NCBI GenBank assembly: GCA_947632715.1
Contig: CANRQF010000005.1
Location: 1 to 42,388, forward strand
From: an uncultured Bacilli bacterium
GTDB taxonomy: Bacteria > Bacillota_I > Bacilli_A > RF39 > UBA660
Reading direction: 5' to 3'
DNA: 42,388 nt
In this document: in pieces, positions 1 to 42,388 of the stretch
How the letters are laid out: the number at the start of each line of letters is the position of its first letter
How positions within the stretch are numbered: the stretch's first letter is position 1
Notes under the pieces: model-generated
Seen by the model: the letters and a program-made list of their open reading frames with translations, nothing else
What the model was told of the DNA's origin: nothing
Databases searched by the model: none
Position numbers and translations under genes: made by a program

Positions 1-65
1 ATATAAAATAAATTATGTTCAAGTTTTCACGACTATGTGTGCCTTGAACGAAGTGAAAGGAATGT

Positions 66-767
66 GTGGTTAAAATGGATAAAAATGACAAAAATACAAT
101 ATATAATTTAGTTGTTCAATATCAACTTGGTAATTATGAAGTTATTGATTTAAACGAACTAAATGATTCAATGGCATTACCTAGAAATAATGATATAAAT
201 TCATCCTTAATGAATATTGATTCATTTACTAGTAAATATACTTTAAAAGAATTAGCAAGATTAGTTTTTGAATCAAATATGACGACAAGAGATTTTACTG
301 AAGAAGAACTTAGAATAGTAAGTAATAATAAACATAATCATTCAGTTATGACTAAAGATGTTTTAGAGAATATTCAAGAATTTAAAAATAGTAAAGATAC
401 ACTTGATATAATTACAAGAGGTGGTTTGAGAACTAAAGATATTCTTCGAGGTAAATATAATAATATAATAGATAAAAAACTTAGTGATAATGATGAATCA
501 GAATATATCTTAAAATTAAATGCCTTCTTTGGTGGAGATTTTAAAAATGTTATTACTGCATCTGATGATAAAAAGAGCATTTTGAAAAAAGTGTTTAATA
601 ATTTATTGAAAAATAATAACCGTTTAGGAATATTTCTTATGATTAAGTGTTTACCATATGAAATGGCTAGAACATTATATTTTGTAATTAATCATGATGT
701 TAAAATGCGTAAAATAGATTCAGTTGATAATACAAGGAATTTAAAAAAAGTAAATGACATGGCATAG
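66..767 (+). CDS. hypothetical protein (ATG at 75 is an alternative start)
   Basis: 233-aa ORF; no recognised family. Confidence 0.7.
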   Translation: MVKMDKNDKNTIYNLVVQYQLGNYEVIDLNELNDSMALPRNNDINSSLMNIDSFTSKYTLKELARLVFESNMTTRDFTEEELRIVSNNKHNHSVMTKDVLENIQEFKNSKDTLDIITRGGLRTKDILRGKYNNIIDKKLSDNDESEYILKLNAFFGGDFKNVITASDDKKSILKKVFNNLLKNNNRLGIFLMIKCLPYEMARTLYFVINHDVKMRKIDSVDNTRNLKKVNDMA

Positions 768-787
768 TCATTTATTTTTTTTTGTAG

Positions 788-793
788 TATAAT
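788..793 (+). promoter_or_regulatory. putative -10 box (TATAAT) of a leaderless promoter for the xer gene
   Basis: TATAAT ends 7 nt before the ATG at 800; weak -35 TAGTCA at 765-770 with 17-nt spacing; no SD visible. Confidence 0.5.
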
Positions 794-799
794 TTAGTT

Positions 800-1693
800 A
801 TGAAAATAGATGATGGAATAGAAAAATTTTTAGAATATATTGTTAAAGAATTAAATTATTCGATGATTACCAGGGAAGATTATAGAAGTGATTTAATATT
901 GTATAAAGAATATGTAGATAATCATAAGATTAATTATTTAAAAATTACTAAATTAGAAATAATAGAGTATTTAAAATATTTAGATAATATCAAATATTCT
1001 AATAAATCTATTTCAAGACATTTAAGTAGTTTAAGAAGTTTTTATAATTATTTAGTTGAAATTAAAATTTTAGATAATAATATTTTTAGAAGTATTAGAA
1101 ATCCTAAAGTAGAAAAGAAATTACCTAATTATTTAAGTATAGTGGAAGTAGAAGAAATACTTTCTAATATAAAAGAAGATACTAATAATGATATAAGGGA
1201 TAAATGTTTATTTGAATTATTATATTCAACGGGGATAAGAGTTAGTGAAGCATCTAATATGAGTATAAAAGATATTGATATAAATAATAAGAGTATTAGA
1301 GTTATTGGTAAAGGTAATAAAGAAAGAATTGTGTATTATGGTTCTTGTTTAGGGGATATTTTACATAAATATTTAAAAATAAGAGATGAATTTAACATTA
1401 ATAATTTAGATTATTTATTTATTAATCAAAAAGGTGGTAAATTAAGTAGAGAATCAATTGAATATATAATTAAAAAAATAAATAAAAAATATTTAATTAA
1501 ACATAAAATTAGTCCTCATACCTTAAGACATTCTTTTGCTACTCATTTACTTGATAATGGGGCTGATATAAGAAGTGTTCAGGAATTACTAGGCCATGAG
1601 TCACTTAATACGACAGAAGTATATACTCATGTTAGTAATGAAAGACTTCGTAATGTTTATTTGAAGTGCCATCCTAATAAAAAGCGTCAATAA
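800..1693 (+). CDS. tyrosine recombinase XerC/XerD family
   Basis: Catalytic motifs: TGIRVSE, HTLRHSFATHLLDNGADIRSVQELLGHESLNTTEVYTHV. Confidence 0.93.
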   Translation: MKIDDGIEKFLEYIVKELNYSMITREDYRSDLILYKEYVDNHKINYLKITKLEIIEYLKYLDNIKYSNKSISRHLSSLRSFYNYLVEIKILDNNIFRSIRNPKVEKKLPNYLSIVEVEEILSNIKEDTNNDIRDKCLFELLYSTGIRVSEASNMSIKDIDINNKSIRVIGKGNKERIVYYGSCLGDILHKYLKIRDEFNINNLDYLFINQKGGKLSRESIEYIIKKINKKYLIKHKISPHTLRHSFATHLLDNGADIRSVQELLGHESLNTTEVYTHVSNERLRNVYLKCHPNKKRQ

Positions 1694-1698
1694 AATGT

Positions 1699-1731
1699 CA
1701 AAAAAGCATGTTTTTGTAAACATGCTTTTTT
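1699..1731 (+). terminator. intrinsic terminator after xer
   Basis: AAAAAGCATGTTT/AAACATGCTTTTT hairpin ending in a T-run. Confidence 0.85.
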
Positions 1732-1764
1732 AGATATGCTAAAATATTGTTTAGGAGGCTTTTT

Positions 1765-4401
1765 ATGGCAAAAAAATATGTTTATTTATTTAGCGAAGGA
1801 AACAAAGACATGCGTGAACTCCTTGGTGGTAAAGGTGCTAACTTAGCCGAAATGACTAATTTAGGATTGCCAATTCCTCAAGGTTTTACAGTTACTACTG
1901 AAGCATGTACAGATTACTATAATAATGGTAAGGTTATTCGTGAAGAAATTATTGATGAAATCCTTGAAGCTTTGAAAAAACTTGAAGGTATGGAAGGAAA
2001 AACATTTGGTGATGAAAATGTTCCTTTACTAGTATCAGTAAGAAGTGGTGCAAGAGCTAGTATGCCAGGTATGATGGATACTATTCTTAACTTAGGTCTT
2101 AATGATAAATCAGTTGAAGGTTTTGCAAAGAGTACAAATAATCCAAGGTTTGCTTATGATTCTTATAGAAGATTTATTCAAATGTACTCAGATGTAGTTA
2201 TGGAAGTTAATAAATCTTTCTTTGAAAAGATTATTGATGAATTAAAACATGAAAAAGGTATTACATATGATACAGAAATGACTACAGAAGATTTAAAAGA
2301 ATTAGTTAAAAGATTCAAAAAAGTATATAGTGATCATATGAATGGGGAAGAATTCCCACAAGATGTTAAAGAACAATTAATGGGAGCAGTTAAAGCTGTA
2401 TTCCGTTCATGGGATAATCCAAGAGCTATTGTATATCGAAGAATGAATGATATTCCAGGCGATTGGGGAACTGCCGTAAATATTCAAGCAATGGTATTTG
2501 GTAATATGGGTGAAACATCTGGAACAGGTGTTGCATTTACAAGAAATCCTGCTACTGGTGAAAAAGGTATTTATGGTGAATATTTAATTAATGCTCAAGG
2601 TGAAGATGTAGTTGCAGGTGTTAGAACTCCTCAACCTATAACTCAACTTGAAAAAGATTTACCTGATTGTTATAAACAATTTATGGAACTTGCTCAAAAA
2701 TTAGAAGACCATTATCGTGATATGCAAGATATGGAATTTACTATTGAAAATGGTAAATTATACTTCTTACAAACAAGAAATGGTAAGAGAACTGCTCATG
2801 CTGCAATTAAAATTGCTTGTGATTTAGTTGATGAAGGCATGATTACTCCGGAAGAAGCTGTTTTAAGAATTGAAGCTAAGAGCTTAGATCAATTACTACA
2901 TCCAACATTTGATAATGATGCTTTAAAGAAAGCTGAAGTTATTGGAGAAGGACTTCCTGCATCTCCAGGTGCTGCTGCTGGTAAAGTAGTATTTACTGCT
3001 GAAGATGCTAAATGCCAAGGTAAAGGTGGCAATGGTGAAAGAGTTGTATTAGTTAGACTTGAAACTACACCAGAAGATATTGAAGGTATGGTAGCAAGTC
3101 AAGGTATTCTTACTGTAAGAGGTGGAAGAACTAGTCATGCTGCTGTTGTTGCTCGTGGTATGGGAACTTGTTGTGTAGCTGGATGTGGCGCAATTAAAAT
3201 AGATGAAGAAAAGAAAGAATTTGAACTTGGCGGATATACATTCCATGAAGGTGACTATATTTCTATTGATGGAAATACTGGTAAAATTTATAAAGGCGAT
3301 GTAGAAACTAAAGAAGCATCAATTTCTGGTGACTTTGGTAGAATAATGGATTGGGCAGATAAATATCGTAAACTAAGAGTTAGAACTAATGCTGATAATC
3401 CAAGAGATACTAAGAAAGCTGTTGAGTTAGGTGCAGAAGGAATTGGTTTATGTCGTACTGAACACATGTTCTTTGAAGAAGAAAGAATACCTAAAATTAG
3501 AAAAATGATTTTAGCTGATACAGTAGAAGAAAGAGAAAAAGCTTTAAATGAATTAATACCATTCCAAAAAGGTGACTTTAAAGCAATGTATAAGGAATTA
3601 AAAGGTCTACCTATGACAGTACGTTATTTAGACCCACCTCTACATGAATTCTTACCTAATACTGATGAAGAAATTGAAGAATTAGCTAAAGATATGGGTG
3701 TATCTGTACAAAAGATTAAAGATAAATGTAGTGAACTTCATGAATTTAACCCAATGATGGGTCATAGAGGTTGTCGTTTAGCAGTTACTTATCCAGAAAT
3801 TGCTAAGATGCAAACTCGTGCTTTAATGGAAGCTGCTATTGAAGTTAAAGAAGAAGATGGATATGATATAGTTCCTGAAATCATGATTCCATTAGTTGGT
3901 GAAGTTAAAGAGCTTAAATTTGTTAAAGATGTAGTTATTGAAACTGCTGAAGAAGTTAAGAAAGAAAAAGGTAGCGATATGGAATATCATATTGGTACTA
4001 TGATTGAAATTCCAAGAGCAGCATTAACTGCAGATAAAATTGCTGAAGAAGCTGAATTCTTCTCATTTGGAACTAATGACTTAACACAAATGACATTTGG
4101 TTTCTCAAGAGATGATGCTGGTAAATTCTTAGATGCTTATTATCAAAATAAGATATATGAAATTGACCCATTTGCTAAACTTGATCAAACTGGTGTTGGG
4201 GCATTAATTAAAATGGCTGCTGAAAAAGGTAGAGCAACTCGTCCAAATATCAAACTTGGTATTTGTGGTGAACATGGTGGTGAACCAAGTAGTGTAGAAT
4301 TCTGTCATAAAGTTGGTTTGAATTATGTATCTTGTTCTCCATATAGAGTACCTATTGCGAGACTTGCTGCTGCACAAGCTGCATTAAATGATAAAGAATA
4401 A
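1765..4401 (+). CDS. ppdK: pyruvate, phosphate dikinase
   Basis: MAKKYVYLFSEGNKDMRELLGGKGANLAEM; GGRTSHAAVVARGMG phospho-His motif; start at 1765 preceded by TTAGGAGG. Confidence 0.96.
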   Translation: MAKKYVYLFSEGNKDMRELLGGKGANLAEMTNLGLPIPQGFTVTTEACTDYYNNGKVIREEIIDEILEALKKLEGMEGKTFGDENVPLLVSVRSGARASMPGMMDTILNLGLNDKSVEGFAKSTNNPRFAYDSYRRFIQMYSDVVMEVNKSFFEKIIDELKHEKGITYDTEMTTEDLKELVKRFKKVYSDHMNGEEFPQDVKEQLMGAVKAVFRSWDNPRAIVYRRMNDIPGDWGTAVNIQAMVFGNMGETSGTGVAFTRNPATGEKGIYGEYLINAQGEDVVAGVRTPQPITQLEKDLPDCYKQFMELAQKLEDHYRDMQDMEFTIENGKLYFLQTRNGKRTAHAAIKIACDLVDEGMITPEEAVLRIEAKSLDQLLHPTFDNDALKKAEVIGEGLPASPGAAAGKVVFTAEDAKCQGKGGNGERVVLVRLETTPEDIEGMVASQGILTVRGGRTSHAAVVARGMGTCCVAGCGAIKIDEEKKEFELGGYTFHEGDYISIDGNTGKIYKGDVETKEASISGDFGRIMDWADKYRKLRVRTNADNPRDTKKAVELGAEGIGLCRTEHMFFEEERIPKIRKMILADTVEEREKALNELIPFQKGDFKAMYKELKGLPMTVRYLDPPLHEFLPNTDEEIEELAKDMGVSVQKIKDKCSELHEFNPMMGHRGCRLAVTYPEIAKMQTRALMEAAIEVKEEDGYDIVPEIMIPLVGEVKELKFVKDVVIETAEEVKKEKGSDMEYHIGTMIEIPRAALTADKIAEEAEFFSFGTNDLTQMTFGFSRDDAGKFLDAYYQNKIYEIDPFAKLDQTGVGALIKMAAEKGRATRPNIKLGICGEHGGEPSSVEFCHKVGLNYVSCSPYRVPIARLAAAQAALNDKE

Positions 4402-4426
4402 TAAATAGATTTATTCTATAAATTAA

Positions 4427-4463
4427 GACTAAGATATTAAATTATGTATCTTAGCCTTTTTAT
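4427..4463 (+). terminator. ppdK terminator
   Basis: CTAAGATA/TATCTTAG stem followed by CCTTTTTATTT. Confidence 0.8.
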
Positions 4464-4554
4464 TTACTTAATAAATTGATTTAATTATGGTTCACATATG
4501 TTAAATTTTTTAGCAAATTGATAATTGTTTTCATAAAAATATTATCATATATGT

Positions 4555-4560
4555 TATAAT
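4555..4560 (+). promoter_or_regulatory. putative extended -10 promoter for the abi gene (TGTTATAAT)
   Basis: TATAAT with upstream TGn; GATAAT(4520-4525)/ATTATC(4541-4546) inverted repeat just upstream could be an operator. Confidence 0.5.
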
Positions 4561-4583
4561 ATTTTCTACAAGAAGGTGATAGC

Positions 4584-5600
4584 ATGATTAAAAATTTTAC
4601 TACAAATACTTTAAGACCTATGATGAAAATTTCTGAAATGGTTCCATATTTAAAACAAAAAAATATTAAATTTGAAAAAATGACGGATGTTGAAGCAGAA
4701 AATTATTTGAGATACAACAATAATTATTATAATGTGACAGCATATAAGCATAATTTTGAAAGATATTTCATTGATGGAAAATTTGTTGATAAATTTATAG
4801 ATTTAGATTTTGCCTATTTAAAAGATTTATCTATTATTGATTATAGAACTAGATTAATTTTATTTAAAATGATTATTGATATTGAACATTATTTAAAAAT
4901 AAGAATTTTAAATTTAATAGAAGATATTTATAAAGAAGATGGCTATAGAATAGTTAATATGTATTTAGAAAAGGACTTTAATGATGAAAAATTTCCTAAA
5001 AAAGTACATAATGGTATATTAAAAAAAGTCGGAAGTGAATATTATCATAAAGTATTTTCCAAATATGATATTGATAAAGATACAAAATTAGAAAATATTC
5101 CAGTTTGGGAATTTCTAGAGATAATAACATTTGGTGATTTAGTTAATTTTTATGAGTTTTTTGCTAAAGAATATAAGTTGAAAAATGAAATTAAAAATGT
5201 TTTTATTTTAAGAGAAATTGTAAAATTAAGAAACGCGGTTGCTCATAATTCGTGTGTTCTATGTGATCTTGATAAAAAAGATAATAATTTCACTCCTGAT
5301 TTTAAAATAGTAAATTATTTAAATAATTGTGGTATAGGAAAGAAAACAAGAGATAACAAATTAGGTAATTCAAGAATAAGGCAAATAACTTATACGCTTT
5401 ATATGTTTAATAAAATTGTTACTAGTACAGGTGTTAGGCTAAATGTCACTACAGATATAAATAATTTGTTTTATAAGCGAATACTTTTACATAAAGAATA
5501 CTATAATAATAATGAACTATTAAAATCAATATATGGCTATTTTGATAAGATAATAAAAAAACATTATAGTATAAATATTGAAGAAAATAGTTTGACATAA
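4584..5600 (+). CDS. Abi-like (Abi_2/AbiD-AbiF family) HEPN-domain protein, putative abortive-infection RNase/toxin
   Basis: Family-typical segments: DYRTRLILFKMIIDIEHYLKIRI; VWEFLEIITFGDLVNFY; IVKLRNAVAHNS, a HEPN R-x4-H motif; SD AAGAAGGTGAT. Confidence 0.85.
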   Translation: MIKNFTTNTLRPMMKISEMVPYLKQKNIKFEKMTDVEAENYLRYNNNYYNVTAYKHNFERYFIDGKFVDKFIDLDFAYLKDLSIIDYRTRLILFKMIIDIEHYLKIRILNLIEDIYKEDGYRIVNMYLEKDFNDEKFPKKVHNGILKKVGSEYYHKVFSKYDIDKDTKLENIPVWEFLEIITFGDLVNFYEFFAKEYKLKNEIKNVFILREIVKLRNAVAHNSCVLCDLDKKDNNFTPDFKIVNYLNNCGIGKKTRDNKLGNSRIRQITYTLYMFNKIVTSTGVRLNVTTDINNLFYKRILLHKEYYNNNELLKSIYGYFDKIIKKHYSINIEENSLT

Positions 5601-5618
5601 TCATTATTATGTGATAAT
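5592..5618 (+). promoter_or_regulatory. putative promoter for small RNA, overlapping the 3' end of the abi CDS
   Basis: TTGACA (5592-5597, immediately before the TAA stop) and TGT-GATAAT (extended -10, 5613-5618; spacer 15) or TAATAT (5615-5620; spacer 17). Confidence 0.6.
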
Positions 5619-5624
5619 ATGATT

Positions 5625-5688
5625 ATGCAAGGAAAAAGTGTTTACACTTTTGCATGGGCACTGTCTTAATTGATGGAGCCCTATTTTT
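5625..5688 (+). ncRNA. putative Abi-associated small structured RNA (candidate RNA antitoxin / AbiF-type RNA)
   Basis: Hairpin 1: ATGC/GCAT plus AAAAGTG-TTTA-CACTTTT (5625-5655) with a 5-nt AAGGA bulge; hairpin 2: GGGC-A-CTGTC-TTAATT-GATGG-A-GCCC (5656-5681) followed by TATTTTT; promoter just upstream. Confidence 0.65.
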
Positions 5689-5745
5689 CTGCAATAAATT
5701 CTTAGTTTTATATATTTTATAGCAATCTTATTCATCCCAAATGAA

Positions 5746-5815
5746 AGCTACATTAAATGATAAATAATAATTAATATAAATTAGACTAGGATAGTTGTTA
5801 TCTTGGTCTTTTTTT
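5746..5815 (+). repeat. diverged direct copy of the ppdK 3' end plus terminator (source about 4376-4462)
   Basis: AAGCTACATTAAATGATAAATAATAATTAAT...GACTAGGATAGTTGTTATCTTGGTCTTTTTTT aligns with AAGCTGCATTAAATGATAAAGAATAATAAAT...GACTAAGATA...TATCTTAGCCTTTTTAT. Confidence 0.75.
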
Positions 5816-5975
5816 GTATTATATGCGATAAAAATTAGAGGTAATAAAAATACATATATGGTTTATTATCAAGAAGTTCTAAAGGTATATTTACTGTCCA
5901 GATAAACAATATATAATTATATTCAAGATATCAAATTTTACTCATAATATGTTAAAATATAGTCGAGGTGTAAAA

Positions 5976-6080
5976 ATGAAAAAGTATAATGTTATTGTAA
6001 TTTTTGATAAAGATATGAAAAAAATTCTAATGTGTAAGAGAACTAAATTAATATTAAAAACTTATGAAAAATATATTTAA
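5976..6080 (+). pseudogene. truncated N-terminal remnant of a NUDIX hydrolase-like gene (34 codons)
   Basis: GAGGTG SD then MKKYNVIVIFDKDMKKILMCKRTKLILKTYEKYI*; the start resembles NUDIX N-termini, but the Nudix box is absent. Confidence 0.5.
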
Positions 6081-6088
6081 TTGCTAAG

Positions 6089-6150
6089 AAAAATATGGTA
6101 TATTTAAAAACGAGTAGTGCCTAGGAAACTTTTGAAGCCCTAGGTCATTT
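6089..6150 (+). promoter_or_regulatory. extended -10 element followed by a terminator-like hairpin (possible orphan short transcript, or the end of the NUDIX remnant unit)
   Basis: AAAAATATGGTATATTT (6089-6105), identical to the antitoxin promoter core at 6217-6233; then GCCTAGG...CCTAGGT hairpin and ATTTTTA. Confidence 0.4.
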
Positions 6151-6203
6151 TTATATATAGAATGATTAAAATAATAAAATTAGAATATAATAATTATATA
6201 TCA

Positions 6204-6232
6204 TTTACATTTTCATAAAAATATGGTATATT
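6204..6232 (+). promoter_or_regulatory. promoter of the type III antitoxin RNA
   Basis: TTTACA (6204-6209), 17-nt spacer, TGG-TATATT (6227-6232). Confidence 0.75.
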
Positions 6233-6256
6233 TTTGTTACACAGAAATGTGTTGTA

Positions 6257-6356
6257 AATGTTTCTCGCTTCCGGGTGGCTAGCGAGTAATAAATAATCCC
6301 GGTCGGCAATGTTTCTCGCTTCCGGGTGGCTAGCGAGTAATAAATAATCCCGGTCG
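6257..6356 (+). repeat. two tandem identical 49-nt repeats (51-nt period), each folding as an H-type pseudoknot
   Basis: AATGTTTCTCGCTTCCGGGTGGCTAGCGAGTAATAAATAATCCCGGTCG at 6257-6305 and 6308-6356; stem CTCGCT/AGCGAG, loop CCGGG pairs with downstream CCCGG. Confidence 0.9.
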
Positions 6357-6368
6357 AAAATGGAGAAT

Positions 6369-6398
6369 AACTTCATCAATATGATGGAGTTTTCTTTT
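6369..6398 (+). terminator. terminator between antitoxin repeats and toxin gene
   Basis: AACTTCATC-AATAT-GATGGAGTT + TTTCTTTT. Confidence 0.8.
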
Positions 6399-6432
6399 GC
6401 TTTATGTTATACTTTTTATGGAGTTGATGACA

Positions 6433-6900
6433 ATGAAAATAAAAACTGGTTATTTATATCACATCAAAGATAAATATTTTGATGTCGTTAATGATGAAAA
6501 TTTAATGCGAAATCATGAAAGAGGTAAAAAAAGACCTACATATTTTACAATTAAAGATAAGAATATATTATGGTTTATACCAATTAGTTCTAAAGTAGAT
6601 AAATATAAAAAAATTGTAAATAAAAAGATAGATAAATATGGTTTTTGCAACACAATACTTATTGAAGAAATATTTAATGAAGATTCTGCTATTTTATTGC
6701 AAAATGCTTTTCCAACTTTAGAAAAATACATTGATCATGTACATACTATAGATGGAAAACCTGCTAGAGTTCCAGAAAAATTAGAAAAAATAATACTTAA
6801 AAATTTTAAATATTTAATGAAACTTCATAATAAAGGAATTAAAATTTTTTTAACTGATATAGATATACTAAAAGAAAAAATGTTAAATGAAACAAAGTAA
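6433..6900 (+). CDS. type III toxin-antitoxin endoribonuclease toxin (ToxN/CptN/TenpN-like)
   Basis: 155-aa protein MKIKTGYLYHIKDKYFDVV...RPTYFTIKDKNILWFIPISSKVDKYKKI...; small basic protein in canonical position after the pseudoknot repeats and terminator. Confidence 0.8.
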   Translation: MKIKTGYLYHIKDKYFDVVNDENLMRNHERGKKRPTYFTIKDKNILWFIPISSKVDKYKKIVNKKIDKYGFCNTILIEEIFNEDSAILLQNAFPTLEKYIDHVHTIDGKPARVPEKLEKIILKNFKYLMKLHNKGIKIFLTDIDILKEKMLNETK

Positions 6901-6929
6901 AAAATATTATAGTTAGAAAAGAAGATAAT

Positions 6930-7241
6930 ATGAAAGAAAAAATAAAAACAGAATTTGATAAAAATATGAGTAAAATACTTTATTTACAATTAGCATTTGA
7001 AGATTATTGTGATCATAGTGAAAACGAACCAGAATTATATATTAAAATTAATAAAAAAACTAAACAATTGCGTGAACAAAAAAACAAATTGGATGAAGAT
7101 ACAAAAATTAAAATATCTTTGGATATTTTAGAACAATATGAAGAATTGTTAAAAATTGTAGGGAAAGAAAACTTTATATTTTACAAAGATGGAAGTATTG
7201 AATATAAATGGGATGATAATCAAAATATAACTGATAAATGA
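6930..7241 (+). CDS. hypothetical small charged protein downstream of the toxin
   Basis: 103-aa ORF, 29 nt after the toxin stop; ends inside a relic of the antitoxin repeat. Confidence 0.5.
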   Translation: MKEKIKTEFDKNMSKILYLQLAFEDYCDHSENEPELYIKINKKTKQLREQKNKLDEDTKIKISLDILEQYEELLKIVGKENFIFYKDGSIEYKWDDNQNITDK

Positions 7242-7355
7242 TCCTGGTTAAAAATGGAGAATAACTTCATCAGTATGATGGAGTTTTCTTTTGCTTTATG
7301 ATATACTTTTTAATGAATAGATGAAAGTAGAATACCATTGGTTATTTTCAGTAAA
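7234..7355 (+). repeat. decayed direct copy of antitoxin 3' end, terminator and toxin start (source about 6340-6470)
   Basis: ATAAATGATCCTGGTTAAAAATGGAGAATAACTTCATCAGTATGATGGAGTTTTCTTTTGCTTTATGATATACTTTTT matches 6340-6416 with few changes; the following toxin start is degraded. Confidence 0.85.
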
Positions 7356-7444
7356 TAATAAATAATATTTATATAAAATGCCAAAATAAAACATGTTATA
7401 ATGAATATATGGTTAGAGATTAATTTTAATGAAAGGAATTATAT

Positions 7445-7783
7445 ATGGAATTAGCTAAATTTACGATGATAGATGAAGATTTTATTTGTGAGGTATGTGG
7501 CAAAAATGTTAGTAAATTAGGATATACAGCAAGAGACCATTGCCCATATTGTTTATGTTCTAAACATGTCGATATTAATCCTGGTGATAGAGCTTGTGAT
7601 TGTCAAGGAATTTTAAAGCCAATTGCGATTGAGAAAGCGAAAAAGGATAACTTTAAAATAGTTTATGTTTGTAAGAAATGTGGTATGGTTAAAAGAAATG
7701 TTATGGCAAGTGATGATAATTATGATAAGATATTAGAAATAATGGCTAATCCTGTAAAAATTCCTACAAATAATGATAATTAA
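7445..7783 (+). CDS. RNHCP domain-containing protein
   Basis: CEVCGKNVSKLGYTARDHCPYCLCSKHVDINPGDRACDCQGILKPI; second CKKC motif. Confidence 0.85.
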   Translation: MELAKFTMIDEDFICEVCGKNVSKLGYTARDHCPYCLCSKHVDINPGDRACDCQGILKPIAIEKAKKDNFKIVYVCKKCGMVKRNVMASDDNYDKILEIMANPVKIPTNNDN

Positions 7784-7853
7784 GAGTAGTTGGTATAAAC
7801 AAAAAGGAAGTGGGGAAAATATTTATTATATATTAAAGTGAAGGAGGTAATTT

Positions 7854-8039
7854 ATGCAAAAAGAAATAAATAACTTCTTAAATGAAATAACTGACAACTT
7901 TAGTGAATTATTTGTTGAAGCCTTTTTAATACGTTACGAATCTTTATTTAATGATAAATATTTAAAAGCAAATGTTTCTAAAGTTATAAATATGCTTAAC
8001 AATAAAATAATTGATAAGTTTTCAAATATGGGATTATAA
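7854..8039 (+). CDS. hypothetical small protein
   Basis: 61 aa with GAAGGAGG SD. Confidence 0.6.
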   Translation: MQKEINNFLNEITDNFSELFVEAFLIRYESLFNDKYLKANVSKVINMLNNKIIDKFSNMGL

Positions 8040-8097
8040 TTCATTTCTTTATTTTTAACTAAAATTATGATAATATAATTTTAAGTTGAGGTGTAAT

Positions 8098-8403
8098 ATG
8101 AAATTGAATGATGAGTATAATCGTCTTTTAGTAATTCTTGTAGCATTGTCAATTATGGTATCAGCCCTTATTATGGTTAATAAAAACGATAGTAAGAAAG
8201 AAACAAACTATGAAATACCAGAAGATATACTTGATAGTTATTATTATCCAAGTAGACTTAGCATTATTATGCAAAAATATTTAACTGATGAAGAAATAAC
8301 ATATATAAAAGATTATAAAGTTGTTCCAGAAGAAACTCTTATAAAAATAAAAGAATGTATTAATAAAGAAAATAATAATATTAAGTTAGTACGAAAACCA
8401 TAG
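8098..8403 (+). CDS. hypothetical small single-TM protein
   Basis: GAGGTG SD before ATG at 8098; TM LLVILVALSIMVSALIMV. Confidence 0.65.
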   Translation: MKLNDEYNRLLVILVALSIMVSALIMVNKNDSKKETNYEIPEDILDSYYYPSRLSIIMQKYLTDEEITYIKDYKVVPEETLIKIKECINKENNNIKLVRKP

Positions 8404-8412
8404 TAAAACAAC

Positions 8413-8441
8413 TTGTTTTTAGTTATTAGTTTTGAGATAAT
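8413..8441 (+). promoter_or_regulatory. putative leaderless promoter for holA
   Basis: TTGTTT (8413-8418), 17-nt spacer, TGA-GATAAT (8436-8441); predicted TSS coincides with the ATG at 8448. Confidence 0.5.
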
Positions 8442-8447
8442 ATTGAT

Positions 8448-9401
8448 ATGAAGACATATTTAATAGTTAGTGAAACAAATTATTATATTAATGAAAAATT
8501 AAAAGAATTACAAGGTAATATAGATAATGTAATTACTTTTAATTTAGAAGAAAATAAACTAGATGAAGTATTAGAAGAAGCTAGTTATTTTTCTATGTTT
8601 TCAGAAGAAAAATGTTTAATTGTTAAAAATGCTAACTTCTTTGGTAGTACTCTTAAAGGAGAAACTAATAAAAGTAAAGAAGATAGTGAAAAATTAATAA
8701 AATATATGGATAATCCTAATCCCCATGTTAAACTAATATTTATATATAAAGGTAAAGTAGATACTAAAAAGAAAATATATAATATTTTAAATGATAATCA
8801 TAATGTTTATGCAAATAATAAATTAACTAAAACTGATATGAAAAATGAACTTAGTAAAATTGTTAGTGAGATGGGTTATAAAATAGATGATAAATCATTA
8901 TGGTATATTATTAATAATTCATTAAATAATTTTGATATAGCGATTAATGAATTAAAAAAAATAATGATGTATTATAATAAAAAATGTTTAATAGAATATA
9001 ATGATGTTATAAACTTAACTAGTAAAACTAGTGAAGAAAATGATTTTAAATTAGTTGACAGTATTATAAGAAGAGATTTAGAAAGTTCCCTAAAAGATTT
9101 AAATGAAACAAAGATATTTAAAGTTGAACCAAGTAATATTATTAGACTCATATATCGAGAATTTAAATTAATGCTTGCGACACTTCTTTATGAAGAAAAG
9201 AAATGTTCAGATAGTGAGATAGCTAGTAATTTAAAACTTGCACCATGGCAATTAGATAAAGTTCATAATAATTTAAGATTATATAAAAAATGGGAAATAG
9301 AAGATGAAATTAGATATATTAGTAAAATAGATTATTTATATAAAAGTGGTTTAATAAATAGAGATGTTGTATTAATAAATTATATTTTTCATATATGTTA
9401 G
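8448..9401 (+). CDS. holA: DNA polymerase III subunit delta
   Basis: MKTYLIVSETNYYINEKLKEL...SYFSMFSEEKCLIVKNANFF and typical HolA length and C-terminus. Confidence 0.85.
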   Translation: MKTYLIVSETNYYINEKLKELQGNIDNVITFNLEENKLDEVLEEASYFSMFSEEKCLIVKNANFFGSTLKGETNKSKEDSEKLIKYMDNPNPHVKLIFIYKGKVDTKKKIYNILNDNHNVYANNKLTKTDMKNELSKIVSEMGYKIDDKSLWYIINNSLNNFDIAINELKKIMMYYNKKCLIEYNDVINLTSKTSEENDFKLVDSIIRRDLESSLKDLNETKIFKVEPSNIIRLIYREFKLMLATLLYEEKKCSDSEIASNLKLAPWQLDKVHNNLRLYKKWEIEDEIRYISKIDYLYKSGLINRDVVLINYIFHIC

Positions 9402-9462
9402 AATTGACAAAAAAATAATTTTTGCTAATATATTAAAAGCCAATTGGAAAGAGGGTTATATT

Positions 9463-10206
9463 ATGATTAATGAAAGTGTTGTTAAAATACAAAAATTAGT
9501 TGATAAAACTAATAATTTAAGTAATGATATAGATAGTGAAGATTATATAACAATTAGAGATGCAATTAGAAAGATGAGTATAGTAAATGATCTATATAAA
9601 GAAAAAAGGGAAATAGATAAAGATAAATTAAGTAATAAAGAAAGAAGAAGATTAAAATTTATCAAAAAATTTTCCAAGATTAAAAAAAATTATTCAATAT
9701 TTATCAAAATATCAACAATACCTTTATTAGTATTATCAATAATTTTAACTGTTGTAAATCCTATGCTATTTCCAACAATCATTTTTAGTTTGTCTTATCC
9801 ATTTATTAGTAAATTAGTATATAATAATATGCTAAAAAAAGCTAAAGAAGGAGAAGAAGTTAAAAATAAAATGCTTAAATATACAGCATTAGATATGAAT
9901 ATGAATACTAATTTAATGCACATCCTTGAAATATTAAATCAAAAAGTATATGTTTATGTTGAGAAAGAAAATATTAAAACAGATAGTAAAAATATTATGT
10001 TTGATTATTTATGCTCTAAGAGTGAAACAGCAATTAAAGATTATCTTAATAAAGATGTAAAAAGTGTTGAATTTAATGATTACTTATTTAAAGAAGTAAC
10101 TAAAAGTATTTTACAAGAAAAATTAAATAGTGGGGTTGAAGATGTCGATAAATTGTTACAAAGTTATAAATATTTTACGGAAAGTAGAAAAAGAATTAGG
10201 AAGTGA
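9463..10206 (+). CDS. hypothetical membrane protein (two central TM segments)
   Basis: 247 aa; hydrophobic ISTIPLLVLSIILTVVNPMLFPTIIFSLSYPFI. Confidence 0.65.
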   Translation: MINESVVKIQKLVDKTNNLSNDIDSEDYITIRDAIRKMSIVNDLYKEKREIDKDKLSNKERRRLKFIKKFSKIKKNYSIFIKISTIPLLVLSIILTVVNPMLFPTIIFSLSYPFISKLVYNNMLKKAKEGEEVKNKMLKYTALDMNMNTNLMHILEILNQKVYVYVEKENIKTDSKNIMFDYLCSKSETAIKDYLNKDVKSVEFNDYLFKEVTKSILQEKLNSGVEDVDKLLQSYKYFTESRKRIRK

Positions 10207-10211
10207 ATGAA

Positions 10212-11306
10212 ATGGCAAAAACTGTAGTAATTGGTATGTCAGGTGGTGTTGATTCAGCAGTTGCAGCTTATTTATTAAAAAAAGAAGGTTATAATGTTAT
10301 TGGTTTATTTATGCGTAATTGGGATAGTACCATAAATGGTGAAGATTTTCAAAATGATGATATTATTTGTCCTCAAGAAAGAGATTATAATGACGCTAAA
10401 AAAGTATGTGAACATTTAGGAATTCCTTTACATAGAGTAGATTTTATTAAAGAATATTGGGATAATGTTTTTAAATATTTTTTAGATGAACTAGAAAAAG
10501 GAAGAACCCCAAATCCGGATTTATTATGTAATAAATATATTAAATTTGATTTATTTAAAAAAGAAGCGAAAAAATTAGGAGCAGACTATGTAGCAACGGG
10601 GCATTATGCAAGAATTGAAAAAGGTAGATTACTAAGAGCTAAAGACTTAAATAAAGATCAAACTTATTTTTTAGCCGATGTAGCTTATGGTGAATTTAAA
10701 GATGTATTATTTCCTATAGGTAATTTAACTAAACCAGAAGTAAGAGAAATAGCAAAGAGAGAGAATATTCCTGTTTTTGATAAAAAAGATTCAACTGGTA
10801 TTTGTTTTATTGGTGAAAGAAATTTTCAAAAGTTTATTCATAATTTCTTAAAAGAGAATAAAGGACCAATTATTGATGTTAAAACTAAAGAGGTAATTGG
10901 TGAACATAATGGTTTAATGAATTATACAATTGGTCAAAGAAAAAATGTGGGATTATCCGGACATACAGATAGACATTTTGTCTGTGGTAAAGATGTTAAA
11001 AATAATATTTTGTATGTTACCATTGGTGATGAAGAATATTTATATAGTGATGCTTGTCTTATTAGTAATGTTAATTTTATAAGTAGTACTCATCCTACAT
11101 TTTGTACAGCTAAATTCCGTTATCGGGGCGAAGATATACCCGTTACTTTAGAATACTTAGAAGATAATAAAATTATGGTTAAGTATGATAGGGCTAAATC
11201 AGTAACTCCAGGTCAAGCTTGTGTTCTATATTTAGGAGAAGAATGTCTTGGCTGTGGCTTTATTGATGAAGTATATAAAAATAATGAAAAATTATGGTAC
11301 TTATAA
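10212..11306 (+). CDS. mnmA: tRNA 2-thiouridine(34) synthase MnmA
   Basis: MAKTVVIGMSGGVDSAVAAYLLKKEGYNVIGLFMRNWD; TPNPDLLCNKYIKFDLF; GQRKNVGLSG. Confidence 0.96.
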   Translation: MAKTVVIGMSGGVDSAVAAYLLKKEGYNVIGLFMRNWDSTINGEDFQNDDIICPQERDYNDAKKVCEHLGIPLHRVDFIKEYWDNVFKYFLDELEKGRTPNPDLLCNKYIKFDLFKKEAKKLGADYVATGHYARIEKGRLLRAKDLNKDQTYFLADVAYGEFKDVLFPIGNLTKPEVREIAKRENIPVFDKKDSTGICFIGERNFQKFIHNFLKENKGPIIDVKTKEVIGEHNGLMNYTIGQRKNVGLSGHTDRHFVCGKDVKNNILYVTIGDEEYLYSDACLISNVNFISSTHPTFCTAKFRYRGEDIPVTLEYLEDNKIMVKYDRAKSVTPGQACVLYLGEECLGCGFIDEVYKNNEKLWYL

Positions 11307-12602
11307 TTTTTTAAAAAATTGATTGGTATAATATATATTTAAAGAAACTACTACTAAAATATTAACTATTTCAGATATAACTAAAGAATACATACCTGTA
11401 TGAAGAAGGCCACTTATAATCAAAACAACATTTTTAACGATAACACCAAGGATTGTAATTCGCATTGTTATTTTTGCTTTGTTAACCCCTTGCATAAAAC
11501 TCATTAAGATATTTTCAATATAAAATAAAGGAAATATAGGGGCTAGTATTAAAATATAATTTAAACCCATTTTCGTTTGATATAAAACATTTAATATATA
11601 TTTACCAAAGAAAATTAATAAAATAGAATAAGGAATACCGATTAAAAAAGCAAATTTTATCGCTTCTTTTAATCGTTTTTTTATTAAATAATAATTATGT
11701 TGTAAATAGTATTTACTCACCTCAGGAATAAGAGATGAAGATATGGCTGTAATAAAAAAAGATGGAACTGTTAATATCGTAATAGTATAAGCATTATATG
11801 CTCCATATTCACTAATAATATAATTGTTAGAAAAACCTGTCATAAAAAGAATATTTTGAATAATAATGGGTTCAAAAAAATAACCTATATTACCGATGAT
11901 TCTGGATGATACAGTAGGTATAGAAATATCTAAAATATTTTTAAGCGTATATCTATCTGGTTTAAAACTACTTTTATTTACTTTAATATGTTTTGGTAAG
12001 AATAATAAATTAATAAAAATGGATACAACTTCTTCGATAAATGAAAATAAGAAAAGAGAAGCTGCAGCTAAAATTTCGCTTTTTTTAATAATTGATGGAA
12101 CAAATATAAAAATTAAAATTCCTCTTATTAATTGTTCAAATATATTGGAGATAACATTGGGAACCATATTCTGTTTACCATAATAATAACCTTTTATAAT
12201 ACTAGATATAGATACTATAGGGAAAGTAAAACTCATTGCAATAATTAAAAGATAACATCTTGGTTCATGTAAAAGTGTATTAGCAATAAACCTAGCTGAA
12301 AATAACATGAATAAGACAACAAAAAAATTAATAGTCATTATCAGAATTGTACCTGTACTAACTATTTTTAAATTGTTGTGTTTGTTTTCGGCAACTAGTT
12401 TTGAGATTGAAGTAGGAAGAGCTAATGTGGCAATAGTTATTAATAAAGAGTAAGTAGGCATGACTAAAGAATATAAACCGATAACTTCTTCACCAACTAT
12501 TCTTGTATAAATAATTCTAATAATAAAACCTAGTATTTTAGTAATAATACCACCAAGGATCAAAATTAAAGTTGATTTAAAAAATATGTTTCTATTTTTC
12601 AT
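11301..12602 (-). CDS. SpoVB/MurJ-like polysaccharide/lipid flippase (MOP superfamily)
   Basis: Many TM helices; STLILILGGIITKILGFIIRIIYTRIVGEEVIGLYSLVMPTYSLL. Confidence 0.88.
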   Translation of the reverse strand: MKNRNIFFKSTLILILGGIITKILGFIIRIIYTRIVGEEVIGLYSLVMPTYSLLITIATLALPTSISKLVAENKHNNLKIVSTGTILIMTINFFVVLFMLFSARFIANTLLHEPRCYLLIIAMSFTFPIVSISSIIKGYYYGKQNMVPNVISNIFEQLIRGILIFIFVPSIIKKSEILAAASLFLFSFIEEVVSIFINLLFLPKHIKVNKSSFKPDRYTLKNILDISIPTVSSRIIGNIGYFFEPIIIQNILFMTGFSNNYIISEYGAYNAYTITILTVPSFFITAISSSLIPEVSKYYLQHNYYLIKKRLKEAIKFAFLIGIPYSILLIFFGKYILNVLYQTKMGLNYILILAPIFPLFYIENILMSFMQGVNKAKITMRITILGVIVKNVVLIISGLLHTGMYSLVISEIVNILVVVSLNIYYTNQFFKKL

Positions 12603-12665
12603 AAAACTCCTTTAAATACTAAATAAAATATTATATAATAATACTATGAAAGGACTTTTGAATTT

Positions 12666-12911
12666 ATGGCTATGACGGAAGAAAAATTTATGGATGTTAA
12701 TGAATTATATAAAAGAATATCACCAGCTTTAAATACAAAAGTATCGGAATTAAAAAGAATAAAAATAAATGTTTCAAAAAGAAATATTTGGGAATATTGT
12801 TTAAAAAATATTTGGTCTTTTAAAAAAGATTTGAGAATATATGAAATGGTTGATGATATATTAAATATTTCGGTAGAAGCATTAGTTTCATTTTTAAAAA
12901 ATAATAATTAA
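12666..12911 (+). CDS. post-transcriptional regulator, ComN-like
   Basis: 81 aa; ...IWEYCLKNIWSFKKDLRIYEMVDDILNISVEALVSFLKNNN; sits between a spoVB-like gene and rel. Confidence 0.6.
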   Translation: MAMTEEKFMDVNELYKRISPALNTKVSELKRIKINVSKRNIWEYCLKNIWSFKKDLRIYEMVDDILNISVEALVSFLKNNN

Positions 12912-12923
12912 ATAGGTGATTCG

Positions 12924-15050
12924 ATGAAAGATGAAAAAATAACTTTTGAGATGATTTATGATAGAATTAAAGATATTCATAAAGATTCATTAGATAAAAT
13001 TGAAGAAGCATATAATTTTGCTTTAGAAGAACATAAAGGATTAAAAAGATTAAGTGGGGATGATTATATCACTCATCCTTTACATGTTACCAATATTCTA
13101 ATTGATTTAAATGTTGATTCGACAACCATAATTGCAGCATTATTACATGAAGTTTTAAATAATGGTAAAACTGCAACTAAAGAGATATTAGAAGAAAAAT
13201 TTGGTAGTGAAGTTGCTATTATTGTTGATAGTCTTTCCAAAATAAATAAATTAGAGTTAATGGATGAAACAGAAAATTCAGCAATCTATTTAAGAAAAGT
13301 TTTAGTAGGTTTAGCTGAAGATCCAAGAGTACTTTATATTAAACTTGCTGATAGATTACATAATATGCGTACTAATTGGGCTATAAGAGAAGAAAAACAA
13401 AAAGATAAAGCTCGTGAAACAATGACCGTTTTAGTACCAATTGCTCACCGTTTAGGTATTAATTCTATCAAAAGTGAGTTAGAAAATATTTGTCTTAAAA
13501 TATTAAAACCTGATGTTTATAATGATATATTAGAAAGACTTAATAAAACAACTGCTGAACTTAACGATAACTTAGAAGAAATGAAACATGATTTATCGCA
13601 TCTTTTAAGTGAAAATGATATTGAACATCAAATAAAAGGAAGAGTAAAAAGCGTTTATAGTATTTATAATAAACTATCTAATGGTAAAACATGGGATCAA
13701 ATATATGATATTTTAGCACTACGTATTTTTGTTGAAAAAGAAGCAGAATGTTATACAGTTATTGGTTTAATTCATTCTAAATATCGTCCTGTTCCCAAAA
13801 GATTTAAAGATTATATAGCAAATCCGAAAGAAAATATGTATCAAAGTTTACATACAACTGTCTTTGGTAATGATGGCGAAGTATATGAAGTTCAAGTTCG
13901 TACTTATGAAATGGATGAAATTGCTGAAAAAGGTATTGCATCTCATTGGTCATATAAAGAAAAAGGTACGAAAAAAGTTCAAGCTATTATGGAACAAAAG
14001 CTGGAAATGTTTAGAAATATTATTGAAAGTAATAGTGAAGAAGAAGATAATTCTTTTGAAAGTGCAATGCACAATAATTTACTTGCTGAATTAATATATG
14101 TCTTTACGCCAAAAGGAGATGTTATTGAACTTCCTAAAGGATCTACACCAGTTGATTTTGCTTATCGTATTCATAGTGGTGTTGGTGATACAACTGTTGG
14201 GGCTATTGTTAATGATAACATTGTTCCATTATCTTATACTTTAGAAAATAATGATATTGTTAAGATAATTACTAATAATAATGCTACTCCAAATACAGAT
14301 TGGTTAAATTTTGTTAAAACCGAACAAGCTAAATCAAAAATAAAATCATATTTTAGTAAAAAAGAAAGAGAAAACTTAATATTAAAGGGTAAAAATATTT
14401 TAGAAAAAGAACTAAGAAAGAGAAAATTATCTTTAAGTGAAGTATTAACTCCAGAAAATACAGATAAAGTGTTAAAAGATTTAAAATTAGATAATATAGA
14501 TGAATTATATTTATCTATTGGTTCTTTAAGATATACTGCAGGTTATATTATTAATTTAACAAAAGATGATAAACATAATGTTGATGATATTTTAATTGAA
14601 AAGATTAAACCACATCGTGATAATAATATTAAAGATGATGTTATTATTGATGGTAATACCAATATTATGTACTCACTAGCTAAATGTTGTAATCCGGTTA
14701 AAGGGGACGAAATAATTGGTTTTATTACTAAAGGTGATGGTGTCACAATCCATAAGAGTAATTGCCCTAATATAAGTCAAAACAAAGAAAGATTAATTAA
14801 TGTTGAATGGAATATGAACACTACTAATACATATGAAACAACATTCTCTTTACTTGTTAATAATAAAAATTTCTTAATGGATTTAATCACTACTTCAACT
14901 AAAGAAAAAATAATAATTACGGAAATTAAAAATAAAGATAGTGTTCATGGCACAATATGTACCTTAACTATTAAAGTTAAAGATAAAGATGAATTAGAAC
15001 ACTTTAAAAATCAATTACTTAAATTTAAAAATGTAAGGATAATGGAATAA
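12924..15050 (+). CDS. rel: bifunctional (p)ppGpp synthetase/hydrolase Rel
   Basis: HD domain, synthetase YIANPKENMYQSLHTTVFG, TGS domain VFTPKGDVIELPKGSTPVDFAYRIH, ACT domain. Confidence 0.95.
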   Translation: MKDEKITFEMIYDRIKDIHKDSLDKIEEAYNFALEEHKGLKRLSGDDYITHPLHVTNILIDLNVDSTTIIAALLHEVLNNGKTATKEILEEKFGSEVAIIVDSLSKINKLELMDETENSAIYLRKVLVGLAEDPRVLYIKLADRLHNMRTNWAIREEKQKDKARETMTVLVPIAHRLGINSIKSELENICLKILKPDVYNDILERLNKTTAELNDNLEEMKHDLSHLLSENDIEHQIKGRVKSVYSIYNKLSNGKTWDQIYDILALRIFVEKEAECYTVIGLIHSKYRPVPKRFKDYIANPKENMYQSLHTTVFGNDGEVYEVQVRTYEMDEIAEKGIASHWSYKEKGTKKVQAIMEQKLEMFRNIIESNSEEEDNSFESAMHNNLLAELIYVFTPKGDVIELPKGSTPVDFAYRIHSGVGDTTVGAIVNDNIVPLSYTLENNDIVKIITNNNATPNTDWLNFVKTEQAKSKIKSYFSKKERENLILKGKNILEKELRKRKLSLSEVLTPENTDKVLKDLKLDNIDELYLSIGSLRYTAGYIINLTKDDKHNVDDILIEKIKPHRDNNIKDDVIIDGNTNIMYSLAKCCNPVKGDEIIGFITKGDGVTIHKSNCPNISQNKERLINVEWNMNTTNTYETTFSLLVNNKNFLMDLITTSTKEKIIITEIKNKDSVHGTICTLTIKVKDKDELEHFKNQLLKFKNVRIME

Positions 15051-15499
15051 TGCGAGTAGTAGTTCAAAAAGTAAAAAAAGCAAGTGTTACTATAAATAAT
15101 GAAGTATATAATAAAATAGATGAAGGTTTAGTAGTATTTTCTTGTTTTACTATGGAAGATACAATTGAAGATATTGATTATATTGTTAGAAAAATAACTA
15201 ATTTAAGAATATTTGATGATGAAAATCATGTTATGAATAAAAGTGTTATTGATGTTAAAGGTAGTATTTTATCTATTAGTCAATTTACTTTATATGCTAT
15301 AACTTGTAATGGTAATCGTCCTAGTTATACAAGAGCATTAAATGGAGAAGATGCTACTAAGTTATATGATATATTTAATGAAAAATTAAATAATATTGTT
15401 AACACTTATCCTGGCATTTTTGGTAGTGATATGTTAGTAAGTATTGAAAATAATGGACCAACAACGATAATTATTGATAGTAAGAATAAGAATTTATAA
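15050..15499 (+). CDS. dtd: D-aminoacyl-tRNA deacylase
   Basis: MRVVVQKVKKASVTIN; LSISQFTLYA; NRPSYTRA; NNGPTTIIIDS. Confidence 0.94.
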   Translation: MRVVVQKVKKASVTINNEVYNKIDEGLVVFSCFTMEDTIEDIDYIVRKITNLRIFDDENHVMNKSVIDVKGSILSISQFTLYAITCNGNRPSYTRALNGEDATKLYDIFNEKLNNIVNTYPGIFGSDMLVSIENNGPTTIIIDSKNKNL

Positions 15500-15519
15500 A
15501 GGCTAATATAGCCTTTTTA
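15497..15519 (+). terminator. terminator after dtd
   Basis: AAAGGCTA-ATA-TAGCCTTTTT. Confidence 0.7.
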
Positions 15520-15602
15520 AATTCGGTAAACTATCTAAAAAACTTGCATTTTTAGAAGAAAAAGTATATTATATATAGTACTTTAAAAAGGAGTTAAATG
15601 CA

Positions 15603-16811
15603 ATGAGTGATAGGGATTTAGAAAAGATATTTACTGAATATATTCAAACGGGTTATATTAATATTAGTAAATTGTATGCAATGGGTTTTACTAAACATAA
15701 TATTGATGTGTTATTTAAAAAAGGAATTTTATTATATGTAAATGATACACTTGCTATTAATAGTAGAGTTTTACTAACTTATTGCAAAGATAATTTATTA
15801 GATAAAAATAATATTGATAATAGAATTAAATGTTATAAAGCAATACTCAAAACAGATACATTTAATAAGATTGCTCTTTTTCAATTATTTATTGAATATG
15901 TTGAATTAAAAGATTATGATAATGCTTATGAATATTTAGATAAACTTTATAGTGTTACCGAAGAACCATATTTAAATGATTGTAATTATTATTTATATTT
16001 AATGAGTAGAATTAAAAGAGTACCCAAAAAATATCAAACACTAAGAAATTATGTATGGGATATGGATGTAACTGATACAATGTATGGTGAATCTGTACCA
16101 TATAGTAAAAGCTATGTAACTGCAATTAATAAAATTAGAGATTTATCATTTCGCGATAACTATACTTATGCTTTTTCTCAATATAATAATTTAACTAAAG
16201 ATTCTTTTTTGTTTGGCAGAGATTATATTTCAAAAATATTGTTATATAAAGTTATAGATGTAAAAAAAGAAGAAACTAAATGTATTAATGAATTAATATG
16301 GAAAAACGAAATAAATGAAGCATTAGGATATTTACAAGAAATTGAACGTAAACATCCTCTATCTAATAAAGATTTGAGTTTAAAAAAATTAATATTATAT
16401 ATATATGATATGATATTAAATAATAAAATACCTAAAATTAGAACAAGAGAATACAATGGTAAAAATGTATTTACGGCCATAAATGCTGGTGATTTGGAAA
16501 AAGCATATTACATGAATTCTGAATATATAGCTAAAACTAATACTAAAGAAGATATACATCAATATTTATTAAATGTAATTAGATATATGCAAGAAGAATT
16601 ACAAAGAGATTATACGATTAATTATGAAGATGAATGGTTAGAGCCAATAATTAAAAATGCTATATTATATAAATTACAATTATTAGATTTAGACATAGAT
16701 AAAATAAAAATACCAAGTATTAAAAATTATGAAGAATTAAATAATTTTATTAATTTAGCTATGAATGATGAAATAAATTATTCAAGGAAGTTGATTAGAA
16801 ATGAAAATTAA
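15603..16811 (+). CDS. hypothetical protein (repeat/helical)
   Basis: 402-aa ORF with AAGGAG SD; TPR-like character (FQLFIEYVELKDYDNAYEYLDKLY). Confidence 0.75.
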   Translation: MSDRDLEKIFTEYIQTGYINISKLYAMGFTKHNIDVLFKKGILLYVNDTLAINSRVLLTYCKDNLLDKNNIDNRIKCYKAILKTDTFNKIALFQLFIEYVELKDYDNAYEYLDKLYSVTEEPYLNDCNYYLYLMSRIKRVPKKYQTLRNYVWDMDVTDTMYGESVPYSKSYVTAINKIRDLSFRDNYTYAFSQYNNLTKDSFLFGRDYISKILLYKVIDVKKEETKCINELIWKNEINEALGYLQEIERKHPLSNKDLSLKKLILYIYDMILNNKIPKIRTREYNGKNVFTAINAGDLEKAYYMNSEYIAKTNTKEDIHQYLLNVIRYMQEELQRDYTINYEDEWLEPIIKNAILYKLQLLDLDIDKIKIPSIKNYEELNNFINLAMNDEINYSRKLIRNEN

Positions 16812-17730
16812 ACATATATTAAGTATACTAAATAAAATTAATAATTATTATCCAACATTAGGAGAAAAAGAACGTTATATAATTTTAAATAGCGATGCTT
16901 TAGTATTAGAAAATTTAGATAAAGTAGATATAGAAATGTTAGATGTAGCAATTAGTTTATTATTAGAAAATCATAATAAAAAAGAATTAGTATTTTTATT
17001 AAATCTTTTTCATGAAAGAAGAAATTATCCCGATGTTATAAAAGAATTTTTAACTAATGAAATAATTAAAAATAATGGTAGTTCTTATCTTAAGAATGGT
17101 ATTGAATTAATTAGTAGTGCTAATTCAGAATTTGTCGCATTAAAAGTAAAAGATATAATAGAGAATAGTAATTTAATGTATCGAGGCTTTAGTTTTGAAC
17201 CAGATTCTTTAAATTATGCTAATTTTTTAGTATATACTGAGCAAAGAATTATTAGTGATTATTTCTTTTGGCCTAATATTCTAACTGATGAATATTTTAT
17301 TAAAGAAAAATTAACTGATTCATTTATTGAAATTACAGATGATTATGAAAATGCAATTGATTTAAGTGAAAGTATAAATAAATTAGATATTTATTTTAGT
17401 AAAAAAGAAAACTTTCAAAAATTTTTTAATCATTTATTTAATAAATATTTTGATACACTTTCAGAAAAATTAGCTTATTTAAAATTATTATTTCGTCTTC
17501 TTTGTAAATATAATTTTGATATTAATTTAGATGATTATAATAATGGAGAAGTAGTTAAAGATAATGAAATAAATAGTTTAACTAACTTTATTAAATATTT
17601 TAATGAATTAGTTAGAAATGATAGTGTAGATGAACATCATGCTTTAGAAGAAAAATTATCTAAAGTAATTGATGATAATTTTGAATATATAAATATCTTT
17701 AGTAAAAAACAAAGAATATTAAAAAAATAA
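16801..17730 (+). CDS. hypothetical protein
   Basis: 309-aa ORF overlapping the previous gene by 11 nt. Confidence 0.75.
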   Translation: MKIKHILSILNKINNYYPTLGEKERYIILNSDALVLENLDKVDIEMLDVAISLLLENHNKKELVFLLNLFHERRNYPDVIKEFLTNEIIKNNGSSYLKNGIELISSANSEFVALKVKDIIENSNLMYRGFSFEPDSLNYANFLVYTEQRIISDYFFWPNILTDEYFIKEKLTDSFIEITDDYENAIDLSESINKLDIYFSKKENFQKFFNHLFNKYFDTLSEKLAYLKLLFRLLCKYNFDINLDDYNNGEVVKDNEINSLTNFIKYFNELVRNDSVDEHHALEEKLSKVIDDNFEYINIFSKKQRILKK

Positions 17731-17741
17731 AGGTGATAACA

Positions 17742-18467
17742 ATGAAGAAAAATAATGAAATAAATAAGATATTAAATAAAATACCTGCCTCAATGAAAAA
17801 GATTGATTTATCGATTGAAGAGATAACTGATCTAGATTCTTTAGTCGAAGAAGAATATGAAAGAAATTTTGTTTTAAATACTTTAGCATGTATACTAACT
17901 TCTAATTTAGATAGATTAAATAAATTAAATGAATTAGAAAGAAAGTATTTAGAAGAATTTATAAATTTTTATAAATTAGGAGAAGTTATATATAAAAATA
18001 TTGGTTATAAAATAAATTGGACTAAAAATATATCAGAAATTAGAGATGCCTATTATTTAGAATTAGAAAGAATAACTTATTATGATTTAGATTATGATGA
18101 AATAAGAAATAATATTAAATTAATGATTAATAAAGAAGATACTTATTATAATAATTTAATTTCTGATGATTTTAAAAAATATTTAAAGAGAGTAACGGGA
18201 AAAGAATTGTTAGATTCTTTCCCTAAAAAAATGTATTATAATATTGAACAAAGTTTAAAAGAGTATGGATATTCTGTAAATATACAAAGAATAATTGAGG
18301 AAAAGAAATCATTTGCTTTATTATTAATATATTTTAGATATCCATTAAGTACGATAATGAAACTTACTGATTTAGATATGGATACGCTTAGAGATTTAAA
18401 AATATTCAGTATGTTTATGCAAAATGATGTTATAGATAGTAAAAATTTAATAAGAAAAAAGAGATAG
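17742..18467 (+). CDS. hypothetical protein
   Basis: ORF track starts 17733; ATG at 17742 has SD AAAGGTGAT. Confidence 0.75.
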   Translation: MKKNNEINKILNKIPASMKKIDLSIEEITDLDSLVEEEYERNFVLNTLACILTSNLDRLNKLNELERKYLEEFINFYKLGEVIYKNIGYKINWTKNISEIRDAYYLELERITYYDLDYDEIRNNIKLMINKEDTYYNNLISDDFKKYLKRVTGKELLDSFPKKMYYNIEQSLKEYGYSVNIQRIIEEKKSFALLLIYFRYPLSTIMKLTDLDMDTLRDLKIFSMFMQNDVIDSKNLIRKKR

Positions 18468-18514
18468 TTATATTGACTAACTAAATAAAAAGTAATAAAA
18501 TATTAATATATTTT

Positions 18515-18695
18515 CTATGGAAAGAGAAGTACTTATTATTAAATGGTTGAAAGCGAAGACGGATGGTGGAAAAGTCGAACATTAATAATTATAGGAAGAC
18601 ACTTTCGGAATTAGAAACGCATAAGCGATAAAAATTAAAGACCTAAGTAAGGTGGTACCGTGAGAATAATCGCCCTTATATCTAGGTCTTTTTAT
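18515..18695 (+). promoter_or_regulatory. T-box leader controlling hisS-aspS-asnS
   Basis: AGUA loop-E motif (18528-18531), GGAAGACACTTTC specifier side, T-box core AAGGTGGTACCGTG (18649-18662), terminator AAAGACCTA/TAGGTCTTTTT. Confidence 0.9.
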
Positions 18696-18715
18696 TTTAG
18701 AAAGAAGGAATAAAA

Positions 18716-19978
18716 ATGATAGCAAAACAAAAGGGAACAGTAGATATTACAGGAAGTGATGCCATACTTTGGGAGTATGTAAATTCAGTTGTGACTACTA
18801 TGTGTAGTGCTTATAATTATGAGTTTATTAGAACTCCAATATTTGAAGCAAGTGAGTTATTTCATCGAAGTGTTGGTGAATCATCTGATATAGTTAAAAA
18901 AGAAACTTATGATTTTCAAGATAAAGGTGGTAGAAATATTACTTTAAGACCAGAGGGAACTGCTGGTGTTGTTCGTAGTTATATTGAAAATAAATTATAT
19001 GCATCACCAGATTTAAAGAAATATTATTATAATGGTACAATGTATCGTTATGAAAGACCACAAAAAGGAAGACTTAGAGAATTTACCCAATTTGGTGTCG
19101 AAGTTTTAGGTGGTAATGATCCAATTATTGATGCTGAAGTTATAAGTTTACAATATCGTATTTTAGAAGCATTACATATTGGTAATTTACAAGTAAATAT
19201 TAATTCTTTAGGAGATAATGAATCTAGAGATAATTATAAAAATGCTTTAGTTAAGTATTTAGAACCACATATCGATGATTTATGTGAAGATTGCAGGGAA
19301 AGATTTAAAACTAATCCTTTAAGAATACTAGATTGTAAAGTAGATAAAGACAGTGATATTTTAAAAAATGCTCCAAAAACAATTGATTATTTAAATAAAG
19401 AAAGTAAAGAAAGATTTGATACTGTTTTAAAATATTTGGGCTTACTTGATATTGATTATGAAGTAAATCCTAATATTGTAAGAGGCCTTGATTATTATGA
19501 TCATACTGTTTTTGAAATAGTATCTTTAGATAATGAAGAAACAAAAGCCAATGTTTTAGGGGGTGGAGGCCGTTATAACAAACTTATTAAAGAATTAGAT
19601 GGTCCTGAATCTTATGGTATTGGTTTTGCTTGTGGTATGGATAGAGTAGTTGATACTCTAAAAGAAATAGAATTATATAAGGATGTTAAAAAAGATATTG
19701 ATTGTTATGTAATGTATGTATCTGAAGAAGAAAAATTATATGCTTTAGATATTACTCAAAATTTAAGATTAAATGGAGTAGTTACAGAAACTAATAATTT
19801 AAATAAAGCATTAAAGGGTCAATTTAAAGAAGCAGATAGACTTAATGCTAAATATTTAATTATTTTAAATAATGAAGATTTACAAAAAGGTTTAGTTAAT
19901 GTTAAAGATAATAGAACTAAAGAAGAAGAAAAAGTAGATATTGGTGAATTAACTGAATATATTATTGGTAATTTATAG
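18716..19978 (+). CDS. hisS: histidyl-tRNA synthetase
   Basis: KGTVDITGSDA; FRTPIFE-like motif; RPEGTAGVVRSYIEN; GGGGRYN. Confidence 0.96.
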   Translation: MIAKQKGTVDITGSDAILWEYVNSVVTTMCSAYNYEFIRTPIFEASELFHRSVGESSDIVKKETYDFQDKGGRNITLRPEGTAGVVRSYIENKLYASPDLKKYYYNGTMYRYERPQKGRLREFTQFGVEVLGGNDPIIDAEVISLQYRILEALHIGNLQVNINSLGDNESRDNYKNALVKYLEPHIDDLCEDCRERFKTNPLRILDCKVDKDSDILKNAPKTIDYLNKESKERFDTVLKYLGLLDIDYEVNPNIVRGLDYYDHTVFEIVSLDNEETKANVLGGGGRYNKLIKELDGPESYGIGFACGMDRVVDTLKEIELYKDVKKDIDCYVMYVSEEEKLYALDITQNLRLNGVVTETNNLNKALKGQFKEADRLNAKYLIILNNEDLQKGLVNVKDNRTKEEEKVDIGELTEYIIGNL

Positions 19979-19987
19979 GAGTAAGTT

Positions 19988-21277
19988 ATGAAAAGAATAT
20001 TAATAAATGAATTAAAAGAAAATGAAATAAGTAAAATTAGTGGTTGGGCTACTACTATTAGAGATACTAAATATATGATATTTATTATTCTAAAAGATCG
20101 TAGTGGTTTTATCCAAGTATCAATTGATAAAAATAATAATGCCGAAATAGTTAAGAAATTAGAGGGAATTCTTGCGAATAGTATTTTATCTTTTACAGGT
20201 AAAATGGTTAAAAGTGAATATGTTAAACAAGGTGGTAAAGAATTTTTACCTGATGATGTCGTAGTACTTAGTAGTGCTGAAAGTTTACCTATTGATGATA
20301 CTGCTAATATTGATACAAGAATGGATTATCGTTGGATTGATTTAAGAGGTGAAAAAAATAATTTAATGTTATTATGCCAAGCAGCTTTAGTTGATGGTAT
20401 GCGTTCTTATTTATTAAGTGAAAAATTTACGGAAATTCATACTCCTAAACTTATTGGAGCAGCATCTGAATCTGGTTCTTCCGTTTTTGAAGTTAAATAT
20501 TTTGATCGTACGGCATACTTAGCTCAAAGTCCACAATTTTATAAACAAATGGCAATGGCTAGTGGTTTAGAAAGAATATTTGAAATAGCACCAGCTTTTA
20601 GAGCCGAAAATTCTAATACTAATCGTCATACAACAGAATTTACATCTTTCGATGTTGAGATGGCTTATATTGATTCTTATGAAGATGTTATGGATTTAGA
20701 AGAAGATTTATTAATCGCTGGACTATCTAATGTTAAAAATTTATATGGTGATAAAATTAAAGAATTATTTAATGTTGATGTTACAGTACCTACTAAACCA
20801 TTTCCAAGAATTAAATTAGAAGATTTATACCAAGAGTTACATAAAAGATATAATTATGAAATACCAGAATTTGATGTTGGTGATATGAATGCTGAAGCTG
20901 AAAATTTAACAGGTAAGTTTGCTAAAGAAGTATATGGTCATGAATTTATTTTTGTAACAGATTTTGCGAAAACAAAAAGAGCATTTTACCATATGAGAAA
21001 AGACGATGTACCTCAAGGTTACGATTTAATTTGGAAGGGTACCGAAATTACAACTGGTGCTCAAAGAGAACATCGCTTTGAAGTATTAAGAAAACAAGCC
21101 GATGAAAAAGGATTAGGTAAAGATGTAGAATTTTATATGGAATTCTTTAAGTATGGTTGTCCTCCTCATGGTGGTTTTGCTATTGGGGTAGATAGACTTA
21201 ATATGTTATTATTAGAGCTACCTTCATTAAAAGAAGAAATGTTCATATTTAGGGGTCCTAATAGATTAAACCCATAA
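19988..21277 (+). CDS. aspS: aspartyl-tRNA synthetase, short archaeal-type (likely non-discriminating)
   Basis: 429 aa; AQSPQFYKQMAMASGLERIFEIAPAFRAENSNTNRHTTEFTSFDVEMAYI; GGFAIGVDRLNMLLL. Confidence 0.93.
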   Translation: MKRILINELKENEISKISGWATTIRDTKYMIFIILKDRSGFIQVSIDKNNNAEIVKKLEGILANSILSFTGKMVKSEYVKQGGKEFLPDDVVVLSSAESLPIDDTANIDTRMDYRWIDLRGEKNNLMLLCQAALVDGMRSYLLSEKFTEIHTPKLIGAASESGSSVFEVKYFDRTAYLAQSPQFYKQMAMASGLERIFEIAPAFRAENSNTNRHTTEFTSFDVEMAYIDSYEDVMDLEEDLLIAGLSNVKNLYGDKIKELFNVDVTVPTKPFPRIKLEDLYQELHKRYNYEIPEFDVGDMNAEAENLTGKFAKEVYGHEFIFVTDFAKTKRAFYHMRKDDVPQGYDLIWKGTEITTGAQREHRFEVLRKQADEKGLGKDVEFYMEFFKYGCPPHGGFAIGVDRLNMLLLELPSLKEEMFIFRGPNRLNP

Positions 21278-21298
21278 TATAAAGAAAGGAAAATTACA

Positions 21299-22663
21299 AT
21301 GGATTTAAAAGATTTATTAAAAGATAAAGATAAATATTTAGATAAAGAAGTATCTATATGTGGTTGGATTAGAAATCATCGTGATCAAAAGACATTTGGT
21401 TTTATTGATTTTTCTGATGGTACATGTCAAACACATTTACAAGTTGTATATGATGAAAAATTAAGTAATTTTGAAGAAGTTAAAAAATTACTTGTTGGTT
21501 GTGCTATTAAAGTTACTGGTAAAATTATTAAATCAAAAGGTAATCAAGATATTGAAATGCAAGCAGAAAGTATTGAATTACTTGGTAATTGTCCTGAAGA
21601 TTATCCAATTCAACCAAAAAGACATACTAGGGAATTTTTAAGAGAGCAAGCTTATTTAAGACCTAGAACTAATTTATTTCAAGCTGTTTTTAGAGTAAGA
21701 AGTATTGCTGCTTATGCCATTCATAAGTATTTTCAAGAAAATGGTTATGTTTATTTTCATGCTCCTTTAATTACATCAAGTGATTGTGAAGGTGCTGGGG
21801 AAATGTTCCAAGTAACAACGATTCCTTTAGATAAAATAAAAGGTGATGTTGATTATTCTAAAGATTTCTTTGGTAAAATGACAAATCTTACGGTAAGTGG
21901 TCAACTTGAAGCTGAAACATTTGCTCTAAGTTATAAAAAGACATATACATTTGGTCCAACTTTTAGAGCCGAAAATTCTAATACCAAAACACATGCATCT
22001 GAATTTTGGATGATTGAACCAGAAATTGCTTTCTGTGATTTAGAAGGTGATATGGATATAATGGAGAGTATGCTAAAATATGTAGTTAAATATGTTTTAG
22101 ATAATGCCAAAGAAGAAATGGAATTCTTTGATAAATTTGTTGAAAATGGATTAATTGATAAATTAAATAAATTATTAAATAGCCATTTTACAAGAATTGA
22201 TCATAAAGATGTTATTAAAATATTAAAAGAAGCTCCCGTTAAATGGGAATTTGAACCAGAATATGGGGAAGATATTGCGAAAGAACATGAAAAATATATT
22301 ACTGAATATTTTAATGGTCCTGTATTTATTAAAAATTGGCCAAAAGATATTAAAGCCTTCTATATGAAACTTAACCCTGATAATGAAACAGTAGCGGCAG
22401 TTGATTTAGAAGTACCTGGTGCTGGTGAACTTATGGGTGGTAGTCAAAGAGAAGAAGATTATGATAAATTAGTAAGTAGAATGCAAGAACTTGGTATGAG
22501 TAGGGAAGGCCTTGAATGGTATTTAAATCTTCGCCGTTATGGTGGTTGTGTTCATTCCGGTTTTGGTATGGGCTTTGAAAGATTACTTATTTATCTTACT
22601 GGTGTTGATAATATTAGAGATGTTATTCCTTATCCAAGATGTCCAAAAACATGTGATTATTAA
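21299..22663 (+). CDS. asnS: asparaginyl-tRNA synthetase
   Basis: CGWIRNHRDQKTFGFIDFSDGTC; TFGPTFRAENSNTKTHASEFWMIEPE; GFGMGFERLLIYLTG. Confidence 0.95.
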   Translation: MDLKDLLKDKDKYLDKEVSICGWIRNHRDQKTFGFIDFSDGTCQTHLQVVYDEKLSNFEEVKKLLVGCAIKVTGKIIKSKGNQDIEMQAESIELLGNCPEDYPIQPKRHTREFLREQAYLRPRTNLFQAVFRVRSIAAYAIHKYFQENGYVYFHAPLITSSDCEGAGEMFQVTTIPLDKIKGDVDYSKDFFGKMTNLTVSGQLEAETFALSYKKTYTFGPTFRAENSNTKTHASEFWMIEPEIAFCDLEGDMDIMESMLKYVVKYVLDNAKEEMEFFDKFVENGLIDKLNKLLNSHFTRIDHKDVIKILKEAPVKWEFEPEYGEDIAKEHEKYITEYFNGPVFIKNWPKDIKAFYMKLNPDNETVAAVDLEVPGAGELMGGSQREEDYDKLVSRMQELGMSREGLEWYLNLRRYGGCVHSGFGMGFERLLIYLTGVDNIRDVIPYPRCPKTCDY

Positions 22664-22672
22664 GAGGTATTT

Positions 22673-22981
22673 ATGAGTAAATTTACAAAAGAAATGGTCG
22701 ATTCATATGCTGATAAATTACTTATTGGATTAACAGAAGAAGAAAATAAATTAGTTTTGGATGAATTTGATATTATTGATAAAAATATGGAATTAATAAC
22801 AAAAATACCTAATATAAGTGAAGTTACACCAATGACACATACATTAGATGATTTTACTTATGAACTTAGAGAAGATGAATATGAAGAAAGTATTAATATT
22901 GATGATGCCCTAGCTAACGCAGATTCTACGGAAGGAAGACAAATAAAAGTACCTAATGTTGTTGAGGTGAGTAAAAAATGA
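22673..22981 (+). CDS. gatC: Asp/Glu-tRNA amidotransferase subunit C
   Basis: 102 aa, precedes gatA; ...TPMTHTLDDFTYELREDE... Confidence 0.85.
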   Translation: MSKFTKEMVDSYADKLLIGLTEEENKLVLDEFDIIDKNMELITKIPNISEVTPMTHTLDDFTYELREDEYEESINIDDALANADSTEGRQIKVPNVVEVSKK

Positions 22982-24438
22982 TGGATAAAAGTATTAAAGA
23001 GTTACATGAACTTTTGATAAATAATAAAGTAAGTAGTGATGATTTAGTTAAAGAAGCTTTAGCTAAATCTCACACTTTACAAGAAAAATGCAATGCTTTT
23101 GTTACAATTTTGGATGATGCTAAAGGGGTATCTGTAAATGATAATCTACTTTCTGGTATTCCTTATGGTATAAAAGATAATTATTCTACCAAAGGAATAC
23201 TTACAACAGGTTCATCAAATACTTTAAAAGATTATGTTCCGTTTTTTACGGCAACTGCAGTTAAAAATTTAGAAAAATGTGGAGCAGTACCGGTTAATAA
23301 AACCGCTTTAGATGAATTTGGTATGGGTGGAACTGGTACAACCTGTCATACGGGTAATGTATTAAATCCATGGAATCCAAAAAGAATGTGTGGAGGTTCA
23401 TCTGCCGGTAGTGCTTGTGCAGTAAGTGCAGGTGTTTATCCATATGCTTTAGGTAGTGATACAGGTGACTCTATTCGTAAACCTGCTGCCTATTGTGGTA
23501 TTGTTGGCTATAAACCTACTTATGGTATGATTTCAAGATATGGTTTATTTCCTTTTGCCTCTTCTTTAGACCATTGTGGTGTTTTAACAAGATCGGTTGA
23601 AGATGCAGCCATTGTCGTAGATGCCATGAAAGGAAAAGATAAAAAAGATTTAACTAGTTTTGATTCTAGTAATATTTATCTATTAAATAGTTTAGATGGT
23701 AAAGTTAAAGGTAAGAAATTATTTTATATAAAAGAAATAGTTGATTTTGCTAATTATCCAAATATTGATGATACTTTAAAGAAACACTTAGATAATTATT
23801 TTAAAACTTTAGATAATTTAAAATCTCTAGGAGTTACTATTGACTCAGTAAGTATTGATAAAACCCTTCTTCAAGCAATTCCATCTGTTTATGTTTGTTT
23901 AAGTTGTGCTGAAGCCACAAGTAATATGTCTAATTTAACTGGTATTATCTTTGGGCCAAGGGGTAAAGGTGATAATGTCATGGAAATGATTAAAGATCAT
24001 CGTACTAAAGGATTTTCACCACTTATTAAAAGAAGATTTGTTATTGGTTCATATATCTTACAAAAAGAAAATCAAGAAAAATATTTTGTTAATGCTCAAA
24101 GAGTTAGAAGATTAATCGTGGATAAAATGAAAGAATTATTTAAAGAATATGATGGCCTTATTTTACCTGTTGGTACTGGTCCTGCTCCCTATATTGATGG
24201 TAGTGTAGACCATGTTAATAATAGTGATACAAGTATTTTAGAAGAACATTTACAAATTGGTAATTTTGGTGGTTTCCCATCTATTACTATACCTAATGGT
24301 TTTATTAATAATCTACCTGTAGGTATCAATATTACTGGTAATTGTTATGATGATGTCAATATTTTAAATATTGCTTATGCCTTAGAGGGAACAATGAATT
24401 ATAAAGGTCAAATAGCAAAGGAGGGTACTAATGAGTAA
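22978..24438 (+). CDS. gatA: Asp/Glu-tRNA amidotransferase subunit A
   Basis: Amidase signature GGSSAGSACAVSAGVYPYALGSDTGDSIRKPAAYCGIVGYKPTYG. Confidence 0.96.
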   Translation: MMDKSIKELHELLINNKVSSDDLVKEALAKSHTLQEKCNAFVTILDDAKGVSVNDNLLSGIPYGIKDNYSTKGILTTGSSNTLKDYVPFFTATAVKNLEKCGAVPVNKTALDEFGMGGTGTTCHTGNVLNPWNPKRMCGGSSAGSACAVSAGVYPYALGSDTGDSIRKPAAYCGIVGYKPTYGMISRYGLFPFASSLDHCGVLTRSVEDAAIVVDAMKGKDKKDLTSFDSSNIYLLNSLDGKVKGKKLFYIKEIVDFANYPNIDDTLKKHLDNYFKTLDNLKSLGVTIDSVSIDKTLLQAIPSVYVCLSCAEATSNMSNLTGIIFGPRGKGDNVMEMIKDHRTKGFSPLIKRRFVIGSYILQKENQEKYFVNAQRVRRLIVDKMKELFKEYDGLILPVGTGPAPYIDGSVDHVNNSDTSILEEHLQIGNFGGFPSITIPNGFINNLPVGINITGNCYDDVNILNIAYALEGTMNYKGQIAKEGTNE

Positions 24439-25858
24439 ATATAAAGCAGTTATTGGGTTAGAAATGCACTGCGAATTAAAAAGTAATTCAAAAGTATTCT
24501 CACCAGCTAAAAATGGTTATAGTGAAATACCTAACTTTAATATTTCCGAAATAGATATGGCTTTTCCGGGTATCTTACCATCAGTTAATAAAGAATCAGT
24601 AAGAAGTGCTATTATGGCTTCCTTAGTTTTAAATTGCAAGGTTCCCGAATATATGTACTTTGATCGTAAAAATTATTATTATCCTGATTTACCTAAAGGT
24701 TATCAAATTACCCAAATGCATGATCCAGTTGGTACAAATGGTAAAATTTTAATTGATATGGATGGATATACTAAAGAAGTTTTAATTCATGATATTCACT
24801 TAGAAGAAGATAGTGCTAGTTTAGACCATTATATTGATGCATCTCTAATTGATTACAATAGAGCAGGTGTTCCCCTTTTAGAACTTGTTACAGAACCATG
24901 TTTTAATAATGCTGAAGAAGCTGTAGCATTCCTAGAATATATGCGTCTTGTTTATAAATACTTAGGTATTAGCGATGCTGATACAAAAATGGGCCAAATT
25001 AGATGTGATGTTAATGTTTCTATTATGGATTATGATGCTAAAGAACTTGGTACCAAAGTTGAAATTAAAAATGTTAACTCGTTTCAAAATGTTAAAGATG
25101 CCATTAATTATGAAATAAAAAGACAATCAGAATTAAAGGATGCAGGCCGTTATAGTGAGGTTGAACAAGAGACAAGAAGATTTGATGAAGAAACTTTAAC
25201 TACTGTAAGAATGCGTAGTAAAGTTGATGCCATTGATTATAAATATTTTGTTGAACCAAATATTCCTAAATATAAAATAACTAAAGAATGGATTGAAGAA
25301 ATAAAAAAGAGTATTCCAATGTTACCTAGAGAAAGAAAGCAAAAATATATAAATGAGTATGGTTTATCAGAATATGATACTAATATAATAATTAAAAATA
25401 AAGAATATGCTGATTATTTTGAAGAATGCTTAAATCTTGGCATGGATGCTAAAACTAGTGCCAATTATTTAATTGTTAATATTATTGCTTATTTAAATAA
25501 ATTTAATATGGAATTAAAAGATTTCTTTCTAAAGCCAAAGTATTTAAAAGAAATAATTGATGAACTTATAAAGGGTAATATTTCATCTAAACAAGCAAAA
25601 GAAATATTTAATAAAGCTTTAGATGAAAATAAAGAACCAAAAGAATTTATAAGTAAAGAGAATAGTCAAATATCAGATGTAAGTGAACTTAATAATATTA
25701 TTGATACTATTTTAAATAATAACCAATCGCAAATTGAATTATATAAGAATGGAAGAAGTAATATATTTGATTATTTTGTCGGTCAAGTAATGAAAGAAAC
25801 AAGAGGTAAAGCTAATCCAACGATAGTAAAAGAGATATTAAATGACAAATTAAAGTAG
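24431..25858 (+). CDS. gatB: Asp/Glu-tRNA amidotransferase subunit B
   Basis: AVIGLEMHCELKSNSKVFSP; YYYPDLPKGYQITQ; GQIRCDVNVSI. Confidence 0.96.
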   Translation: MSKYKAVIGLEMHCELKSNSKVFSPAKNGYSEIPNFNISEIDMAFPGILPSVNKESVRSAIMASLVLNCKVPEYMYFDRKNYYYPDLPKGYQITQMHDPVGTNGKILIDMDGYTKEVLIHDIHLEEDSASLDHYIDASLIDYNRAGVPLLELVTEPCFNNAEEAVAFLEYMRLVYKYLGISDADTKMGQIRCDVNVSIMDYDAKELGTKVEIKNVNSFQNVKDAINYEIKRQSELKDAGRYSEVEQETRRFDEETLTTVRMRSKVDAIDYKYFVEPNIPKYKITKEWIEEIKKSIPMLPRERKQKYINEYGLSEYDTNIIIKNKEYADYFEECLNLGMDAKTSANYLIVNIIAYLNKFNMELKDFFLKPKYLKEIIDELIKGNISSKQAKEIFNKALDENKEPKEFISKENSQISDVSELNNIIDTILNNNQSQIELYKNGRSNIFDYFVGQVMKETRGKANPTIVKEILNDKLK

Positions 25859-25923
25859 TGTTATACTACTTTTTTAGTGGTCTAATTACCTTAATTATGA
25901 TATATTATAGATATGGTGATTTT

Positions 25924-26574
25924 ATGTTACTATTGATAATTTTAATATTAATTTGTTTATATATAATCTTTATCATTTTTAAATCGTATAAAGAAAATGA
26001 ATTTAATATGTTTTGGTTTAACTTTGGTAAATATAGTTTAGGTTGGTTATTTAAATTTTATTATCCTTTCAAAGTTATTAATAAAGTAGATGTGCCTGAT
26101 GGTCCCATCATTGTCTGTGGTAACCATATTCATTTAATGGACCAATTTCTACCTATTTTAAATATTAATAGACCAATTCACTATTTAGCAAAAATTGAAT
26201 ATTTTAATAATAAGAAAACAAGATGGTTTTTTAAAGGGACGGGATGTATTCCGGTAAATAGAGAAATTCATGATCAAAATGCTAAAGATAAAGCAATGGA
26301 AGTATTAAATAAAGGTCTTGCTTTAGGCATATTTCCGGAAGGAACAAGAAATCGAAGCAATAAACCATTATTACCATTTAAATATGGTGCAGTATCAATG
26401 GCTATTAAAAGTAACGCAACAATTATTCCTTTTGCAATTAAAGGTGAATATAAATTTAGAAGTAAAAATTTAAAAATTATTTTTGGTAAACCTTATAAAG
26501 TTGAAACAGACGATATTCCTAAAGAAACAGCTAAATTAGAAAAAATAATTCTTAAATTATTAAAAGAAAATTGA
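25924..26574 (+). CDS. plsC: 1-acyl-sn-glycerol-3-phosphate acyltransferase
   Basis: HIHLMDQ acyltransferase-like motif and FPEGTRNRS; start 25924 preferred (GGTGAT SD). Confidence 0.87.
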   Translation: MLLLIILILICLYIIFIIFKSYKENEFNMFWFNFGKYSLGWLFKFYYPFKVINKVDVPDGPIIVCGNHIHLMDQFLPILNINRPIHYLAKIEYFNNKKTRWFFKGTGCIPVNREIHDQNAKDKAMEVLNKGLALGIFPEGTRNRSNKPLLPFKYGAVSMAIKSNATIIPFAIKGEYKFRSKNLKIIFGKPYKVETDDIPKETAKLEKIILKLLKEN

Positions 26575-26582
26575 GGTGTGTT

Positions 26583-27320
26583 ATGTTAGTAAAAGATGTT
26601 TTTGTTAATTATGAATATCATAAGAATAAAAAAGATATAACAATTGTCTTTTTACATGGCTGGGGTCAAAATATAGAGATGATGAGGCCTCTTGCAGAAT
26701 TCTACGATAAATATTTTAATACCCTTATTGTCGATTTACCTGGTTTTGGTAAAAGTGAGGAACCGAAAGATGCATTTAGTACTCTTGATTATGTAGAGTT
26801 TATTCATGAATTACTTATGAAACTAGAAATTAATAAAGTAATATTAGTTGGTCATTCTTTTGGAGGACGCATTTCTTTATTGTATGCAAGTATGTATCCT
26901 GTATATAAATTAATATGTCTTGCTAGTCCATATTGTCCAGAAAGTACAAAAATAACATTTAAAACTAAGGTATATAAAAAGATTAAAAAAATAAAATGTT
27001 TAAGATTCTTAAGTGATTATATGCGTAAAAAGAATGGTTCCACTGATTATAATAATGCTAGTGAAATAATGAAAGGGGTACTTGTTAAAGCCGTAAATAC
27101 TAATTTAGAAGAAGATGTCAAAAATATTAAGTGCCCAACTTTATTGGTGTGGGGTGATTTAGATACGGCCGTGCCAATTAAAAGAGCATATGAACTTAAG
27201 AATTTAATAAAAGATGCTGGGGTAGTTGTCTTTAATGGTGCAACTCATTATGCCTACTTAGAAAGAATTAATGAACTCGTAGTAGTCTTAGATAATTTCT
27301 TGGAGGTAGATAGAAAATGA
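26583..27320 (+). CDS. alpha/beta hydrolase
   Basis: VFLHGWGQN; GHSFGG nucleophile elbow; C-terminal GATHYAYLE. Confidence 0.9.
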   Translation: MLVKDVFVNYEYHKNKKDITIVFLHGWGQNIEMMRPLAEFYDKYFNTLIVDLPGFGKSEEPKDAFSTLDYVEFIHELLMKLEINKVILVGHSFGGRISLLYASMYPVYKLICLASPYCPESTKITFKTKVYKKIKKIKCLRFLSDYMRKKNGSTDYNNASEIMKGVLVKAVNTNLEEDVKNIKCPTLLVWGDLDTAVPIKRAYELKNLIKDAGVVVFNGATHYAYLERINELVVVLDNFLEVDRK

Positions 27321-28885
27321 TTATATTAGTATATATATTTGTAATTCCTTATCTATTGATCTTAACTAAACATAATTTACATATCTTCCAACAAAATTTT
27401 TATAATGAAAATAATCGTTATTTAAAATGGGGTATTAAAAATATAAAAGAAGTTTTAAATATTTTTGATATCTTATTACTTATCTTAAATATTATAAATA
27501 TCTATATTAAAAATAAATATTTAATGCTTATTAATATTTTATATTTAGTATTATATATTTATAAATATAATAATTTAAAAAAAGAACAAGTTAAAATACC
27601 ACTTAAGATAACAAGTAGAATTAAAAGATTATTAGTTACTATTTCTATAATCTACTTGTTACCATTTATCTTTATCTATTTTAATTTATATAATTCATAT
27701 TTAATTAATTTATTAATAACTATTAATTTCTTAGTAATATATATAGCTAATATTATTAATAAACCAATTGAAAAATATGTATTTCATTATTATAAAAGTA
27801 AAGCCATGAAAAAACTTAAGAATATGCCTAATTTAGAAGTTATTGGTATTACAGGTAGTTATGGTAAAACTAGTAGTAAAAATATTTTAAATGATATATT
27901 AAGTGTTAAATATAATACTCTTGCTAGTCCTAAAAATTATAATACACAATATGGTCTTATTATGACTATTAATAATTATTTAGATAAATATAATGATTAT
28001 TTTATTGCGGAAATGGGAGCTTTTAAAAGAGGAAGAATCAAATTATTATGTGATTTAGTTAAACCTAAATATGGTATTTTAACAATTATTGGGGAAGCTC
28101 ACTTAGAAACATTTAAAAGTAAAGAAAATATTCAAAAAGGTAAATTTGAATTAATTGAAAGTTTACCTAGTGATGGACTAGCTATTTTAAATAGAGATGA
28201 TCCATATCAAGTAAGTTATAAGTTAAAAAATAATTGTGAAGTTAAATGGATAGGTATTGATAATAAAGATGCTGATATTTATGCCAGTGATATTAAGATG
28301 ACTAAAGATGGCATGGAATTTCTTGTTCATTTTGAAGATAAAAGAAGAGTATTATTTAAAACTAAATTATTAGGTAAACCAAATATTTATAATATTTTAG
28401 CAGGTATAGCTTTTGGTGAATATGCCCATATGAGTGATTCTGAGTTACAAAGAGGAGTATCTTTAATAAAACCAATTGAACATCGTTTAGAAATCAAAAA
28501 ATTAAGTAATTATACAATTATTGATGATGCTTATAATTCTAATCCTGTTGGTTCTAGTATGGCTTTGGATGTTTTGAAGATGATGCCTGGCGAAAAAATA
28601 ATTGTGACACCTGGTATGATTGAACTTGGCGATAATGAATATAGACAAAACTATGAATTTGGTAGTAAAATTAGTGAGGTAGCTGATTTAGTTATTTTAG
28701 TTGGTAAAAAACAAACTAAACCAATACTAGATGGTTTAAAAGATAAAGGGTATGATAATAATAAAATTAAAATTATTAATGATGTGAAAGAAGCATTTAC
28801 GATAGTAGATAATTTAAAAATTAAAAAAGATGCATATATTTTATTAGAAAATGATTTACCTGATATCTTTAATGAGAGGAAGTAA
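27317..28885 (+). CDS. murF: MurF-like UDP-N-acetylmuramoyl-tripeptide--D-Ala-D-Ala ligase with N-terminal TM region
   Basis: GITGSYGKTSSKNIL P-loop; EMGAFKRG; DDAYNSNPVGS; VTPGMIELG. Confidence 0.85.
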   Translation: MIILVYIFVIPYLLILTKHNLHIFQQNFYNENNRYLKWGIKNIKEVLNIFDILLLILNIINIYIKNKYLMLINILYLVLYIYKYNNLKKEQVKIPLKITSRIKRLLVTISIIYLLPFIFIYFNLYNSYLINLLITINFLVIYIANIINKPIEKYVFHYYKSKAMKKLKNMPNLEVIGITGSYGKTSSKNILNDILSVKYNTLASPKNYNTQYGLIMTINNYLDKYNDYFIAEMGAFKRGRIKLLCDLVKPKYGILTIIGEAHLETFKSKENIQKGKFELIESLPSDGLAILNRDDPYQVSYKLKNNCEVKWIGIDNKDADIYASDIKMTKDGMEFLVHFEDKRRVLFKTKLLGKPNIYNILAGIAFGEYAHMSDSELQRGVSLIKPIEHRLEIKKLSNYTIIDDAYNSNPVGSSMALDVLKMMPGEKIIVTPGMIELGDNEYRQNYEFGSKISEVADLVILVGKKQTKPILDGLKDKGYDNNKIKIINDVKEAFTIVDNLKIKKDAYILLENDLPDIFNERK

Positions 28886-28889
28886 AATA

Positions 28890-30059
28890 ATGAAATTAAA
28901 AGTTGGTGTTATTTTTGGTGGCCAAAGTGTAGAACATGAAATAAGTGTTATTTCAGCTTTACAAGCAATAGATAATATTAATAAAGATACTTATGATATT
29001 GTACCTATCTATATATCTAAAAATAAAGATTGGTATACAGGAGATATATTACTTAATATCGAAAATTATAAAGATTTAGATGAACTTATTAAAAAATGTA
29101 AAAGAGTAGTACTCCAAAAAATGGATGATGAATTTTGTTTAGTTCATTATCGTAAATTATTTTCCCAAGTTATAACTAATGTTGATGTAGTAATACCTAT
29201 TGTTCATGGTCAAAATGTGGAAGATGGTACTTTACAAGGTTATTTAGAAACTGTTGGTATTCCTTATGCATCAAGTAAAGTTTTAGGTTCAAGTTTAGGT
29301 CAAGATAAAGTTGTTATGAAACAAATCTTTAAATCTTGTGATATTCCTATTGTTCCTTATTTATGGTTTTATGATAATGAATATTTAGAAGATACTGATA
29401 AATATTTAAAAGAAATAGATAAACTTGGTTATCCAGTAGTTGTTAAACCTGCATCTTTGGGTAGTAGTATCGGTATTAAATTTGTAGCAAGTAAAGATGA
29501 GATTGAAGATGCCATAAACGATGCCATTAGTTATGATAATAAGATTATTATTGAAAAGGGTATAGATAACTTAATTGAAGTTAATTGTAGTGTTTTAGGT
29601 ACTTATGATAATATTACTACTAGTTCTTTAGAGCAAGTTTTAAGCGCTCATGATATCTTAACTTTTAAAGATAAATATATAGGAAATGGTAAGACTAAGG
29701 GTCATAGTAAAGGTATGGCATCAACTAGTCGTATTATTCCTGCTAGTATTAGTAAAGAATTAACGAGTAAAATAAAAGAAACTTCTAAGAATGTATTTAG
29801 AGTACTTAACTTAAGTGGAGTAGTAAGAATCGATTATTTAATAAATGGTAAAACAAATGAATACTATGTTAATGAACCAAATACTATTCCTGGATCTCTT
29901 GCTTTTTATCTTTGGGAAGCCGATGGTAAAAAATATAGTGAATTACTTGATGATTTAATTAAAATAGCTATCAAAGAATATAAAATGAAAAGTAAAAAAG
30001 TTACTAAGTTTGATACTAATGTTTTAAAAGATTATAAAAAGGGTGGTATAAAAAAATAA
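28890..30059 (+). CDS. ddl: D-alanine--D-alanine ligase
   Basis: KVGVIFGGQSVEHEISVISA; VVKPASLGSSIGI; NEPNTIPGS. Confidence 0.96.
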   Translation: MKLKVGVIFGGQSVEHEISVISALQAIDNINKDTYDIVPIYISKNKDWYTGDILLNIENYKDLDELIKKCKRVVLQKMDDEFCLVHYRKLFSQVITNVDVVIPIVHGQNVEDGTLQGYLETVGIPYASSKVLGSSLGQDKVVMKQIFKSCDIPIVPYLWFYDNEYLEDTDKYLKEIDKLGYPVVVKPASLGSSIGIKFVASKDEIEDAINDAISYDNKIIIEKGIDNLIEVNCSVLGTYDNITTSSLEQVLSAHDILTFKDKYIGNGKTKGHSKGMASTSRIIPASISKELTSKIKETSKNVFRVLNLSGVVRIDYLINGKTNEYYVNEPNTIPGSLAFYLWEADGKKYSELLDDLIKIAIKEYKMKSKKVTKFDTNVLKDYKKGGIKK

Positions 30060-30087
30060 AATGCGATTAGATTTCTCGCATTTTTTC
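30058..30087. terminator. bidirectional-type hairpin at convergent ddl/def ends
   Basis: AAATGCGA...TCGCATTTTTT, overlapping the def stop region. Confidence 0.65.
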
Positions 30088-30618
30088 TTTGTCTTTATAT
30101 GGATTTTTCTTATCAATTTTATCTACAAATAAGATACCATTTAAGTGATCCATTTCATGTTGGAAGGCTACTGATAAATCTTCTCTTACTCTTATTTCAC
30201 AAGTATTACCATCTATATCTTGGTAAGATATTCTCATTCTTGCATATCTTGGCACAATGCCATCTACCTCTCTATTAACACTTAAACAACCTTCACCTTC
30301 ACCAACATATATTAATTCTTCACTATGACTAATCATTTTTGGATTGATAATAACATAATTTTCAAATTTTTCTTCATCAATTTCTTCAACTATAACAAAA
30401 ATATTTTTTGGTATTCCTAGTTGAATAAAAGCAAGTCCCATACCAGGTCTTAAATTATATTCTTCTGAATACTTTTCAATTTGACTCATCGTTAGATAAG
30501 TAATTGCATCTTGAATTAATTTTTTATCATCTTCACTCAAAGGAAATTTAACTGGCTTACTTTTTGTTCTTAAAACTTTATGAAATTCATCTAAAATATT
30601 AATCTTTGGTAACTCCAT
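30067..30618 (-). CDS. def: peptide deformylase
   Basis: GMGLAFIQLGIP; GEGCLSV; FQHEMDHLNGILFVD (HExxH). Confidence 0.95.
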   Translation of the reverse strand: MELPKINILDEFHKVLRTKSKPVKFPLSEDDKKLIQDAITYLTMSQIEKYSEEYNLRPGMGLAFIQLGIPKNIFVIVEEIDEEKFENYVIINPKMISHSEELIYVGEGEGCLSVNREVDGIVPRYARMRISYQDIDGNTCEIRVREDLSVAFQHEMDHLNGILFVDKIDKKNPYKDKEKMREI

Positions 30619-31366
30619 AGTCTCTTTTTCCTTTCATTCTTCTTTTTATCATTATTTTATCTATTTCATTCATTCTTGTATTATAAGCATTATAATCTTC
30701 ATCCGTAATATTTCCTTCTTTTATTATATCTAAATAATTATTATATTCATTTTCTAATTTTTCATAATCTATATCATTCATATATACTTCTTGTTCATAT
30801 CTTTTAATAAACATCCCCATATCTAATACTTGACGATAGTTTATTGTTATTTTATTAGTTTTAAAATTCTTACGATATATATATCTATTTAAAAAATTAT
30901 CTATATATTTATTAACTTCTTCTAAAGGATTATTAGTAGCAATTAAACTTTGATAATGAAATTTTATATATGCTAATTCTTCATTAAAAGCATTAATATT
31001 TATTAAATAATTATAATATTTATCTAAAAAGCATTTTAAAAAATCAGTATTATTTTGATTTATAATAAAGTAATTTTTAATAAACCCAATATTTAAATAA
31101 TCTAAGTCATTTTTATAAACTATATCATAATTTAATAATTCTTTTTTACCCTTTTTTTCTGCCATAATACCTAATTTATAATTAATGTATTCTTTGTTAA
31201 GTAAATTGTTATCAATTAAGTATAATTTTAATTCTTCTTCGTTATTAAATTTTGAGGTAAAGTTTACTATCGCATTTAAAGTCGTTTTTTTAGTAGGATG
31301 ATGCATAAATTTAATTCTTCCAAACTTATTATCAATACCACTATAAAAAATTAAATCATAATTCAT
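30599..31366 (-). CDS. hypothetical protein
   Basis: ORF track starts at 31420; internal MNYDLIFYSG start at 31366 has an AAAGAGG SD. Confidence 0.7.
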   Translation of the reverse strand: MNYDLIFYSGIDNKFGRIKFMHHPTKKTTLNAIVNFTSKFNNEEELKLYLIDNNLLNKEYINYKLGIMAEKKGKKELLNYDIVYKNDLDYLNIGFIKNYFIINQNNTDFLKCFLDKYYNYLININAFNEELAYIKFHYQSLIATNNPLEEVNKYIDNFLNRYIYRKNFKTNKITINYRQVLDMGMFIKRYEQEVYMNDIDYEKLENEYNNYLDIIKEGNITDEDYNAYNTRMNEIDKIMIKRRMKGKRDYGVTKD

Positions 31367-31516
31367 AATAAAACCTCTTTTATGTGTATAGATTTTATCA
31401 TATTTACTATATTTTGTCAAATTAACGTAAAATTATGACAACAATTAAACTATAAATAGATATTGATTTTAAAATAGTGGTATTATATAATTATATTAGA
31501 TAGAGAGTGTGAAGTA

Positions 31517-32635
31517 ATGAAAAGAAAAGATATATTAATAATAATTTCTATAGTTTTTGTAATTTGCCTTGTTGGGGTTATTACATTTACAACTAAATCA
31601 CTTAACCAAGAGTATCCTAAAGGGGATATTGAAAAGGGAGAAGTAATTAACCCATCGAAGTTTTCAATATACATTGAAGATGAAAATGGTAATTGGGTTA
31701 AGTATAATATTGGTAATGGCGCATGGCCTGGAGAAGAATATGAATATGACCATGCTGCTTGTGTAGACAAAGATGGTAATCCAACTGATTATCAACCAAA
31801 AATTGAAAGAAAAGAAGATGGTAAAGTTTATGTAGAAAGTAATTCTTCAGTTAAATGTGATTTATATTTTAGAAGAGCTACATCAGAACCTGGACCTGGA
31901 ACTACAGACCCAGAACCAGAACCTCCTGTAGAACAAGAATTACCAACATGTTCATTAGATATAATAGTTGCTACTGGTAGTAAAATAGTAAAAATTACTC
32001 CTAAAAATGCTGATCAATTTGGTATTATAAGTTGGCCTAGGTCAGATGAATCTGGTTTTCAAATACCTAAAGATTCTGTAAAATATGATGGTAATGAAAC
32101 TATTAAATATCAAGATGAAGTATCTTTCTATGGCCTTGTTAAAAATGCTGCAGGCGAAAATTATTGCCGAATGGATGTTGTTCCAACACCACCTGAACAT
32201 GACCCTGGTACATGTAATCCTATATATGGTGATGGTGATAAGTCTGACATAAGTTGTTCATACCAAAAGGTTAAAGTAAAATCGTGTGGTAATGGTATGT
32301 CGTTTACTAATGCATATCGTTTTAATTGCCTAGATCCAATTGATTCAAAAATTTATTATGATAAATGTCCAACTGGTGAAAAAATCTTCCCAGTAGCTCA
32401 AACTGTTTATACTGGTGAAATTTTCGAACAATGTCAATGCGGTCCTGATACAACAAAACCAATCTCTGGATATACATGCTCATATTCAGGAAAAAAATAT
32501 AAAATAGATGACTATGAAAACGCTCAACAAGAATGTAGTAAAGATTGTAGTGGTGAACCAGTATGTGAAGACGGATATTCTAAAGAAAATTATGCTGGTG
32601 AATATTTGTGCGTTAGAAGATTAAATTTCCATTAA
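31517..32635 (+). CDS. putative surface-anchored cysteine-rich protein
   Basis: N-terminal TM/signal DILIIISIVFVICLVGVITF, P/E/D-rich linker EPGPGTTDPEPEPPVEQELPTC, many Cys in the C-terminal half. Confidence 0.75.
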   Translation: MKRKDILIIISIVFVICLVGVITFTTKSLNQEYPKGDIEKGEVINPSKFSIYIEDENGNWVKYNIGNGAWPGEEYEYDHAACVDKDGNPTDYQPKIERKEDGKVYVESNSSVKCDLYFRRATSEPGPGTTDPEPEPPVEQELPTCSLDIIVATGSKIVKITPKNADQFGIISWPRSDESGFQIPKDSVKYDGNETIKYQDEVSFYGLVKNAAGENYCRMDVVPTPPEHDPGTCNPIYGDGDKSDISCSYQKVKVKSCGNGMSFTNAYRFNCLDPIDSKIYYDKCPTGEKIFPVAQTVYTGEIFEQCQCGPDTTKPISGYTCSYSGKKYKIDDYENAQQECSKDCSGEPVCEDGYSKENYAGEYLCVRRLNFH

Positions 32636-32725
32636 TAGTTAAAAATGATATATCCTCTTTTGTATAAATAAATAGATACTTTTAAAAAACACTAAATTAT
32701 GGTATTATTAATTTGGTGTTTTTTT

Positions 32726-34525
32726 ATGCAAAATAAAAATATTAGAAATTTTTGTATTATTGCTCATATTGATCATGGGAAAAGTACACTTGCTGATCGT
32801 ATATTAGAAATTACGGGTGCTGTATCTAAAAGAGAGATGAAAGATCAACTTTTAGATAGTATGGATATTGAAAGAGAAAGAGGAATAACTATAAAATTAA
32901 ATACAGTTAAATTAAATTATACTTATAATAATAAAGAGTATATTTTAAATTTAATTGATACTCCCGGACATGTTGATTTTTCTTATGAAGTGAGTCGTAG
33001 TTTAGCTGCTTGTGAAGGTGCTATTTTAGTTGTTGATGCTGCTCAAGGAATTGAGGCTCAAACACTTGCTAATTTATATTTAGCAATGGAACAAAATTTA
33101 ACAATTATTCCCGTTATTAATAAAATAGATTTACCTAATGCCGATATTCCTAAAGTAAAAAGAGAATTAATTAATGTTTTAGGATTTAAAGATGAAGATA
33201 TTCTTTTATGCAGTGGTAAAACTGGTGCTGGAGTAAAAGAATTATTAGATAGAGTTGTGGAAGTAATACCGGCACCAATTATAAATGAAGATAAAGAAAC
33301 TAGAGCATTAATATATGATTCTTATTTTGATAGTTATAAAGGTGTTGTATTATTAATTAAAGTAGTTGATGGTACAATCAAAATAAAAGATAAAATCAAA
33401 ATGCTTGCCACTAACAAAGTTTTTGAAGTAACAGAACTAGGTGTTAAAACACCGAAAGAAGAAAACCTAGATTCTCTAAAAAGTGGCGAAGTTGGCTTTT
33501 TATCTGGGGCTATTAAAGATATTTCTAGTGTTCATGTTGGTGATACGATTACTGTTTTAGGAAAAGAAGCTACTGAACCTCTTGCTGGATATCACAAAAT
33601 GAAACCTATGGTCTATTCTGGAATCTATCCTGTTGAAGCAAATAAATATGAAATGTTAAAAGATGCTTTGGAGAAATTAAAATTAAATGATGCATCTCTT
33701 ACTTTTGAACCAGTTACAAGTGAAGCCTTAGGTTTTGGTTTTCATACTGGCTTTTTAGGTCTTTTACATAGTGAAATTATAACAACAAGATTAGAAAGAG
33801 AATTTAATTTAGATATTGTTGTTACAAGTCCTACTGTTTTATATGAAACTTATATGACAGATGGTAGTATGGTATTAGTTGATAACCCAAGTAAAATGCC
33901 TCCAAGAGAAAAGATTAGTATGATAAAAGAACCATATATTTATACCAATATTATTGCTCCATCTAATTGTGTTGGTAGTATAATGGAACTTTGTCAAAAT
34001 AAAAGAGGAATATATAAAAATATTGATTATATTAATGATACAAGAGTTAATATTCATTATGAATTACCTCTAGCAGAAGTTGTTTATGATTTTTATGATA
34101 AACTTAAAAGTCGAACTAGTGGTTATGCTTCATTTGATTATGAACTTATTGGTTATAAAGAAAGTAATTTAGTTAAGATGGATATTTTACTTAATGGGGA
34201 TAAAGTTGATGCTTTATCGATGATTGTTCATAAAGATTTTGCTTATGAAAAAGGAAGAAGTATTACGAAAAAATTGAGAGAAACAATTCCAAGACAAATG
34301 TTTCAAGTTAGTATTCAAGCTAGTATTGGTTCTAAGATAATAGCAAGAGAAGATATAAGTGCAATGCGAAAAAATGTCCTTGCTAAGTGCTATGGTGGCG
34401 ATATTACCAGAAAGAAAAAATTACTAGAAGCCCAAAAAGAAGGTAAAAAGAGAATGAAAATGATTGGTAAAGTAGAAGTACCAAGTGATGTTTTCTTAAA
34501 GATATTAGAAAGTGATGATGAATAA
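32726..34525 (+). CDS. lepA: elongation factor 4 (LepA)
   Basis: [47 protein letters not shown]-terminal [24 protein letters not shown]. Confidence 0.96.
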
Positions 34526-35367
34526 TGGATTTTCAAATGAATGATTTATATTTTGCAAATATAAGAAGAGTAGTATATTGTATATTAAATAAAAATGTTG
34601 CTGATACAAAAATAATGAAATTAACGGGATTAACTTATCGAGAAGTTTTAAAAATATTAAATGATAAAAAAGGTTTTGAATTAGCTTTTAGAGATAATGG
34701 TCAAACATATGAATTGATTCAAAAAATAAGATATAATAATTCGTTAAAATTTTTAGATGAAACAAATGAGAATAGTATAAATAATCTTTTAGGACATCAT
34801 TTTCATTATTTAGCCAAAAGTGATAAAGATAAAATTATTTTCTTAATATCACTTGCGTTAACTTATCGTTTAAATCTTGAAGCTTTAACCCTTTTAACTA
34901 ATGAAAATGAGCAAAAGTTATATTTAAAAATAGCAGCTTATACAAGTGATAAGCCTTTACTTACTAGTGCTATTAAATATTTATTTGAATATGAAGATAT
35001 AGATATTCAAAAGAATTTAATGGAAGCTGTATTATATTTAAATAATTTAGAGAAAGCATATCGTTTACAAGATGTCGATCTATATAAAGAATTATTATTT
35101 TTCGTCGGAGATACAGGTATAAAAGAATTAAAAGAAAAACGTCAAAATAAAGAGGATGAATTAATGACGCCATCTGAATATGAAATGTTATTAAATTATC
35201 AAATGAAATATGGTTTAACTACTGAGTATATTTGTCATAGTTTTAATGTAAAAAGAAAAAATTATAATAGTTTTCTTAATGTTCATTTTGACTTTCATCC
35301 TGAAGTAAAAAAACATTATAAAGATATGATTGCAGTAGTTAGTTATGGTACGACAAGGAGTATATAA
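34525..35367 (+). CDS. hypothetical protein
   Basis: 280 aa between lepA and hemW, with 1-nt overlaps at both ends. Confidence 0.7.
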   Translation: MDFQMNDLYFANIRRVVYCILNKNVADTKIMKLTGLTYREVLKILNDKKGFELAFRDNGQTYELIQKIRYNNSLKFLDETNENSINNLLGHHFHYLAKSDKDKIIFLISLALTYRLNLEALTLLTNENEQKLYLKIAAYTSDKPLLTSAIKYLFEYEDIDIQKNLMEAVLYLNNLEKAYRLQDVDLYKELLFFVGDTGIKELKEKRQNKEDELMTPSEYEMLLNYQMKYGLTTEYICHSFNVKRKNYNSFLNVHFDFHPEVKKHYKDMIAVVSYGTTRSI

Positions 35368-36449
35368 TGATAAGTGTATATATCCATATACCTTTTTGTA
35401 AATCAATATGTACTTATTGTGACTTTTGTAAAGTCTTATACAATAAAGAATGGGCTGTAGCATATTTAAAACAATTAAAAAATGAAATTAATGACCGTTA
35501 TATGGGGGAAGAAGTTAAAACTATATATATTGGAGGAGGTACTCCAAGTTGTTTATCATTAAAAGAAATAGAATTTTTACTAAAGTTAACAGATTTATTT
35601 AAAAAAGATAAATTAGAAGAGTTTACTTTTGAATGTAATATTGAAGATATCAATGCAGAATTATTAGCGATATTAAAAAAATATAATGTAAATCGTTTAA
35701 GTGTTGGTATTGAATCATTTGATGAAGAAAATTTACTATTAATGAAAAGATCTAATAATTATGAAGATACTTTAAAGAAAATAGAATTAATTAGAAAGAT
35801 GGGATTTAATAATTTAAATTTAGATTTGATCTATGCTCTTCCTGGGGAAAAGATGTCGATTTTAAAGAAAGATATAAAATTATTATTAAAACTTAATCCT
35901 GAACATATAAGTACTTATAGTTTAATGATTGAAGATAATACTTATTTAAGTTACAAGAAAGTAAATACTATTAATGAAGATGATGATGCCAAAATGTATG
36001 AATATATTGTTAGTAAACTTAGTAGTAAAGGCTATAACCATTATGAAATTAGTAATTTTTCCAAAAAAGGATATGAATCAAAACATAATTTAGTTTATTG
36101 GAATAATGAAGAATACTATGGCTTTGGCTGTGGGGCATCAGGTTATATCTCTGGGGTTAGATACAATAATACAAGAAGTTTAACCAGTTATATTAAGGGT
36201 AATATTAATTCAAGTGAAGAAATAATTTCTAAAAGAGGAAAAATGGAATATGAAGTGATATTAGGTCTTAGAAAAATAAAAGGAATTAATTTAGAAGAAT
36301 TTAAAACAAAATATCAAACTAGTATGGAAGATGAATTTCCTATTAAACCTCTTTTAAAAAATAAAGAGTTAATATTAAAGAATGGTAATATTATGATAAA
36401 TCCTAAAAAATTATATATAATGAATGAAATATTATTAAAATTAGTATAG
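35367..36449 (+). CDS. hemW: radical SAM heme chaperone HemW
   Basis: YIHIPFCKSICTYCDFCK (CxxxCxxC); YIGGGTPS; YEISNFSKKGYESKHNLVYW. Confidence 0.93.
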   Translation: MISVYIHIPFCKSICTYCDFCKVLYNKEWAVAYLKQLKNEINDRYMGEEVKTIYIGGGTPSCLSLKEIEFLLKLTDLFKKDKLEEFTFECNIEDINAELLAILKKYNVNRLSVGIESFDEENLLLMKRSNNYEDTLKKIELIRKMGFNNLNLDLIYALPGEKMSILKKDIKLLLKLNPEHISTYSLMIEDNTYLSYKKVNTINEDDDAKMYEYIVSKLSSKGYNHYEISNFSKKGYESKHNLVYWNNEEYYGFGCGASGYISGVRYNNTRSLTSYIKGNINSSEEIISKRGKMEYEVILGLRKIKGINLEEFKTKYQTSMEDEFPIKPLLKNKELILKNGNIMINPKKLYIMNEILLKLV

Positions 36450-36486
36450 ATTAAATTATTTTATTTAAAATAATAATAGTGATAAT

Positions 36487-36885
36487 ATGATTAAAGATTT
36501 AAATATAAGTAATGCTTTATTAGATATAGATTTTAATGAATATATTTATGAATATACAGTGAGTACTAAAGAAGATATTGATCATTTAGATTTTATATAT
36601 ACTTTAAAAGAGGGAGTATCTATAAATATCGATAATAATAATTTAAATGATAATAATATTGTTACAATGACAGTTTATAATGATGAAGATATAAAAATAT
36701 ATACATTTTATGTTAATAAAGAATTAACTAATACAGTAAGTAAAATAGATGATTTAAAAGATAATTTAGATATACCTAAAAATGAATTACCCCTATTAAA
36801 AATCCAAATATTAACTATTAGTATTTTTATTATAATAATAGGAATATTTAGTATATTATTTCCTAGTAAAAAAAGTAAAACTTAG
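36487..36885 (+). CDS. cadherin-like beta-sandwich domain protein with C-terminal TM anchor
   Basis: LNISNALLDIDFNEYIYEYTVS...YTFYVNKE; TM IQILTISIFIIIIGIFSILF. Confidence 0.65.
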   Translation: MIKDLNISNALLDIDFNEYIYEYTVSTKEDIDHLDFIYTLKEGVSINIDNNNLNDNNIVTMTVYNDEDIKIYTFYVNKELTNTVSKIDDLKDNLDIPKNELPLLKIQILTISIFIIIIGIFSILFPSKKSKT

Positions 36886-36929
36886 TCAAGTTTTATTTTT
36901 TTTACATATTATTTAGTGGGGGATTATAT

Positions 36930-37511
36930 TTGTATAAATTAATTAAACATCGAGGAATTCATAATAAAGATATTAAAGAAAATAGTTATGAAGGGATATT
37001 ACTTGCTTTAAATGATCAAAAATATATGGGAGTAGAGTTTGATATAAGAGAAACGTTAGATCATGAATTTATTATTTATCATGATCCAATGTTTAATAAT
37101 AAATTAATAAGTAATAGTAAATATAATGAATTATCAAGATATATACCAAAATTAGAAGATATACTTAAAATAAAGAGTAATAAATTATTTTTAATAGAGA
37201 TTAAAAATATTAATAATTTTCATAAATTTATTAATTTATTAAATAAATATAAGAGTAAAAAGATATATGTTATGAGTTTTTCCAATAATTTAATTGCTAA
37301 AGTAAATATTGAGAAAAGAAATTATAAAGTAGGAGTATTAAATTATGTTTTAAATACGAATAATGATATTAAAAATTTAGATTTTGTTGTAATATTAAAT
37401 AGTTTAATTAATACTCATATGATAAATCTTCTTAAGCCTTTAGAAGTATTTTCTTATGGTTTAAGAGAAAAAATTAAATATGAAAGTGTCTATTATATAG
37501 TTGATAAGTAG
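36930..37511 (+). CDS. glycerophosphodiester phosphodiesterase-like protein
   Basis: KHRGIHNKDIKENSYEGILLAL...GVEFDIRETLDHEFIIYHDPMF; TTG start with GTGGGGGA SD. Confidence 0.85.
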   Translation: MYKLIKHRGIHNKDIKENSYEGILLALNDQKYMGVEFDIRETLDHEFIIYHDPMFNNKLISNSKYNELSRYIPKLEDILKIKSNKLFLIEIKNINNFHKFINLLNKYKSKKIYVMSFSNNLIAKVNIEKRNYKVGVLNYVLNTNNDIKNLDFVVILNSLINTHMINLLKPLEVFSYGLREKIKYESVYYIVDK

Positions 37512-37552
37512 TTAATTTACTTTATTTATGATATAATTTAGAAGGTGGTATT

Positions 37553-38632
37553 ATGAAATTAATTGTTTCCGCTGGTGGAACGGGTGGCCATATTTATCCG
37601 GCACTCGCAATAATAAATAAATTTAGAGAAAAAGAACCTAATTTAGAAGTTCTTTATATTGGAACTCATAATCGAATGGAAAAAGATATAATACCAAAAT
37701 ATAATATTAAATATGAAGAATTAGAAATATATGGTTTAAATAAAGGATATTTTATTAGAAATATTAAAAATATAAATTATTTAAGAAAAGCTTATCATAA
37801 ATGTCTAAAAATAATGAAAGAATTTAAACCAGATTTAGTTATTGGGGTTGGTGGTTATGTGACAATGCCTGTTATTTTAGCAAGCTCTCATCTTAAAATT
37901 AAAACTATCATCCATGAGCAAAATAGTATCCCCGGTAAAACTAATAAAATATTAAGTAAGAAGGCTAATATTGTTTTTACTTCTTTTAAGGATACAAAAG
38001 ACTATTTTGCTAAGAAAGTTAAAGTGGTTTATTCCGGAAATCCCAGTGCTGATAATGTTATTAATTTAAAACCAATGACTAAAAAAGATGTTGGCTTTAA
38101 TGATAATCCTTTAGTACTTATTACAATGGGTTCCTTAGGTAGTATGTCTGTTAATAAAAAATTAGAAGAATTTTTAAAACTTGCCAATAATGCTTCTTTT
38201 AATGTCTTATTTATAACTGGTAAAGATAATTATGATGAATTTATTAAGAATAAGAAATATAGTAAAAACATTAAAATAATTCCTTATTTAGATAATTTAT
38301 CATCATTATTAAAGTCTTGTGATTTAGTTATAAGTAGAGCAGGAGCAAGTATTATATCAGAAATACTTATGGCTTCAATTCCAAGTATCTTAATACCTAG
38401 TCCAAATGTTGCCAATAACCATCAATATTATAATGCTAAAAGTTTATATGATAATGGACTAGCTTTAATGATTGAGGAAGATAAATTAGATAGTAAAAAA
38501 TTATATAGTGATCTAAAAATGCTAATTAAGGGAAATACCATTTATAAAAATATTCAAAATAATTTAAATAAATATGAAAAAAATAGTGCTAGTGAAATTA
38601 TTTATAATAAAGTAAAGGAATTAATAAAATGA
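37553..38632 (+). CDS. murG: UDP-GlcNAc:lipid-II transferase MurG
   Basis: SAGGTGGHIYPALAI; IHEQNSIPGKTNKILS; SRAGASIISEI. Confidence 0.95.
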   Translation: MKLIVSAGGTGGHIYPALAIINKFREKEPNLEVLYIGTHNRMEKDIIPKYNIKYEELEIYGLNKGYFIRNIKNINYLRKAYHKCLKIMKEFKPDLVIGVGGYVTMPVILASSHLKIKTIIHEQNSIPGKTNKILSKKANIVFTSFKDTKDYFAKKVKVVYSGNPSADNVINLKPMTKKDVGFNDNPLVLITMGSLGSMSVNKKLEEFLKLANNASFNVLFITGKDNYDEFIKNKKYSKNIKIIPYLDNLSSLLKSCDLVISRAGASIISEILMASIPSILIPSPNVANNHQYYNAKSLYDNGLALMIEEDKLDSKKLYSDLKMLIKGNTIYKNIQNNLNKYEKNSASEIIYNKVKELIK

Positions 38633-39501
38633 ATGAATATGGTGAAGTAATAGAAAATGTATCTTTAAAAAATTATAATACTTATAGAATTGATACTCAT
38701 GCTAAATATTTAATTAAACCTTATGATGTTAATAACTTACAAAAGTTGATTAAATATTTAGATAATGAAAAAATAAAGTATTATATATTGGGTAAAGGTT
38801 CAAATGTAATACTTCCAGATCAATATTTTGATGGGGTAATTATTAATTTAGACAATTTAAATAAGGTTGTTATAAATAATGAAGAAGTTTATGCTGATGC
38901 TGGTATATCATTAAGTAATTTAGTATTAAAGACAGTAGATAGTAATTTAGCAGGACTAGAAAATTTAGCTAATATTCCTGGTACTTTAGGGGGAGCATTA
39001 TATGGTAATGCCGGAGCCTATAATACATGTATCTTTGATGTTTTAGAAGATATAACAATTATAAAAGATAATGAACTTAAAACTATTTTAAAAGATGATA
39101 TAAAATATAGTTATCGGGATACAGAATTTAAGCATTATGATTGTATAATTATAAGTTGTCATTTAAAGTTAAAAAAGGGAAATAAAGAAGAATTATTAAA
39201 GATAATTAATGAAAATAAAATAAAAAGAAAGAATAGCCAACCATTAAGTGAACCAAATGCTGGTAGTGTCTTTAAAAATCCAGAGGGATATTCAGCAGGG
39301 AAATTAATTGATGATTTAAATTTAAAAGGATTTCATGTTAATGATGCCTATGTATCTACTATTCATGCTAATTTTATTGTCAATAAAGGTAAAGCAACTA
39401 GTGCTGATATAAAAAAACTTATTTCACTAATAAAAGAAAAAGTGTATAATGAATATAATATAAAGTTAGAATTAGAACAAATAATAGTTGAGTGGGATTA
39501 G
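38629..39501 (+). CDS. murB: UDP-N-acetylenolpyruvoylglucosamine reductase
   Basis: LGKGSNVILPD; IPGTLGGALYGNAGAY; SVFKNPEGYSAGKLID. Confidence 0.95.
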   Translation: MNEYGEVIENVSLKNYNTYRIDTHAKYLIKPYDVNNLQKLIKYLDNEKIKYYILGKGSNVILPDQYFDGVIINLDNLNKVVINNEEVYADAGISLSNLVLKTVDSNLAGLENLANIPGTLGGALYGNAGAYNTCIFDVLEDITIIKDNELKTILKDDIKYSYRDTEFKHYDCIIISCHLKLKKGNKEELLKIINENKIKRKNSQPLSEPNAGSVFKNPEGYSAGKLIDDLNLKGFHVNDAYVSTIHANFIVNKGKATSADIKKLISLIKEKVYNEYNIKLELEQIIVEWD

Positions 39502-39502
39502 A

Positions 39503-40252
39503 ATGAAAGAAAATAAGAAAAAAAGAAAATTGAGAATAAAAGGATTAATATTAATATTATTAATAATTTATATAATTGTAACAGTAATATTTTATATTAT
39601 AAATGTTCCTGTTAAAAAAATATATATATCTGGAAATCATTATTTAAAAGATAATTATCTAATTAATTATTTACAAATAGATGAATCTATTTTAAAAGTA
39701 AGTAAGAAGAAAATAAAAAACAAATTATTAGATTTAGGATTAGTTAAAGATGTTAAAATTACGAAAAATCTATTAGGAACTTTATATATTAAAATAGAAG
39801 AAGAAAAAATATTATTTTACAATTATAATAAAAATAAAATAATTTTATCGGGTGGCGATGAAATAGAATATGATAATTCTTATTTAGGAGTACCAACATT
39901 AATTAATTATGTACCTGATGATATTTATAAAGAATTAATTAAAAAAATGACTAAAGTTAATGATGAAACAATTGTTAAAATTAGTGAAATAGAGTATAAT
40001 CCTTCTTTGGTGGGCGAAAAAGTTATTGATGATAAAAGATTTTTATTTAGAATGAATGATGGTAATAAAGTATATATAAATACTGTTAATATGGAAAAAA
40101 TAAATAATTATTTAGAAATATATGATTTAGTTGTTAATAAAAACGGTTTAGTAAAAGGCTGTTTATATTTAGATAGTAATAGTGATAATAAATACTTTAG
40201 TGATTGTGAAGAAGAAAAAATAATAGATAAAGATGTAAATGGTGATGCTTGA
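39503..40252 (+). CDS. FtsQ/DivIB-type cell division protein (POTRA domain)
   Basis: N-terminal TM, VKKIYISGNHYLKDNYLINYLQI POTRA start, downstream of murG-murB. Confidence 0.75.
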   Translation: MKENKKKRKLRIKGLILILLIIYIIVTVIFYIINVPVKKIYISGNHYLKDNYLINYLQIDESILKVSKKKIKNKLLDLGLVKDVKITKNLLGTLYIKIEEEKILFYNYNKNKIILSGGDEIEYDNSYLGVPTLINYVPDDIYKELIKKMTKVNDETIVKISEIEYNPSLVGEKVIDDKRFLFRMNDGNKVYINTVNMEKINNYLEIYDLVVNKNGLVKGCLYLDSNSDNKYFSDCEEEKIIDKDVNGDA

Positions 40253-40851
40253 TGAATTATGACAATTTAGGAATGGATATAATTAAAAATTTAGATCATA
40301 AACCTAGATTACTCTTACATAGTTGTTGTGGTCCTTGTTCAAGTTATGTTATAACTTATTTAAAAGATTATTTTGATATAACAGTTTTATATTATAATCC
40401 TAATATTGAACCAGAGGATGAATATATAAAAAGAAAAAATGAACAAATTAAGTTAATTAATTTATTAAATGCTAATATTAAATTATTAGATATCGATTAT
40501 GATAATGAAGCTTTTAGAAATAAAGTAGTGGGTTATGAGAATGAAAAAGAAGGTGGAGCAAGATGCCATCTTTGTTATGAGTTAAGATTAGATAAAACAG
40601 CTAGTATAGCTAAAGAAAAGGATTATGAATATTTTTGTACAACTTTAACAGTTAGTCCATATAAGAATGCTAAAGTTATTAATGAACTAGGAGAAAAGTT
40701 AGAAAAGAAATATAATATTAAATGGTTATATAGTGATTTTAAGAAAAAAGATGGATATAAAAAAAGTATAATTTTATCGAAAGAATATAATTTATATCGT
40801 CAAAATTATTGTGGTTGTTTATTTAGTAAAGAGTATTTAAAAGAAGAATAA
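40249..40851 (+). CDS. queH: epoxyqueuosine reductase QueH
   Basis: LLLHSCCGPCSSYVITYL; YYNPNIEPEDEYIKRKNEQ; CHLCYELRLDKTA. Confidence 0.93.
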   Translation: MMNYDNLGMDIIKNLDHKPRLLLHSCCGPCSSYVITYLKDYFDITVLYYNPNIEPEDEYIKRKNEQIKLINLLNANIKLLDIDYDNEAFRNKVVGYENEKEGGARCHLCYELRLDKTASIAKEKDYEYFCTTLTVSPYKNAKVINELGEKLEKKYNIKWLYSDFKKKDGYKKSIILSKEYNLYRQNYCGCLFSKEYLKEE

Positions 40852-40911
40852 TATTTTTTACTTGTTTTAGTTATATAATCATATTATAATATTAGGTAAT
40901 TAGGAGGGTTT

Positions 40912-41472
40912 ATGGACTTAGATTTAGGTTATGTTAATTCAAAATTAGAACATATTGCTTTAAAATATTTAGGGGTATCTTTAGATGAATTTTCTAATAT
41001 AGATTATAGTAAATTAAATTGGTATGGTAAAATTATTGTGGATGTTATTAATAATTATATTATTGATTCTAAAAATTTGGAGGCTTTTAATAATCTTAAT
41101 AATGTATCTGTTGATAATTTAACCATTTCTGAATACATTAGTTTATTAAAATCTGCCATTTTTAAATTTAATAAAGATTTAGCAAAGTATTTAAGAATAC
41201 ATGAAGAAGAAATACTTTGTTTAATTAATGCAAAAATAATACTTAAAATAGATGGTATTAATACAAGTATTCAAAGTAATTATGATCGTATTGATGCTTT
41301 AGAAAATATAAGTAATAATAATCTTAAACATCTTAGTTTAAAAGATGATATTGATAAATGTAATAAAGAAATTGATTCATTAAGAGAAACTAGAAATCAA
41401 TTAACTAATATGTATCAAGATATTGCTCATATTAATGAAATGTTTGATAATAATTTAAAGAGAAAGAAATAG
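40912..41472 (+). CDS. hypothetical coiled-coil protein
   Basis: 186 aa with GGAGGG SD. Confidence 0.65.
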   Translation: MDLDLGYVNSKLEHIALKYLGVSLDEFSNIDYSKLNWYGKIIVDVINNYIIDSKNLEAFNNLNNVSVDNLTISEYISLLKSAIFKFNKDLAKYLRIHEEEILCLINAKIILKIDGINTSIQSNYDRIDALENISNNNLKHLSLKDDIDKCNKEIDSLRETRNQLTNMYQDIAHINEMFDNNLKRKK

Positions 41473-41488
41473 ACTTTCTTTTTTTGTA
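41461..41488 (+). terminator. terminator
   Basis: AGAAAG...CTTTCT + TTTTT. Confidence 0.55.
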
Positions 41489-41532
41489 ACTTTCTTTTTA
41501 TAGTTAAATAAACTATATTAGGAGGTTAGAAA

Positions 41533-42388
41533 TGGATTATAATTATCATTATGGTAATAAATATTATACTTATTATGATAAATATGGAATAGAGCATACT
41601 CTATATAAAAAATTAGCACCAGAGCAATCACAAAATGTGCAACCTGGTTTAGAATATTTAATGAATCCTAAACCAATATTTGATAATCCTGATTATAAGG
41701 GAAGTGGTAAACTTAAAGGCAAAGTTGCTATTATTACTGGTGGTGATAGTGGACTTGGAAGAGCTTGTGCTGTAGCATTTGTTAAAGAAGGAGCTAAAGT
41801 AGTTATACCATATTATAATGAACATATTGATGCCAAATATACTAAAGAATATATAGAAAAGTTAGGTGGAGAGTGTTTACTTTTAAGTGGAGATATTTCT
41901 AAAAAAGAATTTTGTCAAAAAATAGTGAAAGAAACTTTAAATAAATTTGGTAAAATAGATATCTTAGTTAATAATGCTGGCGTTCAATATCAAGCTGATG
42001 AGTTAACTCACATAAGTGATGAACAATTTGATTGGACAATGAAAGTAAATGTTTATGGTATGTTTTATCTAACTAAAGAAGTATTACCATATTTAAAAAG
42101 TGGGGCATCAATCATTAATTTATCGTCAATAACTACTTTTTATGGTGATCCCCAACTTATTGATTATGTTACTACTAAAGGTGCTATAGTAGGTTTTACT
42201 AGAGCTTTAGCAAGAAACTTAGCATTAAAAAATATAAGAGTTAATGCCATTGCACCTGGATTTTTTTGGACTCCTTTGCAACCTGCTTGTTGGGTTAAAG
42301 AAAAGATTCCTTCCCTGGGCTGTAATTCGGCGATGGCAAGAGGAGCAATGCCTTATGAACTAGCTCCAACCTTTGTCTTTTTAGCAAG
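41533..42388 (+). CDS. SDR family oxidoreductase (partial, runs off window; absent from ORF track)
   Basis: Manual translation: GKLKGKVAIITGGDSGLGRACAVAFVKEGAKV...ILVNNAGVQYQ...; SD AGGAGG; no stop before window end. Confidence 0.92.

Follow-up and report, generated by a model that had tools for sequence, protein, structure and literature searches.

The window, by which we mean the whole 42,388-nt stretch of DNA analysed here, contains two tandem cptI repeats followed by the small open reading frame cptN. This intact locus is surrounded by two hairpin elements, an Abi_2 family gene, a second open reading frame and the remnant of another cptI array. The features are as follows.

1747-4401: ppdK, upstream in the window
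4584-5600: Abi_2 family protein gene (Pfam PF07751, E=7.9e-25; PADLOC AbiD, E=1.8e-18)
5625-5695: hairpin element (GGGCACTGTCTTAATTGATGGAGCCCTATTTTTCTG) after the Abi_2 gene
6089-6160: conserved promoter with a hairpin RNA-like element of ~45 nt (GAGTAGTGCCTAGGAAACTTTTGAAGCCCTAGGTCATTTTT)
6204-6232, + strand: promoter-like site from a consensus scan, TTTACA-17-TATATT with TG before the -10
6257-6307, + strand: cptI repeat 1, 51 nt (RNA model match E=1.6e-16; covariation)
6264-6268(9) with (6281)6282-6286, + strand: predicted stem S1 of repeat 1, CTCGC(T) with (A)GCGAG
6271-6275 with 6298-6302, + strand: predicted stem S2 of repeat 1, CCGGG with CCCGG; the stems recur at +51 in repeat 2
6287-6297, + strand: A-rich loop of repeat 1 (UAAUAAAUAAU)
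6308-6358, + strand: cptI repeat 2, 51 nt (RNA model match E=1.3e-17)
6359-6363, + strand: partial unit AAUGG after repeat 2, read from the sequence, where AAUG appears again
6369-6391, + strand: intrinsic terminator T1 between cptI and cptN, hairpin with T-run
6433-6900, + strand: cptN, 155-aa ORF from ATG with GGAG before the start; active-site equivalents S52, S53 and K54
6930-7241, + strand: ORF2, 103 aa, stop codon inside the array remnant
7234-7324, + strand: remnant of a second cptI array; what is left of its lost repeat is the A-rich loop with the 3' arm of S2 (ATAAATGATCCTGG), and a terminator copy is also present
7263-7285, + strand: terminator T2 within the remnant

The two units (6257-6307 and 6308-6358) follow each other with a 51-nt period, share their first 49 nt and differ solely at unit positions 50-51 (GC/AA), so the period and the identity given in the preliminary description are verified. 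The array they form (6257-6358) is the top tandem repeat of the window, with a TRF score of 200 against 76 for the runner-up. It is also GC-rich in AT-rich DNA, as had been claimed, with 49% G+C versus 25% for the window, a value reached by 0.035% of 102-nt windows. The proposed order of promoter, repeats, terminator and ORF is likewise found, at 6204-6232, 6257-6358, 6369-6391 and 6433-6900, respectively. Terminator T1 folds much better than its shuffles (z=-3.5). The promoter match is not significant alone (22 promoter-type matches found versus 17.8 expected in region shuffles), and constitutes weak evidence by itself since such sites are common by chance in AT-rich DNA. In addition, the region 6170-6242 is 75-85% identical to sequence upstream of the arrays in many relatives. 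Rfam gave only chance matches below the cut-off over the array. The folding energy of a single unit modelled without a pseudoknot is unremarkable (z=-0.22), which tells nothing about the repeat because a pseudoknot lies outside that model.

Downstream of cptN, the remnant is 89% identical to 6339-6429 and probably supplies the terminator of a cptN-ORF2 transcript. Neither Pfam nor NCBIfam nor PADLOC assigns ORF2 to a family. Fragments of ORF2 adjoin cptI promoters in the related sequences L035 and L057; in L057 a full array of promoter, repeats and terminator comes after the fragment, an arrangement that indicates what the window probably lost at 7234-7324. As judged from its sequence, the window shows array turnover, with an intact locus next to what is left of a second array.

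Upstream, the Abi_2 gene sits ~0.6-0.7 kb from the cptI array. Two genes of the abortive-infection type, both RNA-linked, are thereby placed within 2 kb, flanked by ppdK and an RNHCP-domain gene. The element GAGTAGTGCCTAGGAAACTTTTGAAGCCCTAGGTCATTTTT is solitary in the window, just 5' of the cptIN promoter. It occurs again at L035:640-710 and L068:1130-1205, directly 5' of Abi_2 genes in both, and further in L021, L030, L006, L014 and L004. This hairpin element has no match in Rfam, and we regard it as a candidate AbiF-type (AbiR-like) RNA antitoxin. The element GGGCACTGTCTTAATTGATGGAGCCCTATTTTTCTG recurs beside the solo cptI array of L095 (G027).

The toxin protein

The NCBIfam equivalog model for CptIN (NF047359.1) scores the ORF at 6433-6900 with 155 bits (E=1.3e-45), above its curated cut-off of 90. 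A phmmer search against solved structures retrieves Eubacterium rectale CptN (4RMO) with E=6.6e-21 over residues 4-147, nearly the full length. Moreover, an AlphaFold model built from 23 relatives (mean pLDDT 88) places 4RMO first in the fold search (E=8.7e-12, TM 0.85) and AbiQ second (TM 0.76), followed by MazF/CcdB, MazF giving a TM of 0.58-0.61 depending on target length. The comparison with the ToxN/MazF-like fold suggested earlier for the 155-aa protein is thus positive, with 4RMO, AbiQ and MazF all matched by the model. Pfam and PADLOC yielded no match for this ORF, which we attribute to a gap in those libraries and do not count against CptN.

By sequence and model together, the ORF is CptN and its family membership is secure. 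The preliminary description had left the subfamily unassigned, whereas the curated HMM, the 4RMO match and the fold allow assignment to CptIN; of its two suggestions, CptIN-like or a divergent family, the first stands and the second is unneeded. The 51-nt unit, longer than the 36-nt ToxI and the 45-nt E. rectale CptI, might point to ToxIN, TenpIN or a fourth type III family, but the score far above the equivalog cut-off and the best match to CptN by both sequence and structure, with AbiQ of the ToxIN family clearly second, leave such an assignment scarcely credible. ToxIN membership was considered separately and rejected, AbiQ falling below CptN in the fold search and the unit having 51 nt.

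The catalytic residues of E. rectale CptN are Ser51-Ser52-Arg53 (PMC4627078). Ser52-Ser53-Lys54 occupy these positions in the window protein, in which S85 is also present, and S52 and K54 are near invariant among relatives. The protein has the fold of a MazF/Kid-type enzyme by sequence and model, and would act as an endoribonuclease. Of two adenine-recognising residues of E. rectale CptN, Tyr104 gives way to His104, with histidine at this position in 63 of the 70 sequences aligned, and Asp81 to Asn82. These two exchanges suggest that base recognition may differ from that of E. rectale CptN.

The fold of the repeat unit

Covariation was assessed in 155 repeat units from relatives, 92 of them distinct. 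In a pair scan of the distinct units without preset structure, four of the five S2 pairs rank first and the S1 pairs next. Across these units 94.8% of S2 cells are paired, compared with a mean of 77.4% and a maximum of 80.0% in shuffles; 110 cells are changed on both sides, and two-sided compensatory changes occur in all five pairs. S1 is paired in 93.3% of cells, with two-sided changes in three of five pairs, and its outermost pair (unit 8-30) is frequently unpaired. A second count with 26 diverse units gives 93.5% pairing and 41 double changes, a score attained by 0 of 500 shuffles, while pairing drops to 27-49% in every slid register. In several loci, repeats 1 and 2 carry unlike S2 stems, each self-complementary; L026, for example, has CTGGA/TCCAG in one repeat and CCAGG/CCTGG in the other. 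In addition, all 92 distinct units have A at unit positions 33, 35 and 36, and U34 never varies in the 26-sequence set.

On the strength of this covariation, each unit is an H-type pseudoknot composed of S1, a short L1, S2 and a long A-rich L2. The H-type pseudoknot proposed earlier through CCGGG/CCCGG pairing is therefore borne out by the S2 data. The proposed stem CTCGCT/AGCGAG is retained in its position and in five S1 pairs, but not in its sixth pair. This U-A pair (U13-A25 of the unit) was tried and rejected: among the 37 units that have no gap in the partner column, 22 pair, a level not above shuffles, and the pair lacks support beyond close relatives. With their mixed-stem arrays, the loci amount to a large natural data set on covariation in a pseudoknot antitoxin.

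Distribution and toxin-free arrays

Screening 85,462 species genomes gave 80 loci (83 matches), mainly in uncultured Bacilli MAGs, many of which bear 'Lapin' (rabbit) isolate names. Nearly all loci with enough upstream sequence have 48-52 nt repeats before the toxin. Toxin-linked arrays consist of two repeats in 67/70 cases, with 1, 3 and 4 repeats in one case each. At L041:2501-3835, two complete CptIN loci with unlike repeats stand in tandem, their toxins being 70% and 66% identical to that of the window. Within the family of the window, 24/117 genomes contain a CptN match, 21 of these above the model cut-off. The phage collection contained no match to the window toxin, and plasmids gave distant toxin matches only (30-37% identity), although CptIN is known for plasmid stabilisation. 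CptIN has been characterised experimentally in three Firmicutes. The window locus is a new member of the family from an uncultured gut Bacilli clade, distinguished by a unit of greater length and by the UGG conserved where the stems join. CptIN is a recurrent element in these small-genome gut Bacilli, and the system appears common in the lineage.

A covariance model of the unit was run over the 117 genomes of the window's family, and the array positions were compared with the CptN matches. Most arrays lacking an intact cptN were read directly, and solo arrays were checked for contig-end artefacts. Among 42 arrays, 21 have an open cptN just 3' (one cut by a contig end), five have a broken or shortened cptN, 14 have no cptN, and two at contig ends stay unassigned (G075:C53 and G093:C93). 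Arrays without an intact cptN include L030, L034, L057, L060, L062, L090, L094, L097, L100, L102, L105, L111 and L120-L125. In L121 the first 12 cptN codons are fused to its last codons, an internal deletion, and the L113 array lies directly behind ppdK, a gene that is also upstream in the window. The toxin-free arrays comprise a promoter, 1-4 pseudoknot repeats and a terminator. Their pseudoknots are intact in 22/25 solo repeats versus 78/81 linked ones, with no clear difference (p=0.14). A second toxin partner 3' of the solo arrays was looked for and none was seen, the genes read there being unrelated and varying by array.

On the simplest reading, loss of the toxin precedes loss of the antitoxin, in keeping with the logic of addiction. 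The 14 arrays without cptN, the five with a broken one and the remnant inside the window would also suit a window locus that is itself decaying or silenced, a relic heading toward a solo array. We consider this improbable, because cptN is full length with an open frame and no internal stop, its active-site residues are kept, the two repeats are undamaged and match each other, and the promoter and terminator positions are conserved. A working system is the preferred reading of the locus itself. For the toxin-free arrays we offer a tentative and rather unlikely proposal: they may be kept as RNA 'anti-addiction' modules against CptN on other elements, the window representing one stage of turnover and mixed repeats widening the range that is neutralised. 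Neutralisation by CptI is highly selective, so that the mixed and toxin-free arrays make the retention of the antitoxin after the toxin a testable question, namely whether antitoxin RNA persists after toxin loss because it is still protective.

Proposed mechanism and comparison with known systems

We conclude that the locus is very probably a chromosomal type III toxin-antitoxin system of the CptIN family that works as set out below. The preliminary assignment to a type III locus with pseudoknot repeats agrees with the CptN identity and the stem covariation. A single promoter at ~6204-6232 would drive both CptI repeats, and most transcripts would end at the hairpin 6369-6391. Read-through would yield little cptN mRNA, so the antitoxin would be in excess. 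CptN would then cut the precursor at the A-rich unit junctions, most probably at A^AUG, to release single 51-nt RNAs. The predicted pseudoknots, in which S1 and S2 have 5 bp each, L1 has 1-2 bases and the long loop is A-rich, would not leave CptN but form a closed, inactive complex with it, probably with the 2:2 stoichiometry of E. rectale. If the antitoxin supply dropped, through loss of the locus or a stop in host transcription, free CptN would cut cellular RNA and growth would arrest.

The cleavage site is placed by analogy. In E. rectale the scissile A45 precedes AAG (PMC4627078). AAUG occurs at the start of unit 1, at the boundary of units 1 and 2, and after unit 2, and A^AUG would be the equivalent of A45 in the window. 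By comparison with E. rectale CptI (...GUUGA|AAG..., PMC4627078), the partial unit AAUGG at 6359-6363 would provide the last predicted site.

The terminator between the repeats and the ORF limits read-through, as expected if the repeats were a cis-regulatory leader of the ORF, resembling an attenuator or riboswitch, and not a trans-acting antitoxin. We judge this very improbable: repeat number, pseudoknot and toxin identity fit CptIN, in which one repeat of E. rectale CptI neutralises in trans (PMC4627078), and solo arrays with intact pseudoknots persist apart from toxin genes. With a trans-acting antitoxin, the locus most likely serves its own maintenance. It may also act in phage defence; to our knowledge no tested CptIN has been shown to do so. 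Self-maintenance is the safer reading since E. rectale CptIN stabilised plasmids and stopped none of >200 coliphages (PMC4627078).

The closest known system is E. rectale CptIN (4RMO; PMC4627078), whose toxin is homologous end to end and has the Ser-Ser-basic active site. In both systems two tandem repeats lie 5' of the toxin with a terminator between. We took the 45-nt E. rectale CptI repeat from the primer table of PMC4627078 and aligned it to the 51-nt unit. Both are H-type pseudoknots with a 5-bp S1, a very short L1 (1-2 bases here) and AUAAAU in the A-rich L2. The AUAAAU loop core of the window unit aligns with A29-U34 of E. rectale and has sequence counterparts of A29 and the kink nucleotide U30, so that an extended A-minor twist like that of E. 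rectale CptI may form; the E. rectale mutants A29U and delta-U30 lose antitoxicity (PMC4627078). The E. rectale unit differs in its length of 45 nt versus 51 nt here, its 5' leader of 6 nt versus 7, its A-rich loop of 9 nt versus 11, and its S2 5'/S1 3' junction of ~3 nt (UAU) versus 4-6 nt with a near-invariant UGG here. Its toxin has Arg53, Tyr104 and Asp81 where the window protein has Lys54, His104 and Asn82.

ToxIN of P. atrosepticum and B. thuringiensis and AbiQ share the type III architecture and the MazF/Kid-like fold (AbiQ TM 0.76), but have 34-36 nt repeats in 2.8-5.5 copies, form a heterohexamer in solved ToxIN complexes (PMC5086642), and are 16% identical in sequence to the window toxin. 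The type II toxins MazF, Kid and CcdB have the same core fold (MazF TM 0.58-0.61), whereas their antitoxins are proteins and a pseudoknot RNA array is absent. Finally, the RNA-regulated HEPN toxins AbiF/RCd22 (PMC12373285) resemble CptIN in having an RNA antitoxin array 5' of the toxin, while their toxin family and RNA are unrelated to those of CptIN.
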